Source: a virus. Taken from it: a DNA stretch of 60,514 bases. The DNA is taken from the IMG/VR virus record IMGVR_UViG_3300025483_000009, positions 1 through 60,514 of that record. One strand, written 5' to 3'. A program made the translations under genes and the position numbers. This document shows positions 1-60,514 of this stretch, piece after piece (position 1 is the first letter of the stretch; the number at the start of each line of letters is the position of its first letter). The notes beneath the pieces were generated by a model. It worked only from the letters and a program-made list of their open reading frames with translations, was not told the origin of the DNA and searched no databases.

Positions 1-1626
1 TTGGGTAATCCCAACCTGAAAAAGGCTGGGACCCCAATACAATTTACAAAGAAGCAAATTGATGAGTGGATCAAGTGTAAGAATGATCCCATCTACTTTG
101 CGATGAACTATATAAAAATCATCTCTCTTGACGAAGGTTTGGTGCCTTTTGAGATGTATGATTTTCAAAAAAAGATTTTGAGTGATTTTCATGAGACAAG
201 ATTCAACATCGCAAAGCTCCCAAGACAAACAGGAAAGTCTACTACTGTTGTCGCTTATCTTCTTTATTATGCAATTTTTTACGATAGTGTTAATATTGGT
301 ATTCTTGCAAACAAGGCATCTACCGCTAGGGAACTGCTAGGAAGATTACAACTTGCTTACGAGAATCTACCAAAGTGGATGCAACATGGTATCCTTGTAT
401 GGAACAAAGGTAATGTCGAACTTGAGAACGGATCAAAGATTCTGGCTGCTTCTACATCTGCAAGTGCTGTCCGAGGCATGTCGTTCAATATCCTCTTCCT
501 CGATGAATTTGCGTTCGTTCCAAACCATGTTGCGGAGCAATTCTTTGCCTCTGTTTATCCTACTATTACGTCTGGTAAATCAACGAAGGTCATAATCATT
601 TCCACGCCAAATGGAATGAATCACTTCTACAAAATGTGGGAGGATGCAAGGCGTGGTAAGAATGATTATGTAACAAACGAAGTCCACTGGTCGCAGGTCC
701 CAGGAAGGGACTCTAAGTGGAAAGAAGAAACAATTAAAAACACATCACTCAGACAGTTCGCACAGGAATTTGAGTGTGACTTCCTTGGGTCTGCTGACAC
801 TCTAATCAGTCCAGCAAAACTACAGAATATACCGTTCCACGATCCGATTGCTAGCAATGCAGGACTTGATGTTTACGAAAGAGTACAAGAGGGTCACGAA
901 TATATTATTACTGTTGACGTTGCCAGAGGTATCGGTGGCGACTACAGTGCTTTCGTCGTGTTTGACATTACCACTGTTCCGTATAAAATCGTTGCGAAGT
1001 ACAGAAATAATGAAATCAAACCTGTCTTGTTTCCATCGGTAATTTTTCAGGTAGCAAAAGAATATAACAACCCATACATTCTGGTAGAAATAAATGATAT
1101 CGGTGATAGTATCGCTGCTACTCTTAACTATGATTTGGAATATCCTAATGTGCTTATGTGCGCTATGCGTGGCAGGGCAGGTCAAGTCGTCGGACAGGGA
1201 TTCTCAGGAAACAAAACACAACTAGGTGTCAAGATGAGTGTGACCGTAAAGAAAATTGGTTGCGCTAACCTCAAAGCTATTATTGAGGAAGACAAGTTAT
1301 TGTTCAACGATTTCAATATCTTCCAAGAGCTTACCACATTTGTTCAAAAGAAACAAGCATGGGAAGCAGATGAAGGATACCATGATGACCTTGTAATGTG
1401 TATGGTATTATTTGCATGGTTGGTCATGCAGGAATACTTTAAAGAGATGACCGACCAGGACATTAGAAGAAGGATCTATGAAGAACAACGCAATCAAATT
1501 GAGCAAGACATGGCTCCTTTTGGCTTTATTGATGACGGCATGGGTGACGATACCTTCGTGGATGGAGACGGAACTGTGTGGTATGGAACAACTCAGGAAG
1601 AAGTATCCTATATGTGGAACTACTAA
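1..1626 (+). CDS. 17: Terminase large subunit gp17 (5' end at window edge)
   Basis: This is the DNA-packaging motor ATPase and nuclease that cuts concatemeric DNA and pumps it through the portal into the prohead. The ATPase domain has a Walker A motif PRQTGKS at residues 74-80 and a Walker B ILFLDE at 164-169. The C-terminal RNase H-like nuclease shows VDVARG with D306 and the late acidic pair HDD at 461-463. At 541 residues it is a little shorter than T4 gp17 (610). The first codon in the window is TTG at base 1, so the true start may be this codon or lie just upstream outside the window. It is followed by gp18, as in T4-like cyanophages. Confidence 0.96.
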   Translation: MGNPNLKKAGTPIQFTKKQIDEWIKCKNDPIYFAMNYIKIISLDEGLVPFEMYDFQKKILSDFHETRFNIAKLPRQTGKSTTVVAYLLYYAIFYDSVNIGILANKASTARELLGRLQLAYENLPKWMQHGILVWNKGNVELENGSKILAASTSASAVRGMSFNILFLDEFAFVPNHVAEQFFASVYPTITSGKSTKVIIISTPNGMNHFYKMWEDARRGKNDYVTNEVHWSQVPGRDSKWKEETIKNTSLRQFAQEFECDFLGSADTLISPAKLQNIPFHDPIASNAGLDVYERVQEGHEYIITVDVARGIGGDYSAFVVFDITTVPYKIVAKYRNNEIKPVLFPSVIFQVAKEYNNPYILVEINDIGDSIAATLNYDLEYPNVLMCAMRGRAGQVVGQGFSGNKTQLGVKMSVTVKKIGCANLKAIIEEDKLLFNDFNIFQELTTFVQKKQAWEADEGYHDDLVMCMVLFAWLVMQEYFKEMTDQDIRRRIYEEQRNQIEQDMAPFGFIDDGMGDDTFVDGDGTVWYGTTQEEVSYMWNY

Positions 1627-1850
1627 TGGATATTGGAGATCAATTCAGTCTGGAGCATCTGCTGTTCACTGAACGCAAGTGTAGAACTTGTGGTAAAAGC
1701 AAAGATCTCCTAACAGATTTTTATTTGGTTCGTAAGCATAAAAAAAGTATGCGATCTGCATACTCATACGAATGCAAGCAATGCACAAAAAAACGAATAC
1801 TCAGTGCAAGAAAAACTGACCCCGACAGGTGGGGATATCCTGACTGGTAG
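1626..1850 (+). CDS. Small zinc-ribbon-like protein between gp17 and gp18
   Basis: This is a 74-residue protein whose ATG overlaps the gp17 stop codon (TAATG), so it is probably translated by coupling. It has two CxxC pairs, CRTC near residue 19 and CKQC near residue 50, which suggests a single zinc-binding ribbon. The same CxxC pattern opens many phage HNH endonucleases, but no HNH catalytic core is present. Function is unknown. It could be a remnant of a homing endonuclease or a small nucleic-acid-binding protein that acts with the terminase. Confidence 0.7.
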   Translation: MDIGDQFSLEHLLFTERKCRTCGKSKDLLTDFYLVRKHKKSMRSAYSYECKQCTKKRILSARKTDPDRWGYPDW

Positions 1851-1890
1851 TATGTTCATGCATGGTTTCCCCGCTGAAATTGTCCTAAAC

Positions 1891-1898
1891 AATAAATA
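1891..1898 (+). promoter_or_regulatory. Late promoter motif AATAAATA for gp18
   Basis: AATAAATA lies 38 nt upstream of the gp18 start. It matches the NATAAATA late-promoter box of T4-like cyanophages, which needs the gp55 sigma factor. It is the first of a series of such boxes in front of structural genes in this window. Confidence 0.65.
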
Positions 1899-1935
1899 AT
1901 TTCAGGTTAATTGGATATTCTATAGGAGTCTAAAC

Positions 1936-4335
1936 ATGGCAAGTCAAGTCTCGCCTGGTGTTGTTCTTAGAGAACGCGACCTATCGAACGCTGTTGTTGT
2001 AAATACAACCAGCATTGTTGGCGCATTCGCTTCCACATTCCAAAAAGGTCCTGTTGGAGAGGTAAGAACTATCTCTTCTCAGAAAGATCTACTAGAAACT
2101 TTCGGTAAACCCGTCGATGCTAACGCAGAAGACTGGTTTGTAGCATCGGAATTCTTGGGATATGGCGGACAACTGGCGGTCGTCAGAGCAGAAACTGGCG
2201 CTCTCAACGCAACTGACGACGGGGTAGCACTCTTAGTCAAGAACGATGCAGATTGGGAAGGTGGTACAGGTACATCTAAAAAATTCGTAGCACGCTCCGC
2301 TGGTCTCTGGGGTAATTCCCTTAAGGCAGTTGTCGTAGACGCTGGTGCTGACCAGTATGTCACTTTCGGCGCTGCACCTGCAGGCATCGGCGTTGGCGAT
2401 TCTATCACATTTACTGGTGGCGTAACTGCTAAGGTTCTTAGCTACAACGCTGCTACTCTTACTGCTGCTGTTGTGCTTGCTGCTGGTGCTGCAAGACTAA
2501 CAACTGCAGACACACTCGACACTCCTGATACTGGTGTCGCTGCATCTACCACTGGTCTCGTCGGTGGCACTGGATACCAAGCAGCAACTAGTGTTGCAAC
2601 CACAGGTGGTTCGGGAACAGGTTTGACTGTTGACACTGCAGTTTCTGCTGGTGTTCCTCAGGCAATCACCCTGACCTCTGGTGGTACAACCTACGCTACT
2701 GGTGCTAATATTGCAACCTCTGGTGGATCTGGTAGTGGTCTAACCGTTGATGTTGTTGTTGCTGCTGGTGTTATCCAAACAATTGCAATCAACTCCCCTG
2801 GATCTGGTTACCTTGTTGGTGATACTGTCACTGTTGTTGGTGGTGGTTCTAACGGTACTTTCACAGTTGATATTGTTGAGGGTCCTGTAACTGGAGTTAT
2901 CATTAATGCAGGTGGCGTTGGTTATCTGGTTGGAGATACAATCACCGTTACTGGTGGTGGTTCTGATGCAACCTTTGAGGTTGCTAGCGTAACCGATACC
3001 GCAATTGCACTAACCGCTGTTAGTGACTGGTACACCAACACAATCATTCCTGGCACAACTCTAACACTTGCTGCTATTGGTCCTCGCCCTGGCACATCTG
3101 CATATGCATCTGCTCGTAGTATCAGCAAGGACGAAGTTCACGTTGCTATCATCGACACCACAGGTAATGTCTCTGGTGCTGCTGACACAATTGTAGAGCG
3201 TCTGACATATCTCTCCAAACTATCTGATGGCAAGTCTGCAGAAGGTGCTAACACCTACTACAAGTCTGTAATCAACGATCAGTCTGACTATCTCTATCAC
3301 GGTGCTGCACTTGCAACCGTTGTTTCTGGTGCTGCATGGAATGCCGAGTCTGGTTCCACCTCTGGTGAGATGGGTCTAGTTGGCGTGAGCGGAACTGATC
3401 TTTCTGGTGGTCTTGATGACTATGAGTACACCGCTGGTGAAATCTCTGGTGCATATGATGAGTTTGCTGACTCTGAAAGTGTCAATGCTGACTTCATCCT
3501 AATGGGTGGTTCTCTTGCTAATGAGGCAGATACTAAAGTCAAGGCACTCAAGGCAATTGCTATTGCTGCAGGTCGCAGAGACTCTATCGCATTCGTTTCT
3601 CCACACAAAGGAAACCAAATCGGTGCTGCTGGTGCTCTAACTACCAATGAGCAGAAAGAAAGAACTCTGGCATTCTTTGATGGAATGACCTCCACATCTT
3701 TCGCAGTATTCGATAGCGGTTACAAGTACATGTACGACCGCTTCAATGACAAGTATCGCTATGTACCTTGCAACGGTGATGTTGCTGGTTTGTGCGTGAA
3801 CACTTCTGCTGTTCTAGATGACTGGTTCTCCCCTGCTGGACTCAACAGAGGTGGACTTCGTAACGCAGTAAAACTAGCATACAACCCAACCAAGGCAGAC
3901 AGAGACGAACTGTATTCTGCAAGAATCAACCCAATCGTCTCCATGTCTGGTAGCGGCATTGTTCTATTTGGTGACAAGACTGCACTGGCTTCGCCATCTG
4001 CATTCGACCGCATCAATGTTCGTCGTCTCTTCCTCAACATTGAGAAGAGAGTTGAAGGACTTGCTAAGGGCGTTCTCTTTGAACTCAATGATGAACTCAC
4101 CCGTGGAAACTTCTCTGCTGCAGTTAATGCATACCTAAGTGAAGTTCAAGCAAGACAGGGACTCCAAGATTACTTGGTCGTCTGTGATACTTCCAACAAC
4201 ACACCTGATGTAATTGATCGCAATGAGTTTGTTGCAGAACTATTCCTGAAACCAACTCGTTCTATTAACTATGTAACAGTAACCTTCACAGCAACTAGAA
4301 CTGGTGTCTCGTTCGCTGAAGTCGTAGGACGCTGA
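1936..4335 (+). CDS. 18: Contractile tail sheath protein gp18
   Basis: This protein forms the contractile sheath around the tail tube. The first roughly 200 residues (beginning MASQVSPGVVLRERD) and the C-terminal roughly 400 residues, including the GLN-RGG region and the final sheath core with FTATR, fit the gp18 family. The protein has 799 residues against 659 in T4. Much of the excess is a glycine/threonine/valine-rich repeat block at residues 209-351, described separately, which probably forms a surface domain on the sheath. The start is an ATG 38 nt after a late box, with GGAG upstream. gp19 follows directly, as in T4. Confidence 0.96.
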   Translation: MASQVSPGVVLRERDLSNAVVVNTTSIVGAFASTFQKGPVGEVRTISSQKDLLETFGKPVDANAEDWFVASEFLGYGGQLAVVRAETGALNATDDGVALLVKNDADWEGGTGTSKKFVARSAGLWGNSLKAVVVDAGADQYVTFGAAPAGIGVGDSITFTGGVTAKVLSYNAATLTAAVVLAAGAARLTTADTLDTPDTGVAASTTGLVGGTGYQAATSVATTGGSGTGLTVDTAVSAGVPQAITLTSGGTTYATGANIATSGGSGSGLTVDVVVAAGVIQTIAINSPGSGYLVGDTVTVVGGGSNGTFTVDIVEGPVTGVIINAGGVGYLVGDTITVTGGGSDATFEVASVTDTAIALTAVSDWYTNTIIPGTTLTLAAIGPRPGTSAYASARSISKDEVHVAIIDTTGNVSGAADTIVERLTYLSKLSDGKSAEGANTYYKSVINDQSDYLYHGAALATVVSGAAWNAESGSTSGEMGLVGVSGTDLSGGLDDYEYTAGEISGAYDEFADSESVNADFILMGGSLANEADTKVKALKAIAIAAGRRDSIAFVSPHKGNQIGAAGALTTNEQKERTLAFFDGMTSTSFAVFDSGYKYMYDRFNDKYRYVPCNGDVAGLCVNTSAVLDDWFSPAGLNRGGLRNAVKLAYNPTKADRDELYSARINPIVSMSGSGIVLFGDKTALASPSAFDRINVRRLFLNIEKRVEGLAKGVLFELNDELTRGNFSAAVNAYLSEVQARQGLQDYLVVCDTSNNTPDVIDRNEFVAELFLKPTRSINYVTVTFTATRTGVSFAEVVGR
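2560..2990 (+). repeat. Degenerate Gly-rich protein repeat block inside gp18
   Basis: Residues 209-351 of the sheath protein consist of about four units of roughly 35 residues. Each has a GxGY or GGT core, a GGSG or GGGS turn, a TVDV-type strand and an AGV-type link. The last two units share GYLVGDT almost exactly. T4 gp18 lacks a comparable block. It looks like a beta-rich, externally displayed insertion; that placement is inferred. Confidence 0.7.
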
Positions 4336-4349
4336 TTTTAAACCGTTAC

Positions 4350-4357
4350 ACTAAATA
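4350..4357 (+). promoter_or_regulatory. Late-type box ACTAAATA before gp19
   Basis: ACTAAATA lies 20 nt upstream of the gp19 ATG in the short gp18-gp19 gap. It differs from TATAAATA at the second and third positions. This variant recurs before several structural genes here, which supports a real but weaker late promoter. Confidence 0.45.
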
Positions 4358-4376
4358 GTTCAAAGAGGTTAAACAA

Positions 4377-4952
4377 ATGGCAATTACTAGTAACGTCGAA
4401 GGATTCTTGCAAAAGGTTCAGCATGGCGTTAGACCGAATATGTTTGAAGTGGGGATCACATTCCCCACTGGGATTACTCCCGAAGGTGGTCTTGTAAACA
4501 TGCTGTGCAAATCTGCTGCACTTCCTGCTTCTAGCGTTGGAACAATTGAGGTTCCTTTCCGTGGTAGAACAGTTAAGATTGCGGGAGACCGTACATTTGA
4601 TAACTGGACCGCAACCTTCATCGTTGATGAAGGCATGAAGATTCGTGCTTACTTTGAGAAGTGGCTCGATCTCATCAACTCCCATGAAGACAACACTGGA
4701 CAACTCTTCCGTCCTTCTGGTGCTGACGCATTTGCTAAAGATGTATATGTCACACAGAAGAGAAAGGATGACAGTGCTGGTGGTGCAGATCTCAGAAAGT
4801 ATCATCTGTGGTATGCATTCCCAACTAGCGTTTCTCAGATCGATCTTGCTTATGACAGCAACGATCAGATTGAAGAGTTCAGTGTTGAGTTCCAGTATTC
4901 TTACTGGACCGTAGACGAGGGTGGAGAAGCTGGCATCACTGTCGGCACCTGA
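4377..4952 (+). CDS. 19: Tail tube protein gp19
   Basis: This is the inner tail tube subunit; hexamers stack to form the channel for DNA ejection. Its 191 residues compare with 163 in T4. It begins MAITSNVEGFLQ and contains the tube-family segments GGLVNMLCKSAALP, VPFRGR and FNDNW-like DNWTATF, and ends with an acidic EGGEAG stretch. Position between gp18 and gp20 fixes the assignment. AAAGAGG precedes the ATG as ribosome binding site. It is expected to be expressed late with gp18. Confidence 0.95.
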   Translation: MAITSNVEGFLQKVQHGVRPNMFEVGITFPTGITPEGGLVNMLCKSAALPASSVGTIEVPFRGRTVKIAGDRTFDNWTATFIVDEGMKIRAYFEKWLDLINSHEDNTGQLFRPSGADAFAKDVYVTQKRKDDSAGGADLRKYHLWYAFPTSVSQIDLAYDSNDQIEEFSVEFQYSYWTVDEGGEAGITVGT

Positions 4953-4971
4953 TTTATCATTTTCTAGGATG

Positions 4972-5007
4972 ACTAAATAGTCATACTAGTCGTTGAGCGA
5001 TTAAATA
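4972..5007 (+). promoter_or_regulatory. Two late-type boxes before gp20
   Basis: ACTAAATA at 4972-4979 and ATTAAATA at 5000-5007 lie in the 55-nt gp19-gp20 gap. The second abuts the portal ATG, so only the first is well placed to initiate a leader. They are variants of the NATAAATA late box. Confidence 0.4.
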
Positions 5008-6708
5008 ATGAGTCAGCTATTTGGATTTCAAATTAACAGAAAGGAGGGAAAGAAGGGTCAGTCCCCTGTCCCTCCTTCTGCTGACGAGCCCGTTGCAGTT
5101 GCTGCAGGGGGCTATTTTGGTACGTATGTAGATCTTGATAATAACGGCAGGGACGAGTTTGAACTTGTCCGTCGCTATCGTGACATGGCACTACACCCCG
5201 AGGTTGATAGTGCTGTTGATGAAGTTGTGAACGAGTTTGTTGTTAGCGATAACAATGACAGTTGTGTTGATATTAATCTTGAAAATCTAGACACTGGTGC
5301 TGGAGTCAAGAAAAAAATTCGTGATGAATTTGATTACATTAAAAGACTTCTAAACTTTGATAATCGCTCACATGAGATTATCAGAAACTGGTATGTAGAC
5401 GGTAGACTATTCTACCACAAGGTTATTGATCTAGAGAATCCTAAAAAGGGCATCCTTGAGTTGCGCTATATTGATCCTCTCAAGATCAAAAAGATTAGAC
5501 AAAAACTAAAGTCAGGTCCTGGTAGATCACTCACACCTGCAGAACAACAGTCTGCTAAGGTATATGAGTGGGGTGAATATGTAGATTACTATCTGTACAA
5601 TCCACGCGGATACATTCGTGGTGGTGCTTTAGGTCCAGTTGGAGATATGTCCAACAACCAAGGCATTAAAATTGCAGTAGACTCTATTACATTTTGTTCT
5701 TCTGGTCTTCAAGATCTAAACAAAAGACTTACACTAAGTTTCCTACACAAAGCAATCAAGTCTCTCAATCAACTTAGAATGATTGAAGACGCTTTGGTTA
5801 TCTACAGATTGTCTCGCGCACCTGAGCGTCGCATCTTCTACATCGATGTTGGCAATCTACCTAAAGTCAAAGCGGAACAGTATCTCCGTGATGTGATGGC
5901 ACGCTATCGTAACAAACTAGTTTACGATGCCAGCACTGGAGAGATTCGTGACGACAAAAAGCACATGAGTATGCTTGAGGATTTCTGGTTGCCTCGTAGA
6001 GAGGGTGGTCGTGGTACTGAAATTACTACGCTGCCTGGAGGACAGAACCTTGGCGAACTTAAGGATGTTGAGTATTTTAAAAAGAAACTTTTCAACTCAC
6101 TCAACCTACCACCTTCCCGTCTCACAGACGACAATAAAGGATTCAATCTTGGTAAAACCACTGAAGTTCTCCGTGACGAACTTAAGTTTACCAAGTTCAT
6201 TGGTCGTCTCCGTAAGCGATTCAGTGAGATGTTCCATGACATGCTCAAGACGCAACTCATCCTCAAGGGAGTAATCTCCCCTGAAGATTGGGATGATATG
6301 AAGGAGCATATTCAGTATGACTATCTCTTTGACAATCATTTCAACGAACTAAAGGAACTTGAGATGACTACACAGCGCATGGCGCTAGTCACTCAAATGG
6401 ATCCATTCGTTGGTAAGTATTTCTCCATCGAACACATTCGTAAGAACATCCTTGTGCAGTCTGAGAACGACTTTAAGGAGATTGATAAGCAGATGAACTC
6501 TGAGATTAATTCTGGACTTGCTATGAATCCTGCCGATGTCAATACATTTGACATGATGGATCGTCAAAATACAGCATTCCAACCAGAGATTCAAGCACAA
6601 CAAGCTGATGATGCTCACTCTAGAGAACAAGAAAAAGCGGACGACGCACATCAAAAACAACTTGACATGGTAAAGGCACAACCTAAACCTTCGAGTAATA
6701 CTAAATAA
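5008..6708 (+). CDS. 20: Portal vertex protein gp20
   Basis: This is the dodecameric portal through which DNA is packaged and to which the neck and tail attach; it also initiates head assembly. It has 566 residues against 524 in T4. Recognisable family stretches include RYRDMALHPEVD near residue 57, DPLKIKKIRQ near 157 and the YFKKKLFNSLNLPPSRL region near 355. The C-terminus is hydrophilic and Q/D/K-rich. The N-terminal tail (GGKKGQSPVPPSADEP) is low in complexity. The gene is the classic g20 marker of cyanomyoviruses and sits between gp19 and the prohead core genes. Confidence 0.97.
   Translation: MSQLFGFQINRKEGKKGQSPVPPSADEPVAVAAGGYFGTYVDLDNNGRDEFELVRRYRDMALHPEVDSAVDEVVNEFVVSDNNDSCVDINLENLDTGAGVKKKIRDEFDYIKRLLNFDNRSHEIIRNWYVDGRLFYHKVIDLENPKKGILELRYIDPLKIKKIRQKLKSGPGRSLTPAEQQSAKVYEWGEYVDYYLYNPRGYIRGGALGPVGDMSNNQGIKIAVDSITFCSSGLQDLNKRLTLSFLHKAIKSLNQLRMIEDALVIYRLSRAPERRIFYIDVGNLPKVKAEQYLRDVMARYRNKLVYDASTGEIRDDKKHMSMLEDFWLPRREGGRGTEITTLPGGQNLGELKDVEYFKKKLFNSLNLPPSRLTDDNKGFNLGKTTEVLRDELKFTKFIGRLRKRFSEMFHDMLKTQLILKGVISPEDWDDMKEHIQYDYLFDNHFNELKELEMTTQRMALVTQMDPFVGKYFSIEHIRKNILVQSENDFKEIDKQMNSEINSGLAMNPADVNTFDMMDRQNTAFQPEIQAQQADDAHSREQEKADDAHQKQLDMVKAQPKPSSNTK
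6700..6707 (+). promoter_or_regulatory. Late-type box ACTAAATA at the end of gp20
   Basis: ACTAAATA overlaps the last codons of gp20 and lies 21 nt upstream of the small prohead-core gene. It is the same variant seen before gp19 and gp20. Coding constraint cannot be excluded because it lies within the portal frame. Confidence 0.35.
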
Positions 6709-6728
6709 ATTATAGTGTGATTAATATC

Positions 6729-6941
6729 ATGGCAGATCAAGTTAACCCTGAATCTGAAGTTGTGGACATCGTTACAGCAATTTCAGACAATAAAAGATCG
6801 GAAGCAATTGATGCTATCCAAGATCTTTTGTATGCTAAAGCGTCTGATGCTATGACAGCATACAAGCAAGTCGTCGCAAAGACGTACTTTGATGAACCAG
6901 TAGGAGAAACTCCAAATGAAACTGATAACGGAACAGATTGA
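6729..6941 (+). CDS. 67: Small prohead core protein, gp67-like
   Basis: This 70-residue acidic, helical protein lies between portal and prohead protease, the position of T4 gene 67 (pip), whose product is part of the internal scaffold and is cut by gp21. It has an EAIDAIQDLLYAKASDAM helix and an acidic, T/N-rich tail. The ATG at 6729 is chosen over an in-frame GTG at 6717. No separate gp68 homologue is visible. The assignment is by position and composition, since sequence similarity to T4 gp67 is not obvious by eye. Confidence 0.65.
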   Translation: MADQVNPESEVVDIVTAISDNKRSEAIDAIQDLLYAKASDAMTAYKQVVAKTYFDEPVGETPNETDNGTD

Positions 6942-7560
6942 AAATGTAAAGGTTATCACCGAAGGTGCAGGTGATAGCAAAAAACTTTATATCGAAGGCG
7001 TATTCCTTCAGTCTGAACTGAAGAATCGTAACGGAAGAGTCTATCCTTTTTCCGTATTGGAAAGAGAGGTTAATCGTTACAATGAAGAGTACATTTCTAC
7101 GAAGCGTGCTCTAGGTGAACTTGGTCACCCAGATGGACCTACTGTAAATCTGGACCGTGTGTCCCATAGAATCATGTCTCTCAAAGCAGAGGGTACTAAC
7201 TTCATGGGTAAAGCACAAATCCTAGATACCCCAATGGGTAGAATTGCTAAGTCTCTATTAGACGAAGGTGTTCAACTTGGTGTTTCTTCCCGAGGCATGG
7301 GTAGTATCGATAAGCAAGAAGGTGTTAGCTATGTCAGAGATGACTTCATGCTTGCTACTGCTGCTGATATTGTAGCAGATCCTTCTGCGCCAGACGCTTT
7401 TGTCAATGGCATCATGGAAGGCAAAGAGTGGGTATGGGACAATGGAATCCTTAAAGAGTCCAAAGTTGCTAAATACCAAAGATACATGAGCGAGTCTACT
7501 CGCCGCAATCTGGAGGAAAGAACACTTCAAGTGTTCGAGAATTTCCTCGCGGGGTTGTAA
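6916..7560 (+). CDS. 21: Prohead core protease gp21
   Basis: This serine protease (family S78/U9) is built into the prohead core and cleaves capsid and core proteins during maturation. It has 214 residues, against 212 in T4. The likely catalytic His is H71 in GELGHPDGP and the Ser is in GVSSRGMG (S124/S125). It overlaps the end of the gp67-like gene by 26 nt. The next gene, gp22, is its main scaffold substrate. The presence of this protease makes capsid-targeting signals elsewhere in the genome testable. Confidence 0.96.
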   Translation: MKLITEQIENVKVITEGAGDSKKLYIEGVFLQSELKNRNGRVYPFSVLEREVNRYNEEYISTKRALGELGHPDGPTVNLDRVSHRIMSLKAEGTNFMGKAQILDTPMGRIAKSLLDEGVQLGVSSRGMGSIDKQEGVSYVRDDFMLATAADIVADPSAPDAFVNGIMEGKEWVWDNGILKESKVAKYQRYMSESTRRNLEERTLQVFENFLAGL

Positions 7561-7562
7561 TC

Positions 7563-7570
7563 TATAAATA
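7563..7570 (+). promoter_or_regulatory. Late promoter TATAAATA for gp22-gp23
   Basis: A perfect T4-type late box, TATAAATA, lies 36 nt upstream of gp22 and just after the gp21 stop codon. Spacing is right for a short leader. It probably drives gp22 and the major capsid gene up to the terminator after gp23. Confidence 0.75.
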
Positions 7571-7605
7571 AAGATATAATCATAACATTTACGGGAAGAC
7601 TCAAA

Positions 7606-8763
7606 ATGTCAGATATGTTAAACGAAAAGTTTGAGGAGTTTCTGGGCGAGCAGCAGGTCGTTATGGAAGCGGGAGCACAGGATCCCATGCCTAGTGTTAC
7701 TGCCACAGTAATTCCTGGTACAGGTTCAGATCCCTCAGCCGTTTCGGGTGATCCACAGCAACGCGGCGGTGGAAAAGATCCTATGCCAACCGTCCCTCCT
7801 TCTGTAGCAAACGGTCAGTCTGTTACTGATTTAGGTGGTTCGCAATCCAAACCTCTCCATAGCAACAAAGAAGAAGGTGAGGAAAATCCTGGCGCTAAAG
7901 CATCTGCTCCTGTTTCTCAGGACGGCAGCGTAACATCTACCTCTGGTAAACCAGGCAAAGATCCACAACCTTCTGTCGGTGCTGAAGTATCTTATGGCAC
8001 CAAAAAAGGTCCTGATGTTGCATATCCAATCAAGCCTTCCTTTGAGGAAGTTGATCTTTCCGCAGATGTTAACGCTCTCCTAGAGGGCACCGAACTCACC
8101 GAAGAGTTTGCCGAAAAAGCTACGACTATTTTTGAAGCAGCAGTTAAGGCAAAACTCTCCGAAGAGTATGACAGACTTGTAGAACACTTTGCTACCGAAC
8201 TCGACAAGCAACTCGCTGAAGCTAAAGCTGAGATGTCTGAAGAGGTTAATGGCACTGTGAACTACGCTATTGGTCAATGGGTTGAACAAAACCAAGTTGC
8301 TATTGACCGTGGCATCAGAAATGAGATCACTACAGACTTCATCGCAGGTCTCAAGGGTCTCTTTGAAGAGCACTACATCTCTATTCCCGACGAGAAAGTC
8401 GATGTTGTAGAGGGTATGGCTGAATCGATTCGTGAAATGGAAGAGCGCCTAGACGAACAGGTCAAGGCTAATGTGAAACTACAGAATCGTCTTAATGAAT
8501 CTGCAAAAGCGATCATCGTGAAAGAAATTTCCGAGGGTCTTGTAGATACACAGAAAGACAAACTAGCTGCTCTCGCTGAGGGTGTTGACTTTGTTTCTGA
8601 GGAAGAATTTTCTAAGAAACTCACCACCATCAAAGAGTCTTACTTCCCTAAAGAAAAGACTACTGTCAGCGAAGTATCTGATGAGACACCAGTTGAGTCC
8701 GAGGCACAGTCTCCAGCAATGGCGGCATACCTGCAGGCACTCTCCCGCTGGTCTAATAATTGA
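7606..8763 (+). CDS. 22: Prohead core scaffolding protein gp22
   Basis: This is the main internal scaffold of the prohead, later degraded by gp21. Its 385 residues exceed T4 gp22 (269). The N-terminal roughly 140 residues are low in complexity and rich in Pro, Gly, Ser and Asp, with two similar DPMPSV/DPMPTV units and a third DPQPSV. The C-terminal part is strongly acidic and helical, with long coiled-coil segments (for example AESIREMEERLDEQVKAN). It lies directly between gp21 and gp23, as in T4. Confidence 0.93.
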   Translation: MSDMLNEKFEEFLGEQQVVMEAGAQDPMPSVTATVIPGTGSDPSAVSGDPQQRGGGKDPMPTVPPSVANGQSVTDLGGSQSKPLHSNKEEGEENPGAKASAPVSQDGSVTSTSGKPGKDPQPSVGAEVSYGTKKGPDVAYPIKPSFEEVDLSADVNALLEGTELTEEFAEKATTIFEAAVKAKLSEEYDRLVEHFATELDKQLAEAKAEMSEEVNGTVNYAIGQWVEQNQVAIDRGIRNEITTDFIAGLKGLFEEHYISIPDEKVDVVEGMAESIREMEERLDEQVKANVKLQNRLNESAKAIIVKEISEGLVDTQKDKLAALAEGVDFVSEEEFSKKLTTIKESYFPKEKTTVSEVSDETPVESEAQSPAMAAYLQALSRWSNN

Positions 8764-8802
8764 TATCACTAATCTAAAGAGCAAACAACGGAGTAAACTA
8801 AA

Positions 8803-10188
8803 ATGTTTAACGCACAAGCTCTAACGGAAAAGTGGGCACCTGTTCTAGGTCATGAGAGCGCAGGCTCTATCAAAGACAATTATAGAAAGGCTGTTACCGC
8901 TGTTCTGTTAGAAAACCAAGAGAGATTCATGCGCGAAGAGCGTGGAATGCTCAACGAAGCAGGTGGCGCTGCAGGAAACATCGCTGGCGCTATCGGTGGT
9001 AACGCACTATCTGGTTCGGGTCTAACCACCCAAACTGGCGGTCTTGCAGGTTTCGATCCTGTAATGATCAGCCTTATCCGTCGTGCAATGCCTAACCTAG
9101 TTGCATATGACATCTGTGGTGTCCAGCCTATGTCTGGTCCTACAGGTCTCATCTTCGCAATGAAGTCGCACTACGAAGGTCGTGGCGGTGCTGAAGCACT
9201 CTACAACGAGCCCGACAGCGACTTCTCTGCAGGTTATGATGCATCTGCAAACGCATACGACACAGCAAATCCAGTTGCAGGTAGCAACCCTGGTCTCCTC
9301 AACAACAGCGGTACTTACGATCGTGGCGTTAAGCCCATGGCTCGTGAAGATGCTGAGGCACTCGGAGAAAGCGGAAAGCTCTTCAGAGAAATGTCGTTCA
9401 GCATTGAGAAGACTTCTGTGACTGCACAGTCCAGAGCTCTCAAGGCAGAATACACCCTGGAACTGGCACAGGACCTTAAGGCAATTCATGGTCTTGATGC
9501 TGAGCAAGAGCTCGCTAACATTCTGTCTAGCGAGATCCTTGCTGAGATCAACCGTGAAGTTGTTAGAACTGTCTACACCATCGCTAAGCCTGGTGCTCAG
9601 AACAACACTGCTAACGCAGGTCGCTTCGACCTCGATGTTGACTCCAACGGTCGTTGGTCGGTTGAGAAATTCAAGGGACTCATGTTCCAGATTGAGCGCG
9701 ACGCTAACGCAATCGCTCAAGAGACTCGTAGAGGAAAGGGCAACTTCATCATCACATCTGCTGATGTTGCTTCTGCACTCGCTATGTCTGGTACGCTTGA
9801 CTACACCTCTGGTCTAACTGGTGCTGGTGGTCCTTCCATCGGTGAAGTTGATGACACTGGTAACCTCCTTGTCGGCACCATGAACGGCAGAATCAAGGTC
9901 TTCGTTGATCCTTACTCTGCTAACGTTTCTAACACCCACTACTACGTAGTTGGTTATAAGGGTTCTTCCCCATATGACGCAGGTCTATTCTACTGCCCAT
10001 ATGTTCCCCTCCAGATGGTCCGTTCGATCGGTCCTGACACCTTCCAGCCCAAGATTGGCTTTAAGACCCGCTACGGCATGGTCGCAAACCCATTCGTTGT
10101 ACAGTCTAACGGTACACCTGATGCTGAAGCACTTACCGCTTCCCGCAACCAGTATTACCGTCGTGTTCTGGTTGAAAACCTCATGTGA
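8803..10188 (+). CDS. 23: Major capsid protein gp23
   Basis: This HK97-fold protein forms the hexamers of the head and is cleaved by gp21 during maturation. It has 461 residues, shorter than T4 gp23 (521). Family features are the MLNEAGG-type N-terminal region before the cleavage site, LIRRAMPNLVAYDICGVQPMSGPTG near residue 90 split over conserved blocks, and GFKTRYGMVANPF near the C-terminus. A good ribosome binding site (CGGAG) precedes the ATG. Codon use is strongly biased, as expected for a highly expressed gene. A strong terminator follows. Confidence 0.98.
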   Translation: MFNAQALTEKWAPVLGHESAGSIKDNYRKAVTAVLLENQERFMREERGMLNEAGGAAGNIAGAIGGNALSGSGLTTQTGGLAGFDPVMISLIRRAMPNLVAYDICGVQPMSGPTGLIFAMKSHYEGRGGAEALYNEPDSDFSAGYDASANAYDTANPVAGSNPGLLNNSGTYDRGVKPMAREDAEALGESGKLFREMSFSIEKTSVTAQSRALKAEYTLELAQDLKAIHGLDAEQELANILSSEILAEINREVVRTVYTIAKPGAQNNTANAGRFDLDVDSNGRWSVEKFKGLMFQIERDANAIAQETRRGKGNFIITSADVASALAMSGTLDYTSGLTGAGGPSIGEVDDTGNLLVGTMNGRIKVFVDPYSANVSNTHYYVVGYKGSSPYDAGLFYCPYVPLQMVRSIGPDTFQPKIGFKTRYGMVANPFVVQSNGTPDAEALTASRNQYYRRVLVENLM

Positions 10189-10209
10189 TATTGGTTCACA
10201 ATTCAACAC

Positions 10210-10235
10210 AAGGCACCCCTCGGGGTGCCTTTTTT
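10210..10235 (+). terminator. Rho-independent terminator after gp23
   Basis: A GC-rich inverted repeat (AAGGCACCCC and GGGGTGCCTT) is followed by a run of T. It starts 22 nt after the capsid stop codon and closes the late head operon. An ATTAAATA box follows at 10236-10243 and could start the next short transcript. Confidence 0.9.
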
Positions 10236-10267
10236 ATTAAATAGACATATATTACATAAGGTTGAGT

Positions 10268-10420
10268 ATGAAATCACATATGCAGTATTTAATTTGGGCA
10301 TCTGTTGTCGCACAACTACAAAAAACTGGCGAAACTCATTCTCCTTATTATAATACAGCATATGGCAAAATGAAACTCAACGAACCATCGCAAAATGCTA
10401 ATGAGAGGTCAAGTAACTAA
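10268..10420 (+). CDS. Small unknown protein, 50 residues
   Basis: It begins MKSHMQYLIWASVVAQ and ends in a polar SQNANERSSN tail. The ATG is preceded by AAGG. The N-terminal third is mildly hydrophobic but too short for a confident membrane helix. It overlaps the next gene by 20 nt. This is the first of eight tiny overlapping genes between the capsid gene and gp3; nothing in it indicates a function. Confidence 0.5.
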   Translation: MKSHMQYLIWASVVAQLQKTGETHSPYYNTAYGKMKLNEPSQNANERSSN

Positions 10421-10565
10421 AGTTGATATCCTTGCAAGGATCATGAAATTGAAAACTTCGTTGTATAATGAACATACTCATTATGCCTGGTCAGAGGATC
10501 AAAAGTATTCTGCTCAGTGTGCATTAAGTGAAGTGCTAGATATCCTAAAGGAATACAGACTATGA
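10401..10565 (+). CDS. Small unknown protein, 54 residues
   Basis: It begins MRGQVTKVDILARIMKLK and is predicted to be mainly helical, with an aromatic HTHYAWSEDQKY centre and a leucine-rich C-terminal helix (LSEVLDILKEYRL). It overlaps the gene before by 20 nt and the gene after by 4 nt (ATGA). The family is not recognised; it looks like a cyanophage orphan that is expressed with its neighbours. Confidence 0.55.
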   Translation: MRGQVTKVDILARIMKLKTSLYNEHTHYAWSEDQKYSAQCALSEVLDILKEYRL

Positions 10566-10759
10566 ATCAAGACTGGAGATACAGTGAAGAACGCATGAAA
10601 CTCAGAGCAGATGTATTTGTTTTACTCTCAAAGAAATACTTTACTCTGAAGCATTCAAAAAATCTATATGAGTTCTGTCATGACTGGGTGAGTCAGGGTA
10701 ATCAAACTACTGACGGTGTTGAAAAAGCGTTTGTTAAGTATCTAGAGTCTATTAAATGA
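10562..10759 (+). CDS. Small unknown protein, 65 residues
   Basis: It is a 65-residue basic/aromatic helical protein beginning MNQDWRYSEERMKLR and containing ALVLL-like VFVLLSKKYFTLKHS and FCHDWVSQG. Its ATG overlaps the upstream stop codon by 4 nt and its stop overlaps the next ATG. No cysteine motif, signal peptide or membrane helix is evident. Function is unknown. Confidence 0.6.
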   Translation: MNQDWRYSEERMKLRADVFVLLSKKYFTLKHSKNLYEFCHDWVSQGNQTTDGVEKAFVKYLESIK

Positions 10760-10941
10760 AAATTCACTCACAATTTTTTGGAGACGATGGAGTTAGGGAA
10801 GCAAAAGTATGTTATGTAACTGATGAGTCGTATCATCACTACAAAGTATTTTGTATTACAGATAAAGCATCCCACACAAAACAATTCAGTCAAAAGATTG
10901 ACGCTGAAGAATACGCAGAAAGTTGGGTCTTAGACACATGA
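10756..10941 (+). CDS. Small unknown protein, 61 residues
   Basis: It is a 61-residue protein beginning MKIHSQFFGDDGVREAKVC, with alternating hydrophobic strands and an acidic helix (KIDAEEYAESWVL) at the end. The pattern suggests a small beta-beta-alpha fold. It is coupled to both neighbours by ATGA overlaps. Function is unknown. Confidence 0.55.
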   Translation: MKIHSQFFGDDGVREAKVCYVTDESYHHYKVFCITDKASHTKQFSQKIDAEEYAESWVLDT

Positions 10942-11075
10942 ACGAAGGAGATCAAGAAGCAAAGTTTACTAAAGAAGATGAACAACTTTTGAGGCAAGCC
11001 ATGGCATTCTTGAAGCATCGTGAGCTTTGCCAAGAACCATTTGATGGATATTGGGAGGATGGTGATGACATATAA
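10938..11075 (+). CDS. Small acidic unknown protein, 45 residues
   Basis: It begins MNEGDQEAKFTKEDEQ and is acidic, with one amphipathic helix (LLRQAMAFLKHREL) and an acidic GYWEDGDDI end. The ATG overlaps the upstream stop codon. The next gene begins within its last codons in another frame. Function is unknown. Confidence 0.5.
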   Translation: MNEGDQEAKFTKEDEQLLRQAMAFLKHRELCQEPFDGYWEDGDDI

Positions 11076-11271
11076 ATTACTTTTGTGCCTTTCGCCACTA
11101 CTTATCATCTTCATACTAATGAAATTTATTGTTTGGATTAGTGCGGTCAATACTGAATCGGGTTATGTCAGAAAAGAACCTTTACGAAAACGAGGACCCT
11201 ACCTGGAAAATCCATATGCAGATGTTGACGAAGAGGAAGAAGAATATGGAGATCGCACAGACTATCGATGA
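11065..11271 (+). CDS. Small single-pass membrane protein
   Basis: The protein has about 68 residues. The N-terminal part (LLLCLSPLLIIFILMKFIVWI) forms one clear membrane helix. It is followed by a basic segment (RKEPLRKRG) and a very acidic DVDEEEEEYGD stretch, so the C-terminus is probably cytoplasmic. An in-frame ATG at 11059 is an alternative start. Its last 26 nt overlap the next gene. Function is unknown; a role at the host inner membrane is an inference from the helix. Confidence 0.5.
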   Translation: MTYKLLLCLSPLLIIFILMKFIVWISAVNTESGYVRKEPLRKRGPYLENPYADVDEEEEEYGDRTDYR

Positions 11272-11389
11272 GGCATTGTTGGAGTGGTATTCCGAGCAAG
11301 GTAGAGATGTTCCACAATGGAAACGGAGAGATCCACAATGGTGGATCGATTATCTACGCAGTTTAGGAATGGATCCTAACAATCCATGA
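11246..11389 (+). CDS. Small Trp-rich unknown protein, 47 residues
   Basis: It begins MEIAQTIDEALLEWYSEQG and has three WW/W motifs (PQWKRRDPQWW), followed by a helix and a DPNNP end. The frame is open further upstream, overlapping the membrane protein gene, but the ATG at 11246 gives the least overlap. The next gene starts 4 nt before its end. Function is unknown. Confidence 0.5.
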   Translation: MEIAQTIDEALLEWYSEQGRDVPQWKRRDPQWWIDYLRSLGMDPNNP

Positions 11390-11583
11390 GTGCAGAAGAA
11401 CCAGCATTATACACAATGACATTATCAATAGAAGACATTCATCTTCTATATCATTGTGTTTGCAAACGACTAGAAACCTGGGAGGGATCTCCTTCCAGGC
11501 ATCCAACAGAACAAGAGCATCTGTGGTATCTAAAGAACCAACTATACAGAGCAGTATTAGATTACAAGTTTCACGACATGTGA
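11386..11583 (+). CDS. Small unknown protein, 65 residues
   Basis: It begins MSAEEPALYTMTLSIEDI and consists mainly of two helices with histidine and tryptophan residues (LLYHCVCKRLETW and EQEHLWYLKNQLYRAVLDY). It is the last of the tiny genes; a late box overlaps its stop codon. Function is unknown. Confidence 0.55.
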   Translation: MSAEEPALYTMTLSIEDIHLLYHCVCKRLETWEGSPSRHPTEQEHLWYLKNQLYRAVLDYKFHDM

Positions 11584-11589
11584 TAAATA
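11582..11589 (+). promoter_or_regulatory. Late promoter GATAAATA for gp3
   Basis: GATAAATA lies 23 nt upstream of the tail gene at 11612 and fits the NATAAATA late consensus. It separates a late structural gene from the small-gene cluster. Confidence 0.6.
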
Positions 11590-11611
11590 CTAGGTAGCTT
11601 GGGAAGTTGAC

Positions 11612-12124
11612 ATGCCTGCTGAATGGTACAAAGAGCAGCCAACAAATAGAAATTATCTATCTCCAGTAGGTTTCCAATTTAAGTTGGAAAAATTTTCGGG
11701 GGTAGATTTTTTCTGTCAAGGTGTAAACATCCCTGATGTTTCTATGCCAGTTGCAAACCTAGGCAGTAAGTTCAGAAACATTCCCATCCCTGGGAGTGGT
11801 GGTGTTGAGTATGGTGACCTTACAGTTACTTTTCTGATTGACGAAGACTTCAACAACTTCATGACAATCCAAAACTGGATCCGTAAGTATGGATTGAGTG
11901 AGGGTCATAGCGACGGTCCTGACGACCAGTCTGCTGGTGTTCTACAGATTCTCACATCAAACTTCAATGGTAATTTTTATGTTAGGTTTGAAGGTCTGTT
12001 CCCAACTAGCTTGACAGGAGTTCAGTATGATGCTAGTTTAGAGAATATCGAATACCTAACTGCAACTGCAACATTCAAGTTCACTAGGTATAGAATACAG
12101 AATGAACAAAGTATTGATTTATGA
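11612..12124 (+). CDS. 3: Tail tube-like protein, probably gp3 tail completion protein
   Basis: This 170-residue structural protein resembles the gp19 tube family: SPVGFQFKLEK, GVDFFCQGVNIPDVS, an IPIPGSGG loop and LTVTFLIDEDFNNF. In cyanomyoviruses the gene before uvsY is gp3, which terminates the tail tube and stabilises the sheath. The tube-like sequence would also fit gp54, the tube initiator, but gp54 is usually longer. It is preceded by a late box, unlike the recombination genes that follow, and its stop overlaps the uvsY start by 4 nt. Confidence 0.7.
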   Translation: MPAEWYKEQPTNRNYLSPVGFQFKLEKFSGVDFFCQGVNIPDVSMPVANLGSKFRNIPIPGSGGVEYGDLTVTFLIDEDFNNFMTIQNWIRKYGLSEGHSDGPDDQSAGVLQILTSNFNGNFYVRFEGLFPTSLTGVQYDASLENIEYLTATATFKFTRYRIQNEQSIDL

Positions 12125-12594
12125 ATTTTGAGACCCTTCGTAATAAATTTGAGAATCTCAGAGAGCAGTGGGCAGAAGATTCAGCAGTTGACTTTCAATT
12201 TAAGAACAAACAGTATACCACAGATTTAGGGCAACTCGCATTATCGATCCCCTTCCAACATAATAAATACTTAAACCATTACACTGACATTCAACAGATC
12301 AAAACTTCGTTGGAGTTTGAGATCCGCAAAGTGGTGAAGGAAAAACGTGAGTATTATTCTGGCGAAGCAGATGCCAAAACTTACGCCGCCAAACCATTTG
12401 GATCGAGCATCAAGACCTCAGAAAAAATGAAAGTATATCTAGAGTCTGATGATGAGATCATCAACCTAGAAGCAAAAATTAAATATCTAGACCAGATGCT
12501 TTACTGGTTAGATCAGGTCATGAAACAAATTTCCAACAGAGGTTTTCAGGTCAAGAGTGCCATTGAGTGGGAGAAATTTGTAAATGGACAATGA
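12121..12594 (+). CDS. uvsY: Recombination mediator UvsY
   Basis: UvsY loads the UvsX recombinase onto gp32-coated single-stranded DNA. The protein has 157 residues, near the T4 size of 137, and is helical and charged. The segment FRKVVKEKREYYSGEADAK-type (residues 63-80) is typical of the family. The ATG overlaps the gp3 stop codon, and uvsW begins 4 nt before its end, the same uvsY-uvsW adjacency as in other T4-like phages. Confidence 0.88.
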   Translation: MNFETLRNKFENLREQWAEDSAVDFQFKNKQYTTDLGQLALSIPFQHNKYLNHYTDIQQIKTSLEFEIRKVVKEKREYYSGEADAKTYAAKPFGSSIKTSEKMKVYLESDDEIINLEAKIKYLDQMLYWLDQVMKQISNRGFQVKSAIEWEKFVNGQ

Positions 12595-14057
12595 TGACAA
12601 CCCTCTCTGTTAAAAAGAAGAACGAAGTCTATGTGACTATTCAATCCGCTGAGCCTCATGTTCATCATGAGCTCTCGGACTATTTTTCTTTTGAGGTTCC
12701 AGAAGCAAAATTTCTAAAGAAAAATCCCAGATACAAATACTGGGATGGAACGATCAGATTGTATTCTCCTGGCACAGGTGAACTGTATGGTGGTCTAATG
12801 AATCACCTACATACCTGGGCAGCAGAACGCCAATATCAGATTGAATATGAAACCAATGATTGGTATGGATCCGTAGAAGAAACAAACGATTTTGTTTCTC
12901 CTGAAGGTGTCAAAGTCTTCATGGATAAAATCTGCAATATCAAACCAAGACCTTACCAATACAAAGCTGTATATGAAGCGGTTAAAAACAATCGCAAACT
13001 CTTACTTTCTCCTACGGGCAGCGGTAAGAGTCTCATGATCTATTCCCTCGTCAGATACTATACTGCTACCAACAAGAAAACTCTCATCATCGTGCCTACT
13101 ACGTCCTTGGTAGAACAGATGGTCAATGACTTTAATGACTACGGATGGAATGCTGACGACCATGTGCATAAGATTTATTCGGGCAAAGATAAAAATACGG
13201 ACAAACCAATTGTTATTTCCACTTGGCAATCAATCTACAAGTTCCCAAAAAGATACTTTGATGATATTGACTGTGTTATCGGTGATGAGGCACACTTATT
13301 TAAGTCGAAGTCCCTCACAGGAATTATGACTAAACTTCATAACGCCAAGTATCGTTTCGGTTTTACTGGAACGCTTGACGGAAGCAAGACTCATAAGTGG
13401 GTGTTAGAAGGTTTGTTTGGTTCGTGTGAACAGGTAACTAAAACAGATGATCTAATTAAATCAGGTTACCTATCTAAATTTAGGATCAAAGTTCTACTTT
13501 GTAAACATGCTCCTCAGTATTTTGACACATATCATGACGAGATGGAGTATCTTGTCGAACATAAAGGTAGAAATAATCTGATCAAAAATCTTGTCAACGA
13601 TTTAGAAGGCAATACTTTGGTATTGTTCAACTACATTGAAAAACATGGTGAACCTCTTTATGAATTAATAAATAATACATTAGACCCAGAGCGAAAAATC
13701 TTTTTCGTTCATGGTGGCACTGATGTGGAAGACCGTGAGAAAGTAAGACAGATTACTGAACAAGAATCAAACGCTGTCATCATTGCATCTTACGGAACAT
13801 TCAGCACTGGTATCAATATTAAACGACTACACAACATCGTTTTTGCATCACCTAGTAAATCTCGTATTCGCAATCTACAATCGATTGGTAGAGTCCTGAG
13901 AAAGGGTGATGGCAAAGACATGGCAACATTATACGACATAGCTGACGACATTGGTGGTCAGAACTATACACTCAGACACCTCAACGACAGAGTTACTATC
14001 TACAATGAGGAAAACTTTAAGTATGAGGTTATCAAAGTAAACCTTAGAGCAAATTAA
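12591..14057 (+). CDS. uvsW: RNA-DNA and DNA helicase UvsW
   Basis: This superfamily 2 helicase unwinds R-loops and branched DNA, and in T4 it switches replication from origin-dependent to recombination-dependent mode. It has 488 residues. Walker A is SPTGSGKSLM near residue 142, the DEAH box is IGDEAHLFKS near 231, and motif VI is QSIGRVLRKGDGKD near 435. The N-terminal roughly 100 residues match the UvsW accessory domain (NPRYKYWDGTIRLY). The start is ATG 12591, or ATG 12594 by one codon. Confidence 0.96.
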   Translation: MMTTLSVKKKNEVYVTIQSAEPHVHHELSDYFSFEVPEAKFLKKNPRYKYWDGTIRLYSPGTGELYGGLMNHLHTWAAERQYQIEYETNDWYGSVEETNDFVSPEGVKVFMDKICNIKPRPYQYKAVYEAVKNNRKLLLSPTGSGKSLMIYSLVRYYTATNKKTLIIVPTTSLVEQMVNDFNDYGWNADDHVHKIYSGKDKNTDKPIVISTWQSIYKFPKRYFDDIDCVIGDEAHLFKSKSLTGIMTKLHNAKYRFGFTGTLDGSKTHKWVLEGLFGSCEQVTKTDDLIKSGYLSKFRIKVLLCKHAPQYFDTYHDEMEYLVEHKGRNNLIKNLVNDLEGNTLVLFNYIEKHGEPLYELINNTLDPERKIFFVHGGTDVEDREKVRQITEQESNAVIIASYGTFSTGINIKRLHNIVFASPSKSRIRNLQSIGRVLRKGDGKDMATLYDIADDIGGQNYTLRHLNDRVTIYNEENFKYEVIKVNLRAN

Positions 14058-14059
14058 AT

Positions 14060-14446
14060 ATGCAAGAAGAAGAGTTTTATGCAACTATTAAATTAGTAAC
14101 AGGTGAAGAGATAGTATCTAAAGTCTGCTATATGCCAGACGAAGATAGTTTGATCTTAGAAAATCCACTTGAGGTTTTACCTGTAGAACAAACCAAGAGT
14201 AGTGTTAAGATAAATGGATTCACTTTAGTTGAATGGATCAGATCAACATTGGATCAGATGTTTGTTTTACCAAAACAACATATCCTTACCATGACTGAAA
14301 CAGATAAAAAAATAGAGGTCTTTTATAAAAAGACACTCAAGAAACTTAACTCAGGTGTAGAGAACAGTCAGTTCACTAGAAAGATGGGTAGGATAGGATC
14401 CGTAAAGGAAACAAAAAAATATCTAGAAGATATATACAAGCTATAA
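14060..14446 (+). CDS. Sm-like unknown protein, 128 residues
   Basis: It begins MQEEEFYATIKLVTGEEIVSKV, a strand-turn-strand pattern like Sm/LSm proteins, followed by ILENPLEVLPVEQ and a helical lysine-rich C-terminus. A second protein at 28682-29095 shares the same TGE-I-core and NP/FPL-type second block, so the two look like distant paralogues. It lies 2 nt after uvsW. Possible roles include RNA binding, but no known function is recognised. Confidence 0.6.
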   Translation: MQEEEFYATIKLVTGEEIVSKVCYMPDEDSLILENPLEVLPVEQTKSSVKINGFTLVEWIRSTLDQMFVLPKQHILTMTETDKKIEVFYKKTLKKLNSGVENSQFTRKMGRIGSVKETKKYLEDIYKL

Positions 14447-14509
14447 AGCTTTAATTCCTTTGAACCCTTGACAGAGTTATTGTACTAAGTTTCTGAGGTT
14501 CTGTCAAGC

Positions 14510-14538
14510 TTGACATCACAGTGTCACAGTGTTACAAT
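14510..14538 (+). promoter_or_regulatory. Sigma70-type promoter for gp55
   Basis: A perfect TTGACA at 14510-14515 is followed by a 17-nt spacer and TACAAT at 14533-14538, one mismatch from consensus. Expected initiation is near 14545, about 30 nt before gp55. Host RNA polymerase can therefore transcribe the phage late sigma factor early. Confidence 0.85.
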
Positions 14539-14575
14539 CTAAAGGCGTTCATAGCAAACAATAGGAACCTGCGGG

Positions 14576-15067
14576 ATGACTAGAAAAAAAACTGAAAACT
14601 ATGTTAATAACAAAGAGTTCCTTGAGGCTATAACTCTCTATCGCAATAAAGTTCTAGATGCAAAAGAGAAGGGTTTAGACAGACCTAGGGTTCCCAATTA
14701 CATTGGTGATTGCTTTCTTAAGATTGCTACACACCTATCGTATAAACCAAACTTTGTCAATTACATGTTCAGGGAGGACATGATCTGTGATGGCATTGAA
14801 AACTGCCTCCAGTATATTGACAACTTTAATCCTGCGAAATCAAGCAATCCGTTTGCTTACTTCACTCAAATCATTTATTACGCATTCCTGCGTCGTATTC
14901 AGAAAGAGAAAAAACAACTTGAGATCAAGAGTAAGATTCTCGAAAAGTCTGGTTATGATGAAGTCATGCACACTGATACATTTGATGGTATGATGTCTGG
15001 TATGAACGCATCTTATTCCGACATGGGTAGTATTAAAGAAAACATCGAAACCAGAATGAATAGATAA
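14576..15067 (+). CDS. 55: Late transcription sigma factor gp55
   Basis: gp55 is a reduced sigma factor that directs host RNA polymerase to TATAAATA late promoters, working with the sliding clamp gp45. It has 163 residues, against 185 in T4. The central region (FREDMICDGIENCLQYIDNF and PFAYFTQIIYYAFLRRIQKE) is the sigma region 2-like core. It sits behind a near-consensus host promoter with a leader of about 30 nt. Its many targets in this window are the listed late boxes. Confidence 0.94.
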   Translation: MTRKKTENYVNNKEFLEAITLYRNKVLDAKEKGLDRPRVPNYIGDCFLKIATHLSYKPNFVNYMFREDMICDGIENCLQYIDNFNPAKSSNPFAYFTQIIYYAFLRRIQKEKKQLEIKSKILEKSGYDEVMHTDTFDGMMSGMNASYSDMGSIKENIETRMNR

Positions 15068-15222
15068 TGACTGATGAAAATGCCCTTTGGGAGGACATGA
15101 GGAAACTCAATGCACTCTACGAAGAACTTTGCTGGGGTTATGATGATGAACTAGTATTCACCCATGATGGCACCAGAGTGATAATCTTTAATAAAGACAA
15201 AGAGAATGAGCGAACATCCTGA
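15067..15222 (+). CDS. Small unknown protein, 51 residues
   Basis: It begins MTDENALWEDMRKLNALYEE and continues with LCWGYDDELVFTHDGTRVIIF, an acidic helix and then a beta hairpin. It starts on the gp55 stop codon (TAATG) and overlaps the next gene by 17 nt. Small genes of this kind commonly sit between gp55 and gp47 in cyanophages. Function is unknown. Confidence 0.55.
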   Translation: MTDENALWEDMRKLNALYEELCWGYDDELVFTHDGTRVIIFNKDKENERTS

Positions 15223-15451
15223 AATTGCTGAACATGAATGGTTTGAATGTGAATATGGAACATATCGTGTCGAACAGAAACGATTTGGAACGTGGATTAG
15301 CTATAGTAAGGAAGGTGAGGAGCTCATCACAGGACTTACGAGGGAAATTGTCATTAAAATGTCTGCGTTCCATCTCGAAGGAGTCGCTACTAACTGGGCA
15401 AATTGTAGGACTTCCAAGCAATTCGATGGAACTGTTGGAGGTAAACTATGA
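15206..15451 (+). CDS. Unknown protein, 81 residues
   Basis: It begins MSEHPEIAEHEWFECEYGTYRV and appears to form a small beta-rich domain with a helix (SAFHLEGVATNWAN). Its C-terminal codons overlap the gp47 start by 4 nt, so it is probably co-translated with the recombination nuclease. No catalytic motif is visible. Confidence 0.55.
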   Translation: MSEHPEIAEHEWFECEYGTYRVEQKRFGTWISYSKEGEELITGLTREIVIKMSAFHLEGVATNWANCRTSKQFDGTVGGKL

Positions 15452-16494
15452 AGATCGCACTAATCACTGATCAACATCTTGATGGTCGTAAAGGTTCTCT
15501 AGCGTTCTGGAATTACTTTCAAAGGTTCTACGATGAAATATTTTTTCCTACGCTTGAGAAAGAAGGTGTCCGCACCATCATTGATCTGGGCGACACATTT
15601 GATAATCGAAAGTCTATAGACTTTAATACTTTTCATCGTGTGCGTGAAAATTATTTCGAGAGACTGAGACCATATAATGTACACATGATTCTTGGCAATC
15701 ACTGTACATACTATAAGAATACCAACCGTATCAACTCACCAGAACTTCTGCTAGGAGGGCAGTACGCAAACATCAGAATCTATTCTGAACCAACTGAAGT
15801 TTTGATGGGTAAGAAAGTATTCCTGATGCTTCCCTGGATCAATAAAGAAAATCAGGAAGAGGTGTTTAGATTACTTGAGGTGAGTCAGGCAGATAATGTT
15901 TGTGGTCACCTAGAGATTGAGGGATTTGAAGTTATTCCTGGCATGAAGTTTGATCATGGTGGTCTGTCACCATCAATCTTTAAAAACTTTAAGCGTGTCT
16001 GGTCTGGACATTTCCACCACAGATCTAAGAAAGGTAACATCCAGTATCTTGGCAACCCATACCAGATGTTCTGGAACGACTACAAGGAAGAGAGGGGGTT
16101 TCATATCTATGATACTGAGACTGACAAACTGAAGTTCTACAAAAATCCTTTTGAGATTTTTACCAAGGTTTACTACAACGATGTGGAGAATGACTATGCG
16201 TCATATGATACCGATCAGCATAAAGATACTTATGTTAAAGTTGTTGTGGAAGAAAAGAGAGACTACGCGCAGTTTGAAAATCTTCTGGACAGACTCTACT
16301 ATGCTGGCGCACATGATGTTAAAATCGTCGAGACGCTAGTTGACACAACCGATGTCGATGATGTAGAATTTAATGTGAAAGACACATTGACTTTGCTTAG
16401 TGAGTATATTGATGAAATTGATTTGCAGGTAGATAAAACCGACCTTAAAAAATTGATGCAATCACTATACATAGAATCATGCGAAGTTTCTTAG
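15448..16494 (+). CDS. 47: Recombination endonuclease subunit gp47 (Mre11-like)
   Basis: This is the nuclease subunit of the gp46/gp47 complex, which resects DNA ends for recombination-dependent replication. The calcineurin-like phosphoesterase motifs are present: D8xH10 in ITDQHLDGR, GDTFDNR near residue 50, GNHC near 82, HLEIEG near 156 and GHFHH near 186. Its 348 residues match T4 gp47 (339). Note GNHC instead of the usual GNHD. gp46 follows after one small gene. Confidence 0.96.
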   Translation: MKIALITDQHLDGRKGSLAFWNYFQRFYDEIFFPTLEKEGVRTIIDLGDTFDNRKSIDFNTFHRVRENYFERLRPYNVHMILGNHCTYYKNTNRINSPELLLGGQYANIRIYSEPTEVLMGKKVFLMLPWINKENQEEVFRLLEVSQADNVCGHLEIEGFEVIPGMKFDHGGLSPSIFKNFKRVWSGHFHHRSKKGNIQYLGNPYQMFWNDYKEERGFHIYDTETDKLKFYKNPFEIFTKVYYNDVENDYASYDTDQHKDTYVKVVVEEKRDYAQFENLLDRLYYAGAHDVKIVETLVDTTDVDDVEFNVKDTLTLLSEYIDEIDLQVDKTDLKKLMQSLYIESCEVS

Positions 16495-16501
16495 AACGTC
16501 C

Positions 16502-16807
16502 ATGTATTTAATCGCACTAGAAAATAATCCATCAGGAGTATATTCTGTTCCTGATGAAGATAATGATAAGATTATTCCAATCTTTGAGTGTGAATCAGAT
16601 GCCGAAAGATACATTTCTTTCCTAGAAGAAGATCCAATTAGTCCAGACTTACAGGTTATTGAGATTGATGGAGATGTCATGGTCGCTGCATGTGTGTCTA
16701 GCGGTCAAAGATACAGTATAATTACCGAAGACGATTTTATCGTACCCCCAGATTGTTATGATTCACTTTCAAAAGATCCGTTGGAAGAACTTCCTGAGCA
16801 CGGGTAA
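16502..16807 (+). CDS. Unknown acidic protein between gp47 and gp46
   Basis: This 101-residue acidic protein begins MYLIALENNPSGVYSV. It has a DNDKIIPIFECESDAERYISFL strand-helix unit and ends in a PLEELPEHG tail. The last 50 nt overlap the gp46 start in another frame. It may be a small alpha/beta domain. Its fixed place in the recombination operon is the only hint of role. Confidence 0.6.
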   Translation: MYLIALENNPSGVYSVPDEDNDKIIPIFECESDAERYISFLEEDPISPDLQVIEIDGDVMVAACVSSGQRYSIITEDDFIVPPDCYDSLSKDPLEELPEHG

Positions 16808-18503
16808 TACCTTTAGTGAGATTGATTTTACAGCAGCTAGAACTAACCTCATTGTAGGAACTAACGGAGCAGGTAAGAGCACCATTTTGGATGCGCTTAC
16901 CTTTTCTTTGTTTGGGAAACCATTCCGTAAGATCAACAAACCGATGCTGGTGAATAGCATCAACGAAAAGGATTGCATTGCTGAGATTGAATTTAACATC
17001 GGTAAGAAAGAATACAAGCTTGTTCGTGGTATCAAACCAAACAAACTTGAGATCTATTGTGATGGTCGTCTGTGGAATCAGGAAGCATCGCTTGTAGATC
17101 AACAGAAGAACTTTGAGAACAATGTTCTCAAGATGAACTACAAATCATTTACACAGATTGTGGTGCTTGGTAGCAGCACTTTTGTACCATTCATGCGTTT
17201 GTCTCTGGCACAGCGTCGTGAGATCATCGAAGACATTCTTGACATCCAAGTCTTCTCCACGATGAATGTTGTGCTTAAGGATAAGATCCGTGAGAACTCT
17301 GAGGAGATTCGTAACCTAGAGTCAGAAATTTTTCTTCTGGAAGAGAAAGTACAACTCCAGAAGAACTATATGTTTGAGTTGGAAAAACAAAACAAAGAAG
17401 CTGTAGCAAAGAAGACTGAAAAGATTAACGAGTATAAAAAAACTGAACTCCAGTCTAACGAAGACATTAGCATTCTCACACAACAAATCAGTAAACTTAA
17501 TGAAGAAATGCAGGAGTATAAAACTTCTAGCGAAAAGATCAAAAAGTTAAACACTTTTCTCATTAAAGTGCAGTCTAAGTTAGATACTTGTAAAAAAGAA
17601 CATGACTTCTTTGAGAAGAACCATGTCTGTCCTACTTGCACACAGGATCTTTCTGATGAGTTTCGTGATGAAAAGTTACAGACTGGTCAGACAAAAGTTG
17701 ATGAGATGTTGGTAGGTTACAATGATATTCTCTCTGCAATTGGGGAGGAAGAGTCCCGATTTGCAAAGTTTACTGAGTTATCTACAGAAGTTAATAACAT
17801 AAACAACACAATTTATCAAACAAATTGTCAGATTACATCAACTCGGAAGTTAATGGAAGATCTTCAAGGAGAGATCGTTGAGTTGCAAGCTATGAATCCT
17901 GACAAGAAAGCAGAGTTTGTAAAACTAGAGACGCTGGTCAACTCCAAAAAGCAACTCAACAAAGACTTTGGATCACTGAAGCAGGACAAAGCAATCTTAA
18001 CAACGGCTACACAATTGCTAAAGGACAGTGGTATCAAGACTAGAATCATCAAGACATATCTGCCTACGATGAACAAACTGATCAATCAGTATCTTCAGCG
18101 TATGGATTTTTATGTCAATTTTACTCTCAATGAGAGTTTTGAAGAGACTATTAAATCTAGATACCGTGATGTATTTTCTTATGAATCTTTCAGTGAGGGA
18201 GAAAAAGCTCGTATCGATATCGCTTTGCTGCTTACTTGGCGTAGTATTGCTAAACTTAAGAATTCTGTGGATACTAACCTCCTCATTCTAGACGAGATCT
18301 TTGATGGATCTCTTGATCAGTCTGGCACATCTGATCTAGGATGGATCCTCCGTAACTTTGATGACTCTACTAGAGTGTTTGTCATCAGTCATAAATCTAA
18401 TATAGATGACAAGTTCGACAGGACTTTGACCGTTGATAAAGAGAAGAATTTTTCTGTGATCACAGAGACAGCAAACGAAGTGTCCCATGCCCTGGTTGGG
18501 TGA
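16758..18503 (+). CDS. 46: Recombination endonuclease subunit gp46 (Rad50-like)
   Basis: This SMC/Rad50-type ATPase partners gp47. Walker A is GTNGAGKST near residues 35-43, the signature is SEGEKARIDIALL near 477, and Walker B is LLILDEIFDGS near 509. The middle is a long coiled coil carrying a zinc-hook CPTC near residue 292. Its 581 residues match T4 gp46 (560). The ATG at 16758 lies inside the preceding small gene. Confidence 0.96.
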   Translation: MIHFQKIRWKNFLSTGNTFSEIDFTAARTNLIVGTNGAGKSTILDALTFSLFGKPFRKINKPMLVNSINEKDCIAEIEFNIGKKEYKLVRGIKPNKLEIYCDGRLWNQEASLVDQQKNFENNVLKMNYKSFTQIVVLGSSTFVPFMRLSLAQRREIIEDILDIQVFSTMNVVLKDKIRENSEEIRNLESEIFLLEEKVQLQKNYMFELEKQNKEAVAKKTEKINEYKKTELQSNEDISILTQQISKLNEEMQEYKTSSEKIKKLNTFLIKVQSKLDTCKKEHDFFEKNHVCPTCTQDLSDEFRDEKLQTGQTKVDEMLVGYNDILSAIGEEESRFAKFTELSTEVNNINNTIYQTNCQITSTRKLMEDLQGEIVELQAMNPDKKAEFVKLETLVNSKKQLNKDFGSLKQDKAILTTATQLLKDSGIKTRIIKTYLPTMNKLINQYLQRMDFYVNFTLNESFEETIKSRYRDVFSYESFSEGEKARIDIALLLTWRSIAKLKNSVDTNLLILDEIFDGSLDQSGTSDLGWILRNFDDSTRVFVISHKSNIDDKFDRTLTVDKEKNFSVITETANEVSHALVG

Positions 18504-18544
18504 CCACTCCTGCTGTATGATATGTCCATACACGCAGAGATTAG

Positions 18545-20695
18545 ATGACCACCCAGCAGATCAAAGGTAACCTTGCTCGCTTGCTCGCTACTGAGAACCT
18601 CATTGTAGAGCATCGTAAGGTCTCTACAGCGTCGTTTGATGTTGACCGCCGTGTCCTTACTCTACCGAACTGGGACCGCGCTTCTAACATCGTTTACGAC
18701 TTGCTGGTGGGTCATGAGGTTGGTCACGCTCTGTTCACCCCCAATGAAGATTGGAACGATCGTGCTACCTGCCCTCGTGACTACATCAATGTGGTTGAGG
18801 ATGCTCGCATCGAAAAACTGATGAAGCGTAAGTTCCCTGGTCTGCGTAAGTCTTTTGCTGGTGGATACACTGAACTCAATGAGCAAGATTTTTTTGGTAT
18901 TGCCGATGAAGATCCTGAGACTTTCAGTCTGATTGATCGTATCAATCTGCATTTTAAGTGTGGTGCTACCTCCCTCATGCCTTTCGATGACGAAGAGAAA
19001 GTCTTTGTGACTCGCATCGATACATGTGAAACTTTTGATGAGGTCTGTCAGATTGCAAATGACATCTATGCTTTTGTGAAGCAACAGAAAGAACAGCAGA
19101 AGCAGGAAGATCTGCCTATGGATGCACCACCATCTCCTCAATCTGGTAACAACGACAGTAAGCAAGAACAGACTCCTACTGGAGACTCTGAAGAGTCTGA
19201 TGATACTGAGATGAAAGATGATGCTCTTCAGTCAGTCAGTGATGACATGGACTACGATCCAGATGCTGATGAAGATGAAGAAGAGTCTAAGACTCAACAA
19301 AATTTTGACAGTGCATCTAACCAACTGACTGATTACAGTAGTAAGAATCTTGTCTATGTGGAGATTCCTGAGAAAATTGACATTAATTCTATTGTTGTTG
19401 ACTGGAAAGAAGTCCATGACTGGATCGATGGAGAGTATGAAGCAGGTCGTGCTGGCATACATAGTGAACTGAATGAAAAATGTGATCGCGAATATCGTGA
19501 GTTCCGACAGAGTTCGCAGAAGGAGGTGAACTACCTTGTCAAGGAGTTTGAGTGCCGTAAGTCTGCTGACGCTTACGCTCGTGCTGGTCAATCTAAGACT
19601 GGTGTGCTTGATACTTCTAAGTTACATACTTATAAGTACAACGAAGATCTTTTCAAAAAAGTAACCATCATGCCTGATGGTAAGAACCATGGCATGTTGT
19701 TCCTGCTTGACTGGTCTGGTTCTATGGTCAATCAGATTCACTCTACATTTAAGCAACTCCTCAATCTGACTGCATTCTGTAAGAAAGTGCAGATTCCTTT
19801 TGAAGTGTATGCTTTCACTAATGAGTGGCGTATTGTCAATCACATCAAAGAGAATGCTGGTGAACTTGATCCTACATTCCACTTCCGTAGTGTGAAGCGT
19901 CACAATCTTACTGTTGGTGAGATCTCCATCAATCCAGAGAATTTCAATCTGGTCAACATCATTTCGTCTCGCTCTAATAGTAAAGATTATGAGCGTCAGT
20001 GTAAAAACATCTGGCATATTACTAGTTCTTACGACGACGGCACATATTCACATTCCAAAATTCCTTACGGCATGGAACTTTCTGGTACTCCATTGAATGA
20101 TGCTATCGTCTGTATGAACTACATCATTCCTCAGTTCAAGAAACAGAATGACTTGCAGAAAGTCAATCTTCTTGTTCTCACTGATGGTGATAGTTGCATG
20201 GTTGGTTATGGTCGTCGGTCATTCGACACTTATACAGATGAAGAGAGAATCTATCGAGCTCGTATCGGTCAGAATGTTTCTCTGCGTGATCGTAAGACGG
20301 GTCGTGTGTATCCTGCATTCCAAGATGCTTTCCATGATGTTACTAATACACTGATTCAGCAGGTTCGTGACCGTTTTCCTGAGGTCAATGTTCTCGGTTT
20401 CCGCATTCTTTTGGGTTCTCATCTGTCCAATTTTGTCCACAACTATGGTCGTGGGTATGAAGGATACTCTGATATTGTGACTCGCTGGAAGAAAGAAAAA
20501 TCTGTGGTAATCCAGAATCCCCTGTCATACTCTGCGATCTTTGCCATCCAGCAGAACAGTCTGGAGTCTGATACCGACTTCAATGTTGAAGCAGGTGCTA
20601 AGAAGGGTGAGATTAGTAAGGCGTTCAAAAAGATGCTGAAGAGCAAGTCCACTAACAAAAAACTACTCAGTTCTTTTGTCGGATATATTGCTTGA
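18545..20695 (+). CDS. VWA-domain protein with N-terminal HExxH motif (CobT-like, putative metallopeptidase)
   Basis: This 716-residue protein has three parts. The N-terminal domain carries GHEVGHALF (H57, E58, H61), a zinc-metallopeptidase-type HExxH. A very acidic S/D/E/Q-rich linker spans about residues 180-255. The C-terminal half is a von Willebrand A domain with an intact MIDAS start DWSGSM (389-394) and LVLTDGDS later. The architecture resembles CobT/ViaA partners of MoxR-family AAA ATPases, and such an ATPase lies two genes downstream. It is annotated in cyanophages as a peptidase or CobT-like protein; the actual substrate is unknown. Confidence 0.85.
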   Translation: MTTQQIKGNLARLLATENLIVEHRKVSTASFDVDRRVLTLPNWDRASNIVYDLLVGHEVGHALFTPNEDWNDRATCPRDYINVVEDARIEKLMKRKFPGLRKSFAGGYTELNEQDFFGIADEDPETFSLIDRINLHFKCGATSLMPFDDEEKVFVTRIDTCETFDEVCQIANDIYAFVKQQKEQQKQEDLPMDAPPSPQSGNNDSKQEQTPTGDSEESDDTEMKDDALQSVSDDMDYDPDADEDEEESKTQQNFDSASNQLTDYSSKNLVYVEIPEKIDINSIVVDWKEVHDWIDGEYEAGRAGIHSELNEKCDREYREFRQSSQKEVNYLVKEFECRKSADAYARAGQSKTGVLDTSKLHTYKYNEDLFKKVTIMPDGKNHGMLFLLDWSGSMVNQIHSTFKQLLNLTAFCKKVQIPFEVYAFTNEWRIVNHIKENAGELDPTFHFRSVKRHNLTVGEISINPENFNLVNIISSRSNSKDYERQCKNIWHITSSYDDGTYSHSKIPYGMELSGTPLNDAIVCMNYIIPQFKKQNDLQKVNLLVLTDGDSCMVGYGRRSFDTYTDEERIYRARIGQNVSLRDRKTGRVYPAFQDAFHDVTNTLIQQVRDRFPEVNVLGFRILLGSHLSNFVHNYGRGYEGYSDIVTRWKKEKSVVIQNPLSYSAIFAIQQNSLESDTDFNVEAGAKKGEISKAFKKMLKSKSTNKKLLSSFVGYIA

Positions 20696-20720
20696 CAACT
20701 TCGCGTTTACCCTATATAAT
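20692..20720 (+). promoter_or_regulatory. Perfect sigma70 promoter
   Basis: TTGACA at 20692-20697, a 17-nt spacer and TATAAT at 20715-20720 give an exact consensus. The -35 box overlaps the TGA stop codon of the VWA gene. Initiation near 20727 gives a leader of about 45 nt for the gene at 20771. Confidence 0.9.
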
Positions 20721-20770
20721 TCTAACATCCCGTTCGTGGGAGCTCCCTATCAAAACATCTAGAACTAAAC

Positions 20771-21400
20771 ATGCGTAAGTGGAAATCCATTTGCCTGCAG
20801 TACAAAAAGTATGAGCAGGTACATAAAGAAAACATCATGCTCGAAGCATTTAAGATGCAACTCAGGGCAAACCCAAACAGTCGCCAGGTGAGATTCATTC
20901 GTAACGCTGCTAAGCGTTACTGCCTCACAAACTTTCCTACTGAATATCGTCAGATGGAAGAGAATGACTGGGATGATGTGGCAAAACGCCTGAGTGCTAC
21001 ATGGCAGCAGGAAAAGAACATTAACGATAAGTTTGCAAACTATCGTGAGGCATATCCTTCTTTCTTCTGGACTTCTAACCAGGAAAAGTCTGTTAGTGTC
21101 AAGGCTGTAATGTCTCAAATCAAACTTCCTTTTGACATTGACACTGTTGATGTTGCTACCCTAGCAGAACCAGCACCTTTGGTTGATGTGAAGAAACCAT
21201 TTGGTCAGGCATACATGTCACCAAAGCAACAAGCTGCTTATGATGCTGCAAAGGCACAGGTGGATGTAACTCCTGTTTCTCCTACCACAAAAACTGCTGT
21301 TGTTCCGCCCACCGATGACATTCTCACTAAAATGCTCAGCATGTTTAGTTCGGCAACGATGACCACGCCAGACGGAACCAAAATCCAATTCCAAAAGTGA
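20771..21400 (+). CDS. Unknown 209-residue protein
   Basis: It has a basic, helical N-terminal half (RNPNSRQVRFIRNAAKRY-type, near residues 35-55) and a Pro/Thr/Ala-rich C-terminal half ending TTPDGTKIQFQK. It is transcribed from its own consensus promoter and closed by a terminator, so it is a single-gene unit between the VWA protein and its AAA ATPase. The basic part could bind nucleic acid or phosphate groups. No family is recognised. Confidence 0.75.
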   Translation: MRKWKSICLQYKKYEQVHKENIMLEAFKMQLRANPNSRQVRFIRNAAKRYCLTNFPTEYRQMEENDWDDVAKRLSATWQQEKNINDKFANYREAYPSFFWTSNQEKSVSVKAVMSQIKLPFDIDTVDVATLAEPAPLVDVKKPFGQAYMSPKQQAAYDAAKAQVDVTPVSPTTKTAVVPPTDDILTKMLSMFSSATMTTPDGTKIQFQK

Positions 21401-21405
21401 CACAC

Positions 21406-21431
21406 ACCGCCCCTGACGGGGCGGTTTTTTT
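21406..21431 (+). terminator. Rho-independent terminator with downstream promoter
   Basis: ACCGCCCC and GGGGCGGT form an 8-bp GC stem with a TGAC loop, followed by seven T. It lies 6 nt after the upstream stop codon. A -10 box follows at once at 21435-21440. Confidence 0.92.
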
Positions 21432-21440
21432 GTATATAAT
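21413..21440 (+). promoter_or_regulatory. Probable promoter for cobS embedded in the terminator
   Basis: A perfect extended -10, TGTATATAAT (TATAAT at 21435-21440), lies 26 nt before the cobS ATG. The -35 position falls in the terminator loop (CTGACG, four of six matches, 16-nt spacer). The leader would be about 20 nt. Confidence 0.6.
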
Positions 21441-21465
21441 ATGTGCATACAACACAAAGAACTCA

Positions 21466-22560
21466 ATGCCTGCTCGTTCTGACCTAACCACCAACCAACT
21501 GACTGGATATCTCTCTGAAAATTACGGTAATGACATCAATGCTGAGAATGTTCGGTCTGCCTGCGATCACTTTGGTGTAACCTACGCTACTGCTACCAAG
21601 CGCCTGCGTGACTTTTATGTCAAGCGTGGCACTTGGAACCTGACTGTTCAAGAGAAACTTGAGCAACAGTATCAAGCACCTGCTGCTGTTCCTGTTACCG
21701 CTCGGGAAGAACAGAACCTTGTTCCTATCAAGGATGACAATTATGTCCCGTTCGGTAACTTCTCTGATGTAAAAAAAGTCATCCAGTCGCGACTGTTTTA
21801 CCCTGCTTTCATCACTGGTTTGTCAGGCAACGGTAAAACTTTCTCTGTTGAGCAAGCATGTGCTGCTCTAAATAGGGAGTTGATTCGTGTGAACATCACC
21901 ATTGAAACCGACGAGGATGATCTTATTGGTGGTTTCCGTCTTGTTAACGGCGAAACTGTTTGGCATAATGGTCCAGTCATCGAAGCTCTGGAGCGGGGAG
22001 CTGTGCTGCTTCTAGATGAGGTTGACCTGGCATCTAACAAGATTCTTTGTCTGCAATCTGTGTTGGAAGGCAAGGGTGTCTTCCTGAAGAAGACAGGTCG
22101 CTATGTTCAACCTGCTCCTGGTTTCAATGTGATTGCTACTGCCAACACCAAGGGCAAGGGCAGCGATGACGGTCGTTTTATCGGCACGAATGTTCTCAAC
22201 GAAGCATTTCTTGAGCGTTTTGCTATGACCTTTGAGCAGGAGTATCCTACTGTCTCTGTAGAGACTAAGATTCTTGAGAAAGTTTCTGCTTCTCTTGGTG
22301 TCAGTGATCAAGATTTCTGTGTCAATCTTGCCAACTGGGCAGATATCATCCGTAAAACTTTCAAAGATGGTGGTATCGATGAGGTGATCTCTACCCGTCG
22401 TCTGGTCCACATCATGCGTGCCTTTGCGATCTGGGGTGATCGTATGAAAGCGATCAAAGTTTGTGTCAATCGCTTCGATGATGAGACTAAGCAGTCATTT
22501 GTCGAACTTTATGATAAAATTGACGCTGACATTCAAACTGAAGAGGAGTCTGCTGAATGA
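21466..22560 (+). CDS. cobS: CobS-like AAA+ ATPase (MoxR family)
   Basis: This 364-residue MoxR/CobS-type AAA+ ATPase has Walker A GLSGNGKTFS (118-127), a Walker B VLLLDEVDLAS ending at 190 and a sensor TANTKGKG near 228. The N-terminal roughly 90 residues include a helical segment that may be a DNA-binding or adaptor domain. Cyanophage copies are called cobS after the cobaltochelatase subunit. The chelatase role is unproven, because the CobN catalytic subunit is absent and the VWA partner carries an HExxH motif. The start ATG at 21466 is chosen because the promoter -10 lies 26 nt before it. Confidence 0.92.
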   Translation: MPARSDLTTNQLTGYLSENYGNDINAENVRSACDHFGVTYATATKRLRDFYVKRGTWNLTVQEKLEQQYQAPAAVPVTAREEQNLVPIKDDNYVPFGNFSDVKKVIQSRLFYPAFITGLSGNGKTFSVEQACAALNRELIRVNITIETDEDDLIGGFRLVNGETVWHNGPVIEALERGAVLLLDEVDLASNKILCLQSVLEGKGVFLKKTGRYVQPAPGFNVIATANTKGKGSDDGRFIGTNVLNEAFLERFAMTFEQEYPTVSVETKILEKVSASLGVSDQDFCVNLANWADIIRKTFKDGGIDEVISTRRLVHIMRAFAIWGDRMKAIKVCVNRFDDETKQSFVELYDKIDADIQTEEESAE

Positions 22561-22736
22561 TGATTACTAAAATTCAACCAGGAGATTGTACTTTTATTGG
22601 CAGTGTCATCCGCCTTCGTGGCGGTGGATCTGCCCGAGTGACCAAAGTTGATGGTGAACATATTCACTTTCTCAGTCTTGACGGTCAATCTGATTTCTGT
22701 TATTATGATCAAATCGAATACGTCTGTACACCATGA
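22560..22736 (+). CDS. Small unknown protein, 58 residues
   Basis: It begins MITKIQPGDCTFIGSVIRLRGGG and looks like a compact beta barrel (VTKVDGEHIHFLSLDG, then SDFCYYDQIEYV). It overlaps the cobS stop by 1 nt; an ATG one codon earlier (22557) is also possible. It ends 4 nt into the next gene. The pattern is reminiscent of KOW or SH3-like barrels, but this is only a shape-level comparison. Confidence 0.55.
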   Translation: MITKIQPGDCTFIGSVIRLRGGGSARVTKVDGEHIHFLSLDGQSDFCYYDQIEYVCTP

Positions 22737-23017
22737 TGAAGTATGATGAAGACGCAATTTTGAATGAGTTGCGTGACTATATTATCTCTACTTACAACCA
22801 ACACTATTCGGCAGGCAATGATGCTATCCAAACTCTAGATCTAATCGAGTCTTGTGGTGATGCAGAAGCATTTTGCCGATCGAATATTCTAAAGTATGCA
22901 TCACGATATGATAAGAAAGGAACCGCTCGTCGTGACATCATGAAGATTCTGCACTATGCTGTGCTTCTGATGCACTTCTCTGACAAATCCATCACCACCG
23001 AAACTTACCCTCAATGA
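22733..23017 (+). CDS. DUF3310-like protein
   Basis: This 94-residue protein has the DUF3310 (nucleotide-kinase-like small phage family) pattern: HYSAGNDAIQTLDLIE, then AEAFCRSNILKYASRYDKKGT and RRDIMKILHYAVLL. Members occur next to phage replication genes; some are fused to or found with nucleotide kinases. It directly precedes the sliding clamp and overlaps it by 4 nt. The biochemical role is not established. Confidence 0.75.
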   Translation: MMKYDEDAILNELRDYIISTYNQHYSAGNDAIQTLDLIESCGDAEAFCRSNILKYASRYDKKGTARRDIMKILHYAVLLMHFSDKSITTETYPQ

Positions 23018-23685
23018 GCACCGTCATCCTTTCAAACAATACTCTCAATGTCCTCAGAAACTACAGCACAATCAACTCATCGATTGTATTCCGACAGGGC
23101 AACACCCTACGAACCATCTCTAATGCTGAGAACATCCTCGCAAAGTTTACTAGCGAGGAAGTTTTTCCGATGGACTTCGCTATCTATGATCTTAGTCAGT
23201 TCCTTTCTGGGATCTCTCTGTTTAGCAACCCTCAGCTTGAGTTTGACAACGAAAATTTTGTCACTATCCGTGGCGGTCGTCAGTCTGCTCGCTATTATTT
23301 TTCTGACCCAGAGATTACGCTCAAATCTGCTCCAGAAAAAAATGTGAAGTTCCCTGGTGCAGACATCCAGTTCAACATGGATGATCAGTGTCTCAGTGAT
23401 CTGCGTAAAGCATCTGCTGTCTACGGTCTTCCTGATCTGACATTCAAGACGGAAGCATCTCAGGACCAAGTAACCCTGATTCTGCATGACAAAGAGAATG
23501 AGACTAGTAACACTTACGAACAGGTTGTAACTGGTTGCGCTACTGGAGACTTCTCACTTGATGTGAAGATCGAAAACATTCGTGTTCTTCCTGGTCAATA
23601 TTCCGTCAAGGTTTCTAAGCATCTCATCTCTGAGTGGACTAATATAAACACCGACCTTACTTATTACATTGCCTTGGAGCCCTGA
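23014..23685 (+). CDS. 45: Sliding clamp gp45
   Basis: This trimeric DNA polymerase processivity clamp is also the mobile enhancer of late transcription through gp55. Its 223 residues match T4 gp45 (228). It shows the family start TVILSNNTLNVLRNYSTIN, an SFDL-type block (GDFSLDVKIENIRVLPG) and a YYIALEP end. The ATG overlaps the upstream stop. It is followed by speD and then the loader gp44. Confidence 0.95.
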   Translation: MSTVILSNNTLNVLRNYSTINSSIVFRQGNTLRTISNAENILAKFTSEEVFPMDFAIYDLSQFLSGISLFSNPQLEFDNENFVTIRGGRQSARYYFSDPEITLKSAPEKNVKFPGADIQFNMDDQCLSDLRKASAVYGLPDLTFKTEASQDQVTLILHDKENETSNTYEQVVTGCATGDFSLDVKIENIRVLPGQYSVKVSKHLISEWTNINTDLTYYIALEP

Positions 23686-24020
23686 TGAGACATATCCTTT
23701 TTACACTCAAAGAGTGTAACAAATCGTTCTTGGATGACGAACAGTTTGTAAGGGATGTTGTCTATCAGGCATCAGTCAAATGTAAATCAACTCTACTAGC
23801 ACTTAACTCACATAAGTTTGATCCGCAAGGTGTAACTTGTATTGCTATGCTTGCTGAATCCCACATCAGCATTCATACTTGGCCAGAGAAACGCATGGCA
23901 GTGTGTGATATTTTCACATGTGGTGAGCATACTAGACCCAAAAAGGGTGTAGAATATATGCAACTGATGTTCGATGCCAAGGACATCATCTGTAAATCCT
24001 TTACGAGACCGTTGGAATGA
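23685..24020 (+). CDS. speD: S-adenosylmethionine decarboxylase SpeD
   Basis: This 111-residue bacterial-type AdoMetDC makes decarboxylated SAM for polyamine synthesis. The self-cleavage site is in LAESHISIHTWPE, where S59 becomes the pyruvoyl cofactor. CDIFTCGEH supplies C80 as the expected proton donor. All key residues are present, so it should be active. It is inserted between clamp and clamp loader with 1- and 4-nt overlaps, a known cyanophage arrangement, which ties polyamine supply to replication gene expression. Confidence 0.95.
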   Translation: MRHILFTLKECNKSFLDDEQFVRDVVYQASVKCKSTLLALNSHKFDPQGVTCIAMLAESHISIHTWPEKRMAVCDIFTCGEHTRPKKGVEYMQLMFDAKDIICKSFTRPLE

Positions 24021-24961
24021 GCAAAGAGTTTCTGTGGGTGGAGAAATACCGCCCGAACATTGTCGAAGACTGCATCTTGCCTGATAGCATCAAGCAGGTG
24101 TTTCAGGGTTTCGTCAACCAAGGGGAACTCCCTAACCTGCTGCTGAGTGGCACTGCTGGAGTCGGCAAGACTACCATCGCAAAGGCGTTGTGTGAGGAGA
24201 TTGGTGCTTCTTACATCGTGATCAATGGATCTGATGAAGGACGCTTCCTAGACACCGTGAGGAACCGTGTCAGACAGTTTGCTACGACAGTCTCACTGAC
24301 TTCTGGTGCCGCCCACAAGGTGGTTATCATTGATGAGGCAGACAACACCACTAACGATGTTCAACTGTCTCTCAGAACCGCTGTTGAGGAGTTCCACAGC
24401 AACTGCCGTTTCATTTTTACCTGCAACTTTATCAATAAAATTATTGAACCGTTGCACTCCCGCTGTACTGTTGTTGACTTTCGCATCAAACCAGAGCAAG
24501 CGACAGTATTGCAAGGTCAATTCTTCACTCGTTTGAAAACTATCTTGACCCATGAACAAGTCGAGTTTGAGGACAAGGTTATTGCTAAGCTTGTCCGTAG
24601 GTATTATCCTGATTGGCGTCGCCTTATTAACGAGTGCCAACGGTATGCCGCTACTGGTAGTATTTCGTCTGCTATCCTTGTGGATGTTGCTGATGTTAAT
24701 CTGGATGCACTACTTGCGTCCCTGAAGAAGAAAGAGTTTACTAATGTCAAAACCTGGGTTGTCCAACACATGGATAATGATCCCAGTATGGTTATGCGTA
24801 AAGTCTATGATAGTCTGTATGGTGTATTGAAACCTGCTTCTATTCCTGAGGCAGTCTTGATCATTGCAAAGTACATGAAGGACATCATTATCGTTCCTGA
24901 TCAGGAGATCAATATGCTTGCCTGTTTGACAGAGATTATGATGAGTTGTGAATTTCGATGA
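24017..24961 (+). CDS. 44: Clamp loader ATPase gp44
   Basis: This is the AAA+ subunit that opens gp45 and loads it at primer-template junctions, with gp62. It has 314 residues against 319 in T4. The motifs are EKYRP at the N-terminus, Walker A GTAGVGKTT near residues 47-55, IIDEADN near 110 and the SRC motif LHSRCTVVDFR near 152. It overlaps speD by 4 nt. Confidence 0.97.
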   Translation: MSKEFLWVEKYRPNIVEDCILPDSIKQVFQGFVNQGELPNLLLSGTAGVGKTTIAKALCEEIGASYIVINGSDEGRFLDTVRNRVRQFATTVSLTSGAAHKVVIIDEADNTTNDVQLSLRTAVEEFHSNCRFIFTCNFINKIIEPLHSRCTVVDFRIKPEQATVLQGQFFTRLKTILTHEQVEFEDKVIAKLVRRYYPDWRRLINECQRYAATGSISSAILVDVADVNLDALLASLKKKEFTNVKTWVVQHMDNDPSMVMRKVYDSLYGVLKPASIPEAVLIIAKYMKDIIIVPDQEINMLACLTEIMMSCEFR

Positions 24962-25221
24962 CTAAAAAAACTACCCCACAAAATGTAAAAGAAGCACATG
25001 AAGGACTTTTTTATGCTACAATGAATCTACCTGCTGCAGCTGCACACTGTGGTATGACCCAGAAGGAGTTAAAAATGACGTTCTTTGAGTATCTTAAGTA
25101 CAATGCCCCAAACTTTGAAATCACTGAAGACACCGCTCCGTTACCCAGGGGGCAAAAGCAGGGCGCTAGCAAACCTGTTCCGATTCCTCCCCGACCTTTC
25201 CCAGGCAACCGAGTATCGTGA
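24958..25221 (+). CDS. Small unknown protein overlapping the Dam gene
   Basis: The protein has 87 residues. The first roughly 55 (KEAHEGLFYATMNLPAAAAHCG, then TQKELKMTFFEYLKY) look like a helix-turn-helix-type fold. The last roughly 35 are proline- and arginine-rich and encoded where the methylase is read in another frame. The overlap with the methylase is 119 nt, unusually long. It starts 4 nt inside gp44. Function is unknown; a small regulator or adaptor is possible. Confidence 0.6.
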   Translation: MTKKTTPQNVKEAHEGLFYATMNLPAAAAHCGMTQKELKMTFFEYLKYNAPNFEITEDTAPLPRGQKQGASKPVPIPPRPFPGNRVS

Positions 25222-25948
25222 ACCTTTCTTGGGCGGCGGTAGTGTCGCCCTTGAGGTTACTAAGCGATATCCTGGTATAGATATTTGGGTAAACGATCTG
25301 TACGAACCGCTGTATAACTTTTGGCGTGTTCTGCAGGATGAAGGCGCAAGACTCCATGATACCCTCAATCAACTCAAACACAGACATTGCGAACCTGTTT
25401 CCGCTAAAGTCTTGTTCCTCGAAGCTAAGGAATATCTTGGACAGGATGTTCGTAAGACTGATTCTTTCCAGCGTGCTGTGTCTTTTTATATTGTTAATAA
25501 GTGCAGCTTTAGTGGACTCACTGAGTCATCTTCTTTCTCCCAGCAAGCGAGCGAATCTAACTTTTCCCTCAACGGAATTGCTAAGTTGAAAGATTACCAA
25601 GCGTTGATTGGTAACTGGCGTATCACTAATCTTTCGTATGAATATCTTCTAACGGACGATAAGAAAGTCTTTACCTATCTTGATCCTCCGTATGAGATTA
25701 AAGATAATCTCTATGGCAGGAAGGGATCGATGCACAAGGGATTCAATCACGATCACTTTGCTATCAAGTGTGACAGGTTCGTTGGACCGCAGTTGATTTC
25801 ATACAACAACTCTCAACTGATCAAAGATCGGTTCAAGGGGTGGACAGCTGCTGAATTTGCACACACTTACACCATGCGCTCCGTAGGGAGTTATAATACA
25901 GATCAAGCAGAACGCAAGGAACTAGTCCTTTTCAATTATGAAGTGTGA
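25103..25948 (+). CDS. dam: Dam-type DNA adenine N6-methyltransferase (D12 class)
   Basis: This enzyme transfers a methyl group from SAM to adenine in DNA. Motifs are LRYPGGKSRAL at the N-terminus, motif I EPFLGGGSVALEV, and the catalytic DPPY in FTYLDPPYEI. Its 281 residues fit the family. ATG 25103 is chosen; TTG 25085 would extend it by six residues. The recognition sequence cannot be read from the protein, though GATC is usual. No restriction partner lies nearby, so it most likely protects phage DNA or regulates it. Confidence 0.93.
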   Translation: MPQTLKSLKTPLRYPGGKSRALANLFRFLPDLSQATEYREPFLGGGSVALEVTKRYPGIDIWVNDLYEPLYNFWRVLQDEGARLHDTLNQLKHRHCEPVSAKVLFLEAKEYLGQDVRKTDSFQRAVSFYIVNKCSFSGLTESSSFSQQASESNFSLNGIAKLKDYQALIGNWRITNLSYEYLLTDDKKVFTYLDPPYEIKDNLYGRKGSMHKGFNHDHFAIKCDRFVGPQLISYNNSQLIKDRFKGWTAAEFAHTYTMRSVGSYNTDQAERKELVLFNYEV

Positions 25949-26081
25949 AGTCCGTCTCTATGTCGCTGGCACTGTGTTCACCGAAGAGGTGATCACCCGC
26001 AACTACGAAGAAGCACGCCAGGTAGCACTGGCACGCAACCCTAACGCCAAAGTTCTTGGTGTCACTGCCAAGTTCAACTAA
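25938..26081 (+). CDS. Small unknown protein, 47 residues
   Basis: It begins MKCEVRLYVAGTVFTEEVITRN, a beta-hairpin-like start, followed by a helix (YEEARQVALARNP) and a final strand KVLGVTAKFN. It overlaps the methylase by 11 nt and ends on the next ATG. Beta-beta-alpha-beta proteins of this size recur in cyanophages with unknown function. Confidence 0.6.
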   Translation: MKCEVRLYVAGTVFTEEVITRNYEEARQVALARNPNAKVLGVTAKFN

Positions 26082-26599
26082 TGTCAGGCATCAATATCCT
26101 CACTGCCGAGAAGCAGGTCCCTGTATTCATTCTGCATGTGGACCCTGAGCAGTGGGGACTTTCTGATGTCATCAAAAAACATAGGATCAAGCATCCAGAG
26201 TCCCACAAAAGCAATGTCAATGCATGGCATAGTGCATGGGATACACACAAAGTCAATCCCAAATTTAAACCAGTTGCCAAGCACATTGTAGAAGCATGTG
26301 AGTTTATCATGGAAGGTTACTATGATTACTTTGACAAACTAAAGTGCAAGGAACTATGGGCAATGCAGTATGATGTAGGTGACTCTGCTATGAGACATGC
26401 ACATTTTCCATACACATTTGCCTGTGCATACTATGTCGATGTCGAAGATGGGTGTTCACCCATAGTTTTTGAAGGTAAACTAAAAGTACCTGCTGAGACA
26501 GGTAGACTGGTCATTTTTCCTGCAGGTTTGCAGCATGAAGTGCCACCAACAGACTCAAAGAGAACCGTTATTTCTGCAAATATATGTCTTACCAACTGA
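26081..26599 (+). CDS. 2OG-Fe(II) oxygenase-like protein (first of four)
   Basis: This 172-residue protein has the double-stranded beta-helix pattern of phage 2-oxoglutarate oxygenases. It shows RHAHFPYTFACAYYVD near residue 106, then GRLVIFPAGLQHEVPP near 146 and SKRTVISANI at the end. The distal His (LQH) and the Arg (KRT) for 2-oxoglutarate are present; the proximal site is HAH rather than HxD. The substrate is unknown. It overlaps gp62 by 16 nt. Confidence 0.82.
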   Translation: MSGINILTAEKQVPVFILHVDPEQWGLSDVIKKHRIKHPESHKSNVNAWHSAWDTHKVNPKFKPVAKHIVEACEFIMEGYYDYFDKLKCKELWAMQYDVGDSAMRHAHFPYTFACAYYVDVEDGCSPIVFEGKLKVPAETGRLVIFPAGLQHEVPPTDSKRTVISANICLTN

Positions 26600-26982
26600 A
26601 AGATTATCTGTATTCAATCAACCAATCCAAGAAAAGCATTCTCGATGATGATTTTGATGCTGAGCGAGGTTATCCTCCTTACATTGTTAACAGGTGCCTC
26701 AGTTCTTTCACTGACACTATCCTTTATGTCAATGAAATGAATAAGTGTCCACATTTACCCAAAAAATTACAATATGATTTTTTGCTAAATAGTGTGAAAC
26801 CTAGGAAGCGTTTCTCTCCCTGGGCTCGCAAAGATTCTATTGATAATCTTGAAGCGGTAAAAGAGTATTATGGTTATAATGACGATAAAGCACTCCAAGC
26901 ACTCAGGATTCTTACCAAGGATCAACTAGATAAGATTACATATTCATTGAGAAAGGGTGGAAATAATGAGCGTCGAAACTGA
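26584..26982 (+). CDS. 62: Clamp loader small subunit gp62
   Basis: This is the partner of gp44 in the clamp loader. It has 132 residues, shorter than T4 gp62 (187). The central motif KPRKRFSPWARK parallels the PRGKRYGKWAK region of T4 gp62, and the C-terminal YGYNDDKALQALRIL helix is typical of cyanophage copies. It is separated from gp44 by four inserted genes, whereas in T4 the two are adjacent. RegA follows with a 17-nt overlap. Confidence 0.87.
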   Translation: MSYQLKDYLYSINQSKKSILDDDFDAERGYPPYIVNRCLSSFTDTILYVNEMNKCPHLPKKLQYDFLLNSVKPRKRFSPWARKDSIDNLEAVKEYYGYNDDKALQALRILTKDQLDKITYSLRKGGNNERRN

Positions 26983-27394
26983 AATCCAGTGGAAGCAAAC
27001 TGACATGGTTGAAGTGGTTCTGAATGAACCAGATGATTTTCTTAAAGTGAGAGAGACGCTGACTCGAATCGGTGTGGCATCACGCAAAGAGAAGAAGATC
27101 TATCAGTCTTGCCATATCCTACACAAGCAGGGTAAATATTTTATTGTACACTTCAAAGAATTGTTTGCCCTTGACGGTAAAAAGACAAATCTTTCTTTGA
27201 ACGATGTTCAGCGTCGTAATAGAATCATTCAACTTCTAGTTGATTGGGGTCTGGTTGGCATCGATGAAGATGCAAAGACTAAGATTGCTGATCTTGCACC
27301 ACTTAATCAGATCAAAGTGCTTGCGTTCAAAGAAAAGGGTGAGTGGACGCTAGAAAGCAAGTATAATATTGGTAGAAAGAAGCAAGAGTCATAA
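26966..27394 (+). CDS. regA: Translational repressor RegA
   Basis: RegA binds early mRNAs around their start codons and represses translation, including those of gp44 and gp45 in T4. The 142-residue protein contains the diagnostic RETLTRIGVASRKEKK and YQSCHILHKQGKY blocks, almost identical to T4. It is 20 residues longer than T4 RegA, with a charged C-terminal tail. ATG 26966 is preferred over GTG 26957. It lies downstream of gp62, as in T4. Confidence 0.96.
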   Translation: MSVETEIQWKQTDMVEVVLNEPDDFLKVRETLTRIGVASRKEKKIYQSCHILHKQGKYFIVHFKELFALDGKKTNLSLNDVQRRNRIIQLLVDWGLVGIDEDAKTKIADLAPLNQIKVLAFKEKGEWTLESKYNIGRKKQES

Positions 27395-28125
27395 TGCCCG
27401 AAGTGAATTTGCAGGGCACCGTCAATGATCTGGTAATCAAACAGAGAAATTGCGACCCTAAACTACATCGATGGAAAACTTGGGAACCTAACACACCATT
27501 TGCACCGAACTTGGATGTTTCTTTGTACTTAGATAAGTACCAGGGAAATCTTGCGTCTAACTTAAAACGCATGATTGAGAAAGCAGGTATTGGTTCTTAC
27601 AACGAACAACTATCTGGTAATAATTTTTTCGGTGAATGGACTAAGTACAATATTTTTGACTGGAAGGAATCATGTATCCAAGTTCTTAGGCATAAGATAT
27701 ATCAGTCATATGTGGATTACTGTAAAGCAATTGATGTTCCTGCACTAAACCGAGAAGATATTTTAATTCGTGGATGGGCGGTTCGTCTAGAACCAGGCGA
27801 ACCGATTGGTATGCATTCACATTCTCTACATGAAAATACATTTGTCAGTGGCAACATGAGTCTGGATGACTATCCAACCAGCACTGACTATTGGATACCA
27901 CTTTTTAGCTTGTATCATGGACCATATGAGTGTCCAAATAAGAAAGGAAATGTTGCTCTGTTTCCTTCATGGTTACAGCATGGAGTGGCAAATAATATGA
28001 CAGGTGAGGTTCGGTTTTCACTAGCATTTGACATGTTTGTCAAAGATAGCATCGAATTTATACTGAAAACCGAATCACAAAGTTCGGATCTTGCCCAAAT
28101 TATACTGAAATCTATACCACTATAA
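27394..28125 (+). CDS. 2OG-Fe(II) oxygenase-like protein (second of four)
   Basis: This 243-residue protein has the core RGWAVRLEPGEPIGMHSHSL, then a PLFSLYHGPYEC loop, GNVALFPSWLQHGV and EVRFSLAFDMF. This is the HxH/H/R arrangement of phage prolyl-hydroxylase-like oxygenases: His at MHSH, distal His at LQH, Arg at VRF. The N-terminal roughly 120 residues form an added domain. It starts on the regA stop codon. Substrate unknown. Confidence 0.85.
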   Translation: MPEVNLQGTVNDLVIKQRNCDPKLHRWKTWEPNTPFAPNLDVSLYLDKYQGNLASNLKRMIEKAGIGSYNEQLSGNNFFGEWTKYNIFDWKESCIQVLRHKIYQSYVDYCKAIDVPALNREDILIRGWAVRLEPGEPIGMHSHSLHENTFVSGNMSLDDYPTSTDYWIPLFSLYHGPYECPNKKGNVALFPSWLQHGVANNMTGEVRFSLAFDMFVKDSIEFILKTESQSSDLAQIILKSIPL

Positions 28126-28142
28126 GTGTTATAATTATATAC

Positions 28143-28159
28143 GGATGCCTTCGGGATCC
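28143..28159 (+). promoter_or_regulatory. UUCG-loop hairpin in the hsp20 leader
   Basis: GGATGCC-TTCG-GGATCC forms a six-pair stem with one bulged G and a stable UUCG tetraloop. It lies between a TATAAT at 28130-28135 (no good -35) and hsp20. It may stabilise or regulate the leader. Confidence 0.4.
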
Positions 28160-28193
28160 ACAAAACACAAACTCGCTTAATAGGAGCTATCAA

Positions 28194-28628
28194 ATGACCA
28201 ACCTCATGAAGTACAATGCTGCCAACATGAATCAACTGTTGGATCGTATTAATAGGAACAGCATTGGTATGGACGAATACTTTGACCGTCTGTTTACACT
28301 ACATGAAACGACTACAAATTATCCACCATACAATCTAGTTCAAGTCAGCAATGTAGAGTCTAGACTTGAGTTGGCACTCGCAGGTTTTAAGAAGAACGAA
28401 GTCTATGTATATACCGAATCAGGTAAATTATTTGTCGAAGGACAAAAAGAGGATAAAGAATCAGGCACAGAATACATCCATAGAGGAGTGGCTCAACGAT
28501 CTTTCACCCGATCTTGGACATTGGCAGAAGATACGGAAGTTGGATCAGTTGAATTTGAGGATGGGCTCCTAAATATTACGCTCAAAAAAATCATCCCAGA
28601 GCACCACCAGCGTAAAGACTATCTTTGA
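28194..28628 (+). CDS. hsp20: Small heat shock protein Hsp20
   Basis: This alpha-crystallin-domain chaperone holds unfolding proteins. It has 144 residues. The domain runs from about residue 42 (YNLVQVSNVESRLELALAGF) to the GLLNITLKK motif near 128; GVAQRSFTRSWTL is the conserved central block. A 68-nt leader separates it from the oxygenase, with AGGAG before the ATG. It is common to nearly all T4-like cyanophages; in the virus it may aid virion assembly or host proteostasis. Confidence 0.95.
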   Translation: MTNLMKYNAANMNQLLDRINRNSIGMDEYFDRLFTLHETTTNYPPYNLVQVSNVESRLELALAGFKKNEVYVYTESGKLFVEGQKEDKESGTEYIHRGVAQRSFTRSWTLAEDTEVGSVEFEDGLLNITLKKIIPEHHQRKDYL

Positions 28629-28629
28629 C

Positions 28630-28658
28630 TTGACACGCAGGGTGGTATACGATAAAAT
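28630..28658 (+). promoter_or_regulatory. Sigma70-type promoter before the DNA polymerase operon
   Basis: TTGACA at 28630-28635, a 17-nt spacer and TAAAAT at 28653-28658 (one mismatch). It starts 1 nt after the hsp20 stop codon. Expected initiation near 28665 gives a leader of about 17 nt and would feed the gp43-uvsX-gp41 operon. Confidence 0.82.
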
Positions 28659-28681
28659 GACACTGTACAAGTTTGCAAACT

Positions 28682-29095
28682 ATGACTGACAAAATCAATA
28701 TTGAACACAACATTCGCATCGTCACTATGATGACGGGTGAAAACATTATCTGCAACTTTACGCAAGTTCGTGAAGAAGATAAGTTTGTTGCTTATCAACT
28801 TATGTTCCCTCTGATCATGAACCTTGAGGTTGATGGTGATGGATCTGAGACTGAGCAGTATCGCGTGAACTATCGTCGTTGGAATCTGTTTACTCCATAC
28901 GAAGATTTCCGTATCAACCCTGCTTCGGTTGTCACTGCTATGCCACCCAATCAGGATATCCTGGTTAACTATGTAACTAAACTGAAGGAGGCAAATGTTG
29001 ACCTTTCCTTCATCCCTAACAATGGAGAGGACATCATCAATGGAGGAAACCGTAGTACGGCTGCTGAAACTACAGGACCAGTGGCTGCTGAGTAA
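28682..29095 (+). CDS. Sm-like unknown protein, 137 residues (paralogue of 14060)
   Basis: It begins MTDKINIEHNIRIVTMMTGENIICNF, then YQLMFPLIMNLEVDG and YRRWNLFTPYEDFRINPASVV, and ends in a flexible acidic/Ala/Thr tail. The strand pattern is Sm-like and similar to the 14060 protein. It is the first gene after a strong promoter. The ATG at 28682 is chosen over an in-frame TTG. Function is unknown; RNA binding is a testable guess. Confidence 0.7.
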   Translation: MTDKINIEHNIRIVTMMTGENIICNFTQVREEDKFVAYQLMFPLIMNLEVDGDGSETEQYRVNYRRWNLFTPYEDFRINPASVVTAMPPNQDILVNYVTKLKEANVDLSFIPNNGEDIINGGNRSTAAETTGPVAAE

Positions 29096-29303
29096 AGTTG
29101 AAGAGGTGGAGGAAGCGCAGTTTGGTGATCCAGATTGCATCCTCCGCCACCCCCGTGAGGTGGTCGATGGTGAACTGAGACCATGGCCACCATACTCAGA
29201 TGATCCTGAAATCGTTATCAGGTCCTCTGATGTAACTGTCATAGCAGGTGCCTCAAAGGCGCTGCTAGCCCGCTATTATGATGAGACTGAAGGCACTGAA
29301 TGA
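29040..29303 (+). CDS. Unknown protein before DNA polymerase, 87 residues
   Basis: It begins MEETVVRLLKLQDQWLLSKVEE, with a helix, a middle DPDCILRHPREVVDGEL segment and a final helix. It overlaps the Sm-like gene by 56 nt and gp43 by 4 nt. An upstream in-frame ATG at 29022 is an alternative. It is likely co-translated with the polymerase; no function is recognised. Confidence 0.6.
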   Translation: MEETVVRLLKLQDQWLLSKVEEVEEAQFGDPDCILRHPREVVDGELRPWPPYSDDPEIVIRSSDVTVIAGASKALLARYYDETEGTE

Positions 29304-31792
29304 AGTTCTACACTAATGTTGAGCAGGCAGGCAACCGCCTGCTCGTCCGTGGTTATGAAGGTGGGCAAGCATTTTCATACAGGGTGAGTTTCAACCCCAC
29401 CCTGTATGTTCCTACAAAAAACTACTCGGAATGGCGTACTCTAGAGGGTGATTGTGTCGAACCTATCAAGCAAGGTTCTATCAATGACGCTAAGGAGTTC
29501 ATAAAAAAGTATAGAGATGTCGAAGGTTTTGAGATCTACGGCAACTCTAGATTTTTGTATCAATATATCGCAGAGGAGTATCCAGAAGATGAACTCAAAT
29601 TCGACAGCAGCAGTATCCGTGTATTTACCATCGATATTGAGACCGCTGCCGAGAATGGATTTCCAGATATCGAGACTGCCGATCAGGAGATCCTTGCCAT
29701 CAGTATCAAAGACAGCTTCACTGGTCGCATTATTGTGTTCGGGGCACGCCCATTCGATAACAAAGACCCCTTGGTGGACTACATGCATTTCAAATCAGAA
29801 GAGGGAATGCTGGGTGCGTTCCTCTCTTACTGGAATGAAAACTTCCCTGACGTAATTACTGGTTGGAATGTTCAGCTTTTTGATATTCCCTATATTGCTA
29901 GGCGCATTGATAGGATCCTTGGTGATAAGTATACTAAAATGCTTAGTCCTTGGAAGCTTATATCTTATCGGGAGATCTACATTAAAGGACGCAAGCAAAT
30001 TGCCTACGATTTACCTGGAATTGCTACTCTGGATTACCTTGAACTATACAGGAAATTTACGTACACGAACCAAGAGTCTTATCGACTGGATCACATTTGC
30101 TCCGTCGAACTCGGAGAGAAAAAATTAGACCACTCTGAGTTTGATACCTTCAAAGAGTTCTATGAGAACGACTGGCAGAAGTTCATCGAATATAACATCC
30201 ATGACGTTCGTCTGGTGGACAAACTGGATGATAAGATGAAACTGATTGAACTGGCATACACCATGGCATATGACGCCAAGGTGAATTATGAAGATGTGTT
30301 TAGTCAGGTTCGTATGTGGGATAACTATATTTACTGCGACCTTCTAAAGCGTAAGATTGCTATTCCCCCTAAGAAGGAAAGCGCAACTAAAACTGAGAAG
30401 TATGCAGGTGCTTATGTTAAAGAACCGAAGCCTGGATTCTATGATTGGGTTGTGTCTTTTGACCTCAACTCTCTGTATCCTCATCTCATTATGCAGTACA
30501 ACATCTCGCCCGAGACACTCCAAGATACCAGACACTCAACTGCAACCGTTGATAAGATACTTAATAAAGAAGTAGAGATTGATGGTGAGTTTGCTGTGTG
30601 TGCCAATGGAGCACAGTACCGCAAAGACAAGCATGGATTTTTGCCTGAGATGATGAAGCGCATGTATGACAGTCGCGTCATCTTTAAGAAAAAGATGATT
30701 GCTGCTAAGAAACAGTATGAAAAAACTCCTACTGTTGAACTCATGAAGGAGATTGCGAGATGTAACAATATTCAGATGGCAAAGAAGATCTCTTTGAACT
30801 CTGCTTATGGTGCCATCGGCAACGAACACTTCAGGTACTACCGTCTTGCCAACGCTGAGGCGATCACACTGTCTGGTCAGGTATCCATCAGATGGATTGA
30901 GAACAAGATGAATGGTTATCTAAATAAACTTTTGCAAACTGAGGGCAAAGATTATGTCATCGCTAGCGATACCGACTCAATCTATCTTAATCTTGGACCT
31001 CTTGTTACTAAATTTTTTAGTAATAAGTCTAGCGACAAAGCAGCAATTGTTGCCATACTTGACAAGATCTGTCAAGAAAAACTGGAACCATTCATCGAGT
31101 CCAGTTATCAGGAACTTGCGGATTATGTTTCGGCATATGAACAAAAGATGCAGATGAAGCGTGAGAATATTGCTGACCGTGGCATTTGGACTGCGAAGAA
31201 GCGATATATTCTCAATGTATGGGACAGCGAAGGCGTTCGATACAAAGAACCTAAGATGAAGATCATGGGTCTAGAGACCGCCAGGTCGTCCACTCCAGCG
31301 TATTTCAGGGACAAGTTGTATGCAGCATTCAAAATCATCATCGGCAAAACAAATGATGATCTCATCGCTTTTATCAATGATGTCAAATCGGATACGCGCA
31401 ACCAGAACTACGAGCTCGTCGCCTTCCCCAGAGGATGCAACGGACTTGCGAAATACTCTCACCCGACAGAGATCTACAGCAAAGGCACTCCCATCCATGT
31501 TAGAGGTGCTCTCCTCTATAACCACATGGTCAAAAAGAACAAACTGACACATAAGTATCAGACGATTCAAGAGGGAGAGAAAATCAAATTCATTTACCTT
31601 AAAACTCCCAACCCACTCAGAGAGAACTGCATTTCATTCTTTAGTAACATTCCATCGGAGTTCAACCTGGACAAATATGTGGATTATCAAACACAGTTTG
31701 AGAAATCCTTCCTCGAACCCCTGAAAAATGTGCTACAATGTATTGGTTGGACCCATGAAAAAACTATTTCCATTGGGAGTTTTTTTGAATGA
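29300..31792 (+). CDS. 43: Family B DNA polymerase gp43
   Basis: This is the replicative polymerase with 3'-5' exonuclease. It has 830 residues, against 898 in T4. Exonuclease motif FTIDIETAAENG is near residue 110. Polymerase motif A is SFDLNSLYPHL near 390, motif B KISLNSAYGAIGN near 497 and motif C ASDTDSIYLNLG near 556. The C-terminus ([10 protein letters not shown]) resembles the clamp-binding tail. It is uninterrupted, without the intein or split seen in some T4-like phages. Confidence 0.98.
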   Translation: MKFYTNVEQAGNRLLVRGYEGGQAFSYRVSFNPTLYVPTKNYSEWRTLEGDCVEPIKQGSINDAKEFIKKYRDVEGFEIYGNSRFLYQYIAEEYPEDELKFDSSSIRVFTIDIETAAENGFPDIETADQEILAISIKDSFTGRIIVFGARPFDNKDPLVDYMHFKSEEGMLGAFLSYWNENFPDVITGWNVQLFDIPYIARRIDRILGDKYTKMLSPWKLISYREIYIKGRKQIAYDLPGIATLDYLELYRKFTYTNQESYRLDHICSVELGEKKLDHSEFDTFKEFYENDWQKFIEYNIHDVRLVDKLDDKMKLIELAYTMAYDAKVNYEDVFSQVRMWDNYIYCDLLKRKIAIPPKKESATKTEKYAGAYVKEPKPGFYDWVVSFDLNSLYPHLIMQYNISPETLQDTRHSTATVDKILNKEVEIDGEFAVCANGAQYRKDKHGFLPEMMKRMYDSRVIFKKKMIAAKKQYEKTPTVELMKEIARCNNIQMAKKISLNSAYGAIGNEHFRYYRLANAEAITLSGQVSIRWIENKMNGYLNKLLQTEGKDYVIASDTDSIYLNLGPLVTKFFSNKSSDKAAIVAILDKICQEKLEPFIESSYQELADYVSAYEQKMQMKRENIADRGIWTAKKRYILNVWDSEGVRYKEPKMKIMGLETARSSTPAYFRDKLYAAFKIIIGKTNDDLIAFINDVKSDTRNQNYELVAFPRGCNGLAKYSHPTEIYSKGTPIHVRGALLYNHMVKKNKLTHKYQTIQEGEKIKFIYLKTPNPLRENCISFFSNIPSEFNLDKYVDYQTQFEKSFLEPLKNVLQCIGWTHEKTISIGSFFE

Positions 31793-31965
31793 GTAAAAAA
31801 GTATTTGTAGTCACATGGACCAACCACATAGTGGGTCAAGTTGGTCCAGAAGACATTAAGTGCTTTGAAGACTACAACACTGCCCGTGCGTTTGCAAAAC
31901 TCATGGCGCAGTCCTATAATTATGTAAACTTTTACGAGGATGAAGCAACACAATGGGATTCCTAG
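31789..31965 (+). CDS. Small unknown protein, 58 residues
   Basis: It begins [23 protein letters not shown] and has a helix [16 protein letters not shown] followed by an acidic end. It overlaps gp43 by 4 nt and uvsX by 13 nt. The strand-strand-helix pattern resembles the 25938 protein in style. Function is unknown. Confidence 0.6.
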
Positions 31966-32966
31966 ATAGTGTAATTAAAGAGTCTGGCAATGAATTTGCT
32001 AGTTTGGTTAGTGAAGGAGTCGCTGCTGGCGACATTACTTCTTATGTTGATACTGGGTCTTATATTTTTAATGCCCTCGTTAGTGGTAGCATTTTTGGAG
32101 GTCTTCCTTCCAATAAGGTTACGGCCCTGGCAGGAGAATCAAGCACGGGCAAGACTTTTTTTGCTCTTAGCGTCGTTCGTAATTTCCTTGACGCTAATCC
32201 TACAGGCGGAGTCATTTATTTTGAGTCTGAATCTGCTATATCCCGTGAAATGATCGTCGAGCGTGGCATTGACAGTAAGCGCATGATCATCATGCCTGTC
32301 TCCACCATCGAAGAGTTCAGGACACAGGCATCTAGGATCCTTGACAAGTACATGAAGGAACCTAAGGATGAGCGTGTGCCTATGCTGTTCGTTCTGGACT
32401 CTCTTGGTATGCTTTCCACCAACAAAGAGATGGAGGATGTCTCTAACGATAAGCAGGTTCGTGACATGACCAAGAGTCAGTTGATCAAAGGTGCCTTCCG
32501 TGTGCTAACATTGAAGCTCGGACAAGCACAGGTGCCTATGATCGTGACGAACCACACCTACGATGTGATTGGTTCCTATGTCCCTACCAAAGAGATGGGT
32601 GGCGGCACTGGTCTGAAGTATGCTGCATCGACTATCATCTATCTTGGTAAGAAGAAAGAAAAAGATGGCACACAATTGGTGGGTAACATCATCAAGTGTG
32701 AGGCAAAAAAGTCTCGTCTAACCAAGGAGGGTAGCAAAGTTGAGACTAGACTATTTTTTGACGAGCGTGGACTTGACCGCTATTACGGACTACTGGAACT
32801 GGGTGAACAGTACGGAGTCTTCCAGCGGAAAGGGAATCGCATTGTTGTTGGGGAATCTTCCGTTTATCCTTCTGTTATACTTGCTGATCCCGAAAAATAC
32901 TTCACCCCCGAAGTGATGGAACAACTCGAAGAGGCAGCAAAGAAAGAATTCTCCTATGGCAACTGA
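31953..32966 (+). CDS. uvsX: UvsX RecA-like recombinase
   Basis: UvsX catalyses strand exchange in recombination-dependent replication with UvsY and gp32. It has 337 residues, against 391 in T4. Walker A is [10 protein letters not shown] near residues 66-75; the Walker B region is [11 protein letters not shown] near 148. The loop [12 protein letters not shown] near 216 fits RecA L2. It follows gp43 and overlaps gp41, an order shared by cyanomyoviruses. Confidence 0.97.
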
Positions 32967-34344
32967 GCGCATCGAACAGACCATTTTACGCAACCTTCTT
33001 TTCACTGAGGAGTATTACCGTAAGGTGGTCCCTTTTTTGAAAGCAGAATATTTCCAAGATCAACATGAAAAAATTGTCTTTGAAGAGATTGCTGACTTTG
33101 CCAGCAAATATGATAAGATTCCTACTAAAGAAGTCCTTACGATTAATCTACAAAATCGTAACGATCTCACAGAGGAAGCATTTCAAGATACAGTATCGAC
33201 CGTCAGTAACCTCACGGACGATTGGGTTGACTACGAGTGGCTCCTTGACGCAACTGAAAAGTGGTGCCAATCCAGAGCAATCTACCTCGCCCTTATGCGG
33301 TCGATCAAAATCGCAGATGGAGGCGATAAGAAAGTATCAAAGGATGCGATACCTAGCATCTTACAAGAGGCCCTGGCAGTATCGTTCGACGAACACATAG
33401 GACACGATTACATTGAACAAGCAGAAGAACGATATGATTTTTATCATAAAGTTGAAGAACGAATCCCCTTTGATCTCGAAAAGTTCAACTACATTACGAA
33501 AGGTGGTCTACCTAACAAGACTCTCAACATCGCTCTTGCTGGAACGGGTGTCGGGAAAAGTCTATTCATGTGCCATATGGCTAGTGCCGCACTCACTGAG
33601 GGGTACAACGTACTCTACATCACATGTGAGATGGCAGAGGAAAAAATTGCTGAGCGAATTGACGCGAACCTCCTCAATGTAAACATCAAAGATATATCTG
33701 AACTGCCTCAAGTTCTTTTCAATTCTAAAGTTCAGGAGATCGCTAGGAAAACTAGAGGCAAACTAATCATCAAAGAGTATCCCACAGCGTCTGCACATTC
33801 AGGACACTTTGGGGCACTCCTGAACGATCTCAAGTTGAAGAAAGATTTCAAACCTGATCTTATCTTCATAGACTATCTTAATATCTGTGCAAGCGTGAGG
33901 TACAAAGGTGCAATTGTTAACTCGTATACCTATGTTAAAGCGATTGCTGAGGAGCTTCGGGGTCTTGCTGTGGAACATAATGTACCTATTGTCAGTGCCA
34001 CTCAGACTACTCGTAGTGGTTATGGCAGTAGTGATCCAGATCTTACCGATACTTCTGAGTCTTTTGGTCTACCTGCTACTGCTGATTTTATGTTTGCCCT
34101 TATCTCTACTGAGGAGCTTGAACAACAGGGTCGCATCATGGTCAAACAACTTAAAAACAGATACAATGACATCACTACCTCACGAAAATTCATGGTGGGA
34201 ATTGACAGATCCAAAATGAAGCTGTATGATGTAGCGGACGATGCATCCGCAATCAGCATCGACACTGAAGATCCTGGTGAGGACTTCAATCAATTTGCAG
34301 AATCACAAAACCGTCTATCTAAATTTGCTGAGTGGAATGTATGA
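32956..34344 (+). CDS. 41: Replicative DNA helicase gp41
   Basis: This DnaB-family hexameric helicase pairs with the primase gp61. It has 462 residues, against 475 in T4. Walker A is [10 protein letters not shown] near residues 195-204, Walker B is [11 protein letters not shown] near 301. It overlaps uvsX by 11 nt and mazG by 4 nt. Confidence 0.97.
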
Positions 34345-34745
34345 CTATTAATTTTGACCGTTATGAAGAATTTGTTTCAGCAGTTACTTCAGACGCTTCT
34401 ACAAACTTTGTTGATTTCGCTGACCGTATTGGTGATCTGGATCGACAAGGTGCCAATATTGAGAGACTTCTTACTGCTGGTGTTGGAATTAATGCTGAGG
34501 GTGGTGAGTTCCTTGAGATCATTAAAAAAATGGTTTTCCAAGGCAAACCCTGGAACGAAGATAATCGTGAGCATCTTATCATTGAGTTGGGTGATGTCAT
34601 GTGGTATGTTGCTCAAGCATGTATGGCACTAGAAGTGTCTTTCGATGAAGTTATCGAACGCAATGTCAAGAAACTTGAGAAGCGTTATCCTGGTGGTTCC
34701 TTTGAGATCCGCCGATCTGAAGTTCGCGCAGCAGGTGACCGATGA
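34341..34745 (+). CDS. mazG: MazG nucleotide pyrophosphohydrolase
   Basis: MazG hydrolyses nucleoside triphosphates; in cyanophages it prefers GTP and dGTP and has been proposed to alter host nucleotide or alarmone pools. The 134-residue protein has the metal-binding pattern EGGEFLEII (ExxE) near residue 53 and HLIIELGDVMWY (ExxD) near 79. ATG 34341 overlaps the gp41 stop. The C-terminal helix ends in a short basic tail. Confidence 0.92.
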   Translation: MTINFDRYEEFVSAVTSDASTNFVDFADRIGDLDRQGANIERLLTAGVGINAEGGEFLEIIKKMVFQGKPWNEDNREHLIIELGDVMWYVAQACMALEVSFDEVIERNVKKLEKRYPGGSFEIRRSEVRAAGDR

Positions 34746-35059
34746 CTGAACAACGACTGCTCTCTGAAGTAAACTTTATCCTATTCACCAAGGACTCTTG
34801 TGGTCCTTGTGGTCTGGTAAAGCGTTACTTCAACGCTCTCAAAGATGACCGCACTAAACTCATTCAGGAAGTTCAACTGGAAGACTTCAGTGATGAACCT
34901 ATCCCTGAAGAGAACCTTGCCATTGCTAAAAAGTATGGTGTGACTGCTACTCCTGTCTTGATTGTTACTGATGGGGACGGTAACCTGCTTGAAACCTATT
35001 CCAGCGGTATGCCTATCACCCAGAATATCCGTAAGTTGTGGACTAAGTACGGTGTATAG
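34742..35059 (+). CDS. Thioredoxin-like protein
   Basis: This 105-residue thioredoxin-fold protein has the redox motif CGPC (C20, C23) after FTKDS and a cis-proline loop VTATPVLIV near residue 73. The middle is longer and more acidic than in host thioredoxin. It may supply electrons to the phage ribonucleotide reductase (nrdA/nrdB lie downstream in the window), or modulate host enzymes. It overlaps mazG by 4 nt. Confidence 0.88.
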   Translation: MTEQRLLSEVNFILFTKDSCGPCGLVKRYFNALKDDRTKLIQEVQLEDFSDEPIPEENLAIAKKYGVTATPVLIVTDGDGNLLETYSSGMPITQNIRKLWTKYGV

Positions 35060-35255
35060 TTTCTGGATCCACCTAGTAGCATTCTTCCAAGTGGTTGTGA
35101 TGAACTGCATTCAACCTGTCAACTGGCAGTATTGTTACAGGGTGGACCAGTGGCTCTTGCCAGATCTGGTAGAAGGGTATAAGATATGGTCTGGAGAGAC
35201 CCACCCCTACCAAAATGAAAAAAACTACCTTAAAGACCTACCTCCCTCTAAATAG
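35052..35255 (+). CDS. Small membrane-anchored protein with GTG start
   Basis: This 67-residue protein starts at GTG 35052, 8 nt before the thioredoxin stop. One N-terminal membrane helix (YSFWIHLVAFFQVVVMNCI) is followed by NPVNW-like QPVNWQYCYRVDQWLLPDLV and an aromatic, charged tail. The other in-frame starts would bury it in the thioredoxin gene. The stop overlaps a late box. Function unknown; two Cys and many Trp/Tyr in the soluble part are notable. Confidence 0.5.
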   Translation: MYSFWIHLVAFFQVVVMNCIQPVNWQYCYRVDQWLLPDLVEGYKIWSGETHPYQNEKNYLKDLPPSK

Positions 35256-35274
35256 TTAGACGGGGGGTCTTTTT
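35232..35274 (+). terminator. Terminator hairpin enclosing a late promoter
   Basis: AAAGACC (35232-35238) pairs with GGTCTTT (35266-35272) through two further CC/GG steps, followed by T residues. The 5' arm is coding sequence of the small membrane protein. The loop contains TCTAAATA. Confidence 0.6.
35247..35254 (+). promoter_or_regulatory. Late-type box TCTAAATA before the 35-39 kb set
   Basis: TCTAAATA lies 23 nt before the 611-residue protein gene, at the spacing seen for gp3. It suggests the nucleotidyltransferase set is expressed late, not with replication genes. Confidence 0.45.
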
Positions 35275-35276
35275 AT

Positions 35277-37112
35277 ATGCCACAAGTAAGAGCTACCAAA
35301 CCAAAGATTGCTGGGAAGTATCCTCTGCAAATCAAATATAACTCCCAGGCACTTAATTCTTTCTATCAGACTCAAGCAGAACGAGTCTCGAATACGATTG
35401 ATATTAAGGATGTTGTTGAGAAGCATAATCTCTCTAGTAATGCAGAGACTCATGTTCAACCAGTTGATAATACAAATTCAACTGAGAAGATTAAGTCTGC
35501 ATGGGGTGTAAAGATTACAATCCACCATGCAAAGCATAGAAATTCTATCCTCAATAAAATATACAATGCTCTAGAAAGCAAAGCAGATGAGATTATTCTA
35601 GAGTATCAAAATTTCTTTGCAATGAACCTCTTAAATGTTGTAGTTAGAGGGTTCAAACTGACTAGGAATACTATCTGGTCTCAGGGATCCAATAGTATTT
35701 TCCTGGAGTGCGATGTGTTTGATGATGATGGTAATGTCACTGAGACATTTTATCCATATGCAATTTTTGCTAAGGGAAATGTCAAAGATCAGGGAGATCC
35801 GCATGAACTGATGACTGGTGCTTTGATTGCTATGGGTAGTATCATTCCAGTCGCCAACATTAATACAAAGGATTTAGTTGATAGGAATGCTGCATTAGAC
35901 AATATCACAAATCGAATTCATTCCTATCTTAGTGGTAGTTCTAAGATGGTTGGATGGAAAGAAGCAGAGAGAAAGTTGATCCCAGGTGATCATGTAAACC
36001 TTGCAAAGGCACTGTCTGTTTCTAACTATGTAAATTATTTGATGCAGAGAAACGCTGCTACTGTGGTTAAAGTCTATCAGACTGGTGCTGCATGGGATGC
36101 AGAGATTAGGCACCTTGAGGGTGGTGGTCCAGAGAAAGATCAACTGATTAAATCGTACAATTCTGCCGATCTGATAGTACATTTTGTAAAATCTAGGGTT
36201 AATTATTACTGGGGTCTTTCACTAAAGAAAAAGTCTGGAGCAAATGATGATCCAACCTTATTGAATAAACCATTGGTTGGTGAAGCTTCTAAGAGTGGTA
36301 AGCAAAAAGCAGGATATTTGTACTTAAAGGCACAAGGTAATGAGAAGCGAAACCTAATCAAGGCAGAAGATAATTTTTGGAAACAGGTATACATGGTCAA
36401 GAACGGACCAGCACCTGAGTTTCCTAGAGGTAAAAAATTTGGTGACAATGTAGAACCCACTAACTGGCCACCAGATAAACTACCAGTGAATTGGAAGCAA
36501 AGACTTGATAGTCAACTTGCAGACAATGAAAAGAATGCTGCTTTGACTGGTAGAGAGTTTAAAGGTGACAAGTATCCTACTAACTTTTTCTTTAAAGAGT
36601 TGGACATAGTGTTCAGACGAATCATGAGTGTTCCAGCAAACTTCAGAGAGTTTCTGGACCTTGCATTTAGATTTGACATTGATGATTATGTAAACAATCC
36701 ACACTTCTATTTCAGTCTTATCACTGGAACTGGTGATCTTAAGAATGGAAAGATTGTTGTGTCTAAGGTTGAGGAGAAAAGTAGTGCTTTGATGAAAGAA
36801 GTCTTTAATATTATGTTCAATAAAGGTGTCTCTAATCTTGGCAACCCATCTGCTGTTACTAGACCAGGCACCTTGGAACTGGAGACTACCAAGGGAAAGG
36901 TGCAGGCGTTCGCTTCCAATGCGACAGCTGCCAAACTGTTCTACACCATGTCCATTGACAACATGCCAGTGGTAAACTTAGAGGTGAGATACAAGGGTGC
37001 CATCACTTCATCGCCACAGTTCCAAGTCTTTATCACAACTGAGTTTAAGACTTACTACAAGCGAGCACAACAGATCCTAGAGGCAAAAGGAATCCGCACT
37101 GTCCTACAATGA
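35277..37112 (+). CDS. Unknown 611-residue protein, possibly a nuclease
   Basis: This is the largest unassigned protein in the window. Residues 272-320 contain WDAEIRHLEGG, then SADLIVHF (D298) and WGLSLKKKSG (K317-319), a D...xxK arrangement that resembles PD-(D/E)xK nuclease cores; this is pattern-level only. The middle (residues 340-430) is lysine/proline-rich, and the C-terminal region (VTRPGTLELETTKGKVQ) is beta-rich. It starts after a late box and overlaps the downstream nucleotidyltransferase gene by 4 nt, so the two probably function together. No signal peptide or membrane helix is seen. Confidence 0.85.
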   Translation: MPQVRATKPKIAGKYPLQIKYNSQALNSFYQTQAERVSNTIDIKDVVEKHNLSSNAETHVQPVDNTNSTEKIKSAWGVKITIHHAKHRNSILNKIYNALESKADEIILEYQNFFAMNLLNVVVRGFKLTRNTIWSQGSNSIFLECDVFDDDGNVTETFYPYAIFAKGNVKDQGDPHELMTGALIAMGSIIPVANINTKDLVDRNAALDNITNRIHSYLSGSSKMVGWKEAERKLIPGDHVNLAKALSVSNYVNYLMQRNAATVVKVYQTGAAWDAEIRHLEGGGPEKDQLIKSYNSADLIVHFVKSRVNYYWGLSLKKKSGANDDPTLLNKPLVGEASKSGKQKAGYLYLKAQGNEKRNLIKAEDNFWKQVYMVKNGPAPEFPRGKKFGDNVEPTNWPPDKLPVNWKQRLDSQLADNEKNAALTGREFKGDKYPTNFFFKELDIVFRRIMSVPANFREFLDLAFRFDIDDYVNNPHFYFSLITGTGDLKNGKIVVSKVEEKSSALMKEVFNIMFNKGVSNLGNPSAVTRPGTLELETTKGKVQAFASNATAAKLFYTMSIDNMPVVNLEVRYKGAITSSPQFQVFITTEFKTYYKRAQQILEAKGIRTVLQ

Positions 37113-38332
37113 CTAAGAACCTTCACCTAGAACACATTGAAGATCTGATGCTGATCGAAGGATCGGATGGCATTAAGAGATCGTTTGACTATATTGATGA
37201 TCTAGTAAAAACTTTCTCTGGAGCTCCAAAGAATAACCGTAAGATTTCTACTAAGTGGGATGGAGCACCTGCTATCTTTTGTGGTCCAGACCCAGCAGAT
37301 GGTAAGTTCTTTGTTGCCAAGAAAGGTATCTTCAATAAGAAACCTATCCTATTCAAAAGTATCGAAGAGATTGATGCTGGTGAGAGTCGCGTTGATCTTG
37401 CTAACACATTCAAGGCAGTTTACAGGGGTATGAAACCTCTGTATGACAAAGGTAAACTGAAAGATGTTGTGCAGGGTGACTTTCTATTTCATGCTGGCAC
37501 CAGACAAACCAAGGTTGTCATGGGAGAAAACTGTGTTCTGTTCAAACCACAGTTGATTGCATATTGCATCCCTGATCATGATGATCTGTATGATGCTGCT
37601 AAGAAGTGTAAGGTTTGTGTAGTTATTCATGCTAAGTATCCTGGCAATGGTGCTAAGACTGTTGCTGATTTGTCTGTAAACTTTGGTTTTGATGCGTCAC
37701 ACCTATCTACAGATGACTGTCTGATCATCAGTCCATTTACATCTGAACTTGGATCGAGTATGTCACTCACACCTAGTGAGAAATCTAAGTTGGTGAACTG
37801 GAAGCGTGCTGCTAGAAATCTTACACCCAAGGTAGCACCGTTTGTTGACATGATTGCACCTGAGCATACTGACAACATGGGTGTTGCATATCTACTGAAG
37901 CAATACTTTAATGCTAGGGTCAGGGAAGGACAGAAAATCACCAGTGCATCTAGATTTTATCAAGACTTTTGTGCCTGGTATGAGAATAAATTTAGGACAA
38001 AGTGGGAAGCACTAAAGAATCCTACAGCGATTACTAAATGGAAGAAAAAGTATTGCATCGGAAAGGCAATGCTGGTTGATAACAGGTCTGAGTTTATCAA
38101 CATGGTAGCCCTATATAATACGATCCAGAATATCAAGGGCATATTCATACCTAAGTTTGAAGCAGGAGAGAGGTTCAAAACTTTCTACTACAATGAGGAT
38201 GGAACTTATGAAGTTGGTGATCAGGAAGGTTATGTTGTTGTTAGGGAGTCAACGAACGCAGTAAAGATTGTTCAACGACTCGGTGGATTTAGCGAGAGAA
38301 ACTTCAATGAGATGAAGCGTTGGGCTAAATGA
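37109..38332 (+). CDS. KxDG nucleotidyltransferase (ligase-like; DUF6267-type)
   Basis: This 407-residue protein has the signature of covalent nucleotidyltransferases: ISTKWDGAPAIFCG, with K49 as expected adenylated lysine and D51-G52. QGDFLFHAG near residue 129 fits motif III-like, EGYVVVRE (373-380) fits motif IV and AVKIV (K386) motif V. It could be an RNA or DNA ligase or a capping-type enzyme. It is unlike T4 DNA ligase gp30 and Rnl1/Rnl2 outside the motifs. A helical region near 260-350 may be a substrate-binding domain. It is flanked by the 611-residue protein and an NMNAT-like gene with 4-nt overlaps. Confidence 0.8.
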   Translation: MTKNLHLEHIEDLMLIEGSDGIKRSFDYIDDLVKTFSGAPKNNRKISTKWDGAPAIFCGPDPADGKFFVAKKGIFNKKPILFKSIEEIDAGESRVDLANTFKAVYRGMKPLYDKGKLKDVVQGDFLFHAGTRQTKVVMGENCVLFKPQLIAYCIPDHDDLYDAAKKCKVCVVIHAKYPGNGAKTVADLSVNFGFDASHLSTDDCLIISPFTSELGSSMSLTPSEKSKLVNWKRAARNLTPKVAPFVDMIAPEHTDNMGVAYLLKQYFNARVREGQKITSASRFYQDFCAWYENKFRTKWEALKNPTAITKWKKKYCIGKAMLVDNRSEFINMVALYNTIQNIKGIFIPKFEAGERFKTFYYNEDGTYEVGDQEGYVVVRESTNAVKIVQRLGGFSERNFNEMKRWAK

Positions 38333-38895
38333 ACAGGAAAATCGTACTAGCATTCGGTAGATTTAATCCACCGACAATCGGACACGAAAAACTAATCGAA
38401 GCGTGTGCTACTGCAGCAAGGCAGCATGGGTGTGACTATAAAGTTTACATGAGTATCAAAGTTGATAAAGCAAAGAACCCTTTGCCCGCTGAAGAAAAAC
38501 TCTGGTTTATGAAACAGATGTTTCCCAATCATGCTGAGCATATCTTTGCTGATACTGATGTATCGAATCCGTTTTTGTTGCTAGAAATGTTCAACAAAGA
38601 GTATGATGAAGTTGTGTTTGTTGCTGGTTCTGATAGAGTCTCGAACTATGAGTCCCAGTTCAATAAACATATGAACGGACCTACTGCAACTTTCTATTAC
38701 AGTTCACTTATAATACAATCTTCGGGTGAGAGAGACCCTGACTCTGAGGGTGCTTCTGGTATGTCTGCTAGTAAGATGCGTGCAGCAGTCAAAGAAGGTG
38801 ATATAATATCTTTTAGAAAAGGTATACCAAAAACTTTAGGACGCGCAGAGATGCTGATGCTATACAATGCTGTACATGATGGGATGGGACTATGA
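38329..38895 (+). CDS. NMNAT/cytidylyltransferase-like nucleotidyltransferase
   Basis: This 188-residue alpha/beta phosphodiesterase-type nucleotidyltransferase has GRFNPPTIGHEKLI (residues 10-23) with the HxGH-like TIGH motif and the ISxxSTxxR-like GMSASKMR (144-151). It also has VAGSDR at 98-103. This matches nicotinamide-mononucleotide or phosphopantetheine adenylyltransferases, and related phage proteins (for example NadV/NatV systems) act in NAD synthesis. The exact substrate cannot be told from the sequence. It overlaps both neighbours by 4 nt. Confidence 0.85.
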   Translation: MNRKIVLAFGRFNPPTIGHEKLIEACATAARQHGCDYKVYMSIKVDKAKNPLPAEEKLWFMKQMFPNHAEHIFADTDVSNPFLLLEMFNKEYDEVVFVAGSDRVSNYESQFNKHMNGPTATFYYSSLIIQSSGERDPDSEGASGMSASKMRAAVKEGDIISFRKGIPKTLGRAEMLMLYNAVHDGMGL

Positions 38896-39101
38896 AAGAT
38901 TTTAAAAAACTTAGAGAGCAAGCGACAAGACAATCACATAGGCAAGCACCCTTGAAAGAAGGTGACTTTATTATGTCTTCTAGGACAGGTGATAAGGGAA
39001 CTATCCATCGGTCTGGTGTTAACTATGTGATTGCTATCACTGAGGATGGAAAAATGTTTCGTGAGTGGGTAAAGGATATTCGTCCTATAAATAAAGGATA
39101 G
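38892..39101 (+). CDS. Small KOW-like protein with CTS-like N-terminus
   Basis: This 69-residue basic protein begins MKDFKKLREQ, close to the capsid-targeting sequence of T4 internal proteins (MKTYQEFIAE). The rest, PLKEGDFIMSSRTGDKGTIHRSG and VIAITEDGKMFREWVKDI, forms a KOW/SH3-like beta barrel. The coupling to the nucleotidyltransferase genes suggests shared expression. If the N-terminus is a real targeting signal, gp21 would cleave it and the barrel would be packaged. Confidence 0.65.
   Translation: MKDFKKLREQATRQSHRQAPLKEGDFIMSSRTGDKGTIHRSGVNYVIAITEDGKMFREWVKDIRPINKG
39086..39093 (+). promoter_or_regulatory. Late promoter TATAAATA before the 39.1-kb genes
   Basis: A perfect TATAAATA box lies 29 nt upstream of the gene at 39122 and overlaps the end of the small KOW-like gene. 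It points to late expression of the following genes. Confidence 0.7.
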
Positions 39102-39121
39102 AAGATCTTCGACTTTAAACA

Positions 39122-39775
39122 ATGGATAAGCAGAGACCTGTTAATAAAATCGCTCATAATGATGCATACTCTGCGTCGCTGATGGAGATGTATACAAATT
39201 GGATGGGTGGAGATTGCTTCCAAGGTAGTCATATCCCTGAAGCATTTGAAGGTATGGATCCTCAGTCTCATGGTGCTGAGATTGAAGACACCACCAAAAA
39301 GAAGAAGGCAGTAAAGAAAGAAAAATCTGTCGCTGAAGATGTTGAGATTCTTGAGCGCGAAGAGTATGAAATCGATGGATTTACTTATGTCATTGAAAAG
39401 CAGAAAGGTCTAGATGGCAAGGCATGTTGGAAAGGATACAAACTTGCTGGCACCAAGAAGAAAGGTGGTAAGACTGTTGACAACTGCGTTAAGGCAGGTT
39501 TTGAACCCGAAGGCAACGAGCTTACCGAAAAGAAAGTACAGTGCCCAGAGTGCAAAGGATCTGGTTGCGGTCACTGTGATGACAAAGGATATCATCTCAA
39601 AGAATACTTTGAGAAAGAGAATGGTAAGATGGTGAATGAGAAGAAACTCGATCCAGTAGGTAAGGAAGATTCTGATATCGACAACGATGGTGATGCAGAT
39701 AAGTCTGATAAGTATCTACATGCTCGCCGTAAGAAAGTCGGTAAGATTGTTGCAATGTCGAAAAAGAAAAAATGA
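39122..39775 (+). CDS. Unknown virion-type protein with zinc finger and Asp-rich motif
   Basis: This 217-residue lysine-rich protein has three recognisable short modules. GKACWKGYKLAGTKKKGGKTV is followed by DNCVK. A DnaJ-like zinc finger CPECKGSGCGHC lies near residue 140. KEDSDIDNDGDADKSDKYL near 183-201 is an EF-hand/dockerin-like calcium loop. Such modules recur in marine phage proteins, some found in virions. It has a strong late promoter. Function is unknown. Confidence 0.75.
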   Translation: MDKQRPVNKIAHNDAYSASLMEMYTNWMGGDCFQGSHIPEAFEGMDPQSHGAEIEDTTKKKKAVKKEKSVAEDVEILEREEYEIDGFTYVIEKQKGLDGKACWKGYKLAGTKKKGGKTVDNCVKAGFEPEGNELTEKKVQCPECKGSGCGHCDDKGYHLKEYFEKENGKMVNEKKLDPVGKEDSDIDNDGDADKSDKYLHARRKKVGKIVAMSKKKK

Positions 39776-40155
39776 AAACATTCAAACAGTTCCGTGAGGA
39801 ATGTGAGTGTAAAGATAAGGAACGCAAAGTAAAGAAGGCAAAGAAAACTGTTGAGGTGATGCCAACTGTAAAGGATGGTCCATCAAGAGAGTATAGACCT
39901 ACAAAGTCTGAGTCTTTTGTTGGCAACTATCAAGGTCCCTTGTATGCAAGACATCCTGATCTGGTCATTGCGGAGAAAGCAGTCTCCAAAAAGCAACAGA
40001 AATTTATGGGTATGGTCCGAGCTGCTCAGAAGGGTGAGGGCGCGTCGTCGCCTGAGGTTGCCAAAGTTGCTTCCAGCATGAAGAAGAAAGATGTGAAAGA
40101 TTTTGCATCCACAAAACACAAAGGGTTGCCTGAAAAAAAGAAGGCAAAACAATAA
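39772..40155 (+). CDS. Basic protein with CTS-like N-terminus
   Basis: This 127-residue, very lysine-rich protein begins MKTFKQFREECECK, which matches the T4 capsid-targeting pattern MKTYQEFIAE at most key positions. The middle has SESFVGNYQGPLYARHPDL, and the C-terminus is basic helical (KKKDVKDFASTKHKGLPEKKKAKQ). A basic, CTS-bearing late protein is what an internal, DNA-associated, co-injected protein should look like. It overlaps the upstream gene by 4 nt. Confidence 0.65.
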   Translation: MKTFKQFREECECKDKERKVKKAKKTVEVMPTVKDGPSREYRPTKSESFVGNYQGPLYARHPDLVIAEKAVSKKQQKFMGMVRAAQKGEGASSPEVAKVASSMKKKDVKDFASTKHKGLPEKKKAKQ

Positions 40156-40158
40156 ATA
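40151..40158 (+). promoter_or_regulatory. Late promoter AATAAATA before the 40.2-kb gene
   Basis: AATAAATA overlaps the upstream stop codon and lies 25 nt before the small gene at 40183. It fits NATAAATA. Confidence 0.6.
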
Positions 40159-40182
40159 GTATGACTCATTGAGGCTCATACC

Positions 40183-40392
40183 ATGCTTGCATTTCTACTT
40201 CCACTCGCATCAAAAGTAATCTCTGTTGCTGTTGCCAAAATTCCTGAGAACGAAGAACTAGGTGAAAAGCTAGTTGAAATTTGTCTGCTAATCCTTAGCA
40301 AGGCAGTTAAACTAACCAAGACAGAGATGGACGATCAACTACTAGAGGTCGTCACTAAAGCAATTCAGGCACGCGAAGAAGCGGCTGAATGA
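40183..40392 (+). CDS. Small helical, partly hydrophobic protein, 69 residues
   Basis: It begins MLAFLLPLASKVISVAVAKIP, a short hydrophobic segment that may anchor to the membrane, followed by acidic and basic amphipathic helices (LVEICLLILSKAVKL and LLEVVTKAIQAREEAAE). The size and pattern are compatible with a small membrane-active protein such as a holin or antiholin-like factor, but no family is recognised. It is flanked by a late box and a terminator. Confidence 0.6.
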   Translation: MLAFLLPLASKVISVAVAKIPENEELGEKLVEICLLILSKAVKLTKTEMDDQLLEVVTKAIQAREEAAE

Positions 40393-40396
40393 TATC

Positions 40397-40424
40397 AGAG
40401 GGGGGACGCTAGTCCCCCTTCTTT
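40397..40424 (+). terminator. Terminator-like hairpin after the 40.2-kb gene
   Basis: GGGGGAC-GCTA-GTCCCCC forms a seven-pair GC stem, extended by four further pairs (one G-U). The T-tract is short and partly in the stem, so termination may be moderate. Confidence 0.75.
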
Positions 40425-40431
40425 ATAAATA
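40424..40431 (+). promoter_or_regulatory. Late promoter TATAAATA for the Ig-like protein
   Basis: A perfect TATAAATA directly follows the terminator hairpin and lies 33 nt before the ATG at 40464. Confidence 0.75.
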
Positions 40432-40463
40432 ATCGTAGTCACAGTATAACTTGGAGCGCATCA

Positions 40464-41054
40464 ATGTCTCTATACGGTAGAACTGACAGCAACGCCAATG
40501 TCACCAAGGCTAGCAGAGGCATTGCTGCATCCAGTCAAGCTAAAACAGTTGTCTTCGTTGATGAAACGGAAGCAGCACTCAAAGAAAATAAGGATCGTGG
40601 AATCAACGCTCCTGGATGGTGGTCGTATTACACCTACACCGATGGTTCTGGTGCAACTCGCCACAAAGCAGAGCACCTAGTCACTCTTGCTAATGCAGAT
40701 CTCAACACTAATGAGACTCAGAGTGACGACACTATTGCAGCAGATGTTCAAAACATCGTTACTATTTCTGTACAACCTGCAGATGCATCCGTAACAGCAC
40801 CTGCTGCTGGAACCTTCTCGGTTACTGCATCTGTCACGAGTGGTACAGGTACGATTGCATATCAGTGGCAACTCAGCACAGACAGTGGTGCTTCGTTCTC
40901 TGATATCGCTAGTGCAACATCTTCTTCTTACACCACCCCTGCAACCACTGCAGTAACACTTGACGAGAATGGATATCAGTACAGAGTCAAACTCACCACT
41001 GATACAGGTGCTGCTGAAGTAGTTTCTACCGCTGCTACGCTAACTGTTGCATAA
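40464..41054 (+). CDS. Virion protein with C-terminal Ig-like domain
   Basis: This 196-residue protein has two parts. The N-terminal roughly 90 residues (MSLYGRTDSNANVTKASRG, then GINAPGWWSYYTYTDGSG) recall a conserved cyanomyovirus structural protein. From about residue 98 an Ig-like domain begins (VTISVQPADASVTAPAAG, ATSYQWQ-type IAYQWQLSTDSG, YQYRVKLTT). Ig domains of this kind decorate capsids and tails and bind cell-surface sugars. It is expressed from a strong late promoter. Confidence 0.8.
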   Translation: MSLYGRTDSNANVTKASRGIAASSQAKTVVFVDETEAALKENKDRGINAPGWWSYYTYTDGSGATRHKAEHLVTLANADLNTNETQSDDTIAADVQNIVTISVQPADASVTAPAAGTFSVTASVTSGTGTIAYQWQLSTDSGASFSDIASATSSSYTTPATTAVTLDENGYQYRVKLTTDTGAAEVVSTAATLTVA

Positions 41055-41061
41055 TTTCTAA

Positions 41062-41418
41062 ATGAAATTTGATGAATTGAATCAGGATAATTGGATCCTC
41101 TTTGCTATTAAAAATTATGATAATCCTCAGTCAGTAACATACTCTGACTTTGAAGAGGATTTGAAACGCTTCAAGTATATCAAGAGGCTCCTTCGTAGAC
41201 ATGAGACTACGGGGGAGCTTCGTAAACACTTGATTCTAAATCATATTATATTATTGTATAATGTGTTCGGAGACGCAGCAACCCTGCTGCTCTTCTACAA
41301 GATCGAACCAGCATACTGGCCAGTCATTAAATCGTTCATGCTCTTTTTGAATAGATTACCTAAATCACTAAATAATGATATCGATCAAAATTGTCTCAGA
41401 GAGTTAGATCTAATATGA
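41062..41418 (+). CDS. Unknown 118-residue helical protein
   Basis: It begins MKFDELNQDNWILFAIKNYDNP and continues FKYIKRLLRRHE, HLILNHIILLYNVFGDAA and LLFYKIEPAYWPVIKSFMLFLN. It is nearly all helical, with hydrophobic runs that are probably buried. A protein with this pattern is common next to primase and structural genes in cyanophages (often labelled DUF7207). No function is established. It overlaps the next gene by 4 nt. Confidence 0.75.
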   Translation: MKFDELNQDNWILFAIKNYDNPQSVTYSDFEEDLKRFKYIKRLLRRHETTGELRKHLILNHIILLYNVFGDAATLLLFYKIEPAYWPVIKSFMLFLNRLPKSLNNDIDQNCLRELDLI

Positions 41419-42116
41419 AACCGATTGATGAAATGACAGCTGGTGATGGTAGCAGTTTATCACTGCCACCTGCTTTTGTATTTGTTAATCCAAAATCTGC
41501 TCGTCGATACAAAAAGAAAAACCAAGACAAAGTTGATGGTCGCACTAGCGGTGCCAGAAACTTACTCTCCAGAATTCAGCGAAGAAAAATGAAAGAAGAA
41601 TTAGAAACCATCATCTCTGAAGCTGCTCCAACTGAAACTGAGAGAGCTCAGAAACAAATTGGTCAGATGAAAAAACTGAAGCGTCAGAAAGAACTTCAAA
41701 AGAAGAAGGATGACGCTAAGAAAAGTATGCAGGCAAAGACTGGTGAGATGAATATTCTCATGAAGGCACGCCTTGCAGACTTTAAAAAGAAAGCATCTAG
41801 TCAGACTAGTAAGCTTAAGAAAATGAATAACTCTACAGAATTTACAACAGGTGAAAACATTATGGAAAATCAAGATGTAGTACAGGTTGCACTCGATGTG
41901 GCAACTAGTGAACTAAACCCTCAGGGTGAACAGTCTTTTGCGAAGGTCACATTCAGTGACGGTAGCACACAAAACATTGACAACTTTTCAGCGAAGCGTA
42001 TCGCTGCTTGTTATGGGCAGTTAGGTGACACTCATCAGCAGCAGTTCAGATACCTTCTGAACAAAGATGCTTCTACTTATCAATCTGCCCTAGACTTTGC
42101 CATTCGCAACGTTTAA
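41415..42116 (+). CDS. Unknown basic protein with coiled coil
   Basis: This 233-residue protein is basic in its first 140 residues (SARRYKKKNQDK and a long lysine-rich coiled coil) and ends in a globular C-terminal roughly 75 residues (ENQDVVQVALDVATSEL, KVTFSDGS, YQSALDFAIRNV). An internal MENQDVVQ at about residue 149 could serve as a second start for the C-terminal domain. It is coupled to the preceding gene by ATGA. Function is unknown. Confidence 0.7.
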   Translation: MKPIDEMTAGDGSSLSLPPAFVFVNPKSARRYKKKNQDKVDGRTSGARNLLSRIQRRKMKEELETIISEAAPTETERAQKQIGQMKKLKRQKELQKKKDDAKKSMQAKTGEMNILMKARLADFKKKASSQTSKLKKMNNSTEFTTGENIMENQDVVQVALDVATSELNPQGEQSFAKVTFSDGSTQNIDNFSAKRIAACYGQLGDTHQQQFRYLLNKDASTYQSALDFAIRNV

Positions 42117-42118
42117 TC

Positions 42119-42553
42119 ATGGCATTCGGTCTTGGTAAATTAGCAGTTTTAGAAAGTAAACTGGACATTTATGAAGATCTCTCCAAAGAGATGCTTGACA
42201 AACTTGAGAGAGCGGTAACAACCATCTCTGACAACAGCAACAAAATTGCTATCGTATTAGAGAGGCATGAGAATCGATTGGATGAAAGTGAGCGTGCCGA
42301 TAAACTCATCCTCAAAATGATGGAGGAGATGAAGATTCAAGAAGACAAGAATCATACGATTCTCAACGGAAGGATTGATCGCATTCAAAAGAAAGTAGAT
42401 ACCAACGCTAAGTTTGTAATTGGTGCTGGCGCTGTACTTGCCACCCTTGTGGCAGTGTTACAAGTGGTCCCACCTGTCATCAAAGTCTTGACTCCCCAGA
42501 CATCCGCTGTTAGTATGGATACAGTGACGATGCCTGTTAGTGAGTTATCTTGA
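42119..42553 (+). CDS. Membrane protein with coiled coil (XhlA-like)
   Basis: This 144-residue protein has an N-terminal coiled coil (about residues 8-95, rich in ESKLD, NKIAIVLERHE and RIDRIQKK heptads) and a C-terminal membrane helix (FVIGAGAVLATLVAVLQVVPPVI). This is the layout of phage XhlA/haemolysin-type holin partners. It starts 2 nt after the upstream stop. A lysis role is an inference from architecture. Confidence 0.7.
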   Translation: MAFGLGKLAVLESKLDIYEDLSKEMLDKLERAVTTISDNSNKIAIVLERHENRLDESERADKLILKMMEEMKIQEDKNHTILNGRIDRIQKKVDTNAKFVIGAGAVLATLVAVLQVVPPVIKVLTPQTSAVSMDTVTMPVSELS

Positions 42554-43529
42554 TGTCGAATACATCCAACTAGTATCCTCTCGTCTGACACTCTTCAGTC
42601 GTAAAAAGGATGGCCTGTACAATTTCAGGTGTCCTTATTGTGGCGACTCACAGAAGAGGCGTAATAAGGCGAGGGGATATTTGTTTAAGATCAAGAATGA
42701 CTTTGTGTTCAAATGCCATAATTGTGGGGTTGGCAGAACATTCAGTAACTTTTTGAAAGATCAGGATGAACATCTTCATGATCGATATGTCATGGAGAGA
42801 TTTAAGAAAGGCACTACAGGAAAGCATACCACCGTACCTAATCCTAAATTTAATTTTAAAACGCCCACATTTGATACAAAAAAAGTTTCCCTTGAGAAAA
42901 TTTCGGACCTAAATATTTCTCACCCAGCGCGAGAGTATCTTCAAAACAGAGGCATCAAAGATCTAGATTATTTTTACTATTGTCCTAAGTTTAAAGACTG
43001 GACAAATAAACAAAAGAAGATGTTTGATAACCTCAGGCAAGATAGTGCTCGCATTATTATCCCCTTCAAAGACAAAGAAGGTAACCTCTTTGGATACCAA
43101 GGCAGATCGCTCGCCCCTAAGGCAAAACTCAGATACATTACGATCATGCTGGATGAGGCACAACCCAAGATCTTTGGACTGGATAGAGTAAACAATAATA
43201 AACCAATTCATATTGTAGAGGGACCATTTGACTCGACCTTCCTTGAAAACTCTGTTGCTATGGCTGGGTCCGATGCTGATGTTCGGTCGTTTGGTTGGAG
43301 CAATTATATTTGGGTTTTTGATAATGAACCACGCAACCGAGAGATTATCAACCGAGTCTCCAAAGTCATTGACCGAGGAGATCAGGTAGTCATTTGGCCC
43401 TCTAAAATTAAAGAGAAAGACATCAATGACATGCATCTTGCTGGACATGATGTTCAAACTCTGGTAGAATCTAATGTCTACCAGGGACTAGAAGCAACCC
43501 TTAAACTGAACGATTGGAAAAAAGTATGA
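42540..43529 (+). CDS. 61: DNA primase gp61
   Basis: This is the primase that works with gp41 helicase. It has 329 residues, against 342 in T4. The zinc-binding domain has CPYCGD (residues 31-36) and CHNCG near 60. The TOPRIM part shows IHIVEGPFDS near 221 and SDAD near 244. It starts at GTG 42540 inside the preceding gene (14-nt overlap); no ATG of equal length exists. It is far from gp41 in this genome but next to nrdA. Confidence 0.94.
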   Translation: MSYLDVEYIQLVSSRLTLFSRKKDGLYNFRCPYCGDSQKRRNKARGYLFKIKNDFVFKCHNCGVGRTFSNFLKDQDEHLHDRYVMERFKKGTTGKHTTVPNPKFNFKTPTFDTKKVSLEKISDLNISHPAREYLQNRGIKDLDYFYYCPKFKDWTNKQKKMFDNLRQDSARIIIPFKDKEGNLFGYQGRSLAPKAKLRYITIMLDEAQPKIFGLDRVNNNKPIHIVEGPFDSTFLENSVAMAGSDADVRSFGWSNYIWVFDNEPRNREIINRVSKVIDRGDQVVIWPSKIKEKDINDMHLAGHDVQTLVESNVYQGLEATLKLNDWKKV

Positions 43530-45844
43530 GTAACGGTCACGGTACAAAAGTTCGTAAGCGTAATGGGTCTGTGGAACCCCTCAACCTTGAGAAAATCCAT
43601 AAGATGACTGCCGAAGCATGTGATGGTCTTGGCAGTGCTGTAAGCGCATCCCAGGTAGAGATGAATTCAGGGATTCAATTTTACGATGGCATCACCACAG
43701 CAGAAATTCAAGAGATTCTTGTTCGTTCTGCTAGCGACCTGATCTCATTGGACGCACCAAACTATCAGTTTGTTGCTGCTAGACTGCTCCTGTTTGGACT
43801 TAGAAAGCAGGTGTTTGGACCTGAGTGGGTGAATGGACACCTATCTATCCTTGAGCATTGTTACAAGTGTGTAGGAGATGGTCTGTATGACGGAGAGATT
43901 CTGTGTAAATATACTACAGAAGAGTGGGCAAAGATCGATACTTTTATTGATCATGACCGTGATCTTCTATTCACCTATGCTGGTCTGAGACAGGTTGCTG
44001 ATAAGTATCTTGTTCAAGACCGTAGTTCTGGGCAGGTCTATGAGACTCCCCAGTACATGTACATCATGATTGCTGCGACACTCTTTAGAGATTACCCACA
44101 GGAGACTAGGCTCGATTATGTCAAACGATACTACGACTCAATCTCAAAGCACAGGATCAACATTCCCACACCTATCATGGCGGGAGTGCGAACTCCACTT
44201 CGACAATTTGCTTCTTGTGTTCTTGTTGATGTTGATGACACCCTCGATAGTATCTTTAGTTCTGATATGGCTATCGGCAGATACGTTGCACAAAGGGCGG
44301 GTATCGGTATCAACGCAGGTAGAATCCGTGGCATCAACGCTAAAATCAGAGGTGGAGAAGTTCAACACACTGGCGTTGTTCCTTTCCTTAAAAAGTTTGA
44401 ATCAACTGTACGATGCTGCACACAAAATGGGATTCGTGGAGGATCAGCAACAGTCCACTTCCCAATCTGGCACCAGGAAATAGAAGACATTCTAGTCTTA
44501 AAGAACAACAAAGGAACAGAGGATAACCGTGTCAGAAAACTCGACTACAGCATCCAACTCTCCAAACTCTTCTACGAGCGATTCATCCAAGATGGAGACA
44601 TCACCTTATTCTCACCTCACGATGTCCCAGGTCTTTATAATGCTTTTGGCACTGACCAATTTGATGATCTCTATACAAGCTATGAATCTGATGGATCGAT
44701 TCCGAAAAAGACTATCCGAGCTCAGGAACTAATTCTAAATCTACTGAAGGAGCGTGCTGAGACTGGTCGTATGTATCTTATGAACATCGACCACTGCAAC
44801 AGTCACAGTTCCTTCCTGGACAAGGTGAACATGTCTAACCTGTGTCAGGAGATCACCCTACCTACAGATCCTATTCAACACATTGATAAGGAGGGTGAGA
44901 TTGCTCTGTGCATTCTGTCCGCTGTCAATGTGGGTAAGATCCGTAACCTAGATGATCTGGAAGAACTCTGTGACCTTGCTGTGAGGGGTCTGGAGGAGTT
45001 GATTGACTACCAGGAGTATCCTGTTGAAGCAGCACGGGTGAGCACTCTTGCTCGCCGTTCTCTGGGCATCGGATACATTGGATTGGCACACTACCTTGCC
45101 AAGCATGGAGAGCAGTATGATTCTCCTGAGGCATGGAAACTTGTTCATGATCTAACTGAAGCATTCCAGTACAACCTTCTCAAAGCATCTAATGAACTTG
45201 CTAAAGAGAAAGGTGCCTGTGAGTATTTTGATCGCACGAAGTATTCTCAGGGCATTTTGCCGATCGATACATATAAGACTGATGTTGATGAAATTGTACC
45301 CAACGAACTGAACTATGATTGGGATACTCTTCGATCCGAAATACGAACACGAGGACTACGACATTCAACACTGTCTGCTCAGATGCCATCGGAGAGCAGT
45401 TCCGTTGTGTCAAACGCAACAAATGGAATCGAGCCACCTAGAGGGTATCTGTCCACTAAAAAGAGCAAAAAGGGACCGCTTAAACAGATTGTCCCGCAAT
45501 ACGGCACTCTTAAAAATAGCTACACGCTTCTCTGGGATATGCCTGATAACACTGGTTACATCAACATTGTTTCTGTCATGCAGAAATTTTTTGACCAAGC
45601 AATCAGTGGAAACTGGAGTTACAATCCAGAAAAATATCCCGACAACGAAGTACCCGTGAGTGTGATGGCAGGTGACTTCCTGAAGACTTATAAGTATGGA
45701 TGGAAGACCTCTTACTATCAAAATACATACGACATTAAGAGTGACGAACCACAACTAACAGAGGAGAAGAAAGAATCGATCGAAGACCTACTCAACCAAA
45801 TTCTAGACACCGAGGAAGAAGATTGTGACAGCTGCAAAATTTAG
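43526..45844 (+). CDS. nrdA: Ribonucleotide reductase alpha subunit NrdA (class Ia)
   Basis: This enzyme makes deoxynucleotides for phage DNA. It has 772 residues, near T4 NrdA (754). An ATP-cone N-terminus (VRKRNGSVEPLNLEKIHK) is followed by the catalytic barrel: RQFASCVLVDVDD near residue 230 and NLCQEITLPT near 437 supply the active-site cysteines. The C-terminus ends DCDSCKI, the CxxC that accepts electrons from thioredoxin. ATG 43526 overlaps gp61 by 4 nt. Confidence 0.97.
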   Translation: MSNGHGTKVRKRNGSVEPLNLEKIHKMTAEACDGLGSAVSASQVEMNSGIQFYDGITTAEIQEILVRSASDLISLDAPNYQFVAARLLLFGLRKQVFGPEWVNGHLSILEHCYKCVGDGLYDGEILCKYTTEEWAKIDTFIDHDRDLLFTYAGLRQVADKYLVQDRSSGQVYETPQYMYIMIAATLFRDYPQETRLDYVKRYYDSISKHRINIPTPIMAGVRTPLRQFASCVLVDVDDTLDSIFSSDMAIGRYVAQRAGIGINAGRIRGINAKIRGGEVQHTGVVPFLKKFESTVRCCTQNGIRGGSATVHFPIWHQEIEDILVLKNNKGTEDNRVRKLDYSIQLSKLFYERFIQDGDITLFSPHDVPGLYNAFGTDQFDDLYTSYESDGSIPKKTIRAQELILNLLKERAETGRMYLMNIDHCNSHSSFLDKVNMSNLCQEITLPTDPIQHIDKEGEIALCILSAVNVGKIRNLDDLEELCDLAVRGLEELIDYQEYPVEAARVSTLARRSLGIGYIGLAHYLAKHGEQYDSPEAWKLVHDLTEAFQYNLLKASNELAKEKGACEYFDRTKYSQGILPIDTYKTDVDEIVPNELNYDWDTLRSEIRTRGLRHSTLSAQMPSESSSVVSNATNGIEPPRGYLSTKKSKKGPLKQIVPQYGTLKNSYTLLWDMPDNTGYINIVSVMQKFFDQAISGNWSYNPEKYPDNEVPVSVMAGDFLKTYKYGWKTSYYQNTYDIKSDEPQLTEEKKESIEDLLNQILDTEEEDCDSCKI

Positions 45845-45881
45845 AGTTACGGGGGAACCTATGCCAACTAGTGTCAAAGGT

Positions 45882-47012
45882 ATGACAGTCTTTAATACAG
45901 CAAAGACTGACTCCACGAAACAGAAGATGTTCTTTGGACCCCCTCTTGGGGTCCAACGCTATGACAAATTTAAGTACCCTGTGTTTGATAAACTTACGCA
46001 GCAACAACTAGGTTATTTTTGGCGTCCAGAAGAAGTATCACTACAGAAAGATCGTGCCGACTATCAGACACTTAATGAAGCACAAAAGCACATCTTCACT
46101 AGTAACCTTAAGTACCAGATCCTCCTGGATTCTGTACAAGGGCGTGGTCCTGGGATGGCTTTTATACCTTACTGTTCTCTACCCGAGCTTGAGGGTGCCA
46201 TGAACATCTGGCAGACCATGGAGATGGTCCACAGTCGTTCTTATACACACATTATTAAGAATGTATATGCTGATCCATCGGAGGTCTTTGATAAGATTCT
46301 GGATGATGATAAGATTCTTCAACGGGCACAGTCAGTCACCCGTGCTTACGACGAGTTCCTACAGGCAGCACAGGAGTGGGGTGCTGGTAACCAGTGGGAA
46401 CATGCGTTAGAAGACTGCGAATCTGCACAGTGGGAACTCTATGAACTTAAAAGAAAACTCTATAGAGCGGTTGCTAATGTCTACATTCTTGAAGGCATTA
46501 GATTCTACGTCTCGTTTGCATGTAGTTTCGCCTTTGGCGAACTTAAACTCCTGGAGGGATCTGCCAAAATCATTGGATTCATCGCACGAGACGAGTCACA
46601 ACACATGACCATCACTCAGAACATTCTAAACAAGTGGGCAGCAGGTGATGATCCTGACATGGTAGAGATTGCTAAGGAAGAAGAACAGAATGTTTATGCG
46701 ATGTTTAAGCAGTGTGTTGATGAAGAAAAATCTTGGGCAGAATATCTATTCAAAGATGGTTCTATCATTGGTCTGAATGATAAACTGCTTGCTAAGTATG
46801 TTGAGTGGACTGCCAACCGTCGTCTGAAGTCCATTGGACTGAAGGCAATTTTTGACACTCCTATCAGTAATAATCCTCTGCCCTGGACAGAGCACTGGTT
46901 ATCCTCTAAGGGTATGCAGGTAGCACCACAGGAGACTGAGGTTGAGTCTTATCTAATTGGGAGTATCAAACAAGATGTTAAGAAAGATACGTTCGCTGGT
47001 TTTCAGTTATGA
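45882..47012 (+). CDS. nrdB: Ribonucleotide reductase beta subunit NrdB (class Ia)
   Basis: This subunit carries the diiron/tyrosyl radical cofactor. ATG 45882 is preferred because MTVFNTAKTD aligns with the T4 N-terminus (MSTVFN); GTG 45825 or ATG 45861 would extend it. The resulting length is 376 residues (T4: 388). Ligand blocks include YFWRPEEVSL, METMVHSR-like EMVHSRSYTHI and ARDESQHMTI. The longer frame overlaps the nrdA end, so the exact start is uncertain. Confidence 0.96.
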   Translation: MTVFNTAKTDSTKQKMFFGPPLGVQRYDKFKYPVFDKLTQQQLGYFWRPEEVSLQKDRADYQTLNEAQKHIFTSNLKYQILLDSVQGRGPGMAFIPYCSLPELEGAMNIWQTMEMVHSRSYTHIIKNVYADPSEVFDKILDDDKILQRAQSVTRAYDEFLQAAQEWGAGNQWEHALEDCESAQWELYELKRKLYRAVANVYILEGIRFYVSFACSFAFGELKLLEGSAKIIGFIARDESQHMTITQNILNKWAAGDDPDMVEIAKEEEQNVYAMFKQCVDEEKSWAEYLFKDGSIIGLNDKLLAKYVEWTANRRLKSIGLKAIFDTPISNNPLPWTEHWLSSKGMQVAPQETEVESYLIGSIKQDVKKDTFAGFQL

Positions 47013-47170
47013 CGAAAGATTCTTTGCCTGGTTGGAAGGTAAAGGCACTTCAAGATCCAAGCGTGAGCACACGCCACGCGAGGATCGTGATGGACGGACC
47101 CAAGTCTCTCAGCGAAGCGTGGGTCCTAAGCGCCATGCGCCTCAAGTACCAGATCCTTGGGACTGATTGA
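47009..47170 (+). CDS. Small unknown protein, 53 residues
   Basis: It begins MTKDSLPGWKVKALQDPSVSTR and continues HARIVMDGPKSLSEAWVLSAMRLKYQIL. It overlaps nrdB by 4 nt (ATGA) and is directly followed by the next ATG. The sequence alternates strand and helix; no cysteine or membrane feature. Function is unknown. Confidence 0.55.
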   Translation: MTKDSLPGWKVKALQDPSVSTRHARIVMDGPKSLSEAWVLSAMRLKYQILGTD

Positions 47171-47836
47171 ATGGAAAGTAATACTATATTATTCGAGAGT
47201 GATCCACCACAAACTCCATACGCACCAGACTATAAGTATCTAATCTATGAAACATATCATGGAGATGCTATAGACACTGCTGAGATTGCTCGGTTTTTTC
47301 TACAGAAAGAGGACGAGATTCTTGCCTTACCAGAGTCTGATTCTGGTGAGACTGGACTGCCTAGGAAGAGCACTACAAACAGACATAGGAACTATAATGT
47401 CTTTCAATATCAAGACGAATGTTCTGAGTTACTTAAACTTCGTAGAGCGATCAAGAGAGCACATAAAGAGTATGGTAGAACATTGTTTGGCGACTTCTAT
47501 AAGTATGACAAACGATTGTTCATTAGATGCTGGGTGAATATCATGAGGAGAGGTCAGAAGATCATGCCTCATATTCATTCAACACATCCACACACATATC
47601 TTGGTGGACACTTTACTGTAGCATGTTATGACTCTGCTACAATCTATCTCAATCCGATCAATCAATTGCATAATGGTGAGAGATATCAGAGTCACAATGT
47701 GGAAGGGAAACTAACTTTGTTTCCAAATAATGTTCCACATGAAACTACTAAACACATGGATGACAGACCTAGGATCACGATTGCATTTGATCTAACTCCT
47801 ATTGCTGACCCAGGATCCACTTTGATACCACTATAA
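47171..47836 (+). CDS. 2OG-Fe(II) oxygenase-like protein (third of four)
   Basis: This 221-residue protein has the oxygenase core RCWVNIMRRGQKIMPHIHST with HxH, GGHFTVACYD, then GKLTLFPNNVPHETTKH and RPRITIAFDL. The distal His (VPH) and the 2-oxoglutarate Arg (RPR) are present. An acidic N-terminal domain of about 110 residues precedes it. Its gene lies after the RNR operon, with a late box at its end. Substrate unknown. Confidence 0.85.
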   Translation: MESNTILFESDPPQTPYAPDYKYLIYETYHGDAIDTAEIARFFLQKEDEILALPESDSGETGLPRKSTTNRHRNYNVFQYQDECSELLKLRRAIKRAHKEYGRTLFGDFYKYDKRLFIRCWVNIMRRGQKIMPHIHSTHPHTYLGGHFTVACYDSATIYLNPINQLHNGERYQSHNVEGKLTLFPNNVPHETTKHMDDRPRITIAFDLTPIADPGSTLIPL

Positions 47837-47839
47837 ATA
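47832..47839 (+). promoter_or_regulatory. Late promoter TATAAATA before the GIY-YIG-like gene
   Basis: A perfect TATAAATA overlaps the oxygenase stop codon and lies 25 nt before the gene at 47864. AGGAG follows at 47842-47846. Confidence 0.65.
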
Positions 47840-47863
47840 CCTAGGAGATTACATCATGAGTAT

Positions 47864-48325
47864 GTGGCAGAAAATAAAGAGTATCCAAATCCCTGGTACT
47901 ATCTGGAGTCCCCTTTTGACGGGAGCCTTATTGGGGACAACTATGGTTTTGTTTACAAGATTACCAATCGCACCACGAACCGTGCGTACATTGGACGCAA
48001 ATACTTTTGGCAAAAACGAAAGCCTAGATCTAACAATCAAACTGGAAAAAGGAGAAGAGTTACGTCTGAAAGCGACTGGCGCAACTACTATGGATCTTGT
48101 CCAGAGCTTAAGGATGCTATTAAAGCAGAAGGACGGGATGCTTTTCTGAGGGAGATCCTCTCTTTACACATCACCCCTGGTCGTGTAAACTATGAAGAGA
48201 CCCGTCAACTGTTCCTTCATGATGTTCTGACGGCACGCTTGACAGACGGCACCCCTGCCTTCTATAATAGCAACATCCTCGGCCGCTACTACCGTAAGGA
48301 TTACTTTGAGCCACCCTCGCCTTAG
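47864..48325 (+). CDS. GIY-YIG-like endonuclease-type protein
   Basis: This 153-residue protein has a GIY-YIG-like start (GDNYGFVYKITNRTTNRAYIGRKYF near residues 23-44, split over blocks), then ESDWRNYYGS and AEGRDAFLREILS. It resembles Seg-type and cyanophage GIY-YIG relatives; the catalytic Arg may be in IGRK. The start is GTG 47864, with AGGAG 17 nt upstream. A second ATG (47856) opens a different frame of 97 codons over the same DNA and is better spaced to that AGGAG. Confidence 0.65.
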   Translation: MAENKEYPNPWYYLESPFDGSLIGDNYGFVYKITNRTTNRAYIGRKYFWQKRKPRSNNQTGKRRRVTSESDWRNYYGSCPELKDAIKAEGRDAFLREILSLHITPGRVNYEETRQLFLHDVLTARLTDGTPAFYNSNILGRYYRKDYFEPPSP

Positions 48326-48336
48326 GCAAGAGGTGG
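48311..48336 (+). promoter_or_regulatory. Hairpin over the lysozyme ribosome binding site
   Basis: CCACC (48311-48315) pairs with GGTGG (48332-48336), with inner pairs TC/GA and GCC-TTA-GGC. The stem covers the AGAGG before ATG 48337. It could hold lysozyme translation low until the hairpin is opened. Confidence 0.5.
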
Positions 48337-48978
48337 ATGTCGAGTTCTATTAATTTAATGTTTACTAAATTCCTGCCACTCGCGTTGGCAACCATTGTAC
48401 CTGCTGCTTGTGCCTATCCGAGCATCAGTGAAATCAAAAATCCACCTGCTCTCACTGTAGAACATGTGGTTGGTTTGGTTGATGCCGAGAAAGTGGTTGA
48501 AATCAAAGTAGAAAATAATACTTGGAAGTGTCCTGGATGTAATTACAATGAAAAATACGTCCTTGAAAAACTCCAAGAGAAAACAAAAATCTCTGACCGC
48601 AATGCCCTTGCAACGATCATGGGTAACATTAAGTCAGAGAGCAACTTCCATCCCAACATATGCGAGGGAGGGGCTAGAGTTCCTTACAACCGTTGCTATA
48701 GCGGGGGGTATGGTCTTATTCAGTGGACCTCAGTAGGACGCTACCGAAACCTCGGTAAGTTTGCCACTAAATATGGTTACGATCCTTCTACACTTGAGGG
48801 TCAGACAGCATACATGATCAACGAAAGTGTCTTTCAACGCTACCTTCCCGAATTTGAAGGTCGTGGTAAGACAGTCGATCAATACATGGTTGCTGCATAC
48901 TATTGGTTGGGTTGGGGTATCAAAGGACATCGACAACTCTACGCATACGATTACACTAAGAAACTAGTTTGGTCATGA
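48337..48978 (+). CDS. Secreted lysozyme-like protein (phage tail lysozyme domain)
   Basis: This 213-residue protein has a signal peptide (MFTKFLPLALATIVPAACA from the in-frame ATG 48358) and a lysozyme-type domain. ALATIMGNIKSESNFHP carries the catalytic-type Glu, and GGYGLIQWTSVGRYRNL near 128 is characteristic of the tail-lysozyme family (Phage_lysozyme2). It has CPGC near residue 66, perhaps a metal or disulfide site. It may be an export-dependent endolysin or a virion muralytic enzyme. A hairpin may control its translation. Confidence 0.82.
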   Translation: MSSSINLMFTKFLPLALATIVPAACAYPSISEIKNPPALTVEHVVGLVDAEKVVEIKVENNTWKCPGCNYNEKYVLEKLQEKTKISDRNALATIMGNIKSESNFHPNICEGGARVPYNRCYSGGYGLIQWTSVGRYRNLGKFATKYGYDPSTLEGQTAYMINESVFQRYLPEFEGRGKTVDQYMVAAYYWLGWGIKGHRQLYAYDYTKKLVWS

Positions 48979-49385
48979 TTATTCAAAAGTTGACAGAGAT
49001 CATCAAACCAAAAAAGCAGGAGGTTGAAACTCAAACCTCTTTGCTTGAAAAGAAGGCAGAACCTTTTCAGCGTGGTTACACTGGGACTGTTCCTGCACCA
49101 CCTTATCTCAAAGAAGATGAGTGGTTTGATCAACCAGTGTTGTCTGAAAAGCAACTTGAGATTCGTGCTCAACTTGAGAAAGAGAATCATCTTATCCCTC
49201 TGTCCGAAGATCAATCTCCCAAAGAGGTTGACAACATCCATGAGGTGATGTACAATATTGCTACCAGTGGAGGCAAGACCACTACTCAACTCAACCCTAT
49301 GCCTGAGTTGGGTGGTGGTTCTGAAAACTTCCAGTCTGGTCCTAGTGGTTGGATGTCTGGTACAGGTATGCGCCAGTTTGGTTAG
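48975..49385 (+). CDS. Unknown 136-residue protein
   Basis: It begins MIIQKLTEIIKPKKQEVETQT and has a middle EEWFDQP-like DEWFDQPVLSEKQLEIRAQL, ending in a flexible Gly/Ser-rich tail (PELGGGSENFQSGPSG). It starts on the lysozyme stop codon (ATGA) and ends 18 nt before the first tRNA. It may assist the lysozyme, or be a small virion protein; neither is shown. Confidence 0.65.
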   Translation: MIIQKLTEIIKPKKQEVETQTSLLEKKAEPFQRGYTGTVPAPPYLKEDEWFDQPVLSEKQLEIRAQLEKENHLIPLSEDQSPKEVDNIHEVMYNIATSGGKTTTQLNPMPELGGGSENFQSGPSGWMSGTGMRQFG

Positions 49386-49403
49386 GGTCTCTGACCCTTT
49401 TAT

Positions 49404-49477
49404 GCTTCAGTAGCTCAGTGGAACAGAGCATCGCTCTTCTAAAGCGTTGGTCGCTGGTTCGAGTCCAGCCTGAAGCG
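49404..49477 (+). tRNA. tRNA-Arg (UCU)
   Basis: A 7-bp acceptor stem (GCTTCAG with CTGAAGC), a D-arm, an anticodon loop CTTCTAA giving UCU, and a T-arm with GGTTCGAGTCC. It reads AGA, a codon rare in many marine Synechococcus but used by the phage. Confidence 0.93.
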
Positions 49478-49481
49478 CCTT

Positions 49482-49563
49482 GTCGGTATGGCGGAATTGG
49501 TAGACGCGCCAGGTTTAGGTTCTGGTGTCTTATGACGTGGAGGTTCAAGTCCTCTTACCGACA
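49482..49563 (+). tRNA. tRNA-Leu (UAG)
   Basis: Acceptor GTCGGTA pairs with TACCGAC. The loop TTTAGGT gives anticodon UAG, reading CUA. A long variable arm fits class II tRNA-Leu, and the T-arm has GGTTCAAGTCC. Confidence 0.93.
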
Positions 49564-49566
49564 CTC

Positions 49567-49638
49567 GCTCGAATAGCTCAGCGGTAGAGCAGCACCTTTA
49601 CACGGTGAATGTCGGGGGTTCGATCCCCTCTTCGAGCA
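49567..49638 (+). tRNA. tRNA-Val (UAC)
   Basis: Acceptor GCTCGAA pairs with TTCGAGC. The loop TTTACAC gives UAC, reading GUA. The T-arm is GGGGGTTCGATCCCC. One anticodon-stem position is mismatched (G-A). Confidence 0.93.
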
Positions 49639-49666
49639 TTACTCATATGAGGTTAAATGCTTACAA

Positions 49667-49915
49667 ATGTTATCCGCTCGATGCAAAGTATGCAACAAAG
49701 AGTTGACCAGCACTAGCAAAGTCCAGTGCTGTGGTTGCTCTAATCAAATGCATGTCGTAGATGATACGGTTGGCGCAAATGACTTGAGTCAAGTTGTACT
49801 ACTGAATCATAAAAAGAATATTAAATATCAGGGAATTCTGACACATGATGACCTAAAATACCAGGAAGAACGACGCAAACGAAAAGTTCGTAAACTTGAT
49901 TTTGAGGAACGCTAA
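49667..49915 (+). CDS. Zinc-finger-like small protein between tRNAs
   Basis: This 82-residue protein has CKVC at residues 6-9 and CCGC at 26-29 followed by NQMHVV, a zinc-ribbon pattern. The C-terminus is a basic helix (EERRKRKVRKLDFEER). It overlaps the next gene by 1 nt. It likely binds nucleic acid. Function is unknown. Confidence 0.65.
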   Translation: MLSARCKVCNKELTSTSKVQCCGCSNQMHVVDDTVGANDLSQVVLLNHKKNIKYQGILTHDDLKYQEERRKRKVRKLDFEER

Positions 49916-50121
49916 TGATCAGTCTCGATGACCGTTATCACTCTTACCTTCACACCAACAAATGTTTTTATATTGATGGGGTATGTGAAAAGGTAAAGGG
50001 TTATGGTTTTGAGTGTGATAATGTTAATATTATTGGGTACTATGTATTGACAACTAACTACAAGTTGCATTATAATCTCGAAGAACAGTTCACTTATAAA
50101 GAAAACCTTATCGGGGTATAG
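49915..50121 (+). CDS. Small protein whose 3' end overlaps tRNA-Pro
   Basis: This 68-residue protein begins MISLDDRYHSYLHTNKCFYID and is beta-rich with many Tyr residues. Its TAG stop lies inside the acceptor/D-arm of tRNA-Pro, so the last 10 nt are shared. No family is recognised. It may be a real gene with an RNA-gene overlap, or an older gene truncated when the tRNA arrived. Confidence 0.55.
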   Translation: MISLDDRYHSYLHTNKCFYIDGVCEKVKGYGFECDNVNIIGYYVLTTNYKLHYNLEEQFTYKENLIGV

Positions 50122-50183
50122 CGCAGAGGTAGCGCGTTCCGTTTGGGGCGGAAAGGTCGCAGGTTCGATCCCTGCTACCCCGA
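50112..50183 (+). tRNA. tRNA-Pro (UGG)
   Basis: Acceptor CGGGGTA pairs with TACCCCG; C1-G72 is typical of bacterial tRNA-Pro. The loop TTTGGGG gives UGG, reading CCA. Its 5' end overlaps a protein gene by 10 nt. Confidence 0.92.
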
Positions 50184-50212
50184 CTTGGTAACCTACCAAC
50201 AACATTATTAAG

Positions 50213-50872
50213 ATGAAAATTTTTCTAGACAGTGCAGATGTAGATGCAATTGCACAGCGATTTGCCACGGGACTTATCGATGGCGTGACTACAAATCCAA
50301 CTCTTATTAGAAAGAGTGGTAAAGATCCTAAGAAAGTTTACCGTCAACTTCGTGACATTGGTATCACCGATATCAGTATGGAAGTTGTAGGTGCAGTTGG
50401 TGAGATGTTTACTGAAGCACGAGAACTTTACACTGAGTTCAAAGATGTCTGCACAGTAAAACTTCCTTGTACTCTCGATGGTCTGCAAGTTTGTGAGTCC
50501 ATCTCAGCACAAGGCATTCGCACTAATGTTACCCTTATCTTTAGTGCTGCTCAGGCAATCCTAGCAGCAAAAGCAGGTGCTACATATGTCTCTCCATTCA
50601 TTGGTAGATATGATGACAACAGCATCAGTGGTTTGGAACTGGTTCGTTCTATCACTAGCATCTATCAAGTGCAGGGTGTAGAGACAAAAGTGCTTGCTGC
50701 TTCCCTGCGTGATGTATACAAAGTGTCTCGTTCTTTCTACAACGGAGCACATATTGTTACCATGCCTGTTGGTGTCTTTGATAAGATGTACAATCATGTT
50801 CTGACTGACAAAGGTCTAGAACTTTTCCAGAAAGACTACGACGAAACGATGGCAATGTTAGGCAATGATTGA
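50213..50872 (+). CDS. talC: Transaldolase TalC
   Basis: This 219-residue class I aldolase of the TalC/FSA family acts in the pentose phosphate pathway. In cyanophages it is thought to push carbon flux away from the Calvin cycle towards NADPH and ribose for nucleotides. GVTTNPTLIRKSG and the Schiff-base K83 in TVKLPCT are present, along with SPFIGRYDD. It is preceded by a small inverted repeat (TTGGT/ACCAA) and tRNA-Pro. It overlaps the next gene by 8 nt. Confidence 0.97.
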   Translation: MKIFLDSADVDAIAQRFATGLIDGVTTNPTLIRKSGKDPKKVYRQLRDIGITDISMEVVGAVGEMFTEARELYTEFKDVCTVKLPCTLDGLQVCESISAQGIRTNVTLIFSAAQAILAAKAGATYVSPFIGRYDDNSISGLELVRSITSIYQVQGVETKVLAASLRDVYKVSRSFYNGAHIVTMPVGVFDKMYNHVLTDKGLELFQKDYDETMAMLGND

Positions 50873-51071
50873 AGTAACATTAGAAGAGTTTGAAAAAAAC
50901 TTCGATGCATATATGGATCGCATCGAAACCGAAGGAGCAGAGTTCCTGATTCGTAAACCTGATGGCAAAGCAGTTGTTGCTGTGCCAGCTGGACAACTGG
51001 AACAAATGTCAGAGGCAGTTGGTGAAGACGACTGGTATAATACTTACAACGACCACGACGACGCTTCATGA
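50865..51071 (+). CDS. Phd/YefM-like antitoxin-type protein (orphan)
   Basis: This 68-residue protein has the Phd-type core MIEVTLEEFEKNFDAYMDRI and FLIRKPDGKAVVAVPA, normally an antitoxin that binds DNA and a Doc/YoeB-like toxin. No toxin gene adjoins; the next gene does not resemble one. It could neutralise a host toxin or serve as a repressor. It overlaps talC by 8 nt and the next gene by 4 nt. Confidence 0.75.
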   Translation: MIEVTLEEFEKNFDAYMDRIETEGAEFLIRKPDGKAVVAVPAGQLEQMSEAVGEDDWYNTYNDHDDAS

Positions 51072-51304
51072 TCAAACCAACTGTCATCCTTGAGCAGTCT
51101 CCCTATCGCTTTGTACAATGCGGTACTATCGCACTCAATGGTATGCCTGACTATCGCATTCAAAAGTTTGACGAGTGGACCAAGCGATACAAAGACATGT
51201 ATTTGCTTGACAACCAGATGCAACTTGATGTATGCTTAGAAGATCCTGAGTACACCAAATGGTTAGATCCTGAGGGTGTCCCTTGCTACCGCAAATACGA
51301 CTGA
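51068..51304 (+). CDS. Unknown 78-residue protein
   Basis: It begins MIKPTVILEQSPYRFVQCGTIAL and contains PDYRIQKFDEWTKRYKDMY and a polar YTKWLDPEGVPCYRKYD end. It follows the Phd-like gene with a 4-nt overlap, the place where a toxin would usually sit, but no RNase or Fic motif is visible. Function unknown. Confidence 0.65.
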   Translation: MIKPTVILEQSPYRFVQCGTIALNGMPDYRIQKFDEWTKRYKDMYLLDNQMQLDVCLEDPEYTKWLDPEGVPCYRKYD

Positions 51305-51310
51305 TTTACT

Positions 51311-51709
51311 ATGTCTTGTTCTAACATTTCTACTCATGTTGATAATGCCATCGAAGAGGTGCGTCATGCACTGATTCATGCGCTGGAAAACAAAACTGAA
51401 TCTCGCGTCCAAAAACTTTTTGATGTTATTGCTGTGCTTGACGAAGTAAAGCGTGACCTAGGTTACAGTATTTCTGAGGGTAATCCTAAGGAATTCTGGA
51501 CTGATGCTACTGATTATTATGCTACTGACACTAGTCCGTATCGTTTTGATCTGAACTCTGATTACCTCAGCAGCACCCGCGTTGGTGGTGATCTCGATGC
51601 ACTCGATGATGTTGTCACCTTTGGTGCTGCACAACCAGTCGATCTTCCCACCAGTCTTGGTAAGGATGTTATTGACTTTGGTAACTACAAGTCTCGGGAA
51701 GACTCTTAA
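51311..51709 (+). CDS. Unknown 132-residue acidic protein
   Basis: It begins MSCSNISTHVDNAIEEVRHALI, with helices to about residue 60, then a DATDYYATD segment and an acidic, loop-rich half (GGDLDALDDVVTFG). It ends SREDS at a sequence that is repeated 59 nt downstream. The gene is the last before a 250-nt non-coding stretch. Function is unknown. Confidence 0.65.
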   Translation: MSCSNISTHVDNAIEEVRHALIHALENKTESRVQKLFDVIAVLDEVKRDLGYSISEGNPKEFWTDATDYYATDTSPYRFDLNSDYLSSTRVGGDLDALDDVVTFGAAQPVDLPTSLGKDVIDFGNYKSREDS

Positions 51710-51782
51710 ACTCGCCCTGGTGGAGCTAAGCAGAATCGCTGCTGGTCCAGTCTCGGGATGACTTTAAACGCGCCCTGGTCGG
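51691..51782 (+). repeat. Pair of about 32-nt direct repeats
   Basis: GTCTCGGGA-GACT-TTAAAC-CGCCCTGGT occurs at 51691-51722 and 51750-51780 with one indel and a few mismatches. The first copy spans the stop codon of the 132-residue gene. In the second copy the indel removes that stop in the corresponding frame. Confidence 0.7.
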
Positions 51783-51957
51783 GATGGGTCATCGACCCCT
51801 CGGGTTTCTTTGTTCCTAAAACAAAGTGGTGCGGGTGATTGCTGCCGCCTGGTTTACATGTTCCAGTTAAAAATATGTTGGTGGTAAATCCCCTTCCGTG
51901 TGGTTGATTTCCTATTTTGCATCTGAACTAAAATAGGTGGCGAGCCTGGAGTTACTC
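51710..51957 (+). ncRNA. Structured non-coding stretch, candidate RNA
   Basis: This 248-nt stretch has no good open frame and several hairpins. They are GGGTC-ATC-GACCC (51786-51798), CTTTGTT-CCTAA-AACAAAG (51808-51826) and the perfect 8-bp CCTATTTT...AAAATAGG (51911-51937). GATGAC/GTCATC (51758-51763 with 51788-51793) would compete with the first. It ends just before an oxygenase gene. No known riboswitch consensus was recognised by eye. It may be an expressed RNA, a leader or a remnant. Confidence 0.45.
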
Positions 51958-52494
51958 ATGTTTTTCATTCCACATTTTCAATATCATATCGAAGAGTGGG
52001 CAGATCAAAAAGATCAAATTCTTTCTGACCTGTATGCTTTTCATTCGCGTGTTGTGGAATGTAATGAGGGCGACACTATGCACTCTAGTTACTATGAGGA
52101 TACCGATTACTCAGAGTTTCAACCATTCATTGATATGATTGCCCCATATCTACGAATGATGAGTGCAGAGGTCCTTGAAAAGGGATACTCAGAAAAACCG
52201 ATTGATGATATCTCTCGCATCTGGTTTCAAATCCAGAAGCAGTATGAGTATCACAGTCTCCATAATCATGGCATGAGGGGTTGGTCTGCAGTCTTCTATG
52301 CAGACTTCAACCCTGCTGTCCATGAAGCAACCAAGTTTTACTGTCCTATCTACACGGTAGACGGTGAACTTGCTACCTTCCAACCTAGTGTACGAGAGGG
52401 TGACCTTTTTATTTTCCCTGCACAAATTAATCATGAGTCGGTTGTGCAACGCAGTGAAATTACTAGGACAATTATTTCATTAAACCTACACTAG
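51958..52494 (+). CDS. 2OG-Fe(II) oxygenase-like protein (fourth of four)
   Basis: This 178-residue protein begins MFFIPHFQYHIEEWADQ. The core shows YHSLHNHGMRGWSAVFYADF with HxH, EGDLFIFPAQINHESV with the distal His, and ITRTIISLNLH with the Arg. It is close in layout to the 26081 protein, so both may belong to the same subfamily. ATG 51958 is chosen, after the stem-loop region. Substrate unknown. Confidence 0.83.
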   Translation: MFFIPHFQYHIEEWADQKDQILSDLYAFHSRVVECNEGDTMHSSYYEDTDYSEFQPFIDMIAPYLRMMSAEVLEKGYSEKPIDDISRIWFQIQKQYEYHSLHNHGMRGWSAVFYADFNPAVHEATKFYCPIYTVDGELATFQPSVREGDLFIFPAQINHESVVQRSEITRTIISLNLH

Positions 52495-52501
52495 ATTTTT
52501 T

Positions 52502-52572
52502 GCGGGTGTGGTGTAGCGGTAACATGCGAGCCTTCCAAGCTCTTGTCACGGGTTCGATCCCCGTCACCCGCT
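52502..52572 (+). tRNA. tRNA-Gly (UCC)
   Basis: Acceptor GCGGGTG pairs with CACCCGC. The loop CTTCCAA gives UCC, reading GGA. The T-arm is GGGTTCGATCCCC. It sits between the oxygenase and the fibre genes, apart from the other four tRNAs. Confidence 0.93.
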
Positions 52573-52574
52573 TT

Positions 52575-52582
52575 TATAAATA
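52575..52582 (+). promoter_or_regulatory. Late promoter TATAAATA for fibre genes
   Basis: A perfect TATAAATA directly follows tRNA-Gly and lies 36 nt before the gene at 52619. It overlaps the start of the hairpin arm described next. Confidence 0.72.
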
Positions 52583-52618
52583 CTTCTAGCTAAAAAATAT
52601 GTCTTCGGGACTGGAAGT
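52582..52618 (+). promoter_or_regulatory. Hairpin over the ribosome binding site of the 52.6-kb gene
   Basis: ACTTCTAG (52582-52589) pairs with CTGGAAGT (52611-52618), eight pairs with one G-U, adjoining the ATG. It covers the GGAAG ribosome binding site. An inner GTC-TTCGG-GAC is possible. A late transcript starting inside the 5' arm would not form it. Confidence 0.5.
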
Positions 52619-53878
52619 ATGTCGAAACTATTAGCGAACCAGATCGCAAATTACAATGATAATGGACCAGTAGAAGCTAAGGAAGGTCTTAATATTGCAC
52701 AGAATAAACCACTGGAGTTGGGTGGTTCTGCTGGTAATGCTGGACAATACTTAGTTAGTAATGGTTCGTACCCTATCTGGCAAGATCTTCCAACGATTCC
52801 TGATGCTCAGGTTCAGGTTGACTGGAATGCAACCACTGGAATCACATCGATTCTGAACAAACCAGCACTGTCTAGTGTTGCTATCAGTGGTAGTTACAAT
52901 GATCTGATCAATAAACCAACCATTCCACCTGCTCAACTTCAGGCAGACTGGAATGCAATTAGTGGTGTAACATTTATTAAAAACAAACCAGCACTAGCAA
53001 CAGTCGCAACTTCTGGATTGTATTCCGACCTAGCAGGTCGTCCTTCTATTCCTGTTTCTCTATCTGACTTTGGTATTGGATCGCAGGACATTGACTTTGG
53101 ATCTTACAGAATCCTGTTCTCCAATGTCTATGCAACTCTGAACGATCTTCAGGCAATTAACGCTAGTACATACCATGGCATGTTTGCACATGTCCATGCT
53201 ACTGGTAAAGCATACTTCGCACACAATAATGCTTGGGTCCCCCTTGCAAACGAAGCAGATCTTCCAGCGTCTGTACCAACCACACTTGGTTCTCTTGACG
53301 ATGTTGATACAACTGGTGTTTTGGATGGACAAGTTCTGAAGTGGAATGCTGCTTCTAGTGAGTGGCAACCTGGAGCTGATCTTCTAGGTACTGGTGGTAG
53401 CGGTGGTGCTACTGTTACTACTGATGATGTTGCACCAACTGGACCAGTAGACGGAGACCTTTGGTGGAAGTCCGATGAAGGCAGACTAAAAGTTTATTAC
53501 AATGATGCAAACACTTCTCAGTGGGTCGATGCATCTCCACCACTGGCACAATCAACAAATGTTCCTGTTGCTGTTGGATATATTTTTCTGGATGGAACAT
53601 CTCCAACATGGACTGGAACGACAGGATATACAGTATCTGGAGCACAACCTGGCGGAGCAGGAACTGATTATGTAATTACTTTGACATTCCCAACAGCATA
53701 CTCAGCAAGAACAGATTATATTGTTCAAGTTACTTATGACTCAACTGATTATGTTTCTGGAAATGGCGCGTCAATTGGTGTTGCTAGAGGAACAAGTAGC
53801 GTTGTATTCACTCCAAGGAGATGGAATGAAGATCCATTAAGTCTAGGTGATATCATGGTTACTATTACCAATCTCTAA
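52619..53878 (+). CDS. Tail fibre-type virion protein with internal repeats
   Basis: This 419-residue protein has two tandem units (QVDWNATTGITSILNKPAL and QADWNAISGVTFIKNKPAL; then SGSYNDLINKPTI and SGLYSDLAGRPSI), a pattern known from cyanophage and myovirus fibre/baseplate proteins. A glycine-rich hinge (LGTGGSGGATV) lies near residue 260, and the C-terminal roughly 130 residues are a beta-rich, possibly receptor-binding domain. It is driven by a late promoter, with a hairpin over the start. Confidence 0.75.
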   Translation: MSKLLANQIANYNDNGPVEAKEGLNIAQNKPLELGGSAGNAGQYLVSNGSYPIWQDLPTIPDAQVQVDWNATTGITSILNKPALSSVAISGSYNDLINKPTIPPAQLQADWNAISGVTFIKNKPALATVATSGLYSDLAGRPSIPVSLSDFGIGSQDIDFGSYRILFSNVYATLNDLQAINASTYHGMFAHVHATGKAYFAHNNAWVPLANEADLPASVPTTLGSLDDVDTTGVLDGQVLKWNAASSEWQPGADLLGTGGSGGATVTTDDVAPTGPVDGDLWWKSDEGRLKVYYNDANTSQWVDASPPLAQSTNVPVAVGYIFLDGTSPTWTGTTGYTVSGAQPGGAGTDYVITLTFPTAYSARTDYIVQVTYDSTDYVSGNGASIGVARGTSSVVFTPRRWNEDPLSLGDIMVTITNL

Positions 53879-53881
53879 ATA
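53874..53881 (+). promoter_or_regulatory. Late-type box TCTAAATA before the 53.9-kb gene
   Basis: TCTAAATA overlaps the stop codon and lies 22 nt before the ATG at 53904, with AAGGAG between. It is the same CTAAATA variant as before gp19 and the 35-kb set. Confidence 0.45.
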
Positions 53882-53903
53882 ACACGGAAGGAGCATACAA
53901 CAA

Positions 53904-54872
53904 ATGGCAATCGATTTTCCCTCAACTGGTGGGCAACCAACTGACGGTACATTTACACACTCATCAGCAGGTATCACCTGGGAATGGGATGGTACTTCAT
54001 GGAAAGCTCGTGGTAGTTCTGACGCATACACACTACCAATTGCAAGTACAACTTCTTTAGGTGGTGTTAAAGTTGGAAACAACCTTGCAATTACTAGTGG
54101 TGGTGTTCTAAGTGCTACTGCATCTGCAACTGATCTGGATAGTTTGACTGATGTTACTCTGACATCACCAACCAGTGGACAGGTTTTGTCTTACAATGGA
54201 ACTGCTTGGGTCAACGCAGCAGGTGGCGGTGGTGGTGGATCTACTGATCTTGTCAATCTAACTGACACCACTATTGCTAACCCAGCATCCGATCATGTTC
54301 TAAGATATGATGGAACTGCATGGGTCAATGGTGTTGTTGAAAATGTAACTTTGAATGCAGTTACTACTCCTGCCGCAGCACATAGAATCACACTGACTGC
54401 AAATGGTATTGCAAGTCAGAAACTAATTAACGATGCTGCTCTCCTTTACTATCCACAGACACAGTTGCTGACTGGTCCTACTAATGTTCTGCAGAACAGA
54501 GCAACTGCGAGTGATACTGCTAACAGTGTTGCTGATGGTGTTCCTGTTGACATGACTATCGCTTGTGCTGGAACATATGCACTGCTGAAAGTTGAAACTG
54601 ATATCCCTGCATGGGTTACAATCTATGTTGATGCTACTAGCAGAACAGCAGACTCGGGAAGAGTTGAGACTGCAGACCCAGCACCTGGAGCAGGTGTCAT
54701 CGCTGAAGTTATTACTAGTGCCACAGGTTTGACTCAATTGATCACACCAGGAACAATTGGTTTCAATAACGATTCTCCTGTAACCTCTAATGTTTATGTT
54801 AAAGCAGTGAACAAGAGTGGTGCAACTAATGATCTTACTGTTACCCTAACATATGTAAAACTAGAGGCTTGA
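53904..54872 (+). CDS. Virion protein with SLGGV-type fibre repeats
   Basis: This 322-residue protein begins MAIDFPSTGGQPTDGTFTHSS, GITWEWDGTSWKARG. It then has TTSLGGVKVGNNL, two units DSLTDVTLTSPTSGQVLSYNGTAW and LVNLTDTTIANPASDHVLRYDGTAW, and a beta-rich C-terminus. These are common in fibre and baseplate-wedge proteins of marine myoviruses. A role in adsorption or decoration is likely but not proven. The protease gene follows after 1 nt. Confidence 0.75.
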   Translation: MAIDFPSTGGQPTDGTFTHSSAGITWEWDGTSWKARGSSDAYTLPIASTTSLGGVKVGNNLAITSGGVLSATASATDLDSLTDVTLTSPTSGQVLSYNGTAWVNAAGGGGGGSTDLVNLTDTTIANPASDHVLRYDGTAWVNGVVENVTLNAVTTPAAAHRITLTANGIASQKLINDAALLYYPQTQLLTGPTNVLQNRATASDTANSVADGVPVDMTIACAGTYALLKVETDIPAWVTIYVDATSRTADSGRVETADPAPGAGVIAEVITSATGLTQLITPGTIGFNNDSPVTSNVYVKAVNKSGATNDLTVTLTYVKLEA

Positions 54873-54873
54873 T

Positions 54874-56922
54874 ATGTCTGAAAAGGTTTACGTTGTAACT
54901 CTATACAAGTATGAAGATCTAGAAGATTTTTATACTGAGATGGAATCGAATGGATTCCGTATACATCTGAAGCGTCCTATCAGTAGAAACACACACTACT
55001 GGATGACTGATGAGCAGGCAGTAGAATTACGTAAAGATTCTAGAGTCTGGGATGTTCAATTGACTCCAGAAGAACTTGGCATGACGCCAGAAGCGAGTGG
55101 ATATTATGTAAACACAGAACCCTATACAATCAGTGGACAGTTCTGGAAGAGTGATACTACTGCACCAACAACAATTGATCCTACAGATTATCAGTGGGGT
55201 CATATTCATTGTGCAGGAACTACAGCACAAAGAAGAAAGGGTATATTCGGAACTGGTAATGTAGAGAAGGTAACTGATACGGTTGAAATTTTTAACAGTG
55301 GTAGACATGTTGATGTCGTCATCTGTGATGACCCAGTATCATATGATTGTACTGAATGGGATAGTCTTAGTAGTCCTGGAACCAGTAGATTTGTTCAGTA
55401 TGATTGGTTCAATGAACTCAATCAGTATGTAAGTTCCATTGATGACGACAGTCAGACATTGCCAACTGGTACTGTAACTTACAGAGACAATGCAACTAAT
55501 CCAACATACCACGGAACTCATGTTGCTGGAACTGTAGCAGGACAGCACTACGGGTGGGCAAGAGAAGCAAACATCTATGGTCTTCAGGTTCTAGGAACCA
55601 TGCCATCTAACCAGACTCTTCCTGCTCTGTTGATCTTTGATTATCTAAGAGCATTTCATCGTTACAAACCAATCAACCCTGCAACTGGTAAGAGAAATCC
55701 AACAGTATGTAATCACAGTTGGGGGTATGGATATGGTGGATGGGGCGATGTTTCCATCGCTGAGATCAATAATATCTATGATTCTGCCACTGGAAATAAT
55801 TACAACGCTGGCAATCCAAACCCTTCTGGTTGGACTCAAGCTGGAATCGACAAAGACTTTGGCGTTGGACCTAGACCTAATGGTAGATTGAATGCAATCT
55901 ATACAGCACTAGAAGCAGATGCTACTGATGCTATGGAAGACGGTGTGATTCAAGTTGGTGCTGCAAATAATAATAACCAACTGCAGGTTCACCCAAGTGA
56001 TTCTAGATACGATAGCATTGTTACTAGAAACGAAGGCAACTATCCTTTGTATAAAGGATCTGCTCCAACAAATGCACCTGGATTTATCTGTGTAGGTGCT
56101 ATTGAAAACAGAGACGATTTTAGAAGAGCAACCTATACAAACTACGGTCCTCGTGTCGATATCTTTGCACCTGGATCTAATATTGTTTCTGCATTTGGAA
56201 CCACTGGTATTGCAGATAGCAAGTATGGTGGTAGTAATTACTACTATCCTATTGGTGGAACTAGCATGGCATCACCACAAGTATGTGGTGTCCTAGCATG
56301 TGTAGCATCTGGTAAAGACAGATTCACAAACGATGATGCAATTCAGTATCTTCGTAGAACTGGATTGACTGGTGATATGACATTTGATATTGGTGGCACT
56401 GCCCCTGGAACATTTGCTTTCGATGTTCCATCAGCAACATTCTCTGACTATAGTTTGACTGGAAGTGATAGACTTAACACTTGGATTAATCAGGCAGACC
56501 CAGATCTCTTTATCTATGAAGGAGATACAATTACATTTAACATTAACAATCTAACATCACACCCATTTGAAATCAGATCTGCATTGGGTGGACCAGCAGT
56601 TCCTGGTGTTGTTAACAATGGAGCTACGAATGGATTGGTTGAATGGGATACGACTGGAGTTACACCTGGAACATACTATTATCAGTGTACCGTACACTCT
56701 AGTATGAATGGACAGATTAATATTCAGGAATCTGATCAAGGATCTCAGGCAGACAATACATGTCAGCAAGGTAGTCCTAACCTAGAACTTCGTGCCGTCA
56801 ATGAAAGACAGGATGTAATTGACAACGGTGGATTCGTTGATCATCTTAATTTTACTAGAAGATTTGAAAAGTCAAATCAATTGTATCCTAGAAGGAAGTC
56901 TATATTTATTGCCGACGCATAA
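54874..56922 (+). CDS. Subtilisin-like protease with C-terminal cupredoxin domain
   Basis: This 682-residue protein has an S8 protease domain: Asp in VDVVICDD (152/153), His in YHGTHVAGTVAG (H213) and Ser in GGTSMASPQV (S464), with AANNNN as the oxyanion region. The C-terminal roughly 120 residues (about 530-625) resemble a blue-copper domain: H563 in TSHPF and C605-x2-H608-x2-M611 in QCTVHSSM. Next to fibre proteins, it is probably a virion protease. No signal peptide is seen. It may cleave fibre proteins or host surface proteins. Confidence 0.88.
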   Translation: MSEKVYVVTLYKYEDLEDFYTEMESNGFRIHLKRPISRNTHYWMTDEQAVELRKDSRVWDVQLTPEELGMTPEASGYYVNTEPYTISGQFWKSDTTAPTTIDPTDYQWGHIHCAGTTAQRRKGIFGTGNVEKVTDTVEIFNSGRHVDVVICDDPVSYDCTEWDSLSSPGTSRFVQYDWFNELNQYVSSIDDDSQTLPTGTVTYRDNATNPTYHGTHVAGTVAGQHYGWAREANIYGLQVLGTMPSNQTLPALLIFDYLRAFHRYKPINPATGKRNPTVCNHSWGYGYGGWGDVSIAEINNIYDSATGNNYNAGNPNPSGWTQAGIDKDFGVGPRPNGRLNAIYTALEADATDAMEDGVIQVGAANNNNQLQVHPSDSRYDSIVTRNEGNYPLYKGSAPTNAPGFICVGAIENRDDFRRATYTNYGPRVDIFAPGSNIVSAFGTTGIADSKYGGSNYYYPIGGTSMASPQVCGVLACVASGKDRFTNDDAIQYLRRTGLTGDMTFDIGGTAPGTFAFDVPSATFSDYSLTGSDRLNTWINQADPDLFIYEGDTITFNINNLTSHPFEIRSALGGPAVPGVVNNGATNGLVEWDTTGVTPGTYYYQCTVHSSMNGQINIQESDQGSQADNTCQQGSPNLELRAVNERQDVIDNGGFVDHLNFTRRFEKSNQLYPRRKSIFIADA

Positions 56923-56925
56923 ATA
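56918..56925 (+). promoter_or_regulatory. Late promoter CATAAATA before the small membrane proteins
   Basis: CATAAATA overlaps the protease stop codon and lies 21 nt before the ATG at 56947. It fits NATAAATA. Confidence 0.6.
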
Positions 56926-56946
56926 GATGAGCCTTGACTCTCTATT

Positions 56947-57270
56947 ATGTCGGATACAAAACCCGCTGTAGAGAAGCAAGACCACGATGAAGATAAAAGT
57001 GAAGTTCTTGGTAATTTGGTGAAAGTTGTTGTACTTATATGGTCTGCTTCTCTTCTCACATTCTCCTATGTTAGACTTCCAAACGGTCAAAAGATTTTAG
57101 ATTTCGACCCAACTTTTATTGCATCTGTGTTTTCTGGATCGCTAGCTGCGTTCGGACTCTCTCCTGCTAAAGCAGGTGGCAATGGCAATGGCAAAGCAGC
57201 TCAAGCGAAAAAGGAAGAACCTCTTGTTGTTTCAGCTGTAGAGCCAAAGAAAGATGCAAAAGATTATTAA
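56947..57270 (+). CDS. Small two-segment membrane protein
   Basis: This 107-residue protein has a charged N-terminus, a membrane helix VLGNLVKVVVLIWSASLLTFSYV, a second hydrophobic stretch FIASVFSGSLAAFGLS, and a flexible lysine/glycine-rich tail. Two closely spaced helices with charged ends are compatible with a holin, but there is no family signature. It overlaps the next gene by 17 nt. Confidence 0.65.
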   Translation: MSDTKPAVEKQDHDEDKSEVLGNLVKVVVLIWSASLLTFSYVRLPNGQKILDFDPTFIASVFSGSLAAFGLSPAKAGGNGNGKAAQAKKEEPLVVSAVEPKKDAKDY

Positions 57271-57484
57271 TATTGTAGCACTGCTGTCTGGTCTCACCTC
57301 TCTTGGTTTGATCAGTGGCAGTGCTTATCTTTTATTGAATAAAGATACGCTTATTGAAAGCGCAAGACAAAATGTAACCACTGCTGCTACCGAAGCAATC
57401 ACCCAGGCACTTCCTGGTTTGATTGATGCAGCTATGCCTGAGTTACCTAAGACTACAGGTCCTGCTACTAGTATATTACCATGA
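57254..57484 (+). CDS. Small single-helix membrane protein, 76 residues
   Basis: It begins MQKIINIVALLSGLTSLGLISGSAYLLL, a signal anchor or membrane helix, followed by a helical and alanine-rich, weakly acidic part (ARQNVTTAATEAITQ). The ATG is within the preceding gene and it overlaps the next by 4 nt. It may interact with the neighbouring membrane proteins. Function is unknown. Confidence 0.65.
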   Translation: MQKIINIVALLSGLTSLGLISGSAYLLLNKDTLIESARQNVTTAATEAITQALPGLIDAAMPELPKTTGPATSILP

Positions 57485-58101
57485 CAAATGACACATTCAG
57501 AGTAGGAGATCCAAATAAAAAACCATCTGGGTTTAAAATAATCATCAGCACTGTTGGCGCACTCTTTGCCATCTCACACATAGGTCTTTTAGGTTATCTG
57601 ATTGACAGGAAAGAAGAACCACAAGTTCCTCAGGTTCCAGTCATTAATATTCCTAGAGGAGACTATTCATCTTATAGAATCAAAGCTGGTCCTGATGGAT
57701 ATGAAGTTGAGTACCGTGCAAACGATCCTAAAATTCTAGAGTCAGAGAGGTCACTCGATCTGAACAAAGAGAAGCGTGGAATGTTTGGTGGTGGATCTGA
57801 AGAACGAACAGAGTATCGTCGTGATCAGTACACCATGGATGGCACTCGCAACATCGGAGGTAGCGTCTCAGACGCTGAGGGAAAGACGAATGCAAAAAGC
57901 GCCGAGTGTATAGCGGCGGACGCTGGAGCACGCGCTCAGGGTGCGATGGCAGGTAGTGCTATTGCTGCTGGAGTTGCTGTTCCTGCCCTTGCTAGCGTCC
58001 CCTATGTGGGTTGGTTGGCAGGTGGTTGGGCATTGCTGTTAGGTCAGCGTGCTGGTTCCGAAATGGGATCACAAGTTGGACAAGTATTTAATGATTGCTA
58101 A
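57481..58101 (+). CDS. Membrane protein with glycine-zipper C-terminus
   Basis: This 206-residue protein has an N-terminal membrane helix (FKIIISTVGALFAISHIGLLGYLI), a soluble acidic/basic middle, and a C-terminal Ala/Gly-rich hydrophobic part (GAMAGSAIAAGVAVPALAS, GWLAGGWALLLGQRAG) that looks like a glycine-zipper membrane segment. It belongs to the operon of small membrane proteins behind the CATAAATA box. Function is unknown. Confidence 0.65.
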   Translation: MTNDTFRVGDPNKKPSGFKIIISTVGALFAISHIGLLGYLIDRKEEPQVPQVPVINIPRGDYSSYRIKAGPDGYEVEYRANDPKILESERSLDLNKEKRGMFGGGSEERTEYRRDQYTMDGTRNIGGSVSDAEGKTNAKSAECIAADAGARAQGAMAGSAIAAGVAVPALASVPYVGWLAGGWALLLGQRAGSEMGSQVGQVFNDC

Positions 58102-58268
58102 TGAACTTTGAATTGACGATGGAAGACTTTACCATCATACAGAATGCACTTCATTACTATAAAAAGGTGGAAAAGTATCCTAACTTTGCACATTTTGATG
58201 AAGATCGTATCAATGAACTGCGAGACAAACTAGCAAAACAGTTGTGTCCTAATACATTCGGTGACTAA
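58101..58268 (+). CDS. Small unknown protein, 55 residues
   Basis: It begins MNFELTMEDFTIIQNALHYYKK and has a second helix DRINELRDKLAKQL. It starts on the upstream stop codon (TAATG) and ends directly before the next ATG. It is helical and soluble. Function is unknown. Confidence 0.6.
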   Translation: MNFELTMEDFTIIQNALHYYKKVEKYPNFAHFDEDRINELRDKLAKQLCPNTFGD

Positions 58269-59057
58269 ATGGAAATTAATGATATCCAAATTGATATCAA
58301 TGATGTAAACATACCCGACATCAGAGTATATCAACCACCTAGTTGGACAACAAATCCATCATCAATATTTGCTGCACCTCCTGTGACGCAGCAGATTGGT
58401 GTTCCTGTGGTTGATATACCTGGGTGTGTAGAGGCACATGAACAAAACACTAGCAGAGAGAAGAGTGGTATTCTCAATCAAGATGATCCGAAGGGTGTAA
58501 AAGTATATTGTGATGCTGGTGTTCCATCATTTAATCCGATGGACTATGATAAAGATAATCTTGAGTTTAAGTATGAAGCACCTGTACCACCAGTAAATCC
58601 TACTCCACCAGCACCAGATGTTCCTAAACCAGCAGCAGTACCAAAAGAAACAGCGAAGACTGTAAACTGTCCTACCCCAGCACAGGAAGCAAAGGAACCT
58701 GTCGGCACAATGGTAGAGGGATTTAGGAAGAAAGTTATTGAGTATAAATTACTGGGTAACGAATGTGTACAAATCACCGAAGCGGTTCCACTACCAACAC
58801 AAATCGTTGCTGGACTTCCTAGTGGTGGTCAGGTCATGCAGGTTGGCGGCGTTGCTGTCATTGCTACAACATCAGCACTACTAGCAAAACCGTTGGCAGA
58901 TCTGCTATTGAAAGCAGTCAAACCAACGGTCAAGAAAGTTATTAAAAAGATTGCTAAGATCAGGGGGAAGTCCTTGCCCGTTGAGTCTGTAAAGGACCGC
59001 CGAGATCAGCAGCGGATTCGCTCACACGCGATTCGGAAGTTGAAGGGGAAGGAATAG
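58269..59057 (+). CDS. Proline-rich protein overlapping a minus-strand gene
   Basis: This 262-residue protein has an N-terminal part with three repeats of IDIND/NIPDI type, a proline-rich linker (APVPPVNPTPPAPDVPKPAA), VNCPTPAQ and a hydrophobic segment (GVAVIATTSALLAKPLADLLL), then a very basic end. The last 98 nt are shared, in antisense, with the gene at 58960-59877. It could be a virion or membrane-linked protein; no family is recognised. Confidence 0.65.
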   Translation: MEINDIQIDINDVNIPDIRVYQPPSWTTNPSSIFAAPPVTQQIGVPVVDIPGCVEAHEQNTSREKSGILNQDDPKGVKVYCDAGVPSFNPMDYDKDNLEFKYEAPVPPVNPTPPAPDVPKPAAVPKETAKTVNCPTPAQEAKEPVGTMVEGFRKKVIEYKLLGNECVQITEAVPLPTQIVAGLPSGGQVMQVGGVAVIATTSALLAKPLADLLLKAVKPTVKKVIKKIAKIRGKSLPVESVKDRRDQQRIRSHAIRKLKGKE

Positions 59058-59877
59058 AATGTGTATGTGGTGTGATAACATTCTTTCCAACTACCATCAC
59101 ATCAGCACAGATCTTTGCCATCTCTGTACCAGGACGAAACATAATTCCAGCTTTCATTAACTCACCACAATTTTTGAGTCTCGCAATCTCAAAATCCAAC
59201 CTCTTATTAGCATGTGCTTGTTGCATCAATTGGATGTTAGATGCTGCTGCTTTCTTACACAGATCTTGTAAATTTTTATCTATAGGTGTGCTCCATGTCA
59301 TAGAGAAACCTACACCTAAACTATAGTTATCTTTCTGTCCTGTTCTAGTTTTTTTGGTGAACAAAATATCGCCAGGATTATCAATACGCCCATCACCAAT
59401 AGGTTTTCCATCATCATCAAAGTCGCCAAAGTTATCGGTGACATCATATACTGGGTCATTAAAGAATGGTTCGTATGGTTTAGAAGCAGAAGCACTTCCT
59501 GTTACATACGGAGTGAAGTTGCGAGTGGGACCTTGACACTGTATCCCTCCACCATATGTGTTTGTAATGTATGGTCCTTGAAGGACTTGTATAGCCTGGT
59601 TTGTAACGGAGCCTGAACTGTTAGCCACAGGAGAAGCAGTAGCAGAAACACCACCAATAGTTTCAGCATAAGAATTTAATGGTAATAATGATCCGAGAAT
59701 AACTGCTCCAATTATTGACTGAAAATGGAGGTTGTGTCGGTTACGCTTGTGACCTCTGTCACCCTTTGGATGATCGTATGATTTTGTAAACCTGGAGAAG
59801 ACAGAGTTTCTGTAAACTGAAACGCTGCTCCTGGTGTTGTTTGTGTGAAGGATGGTTTTCCTGTTACCCCAGTCCAT
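58960..59877 (-). CDS. Secreted or virion protein, start uncertain
   Basis: The frame has 305 codons from ATG 59877, but the reliable part is the last roughly 250 codons. It resembles a conserved cyanophage structural protein: ETIGGVSATASP, QAIQVLQGPYITNTYGGG, TRTGQK, then LDFEIARLKNCGELMKAGIMF. A signal-like segment IIGAVILGSLLPLNSYA precedes it. There is no ATG, GTG or TTG near that segment. The upstream gene stop lies at 59712, so start by an ATA or ATT codon (59715/59712) or by frameshift is possible. The ATG start would overlap the 59712-60131 gene by 166 nt. Confidence 0.7.
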   Translation of the reverse strand: MDWGNRKTILHTNNTRSSVSVYRNSVFSRFTKSYDHPKGDRGHKRNRHNLHFQSIIGAVILGSLLPLNSYAETIGGVSATASPVANSSGSVTNQAIQVLQGPYITNTYGGGIQCQGPTRNFTPYVTGSASASKPYEPFFNDPVYDVTDNFGDFDDDGKPIGDGRIDNPGDILFTKKTRTGQKDNYSLGVGFSMTWSTPIDKNLQDLCKKAAASNIQLMQQAHANKRLDFEIARLKNCGELMKAGIMFRPGTEMAKICADVMVVGKNVITPHTHSIPSPSTSESRVSESAADLGGPLQTQRARTSP

Positions 59878-60131
59878 GATGATGTCACTCCATTAATAGT
59901 TACATTGTTTGATCCTGTCGTAGGAGACAGGTTACCGCTAGCGGTCACTCCAGATCCAGTCACAGAGTATTGATACCCTGTGCTATAGTCCATCGAGTTG
60001 ATTGTTTCAGTGATCTTACTTGTAGTCTCAGTGTGGCTAGTCATGGAGCCCTGTGTGAAGTTCGGGACCACTGGGACCGCTTGCGCTGCAGACGACCCCA
60101 ACAACAATGCCACGAAAAGTAATCTTCTCAT
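59712..60131 (-). CDS. Secreted virion-type protein, 139 residues
   Basis: It has a signal peptide (MRRLLFVALLLGSSAAQA) followed by a Ser/Thr/Gly-rich beta protein: VPNFTQGSMTSHTETT, YQYSVTGSGVTASG and TSVTDTTSIFSQ. The C-terminal end abuts the following gene with no start codon spacing. It shares the NFSSMTSYTAG-like motif VPNFTQGSMTSHTE with the next upstream protein (60144-60514), so the two are related. Found on the minus strand with its paralogue. Confidence 0.75.
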   Translation of the reverse strand: MRRLLFVALLLGSSAAQAVPVVPNFTQGSMTSHTETTSKITETINSMDYSTGYQYSVTGSGVTASGNLSPTTGSNNVTINGVTSSWTGVTGKPSFTQTTPGAAFQFTETLSSPGLQNHTIIQRVTEVTSVTDTTSIFSQ

Positions 60132-60143
60132 GACTATTTAACC

Positions 60144-60514
60144 TCAGTCAATTACAGTGATCTCACTAACAAATTGTCCTGTTGCAGTAGTACCAGCACC
60201 ACCAGCCGTCACGGTTAGAGCACCAGTTGTGCCTAAAGTACCTGCTAGACTACCAGCAGTGCCAGCTGTATAACTTGTCATTGATGAGAAGTTAGGAACA
60301 TCACCTACAGTAGGAGCAACAGTTGGGATTACATCAGCCTGAGTAAACGACTGACTGTAAGAGAAAGCATTTCCATCAGTTGCCTGAGTTGCTGTGATAG
60401 TACCAGGAGCAAGGATACCAGAGGTAATTGTTCCAGTAGAGACAGCACCTGATGTGGAACCATCAGTAGTATTGATACCACTACCAGAAATTGAGTATGA
60501 ATTTCCCACACGAG
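60144..60514 (-). CDS. Virion-type protein, N-terminus outside the window
   Basis: At least 123 residues are visible and the frame runs off the window edge. It is Ser/Thr/Gly-rich and beta-type (SISGSGINTTDGSTSG, then ATDGNAFSYSQSF, VPNFSSMTSYTAG and GQFVSEITVID at the end). It is related to the downstream minus-strand gene. A GTG at the very end of the window is not the real start. Expected role is structural or surface-exposed. Confidence 0.65.
   Translation of the reverse strand, partial: RVGNSYSISGSGINTTDGSTSGAVSTGTITSGILAPGTITATQATDGNAFSYSQSFTQADVIPTVAPTVGDVPNFSSMTSYTAGTAGSLAGTLGTTGALTVTAGGAGTTATGQFVSEITVID

Follow-up and report, generated by a model that had tools for sequence, protein, structure and literature searches.

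Exchangeable, predicted nuclease genes precede a near-constant set of ligase-like and nucleotidyltransferase genes in T4-like marine cyanophages

Organization of the locus

The window analyzed here is a 60,514-nucleotide stretch of viral DNA (IMG/VR record IMGVR_UViG_3300025483_000009), in which four open reading frames, A to D, are encoded on the plus strand between positions 35,277 and 39,101 (Table 1). Each pair of neighbors shares 4 nt (ATGA), giving the three overlaps that the original prediction, made from the sequence alone, had described. In other phages, D is fused to the C-terminal end of C, and in the record of S-PM2 a single open frame joins the C-terminal half of B to C; these joined forms speak for a functional coupling of the genes. 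The four genes had been regarded as one set, which was not borne out by the comparison of cyanophage neighborhoods. The genes B-C-D are near-constant in cyanophages, whereas the first gene is exchangeable and the 611-aa family of A fills its position in only some of them.

Table 1. Features of the locus and its upstream flank (positions in the window)
Feature	Coordinates	Strand	Description and basis
MazG	34332..34745	+	conserved flanking gene; profile match
Thioredoxin-like gene	34742..35059	+	flanking gene; profile match
Small conserved ORF	35100..35255	+	51 aa, phrog_703; 3' end within slot leader
Leader	35235..35276	+	terminator-like hairpin CCTCCC...GGGGGG, then T run; MFE -15.4 kcal/mol
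Late-promoter box TCTAAATA	35247-35254	+	in 5' arm and loop of leader hairpin
Gene A	35277..37112	+	slot occupant, 611 aa, phrog_3060; predicted PD-(D/E)xK-type nuclease
A Glu177	35805..35807	+	candidate motif I, in DPHELMT helix; invariant in 41 relatives
A Asp298 (YNSxD)	36168..36170	+	candidate motif II; invariant in 41 relatives; starts predicted strand 299-305
A Ser315-Leu-Lys317	36219..36227	+	candidate motif III; invariant in 41 relatives; predicted strand 308-318
Gene B	37109..38332	+	407 aa, Pfam DUF6267; predicted covalent nucleotidyltransferase (RNA/DNA-ligase superfamily)
B motif I K49-W-D-G52	37253..37264	+	predicted nucleotide-accepting lysine; invariant in 27 relatives
B helical insert, residues 222-352	37772..38164	+	between motif III region and motif IV; AlphaFold2 model
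B motif IV E373-G374	38225..38230	+	invariant in 27 relatives
Gene C	38329..38895	+	188 aa; HIGH-superfamily nucleotidyltransferase by sequence (T4-GC190 'cytidyltransferase')
C TIGH motif	38374..38385	+	sequence
C SASKMR motif	38764..38781	+	sequence
Gene D	38892..39101	+	69 aa, phrog_4808; KOW-like by eye, CTS-like N-terminus

Gene A, a predicted nuclease

In A, the residues E177, D298, S315, L316, K317 and K318 are invariant among 41 relatives, and D298 and K317 lie on adjacent predicted strands of the model. The SxK of A, a variant form of the more common D/ExK, is part of the SLKKK stretch at 315-319, which together with D298 had been proposed as a possible PD-(D/E)xK core. The predicted nuclease part covers residues of about 172-597 and is preceded by an additional N-terminal alpha/beta domain. 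The structure comparison suggested earlier for this protein gave HinP1I as the best PDB match after realignment, with a Z of 8.0 (212/241 residues, 4.7 Å, A residues 174-597), a level that the comparison tool rates as common, and further matches were MspI (Z 5.9) and HincII (Z 4.3). Foldseek alone gave a weak, non-significant best REase match (E 0.14), and only the realignment was informative. The invariant residues, together with the tentative fold match, support the proposed core, and A is predicted to be a PD-(D/E)xK-type nuclease. Sequence searches of the PDB with A, B and slot family 2, as single proteins and as profiles, found no match. The N-terminal domain (16-170) resembles pol-beta/Cid1 nucleotidyltransferases (Z up to 6.6), but no conserved catalytic GS/DxD motif was seen in the alignment, and the domain is left unassigned.

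HinP1I and MspI, two type II enzymes of the PD-(D/E)xK superfamily, carry a non-acidic residue at the (D/E)xK position, as A does, and share with it the E-helix, the D and the hydrophobic-x-K strand in the right order. However, A differs from both in its length of 611 aa, its extra N-terminal domain, the lack of an adjoining methyltransferase and the lack of detectable sequence similarity.

Gene B, a DUF6267 ligase-like protein

The product of B matches Pfam DUF6267 (4e-81; 273.6 bits against a gathering cut-off of 27), and no paper found in the literature search mentions this family. T48-K-W-D-G52, G123-D124, E373-G374 and K386 are invariant in 27 relatives, with motifs KxDG, III, IV (EG) and V (K) present in order. 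The KWDG at 49-52, EGYVVV (373-378) and AVKIV blocks noted earlier are all there. After realignment, the best 50 PDB matches listed for the model were all ligases (Z 10.3 to 6.4), among them the Naegleria RNA ligase (Z 10.3) and T4 Rnl2 (Z 8.3), while Foldseek alone gave a non-significant ligase match (E 0.47). This agrees with the original reading of the KxDG protein, and B is predicted to be a covalent nucleotidyltransferase with the fold and motifs of the ATP-dependent polynucleotide ligases.

Compared with T4 RNA ligase 2 and Naegleria Rnl5, B shows the same order of KxDG, GD, EG and K and its best fold match (Z 8-10), but no sequence similarity to either was found, and DUF6267, unlike them, has no assigned function. 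B further differs in a large helical insert before motif IV and in having no C-terminal/OB domain after motif V. Membership in the Rnl2 family proper was rejected, as B ends about 20 residues past motif V without the Rnl2-type C-terminal domain, and its extra helices lie before motif IV.

Genes C and D and putative capsid-targeting N-termini

For C, the match to Pfam CTP_transf_like (26.2 bits; cut-off 21) and the TIGH and SASKMR motifs place it by sequence in the HIGH superfamily of nucleotidyltransferases. Of the earlier description as NMNAT-like, the motifs and the adenylyl/cytidylyltransferase fold stood, but not the NMNAT identity: none of the curated NMNAT/NadR cut-offs was reached (TIGR01526, 22.3 vs 341; TIGR00482, 16.7 vs 112). 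A weak match to the NadR domain was found (6.5e-5). As T4-GC190, C figures among the listed core genes of cyanophages. According to published reports, relatives of C in other phages than that of the window were detected in purified virions, namely those of S-SM1, S-SCSM1, S-SZBM1 (S-SZBM1_140) and S-CREM2 (ORF154) (PMC3037559, PMC9602691, PMC9146016, PMC10665884).

The likeness of D to KOW proteins, as first described, holds by eye but has no Pfam support, and its family phrog_4808 is misnamed 'ribonucleotide reductase' in records. The D of the window starts with MKDFKKLREQA, like the capsid-targeting peptide of T4, and CTS-like starts are also carried by relatives of C, such as MKKFSAFLNEA (S-SM1), MRFRQFIIEA (S-SZBM1_140) and MKKFSEIIEA, and by the slot protein of Melnitz (MQGFKTFLSEA). 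Judged by eye against MKxFxxFlxEA, with no model scored, such N-termini occur on C or D in many phages and rarely on the variable gene; the A of the window has none. For S-SZBM1, the virion proteins listed in the available part of the source include neither the slot protein (SSZBM1_142) nor B (SSZBM1_141). The virion protein S-SZBM1_139 was considered as a homologue of D, wrongly, since the D domain lies inside S-SZBM1_140.

An exchangeable slot in front of B-C-D

The position of A is a slot: in otherwise close phages it is occupied by unrelated ORFs, which stand ahead of the same B-C-D. This is the main point that the original prediction missed. S-WAM2 and S-RSM4 are 98% identical in MazG, 87.5% in B, 95% in C and 98.5% in D, while their slot ORFs are unrelated, and the same is found in the pairs S-CAM3/S-CAM1, S-8S53/S-PRM1, L212/L189 and L135/S-SM1. 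Among 76 phages, the slot label switches at least 26 times on the tree of B and at least 23 times on that of C. About ten unrelated slot families each have a D...SxK-type core, and the E-helix, D and SxK residues are conserved in A and several other slot families. The motif was found in 8 of 17 slot clusters vs 0.76 expected, a count that serves only as an illustration, since the motif was derived in part from these very data and one of the eight matches (L199) lies outside the preferred site. The occupants appear to be unrelated enzymes of the same kind, predicted to be of the DNA-cutting type.

The leader lies directly 5' of the slot start codon. DNA similarity to S-RSM4, S-H9-1 and S-WAM2 (84-88%) stops a few bases from this codon, and the same leader is often retained ahead of unrelated slot ORFs. 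As a bare 8-mer, TCTAAATA is not enriched in the window (4 vs 2.5 by chance). However, CTAAATA occurs at -70 to +30 of 71 of the 119 slot ORFs, compared with 1.4% of random 100-bp windows; therefore, the position of the box is not due to chance, and its placement, not the 8-mer count, is what stands out. The late-type control first proposed from the box ahead of the set is supported. The window contains 13 CTAAATA boxes, and only that of the slot leader has an enclosing stem and a T run. Read-through from early genes would be halted at the hairpin, which would keep A off early, and the late promoter within it would then turn A on. The leader is thus proposed as a compact on/off switch, with a late promoter inside a terminator hairpin.

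Interpretation of the locus

Slot swaps, the fixed ligase-like B and the relatives of C found in virions point to putative exchangeable viral weaponry. The reading to which we give about an even chance for this region of the marine cyanophage is that of a late, partly capsid-delivered cargo locus of T4-like cyanophages, in which an exchangeable nuclease takes the first position and three constant partners follow. C and D would be packaged and delivered along with the DNA into the next cell, in some phages together with the nuclease. A might cut host DNA or that of rival phages, and recombination would exchange it for another kind as the opposition changes. B could adenylate or seal nucleic-acid ends left by A or by host defenses, and C could supply or recycle the nucleotide or modify an end.

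The internal proteins and alt locus of T4 are late, CTS-tagged and virion-borne, and lie at a hypervariable position. The locus of the window resembles them in its late type, CTS-like tags, virion-borne products (the C relatives) and hypervariable position, but the CTS is here on C or D and rarely on the variable gene, and T4 internal proteins are not known to form nuclease-ligase sets. Only tentatively, as a rather unlikely possibility, a new class of phage conflict locus may be suggested. In it, a hypervariable PD-(D/E)xK nuclease, exchanged by recombination and silenced early by a terminator hairpin that bears its own late promoter, would act against the DNA of the host or of rival phages in the next infected cell, and its partners would be the invariant ligase-like DUF6267 protein and a HIGH nucleotidyltransferase brought in by the capsid.

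The slot nucleases could also be sequence-specific restriction weapons, each phage avoiding its own site instead of methylating it. A resembles HinP1I and MspI, which act on 4-bp palindromes, and such words are depleted in the window (ACGT, 27 vs 133 expected), S-SM1 (GTAC, 0 vs 163), S-SM2 (CTAG, 0 vs 96), L179 (AATT, 74 vs 389) and L209 (AGCT, 0 vs 98). However, GCGC is absent from P-HM1, P-HM2, MED4-213 and P-TIM40 despite divergent or unrelated slots, and GTAC is purged alongside unrelated slot families. Over 59 genomes, the partial correlation with the purge profile was 0.07 for slot similarity vs 0.21 for the backbone, a test of low power because pairs with a common slot but different backbones are scarce. 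The idea that the purged word is the site of the phage's own nuclease failed in this pairwise test and in the same-host phages P-HM1, P-HM2 and MED4-213, which have different slots, and the restriction reading is considered unlikely.

We also hold it improbable that these are ordinary accessory genes of virion assembly or DNA packaging, which drift fast and have no conflict role. They adjoin head genes, have a late box and include C, whose relatives are found in virions, and the T4 head-completion protein gp4 is a REase-fold nuclease required for packaging (PMC7824862). Yet the replacement by unrelated families at a sharp junction speaks for exchange and not drift, and the motifs of B are near-invariant.

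A module for nucleic-acid repair or end-joining, as originally envisaged, with ends trimmed or opened by A and ligated by B and with C and D as helpers, is quite unlikely. Its parts are there, with a nuclease, a ligase fold and a nucleotidyltransferase in one overlapping unit, but one would not expect a repair nuclease to give way to unrelated families on at least 23-26 occasions, and this reading accounts poorly for the slot diversity, the late control and the presence of C relatives in virions. Fusions of phage Rnl2 proteins with HNH nucleases are known (PMC7824862), from which the locus differs in that the nuclease is a separate, exchangeable PD-(D/E)xK-type gene and two more enzymes are coupled. 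Very doubtful is the NAD-linked role, first raised as counter-defense, in which C is a true, virion-delivered NMNAT that makes or recycles NAD and B uses NAD or ATP: the NMNAT annotation in the literature (PMC9602691), the HIGH and SASKMR-like motifs and the weak NadR match favor it, but every curated cut-off is missed widely, the fold family of C also holds PPAT and CTP transferases, and neither NAD-salvage neighbors nor NAD-consuming or -reconstituting partner genes were seen.

An exchangeable nuclease slot would give one testable function to the unannotated PHROG families 3060, 1462, 26248, 13937, 3560 and 8438, and the cargo locus reading offers a possible explanation of why an enzyme with the fold of C is found inside cyanophage virions. 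DUF6267 and the neighboring nucleotidyltransferase are common to marine cyanophages and reach phages of Pelagibacter and Methylophilales, and their carriers belong to the most abundant phages of the sea.

Exchange of the Gene Before B

By similarity search, the window covers part of the genome of a marine cyanophage of the T4-like type, with Kyanoviridae relatives. Its genes run gp41 helicase, MazG, thioredoxin-like protein, a small open reading frame (ORF), A (611 aa), B (407 aa), C (188 aa), D (69 aa) and more small late ORFs. The ORFs A to D exist at the predicted coordinates, with an ATGA overlap at each junction. However, they do not form the one fixed set originally proposed, because the gene directly before B (the slot) is exchanged between phages. 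BLAST clustering of 137 loci with an ORF before B gave 17 clusters, some of which are merged by profile comparison (the phrog_1462 group), the rest being unrelated. The exchange is directly seen in near-identical neighbourhoods. S-WAM2 and S-RSM4 share 98% identity in MazG, 87.5% in B, 95% in C and 98.5% in D with unrelated slot ORFs, and the same pattern is found in S-CAM3/S-CAM1, S-8S53/S-PRM1, L212/L189 and L135/S-SM1. The phage locus L014 matches the window in MazG (92%), thioredoxin (98%), B (71%) and D (70%) and has an unrelated slot gene, while L007 retains A at 60% although its B is just 46% identical. On quick trees of 76 phages, the family filling the slot switches at least 26 times along the B tree and at least 23 times along the C tree. 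Read by eye, several slot families share the same kind of core (Table); the slot ORFs of L209, L202, L195, L192 and L190 were without such a core by eye and may simply be different genes. In Syn33 the A-family slot gene is broken into two ORFs, possibly an inactivated copy.

Table. Coordinates and slot cores in the window and in compared phage loci
Feature	Locus	Coordinates	Sequence or remark
Leader	window	35235-35276	directly before A, at similarity boundary; CCTCC-CTCTAAATA-N-GGAGG-TTTTTT; CTAAATA inside terminator-like hairpin
A	window	35277-37112	core SADLIVHF..WGLSLKKK
D	window	38892-39101	
DUF3008-domain ORF	window	39772-40155	CTS-like start MKTFKQFREE
Downstream ORF	window	40464-41054	start MSLYGRTDSNAN
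Split slot gene	L359 (Syn33)	143784-145402	
Slot protein	L155 (Melnitz)	3704-4789	core TDILIGNMRFSLK
961-aa protein	L054	3240-6122	
Slot core	L229, same family as S-SM1		SDIVFYKNGKIYQCSMK
Slot core	further slot family		GDIFLTYFDKKILGVSLK
Slot core	S-SZBM1		VDFMLYDDQDRQYQFSVK
Slot cores	other slot families		NPADIWLIK..IIGISLKK; KADLVFV..EVCWASHKK; TDITLYF..VYLSVK; TDILVQF..LGMSAK

DNA similarity to S-RSM4, S-H9-1 and S-WAM2 spans the upstream genes and ends within a few bases of the A start codon. Of 119 distinct slot ORFs, 71 have the late-promoter box CTAAATA between -70 and +30, whereas it occurs in 1.4% of 100-bp intervals taken at random. In 36 of 69 leaders with the box, it is enclosed by a stem of 5 bp or longer with a T run behind it; within the window, the copy before A is the sole one in this form. 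The mean folding energy of the leaders is -11.5 (-4.6 with shuffled flanks), and the stem arms covary between phages (CCTCC/GGAGG, CCTTCC/GGAAGG). The leader would act as a terminator blocking early read-through, with a late promoter inside.

Predicted Activities of B and A

B matches Pfam DUF6267 (E 4e-81), which is mentioned in no paper of the literature searched. Among 27 relatives, with identity down to 25%, its invariants include N-terminal HLEHxED, TKWDG (48-52), GD (123-124), EG (373-374), K386 and R390. Realignment of its AlphaFold2 model (pLDDT 87.5) to the PDB gave nucleic-acid ligases in 50 of the 50 best rows, with Z 10.3 over 188 residues for Naegleria RNA ligase, 8.3 for T4 Rnl2, 8.1 for trypanosome REL1 and 7.4 for T4 Rnl1. 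Given these ligase-only matches and the invariant TKWDG, GD, EG and K386, B is by predicted fold and motifs a covalent nucleotidyltransferase, as had been claimed for the KxDG protein. Unlike Rnl2, it has a helical insert (residues 222-352) ahead of motif IV and no domain past motif V.

A has no Pfam match and falls in phrog_3060, a family of no assigned function. Its invariants among 41 relatives (25-91% identity) are E177, D298, S315-L-K317-K318 and E569/R571-Y-K-G; in the model (pLDDT 83.7), E177 is helical, and D298 and K317 lie on neighbouring strands. The top PDB partner on realignment is HinP1I (Z 8.0, 212/241 residues), where a Z near 8 can reflect a common arrangement, followed by MspI (Z 5.9) and HincII (Z 4.3); Foldseek E-values are weak. 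Since conserved residues (E177/D298/SLK) and the HinP1I-like modelled fold agree independently, A is quite probably a nuclease, and the nuclease core suspected in it is likely. The N-terminal domain (residues 16-170) has a modelled fold like pol-beta/Cid1/RelP nucleotidyltransferases (Z up to 6.6), and no catalytic motif was noticed in it.

For A as a sequence-specific restriction enzyme with no methylase to partner it, avoidance of its site would be expected in the genome that carries it. Single palindromes are indeed purged dramatically in individual phages (found/expected sites: ACGT 27/133 and CCGG 0/46 in the window, GTAC 0/163 in S-SM1, CTAG 0/96 in S-SM2, AGCT 0/98 in L209, GTAC 0/128 and GATC 1/168 in L142), but the purged word tracks lineage or host, not the slot. 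GCGC is missing from P-HM1, P-HM2, MED4-213 and P-TIM40 alike, and the partial correlation with the purged word is 0.07 for the slot against 0.21 for the backbone, at limited power. Palindrome loss is not explained by the slot gene, and the purge pattern is no evidence for A as a restriction enzyme, a reading that is not supported. Near-total loss of one phage-specific palindrome was seen in the window, S-SM1, S-SM2, L142, L209, L179, L154 and L155.

C, D and the Virion Location of C Relatives

C exceeds the CTP_transf_like cut-off and lies below every NMNAT cut-off, which supports its nucleotidyltransferase nature and does not support the predicted NMNAT-like one. C and D are separate in the window and fused in S-SM1, S-MbCM25, S-MS29, S-SM2 and S-SZBM1; in the S-PM2 record a single open frame runs from the C-terminal half of B into C, and PHROG families 455 and 395 likewise connect B to C and C to D. 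Many phage records misname the D family 'ribonucleotide reductase alpha subunit' or 'NrdB'. In metagenomic T4-like phages (L054, L050-L062), a 961-aa protein with a start like a capsid-targeting sequence (CTS) combines a C-type nucleotidyltransferase, RimK ATP-grasp and Zn_protease/retropepsin-like domains.

CTS-like starts occur on many C or D proteins (MKKFSAFLNEA, MRFRQFIIEA, MKKFSEIIEA) and on D of the window (MKDFKKLREQA); by eye, they resemble the T4 capsid-targeting peptide. In Melnitz the slot protein itself begins in a CTS-like way (MQGFKTFLSEA), which suggests that this predicted nuclease may be packaged directly there. The S-SM1 virion contains the C relative T4-GC190, also a cyanophage core gene (PMC3037559), and C relatives were detected experimentally in virions of S-SCSM1 (PMC9602691), S-SZBM1 (PMC9146016) and S-CREM2 (ORF154, with ORFs 155 and 156 adjoining; PMC10665884), where carry-over of abundant proteins into virion preparations is possible according to the authors (PMC10665884, PMC9602691). 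The S-SZBM1 slot protein and B are absent from the portions of its virion protein list that were covered (PMC9146016).

Proposed Function

The component folds are already known and the virion location of C is published; within the papers searched, no published account of the slot, its nuclease nature or the leader element was found. Quick replacement of one gene amid constant neighbours is typical under antagonistic pressure. For phage Rnl2-nuclease couplings, a role in attacking the DNA of rivals or of the host has been suggested (PMC7824862). Overall, we favour a late cargo locus combining an exchangeable predicted nuclease with constant partner enzymes, of which C-D would be delivered in the capsid.

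The DUF3008-domain ORF lies further along, past D (Table). The next listed ORF has the same start as S-SZBM1_136, a virion protein already detected, so virion genes probably lie closely downstream of the module.

Follow-up and report, generated by a model that had tools for sequence, protein, structure and literature searches.

Do two small proteins of a T4-like phage begin with the signal that directs T4 internal proteins into the prohead, and would the gp21 protease remove it there? The question comes from a 60.5-kb virus record (here the window, meaning the whole stretch of 60,514 nucleotides that was analysed), in which a reading of the sequence alone had likened the N-termini of the proteins starting at 38892 (69 aa, MKDFKKLREQ) and 39772 (127 aa, MKTFKQFREE) to the T4 sequence MKTYQEFIAE. 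The source of both proteins is a marine T4-like phage. Its T4-type head genes, all on the plus strand, include the gp21 prohead protease (6916-7560; PF03420, E 6e-38) and the gp22 scaffold (7606-8763; PF25623, E 1e-72), both correctly recognized by that reading, and a gene at 8803-10188 that we take to encode the gp23 major capsid protein. The gp22 protein itself begins MSDMLNEKFEEFLGEQQ, with a tag-like FxxFLxE at residues 9-15.

Two conserved N-termini in one gene run

The two proteins belong to a closely packed run of plus-strand genes. It consists of a DUF6267 protein (37109-38332; PF19782), which has no tag in the window but is tagged in locus L177 and contains a KWDG motif, presumably ligase-like; an untagged cytidylyltransferase-like nucleotidyltransferase (38329-38895; PF01467, phrog_3041); the 69-aa protein, which we call KOW (38892-39101; phrog_4808); a modular protein (39122-39775); and the 127-aa DUF3008 protein (39772-40155). 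The stop of the nucleotidyltransferase overlaps the KOW start, and because both candidate ATGs overlap the previous stop as ATGA, the starts at 38892 and 39772 are firm.

The earlier description of the first protein as a KOW-like barrel agrees with its AlphaFold model (mean pLDDT 81), in which a helix at residues 4-16, placed with modest confidence, precedes five strands of a predicted SH3-like barrel. Foldseek returned Tudor, MutS2 and Spt5-KOW barrels in its top rows, with weak E-values and a single match at E<=0.001, and a Pfam scan of the protein gave no KOW family match. Fused cytidylyltransferases contain a homologue of it as their C-terminal domain. In public records and in phrog_4808, this protein and its relatives go under the name 'ribonucleotide reductase alpha subunit' or NrdB, which seems to be an annotation error that has spread.

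Conservation of its tag-like N-terminus (residues 1-10; 38892-38921, plus strand) was followed in 71 distinct standalone proteins, comprising that of the window and those from protein-based searches; MKDFKKLR was one of six search peptides for one subset, so that this part of the set is biased toward the tag, and the other loci were not selected by it. Residue 4 is F in 71/71, residue 7 is L in 68/71 and I in 3/71, residue 8 is R and residue 9 is E in 69/71 each, and residue 10 is E in 45/71 and Q in 25/71. The S-PM2 protein has a degenerate MKDFREIKNK that lacks E9 and E10. Conservation extends beyond residue 10, to A11, R13, Q14 and R17.

The second protein, which had been called very basic, is indeed lysine-rich; it consists of a tag (residues 1-10; 39772-39801, plus strand), a Cys/Lys-rich N-module and, at its end, a DUF3008 domain (PF11450; residues 70-123, 39979-40140, plus strand) that scores 26.2 bits (Pfam cut-off 24). 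In 48 distinct proteins with this N-module, the window's included, F4 is again invariant (48/48), so the T4-like N-termini noticed in the window are real in both families. Residue 7 is F in 30/48 and L in 18/48, R8 is present in 44/48, and E9, E10 and C11 each in 48/48, in a set for which EECECKDK (residues 9-16) was one of six search peptides. The N-module is internal in 0/123 matches and is followed by varied C-terminal modules, DUF3008 among them in 38/48 distinct proteins.

An N-terminal tag is absent from the DUF3008 proteins of S-PM2, S-RIM32 and the loci L126 and L130, and also from S-SCSM1_93, which matches the window protein at E 7e-28 (HMM) and is labelled a virion protein in its GenBank record. 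The C-terminus of S-SCSM1_93 (L420:31626-31835) reads RTFKEFLEYIE, as though a tag-like segment sat at that end. Two further relatives proposed by eye, S-CREM2 ORF155 for the 39772 protein and S-SCSM1_97 for the 41415 protein, were set aside after no HMM match was obtained. The modules CWKGY..GTKKKGGK..NC, LDPVGKEDxDIDNDGD, DUF3008 and LPEWVQSK reappear in varying combinations in larger phage proteins (39122-39775 in the window and others in L128-L158), some of them virion-detected. The 39122 protein, with its CWKGY... and LDPVGKED...DNDGD modules, shares modules with S-SZBM1_139, S-CREM2 ORF160 and S-SCSM1_92, which are detected or labelled in virions.

Tag patterns across viral sequences and virion proteomes

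To place these N-termini among other phage proteins, we back-translated MKxFxxF[ILM]xE|A, the canonical T4 tag including its cut (marked by the bar), and scanned viral_contigs with it; the control was a pattern in which the same codons were permuted. The canonical pattern occurs in at least 120 viral stretches as against 11 for the control, and 123/123 matches listed (120 loci), compared with 5/11 in the control, start an open frame of at least 40 aa or one that leaves the contig. The window-type variant, MKxFKx[LF][RS]EE, occurs in at least 119 stretches as against 1 for its permuted control, a comparison qualified by the fact that KOW and REEC relatives make up 104/141 of the variant matches listed. 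These 141 matches come from 118 of the at least 119 stretches and were sorted by a text rule into 77 KOW, 27 REEC/DUF3008-type and 37 other, at least two of the last (L361, L383) looking like KOW; closed frames shorter than 40 aa account for 3/141. A gp21-type protease is present in 11/19 of the longest tagged records listed (>=38 kb), including 5/5 of those of at least 100 kb, and in 1/7 control records of at least 30 kb.

When the mature parts of proteins of at least 50 aa were clustered (BLAST >45 bits, single linkage), the tags among the matches listed fell on about 45 clusters, 32 canonical, 15 variant (REE) and 2 with both, a rough figure because single linkage joins domains via fusions and leaves remote relatives separate. 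By these clusters, unrelated cargo proteins share each tag type. One and the same nucleotidyltransferase domain bears the canonical tag in L179, L191 and L197, and in L331 and L343 it has MKSFKQFREE or MKSFKQFSEE shortly before it. A Pfam scan of 20 tagged cargo representatives gave families for 4 only. Adjacent genes in one locus (L189:3736-4149 and 4149-4529) each bear a canonical tag; a GNAT domain (PF13508) is present in the second, and the first (YYHGTP...IKKSGF) had no Pfam match and is, we presume from its appearance, ADP-ribosyltransferase-like. The segment NISGDFNG follows the tag in the small proteins S-SZBM1_191 (L160:12312-12629), S-SCSM1_30 (L425:34215-34535) and one of L227, the first two lying among head/tail genes and being absent from the detected or labelled virion proteins.

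Virion proteomes of cyanophages, as given in the available portions of the published reports, connect such tags with packaged proteins. For S-CREM2, with 52 virion proteins (PMC10665884), a canonical tag beginning at residues 3-5 is found on 5/52 detected and 1/167 undetected proteins (p 0.003); the five are a SAM hydrolase (MKDFDSFLEE), ORF13 (MKDLHSFLTE), a kinase (MKRFDAFLTE), ORF136 (MQTFSMFFSE) and the cytidylyltransferase (MKNFSSFLTE|A). With a wider window of residues 3-20 the association is weaker (7/52 vs 6/167, p 0.015). In the virion-detected Cas9 of the same phage (ORF12; L159:7704-10313), residues 18-26 read RFASFMAE|A, a tag of the T4 type together with a cut site; 17 residues separate it from the annotated start.

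For S-SZBM1 (PMC9146016), the cytidylyltransferase (MRFRQFIIE|A) is listed as detected and the small tagged proteins 191 and 192 are not; in this phage alone the tag does not predict detection (1/30 vs 2/188, p 0.36). The S-SCSM1 report gives 45 detected proteins, including the NMNAT ORF91 (PMC9602691), whose N-terminus is MKSFLQFLKE|A, and by our own count 48 CDS carry a virion-protein label in its GenBank record; a scan of annotated ATG starts found three tagged proteins without that label. Pooled over the reported proteins of these three phages, the tag falls on 7/130 virion proteins vs 6/589 others with the 48 labels (p 0.004) and on 7/127 vs 6/592 with the paper's 45 (p 0.003). The cytidylyltransferase of S-SM1 (T4-GC190), which begins MKKFSAFLNE|A, is likewise reported in the virion (PMC3037559). 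In the accessible text, NMNAT is also mentioned for S-CBWM1 virions (PMC9602691) and is named in a figure legend for S-CREM1, with none described among the 14 detected proteins (PMC9964418). The cytidylyltransferase of S-PM2 (GC190), a phage with a separate KOW gene, was not detected in the virion in one earlier study (PMC3037559).

All four cytidylyltransferases reported in virions, those of S-CREM2, S-SZBM1, S-SCSM1 and S-SM1, join the canonical tag, the enzyme and a C-terminal KOW domain (HMM) in one chain, and the virion-reported tagged relatives of the window set are, as far as these sources list them, canonically tagged proteins, with KOW present among them as a fused domain. Among the labelled S-SCSM1 proteins, _92 and _93 match the window 39122 and DUF3008 proteins (HMM) and _95 matches the 40464 protein over a short stretch, with no HMM match to window proteins for _89, _90 and _97. 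The KOW and DUF3008 proteins are probably packaged, because like tags stand on many unrelated phage proteins, some of which have been found in virions. The earlier proposal of packaging thus gains indirect support, from the fusion of KOW to a virion-reported enzyme in four cyanophages and from the labelled DUF3008 protein of S-SCSM1, and we regard packaging of the two window proteins as likely by sequence relationship.

Split enzymes and what the N-termini may do

The suggestion that these proteins belong with the nucleotidyltransferase set draws support from the fusion of KOW to the enzyme in other phages. We classified 133 nucleotidyltransferase ORFs (from L002-L158, the window, S-CREM2 and S-SZBM1; ORFs without the domain start were dropped). 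In 108 loci (65 distinct enzymes), a separate KOW gene lies within 1.5 kb, and in 108/108 the enzyme is untagged and the KOW protein has F4..L/I7; enzyme-KOW fusions, found in 10 loci (8 distinct), have the canonical tag in 10/10. The Synechococcus phages S-WAM2 and S-CAM3 are examples of the split type: in both, the KOW match lies on a gene annotated separately beside that of the cytidylyltransferase. The remaining 15 are L002-L005, where KOW starts with GTG and the gene caller used ATG; ten DUF6267-enzyme fusions in which no tag was seen at the N-terminus (three are truncated 5'), all ten with an MKDF-type KOW (degenerate in S-PM2) 1.76-1.87 kb downstream; and L144, where no KOW was seen. 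Over all loci, tag-selected ones included, 57/63 distinct fused proteins bear the canonical tag and two bear MKSFKQFSEE.

A profile HMM built from 108 standalone KOW proteins found the domain in 63/63 fused proteins, with matches beginning at model positions 4-16. Standalone residues 1-3 were unmatched in 63/63, residues 4-5 in 60/63, and residues 6-11 were partly aligned, so that the first five standalone residues constitute an additional segment in no fewer than 60/63. We therefore do not favour the idea that MKDFKKLRE corresponds to the LRE helix found inside fused proteins: the HMM places the shared L-R at residues 12-13, with no gap from there to F22 and G25. On visual comparison, the fused stretch (KFDWKNLREN in one case) seems alignable to MKDFKKLRE, and a gapped alignment could revive that idea, since residues 6-11 partly align.

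In T4, according to the accessible part of a paper that describes its genetics (PMC9026906), targeting depends mainly on residues 4 and 7 and processing on residues 8 and 10, with cuts after L/I-x-E. The targeting positions are matched in the window, by F4/L7 in KOW and F4/F7 in the DUF3008 protein; the processing positions are poorly matched, with R8 in both, Q10 in KOW and E10 in the DUF3008 protein. We consider it most likely that both N-termini are T4 tags of a processing-variant type and that the two proteins belong to a nucleotidyltransferase set carried in the virion; we believe somewhat more than we doubt that both enter the prohead with that set. The variant keeps the cargo-directing residues (an aromatic at 4, F or L at 7 and, in this case, M1-K2 as well), and R-E-E/Q occupies the place of the gp21 cut site; the two proteins would travel into the prohead alongside the nucleotidyltransferase set, probably staying uncut or being cut elsewhere. 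In many phages a single chain holds canonical tag, nucleotidyltransferase and KOW domain; in phages of the window type the chain is split, the enzyme untagged and the tag on the KOW subunit. Because the split enzyme is untagged while its KOW subunit is tagged, KOW may serve as a loading adaptor. The DUF3008 protein would be a small basic companion, associated with DNA or the core, and both may be injected.

That the N-termini are ordinary amphipathic helices with no part in packaging, docking the enzyme in KOW and binding DNA or a partner in the DUF3008 protein, seems to us an unlikely account. In its favour, KOW conservation reaches residue 17, as for a structural helix, the KOW model has a single helix at 4-16, and an LRE segment opens most fused KOW domains. 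Such helices would not lead one to expect the 10-residue pattern at the start of about 15 clusters with no detected common mature sequence among the matches listed, nor its restriction to the N-terminus in the N-module matches, nor that it takes the place of the canonical tag on the same nucleotidyltransferase domain.

The full T4 mechanism, in which prohead targeting is followed by a gp21 cut after residue 9 or 10, is improbable. It could draw on the near-invariant E9, on L7-R8-E9 fitting L-x-E in the KOW family and on the presence of gp21 in the window. However, R8 replaces I/L, residue 10 is often Q in KOW proteins, and residue 11 is A in only 9/35 other REE proteins and varied in the rest. 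A motif scan of both window proteins found no L/I-x-E at residues 8-10 and, further down, no [LIM]-x-E|[AGS] site in the DUF3008 protein and only LKE|G at 23 in KOW, inside the barrel EGD. Candidate sites in window head proteins do obey an L/I-x-E-type rule (gp23 MLNE|AGG at residue 52, gp21 VITE|GAG). Nor are downstream [LIMV]-x-E|[AGS] sites enriched in REE proteins of other families (5/29 vs 48/407 background, p 0.27), a result on which we rejected downstream cutting of the IPI type as a rule for the REE class. We also rejected LIE|G at residue 17 of DUF6267 as a site of cutting, since it falls within the Pfam domain and is replaced by LYQG in the tagged relative from L177. Without L/I-x-E at 8-10 or enriched downstream sites, removal by gp21, which the sequence-only reading had suggested, is unsupported and T4-style cleavage of either protein unlikely. 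Chance resemblance of short Lys/Phe-rich N-termini is very improbable given the low counts of the permuted controls and the conservation of the KOW and N-module tags across phages, even though a loose motif matches 30 possible starts in the window alone, mostly of unlikely genes.

A possible wider delivery code and comparison with known systems

More important than the two proteins is how widely the canonical T4 tag occurs: dozens of cargo families carry it, in phages from marine and other environments, and virion proteomes lend support. We tentatively envision, as a possibility falling a little short of probable, that in marine T4-like phages the T4 prohead tag works as a delivery code, general and movable, for an arsenal of injected proteins, and that when an enzyme is split the tag moves to a partner that loads the untagged enzyme. 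If so, this arsenal would span about 45 cargo clusters among the matches listed, including nucleotidyltransferases, DUF6267, GNAT and a lytic transglycosylase-like protein, to which S-CREM2 adds a SAM hydrolase, a kinase and Cas9. The S-CREM2 authors, in the available part of their report, were unable to tell packaged kinases and cytidylyltransferases from purification leftovers (PMC10665884); a readable N-terminal tag could enable a sequence-based listing of the proteins likely to be carried into the host by a marine phage, and could be tested directly. Among the open-access papers searched, 'cyanophage' and 'capsid targeting sequence' occur together in one, a T4 review, and the titles and abstract openings of the papers listed by broader searches, a scope outside which most subscription papers fall, gave no announcement of such tags in cyanophages.

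T4 itself offers a close comparison. MKTYQEFIAE had been taken as the signal of the T4 internal proteins and Alt; this holds for IPII and IPIII only, since IPI begins MKTFKEFTST and Alt MELITELFDE. Like IPII and IPIII, the window proteins have an N-terminal segment with K2, an aromatic at 4, F/L at 7 and an acidic residue near 10, on unrelated cargo in a phage with gp21 and gp22; unlike them (I8), they have R8 and no L/I-x-E at 8-10, with Q10 in KOW. IPI (MKTFKEF) and the DUF3008 protein (MKTFKQF) have the targeting part in common and no cut motif at 8-10, but IPI has ITE|A at residue 19, a site predicted from the motif, whereas the DUF3008 protein has no downstream site. By analogy with IPI, whose motif-predicted cut site lies only at 19, targeting and cutting appear separable. 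Among cyanophages, S-SM1_190, S-SCSM1_91, S-CREM2 ORF154 and S-SZBM1_140 combine the same enzyme and KOW domain as the window and are reported in virions in the portions of the studies available; there a single tagged chain holds both, whereas in the window enzyme and KOW are split and the tag is on KOW.
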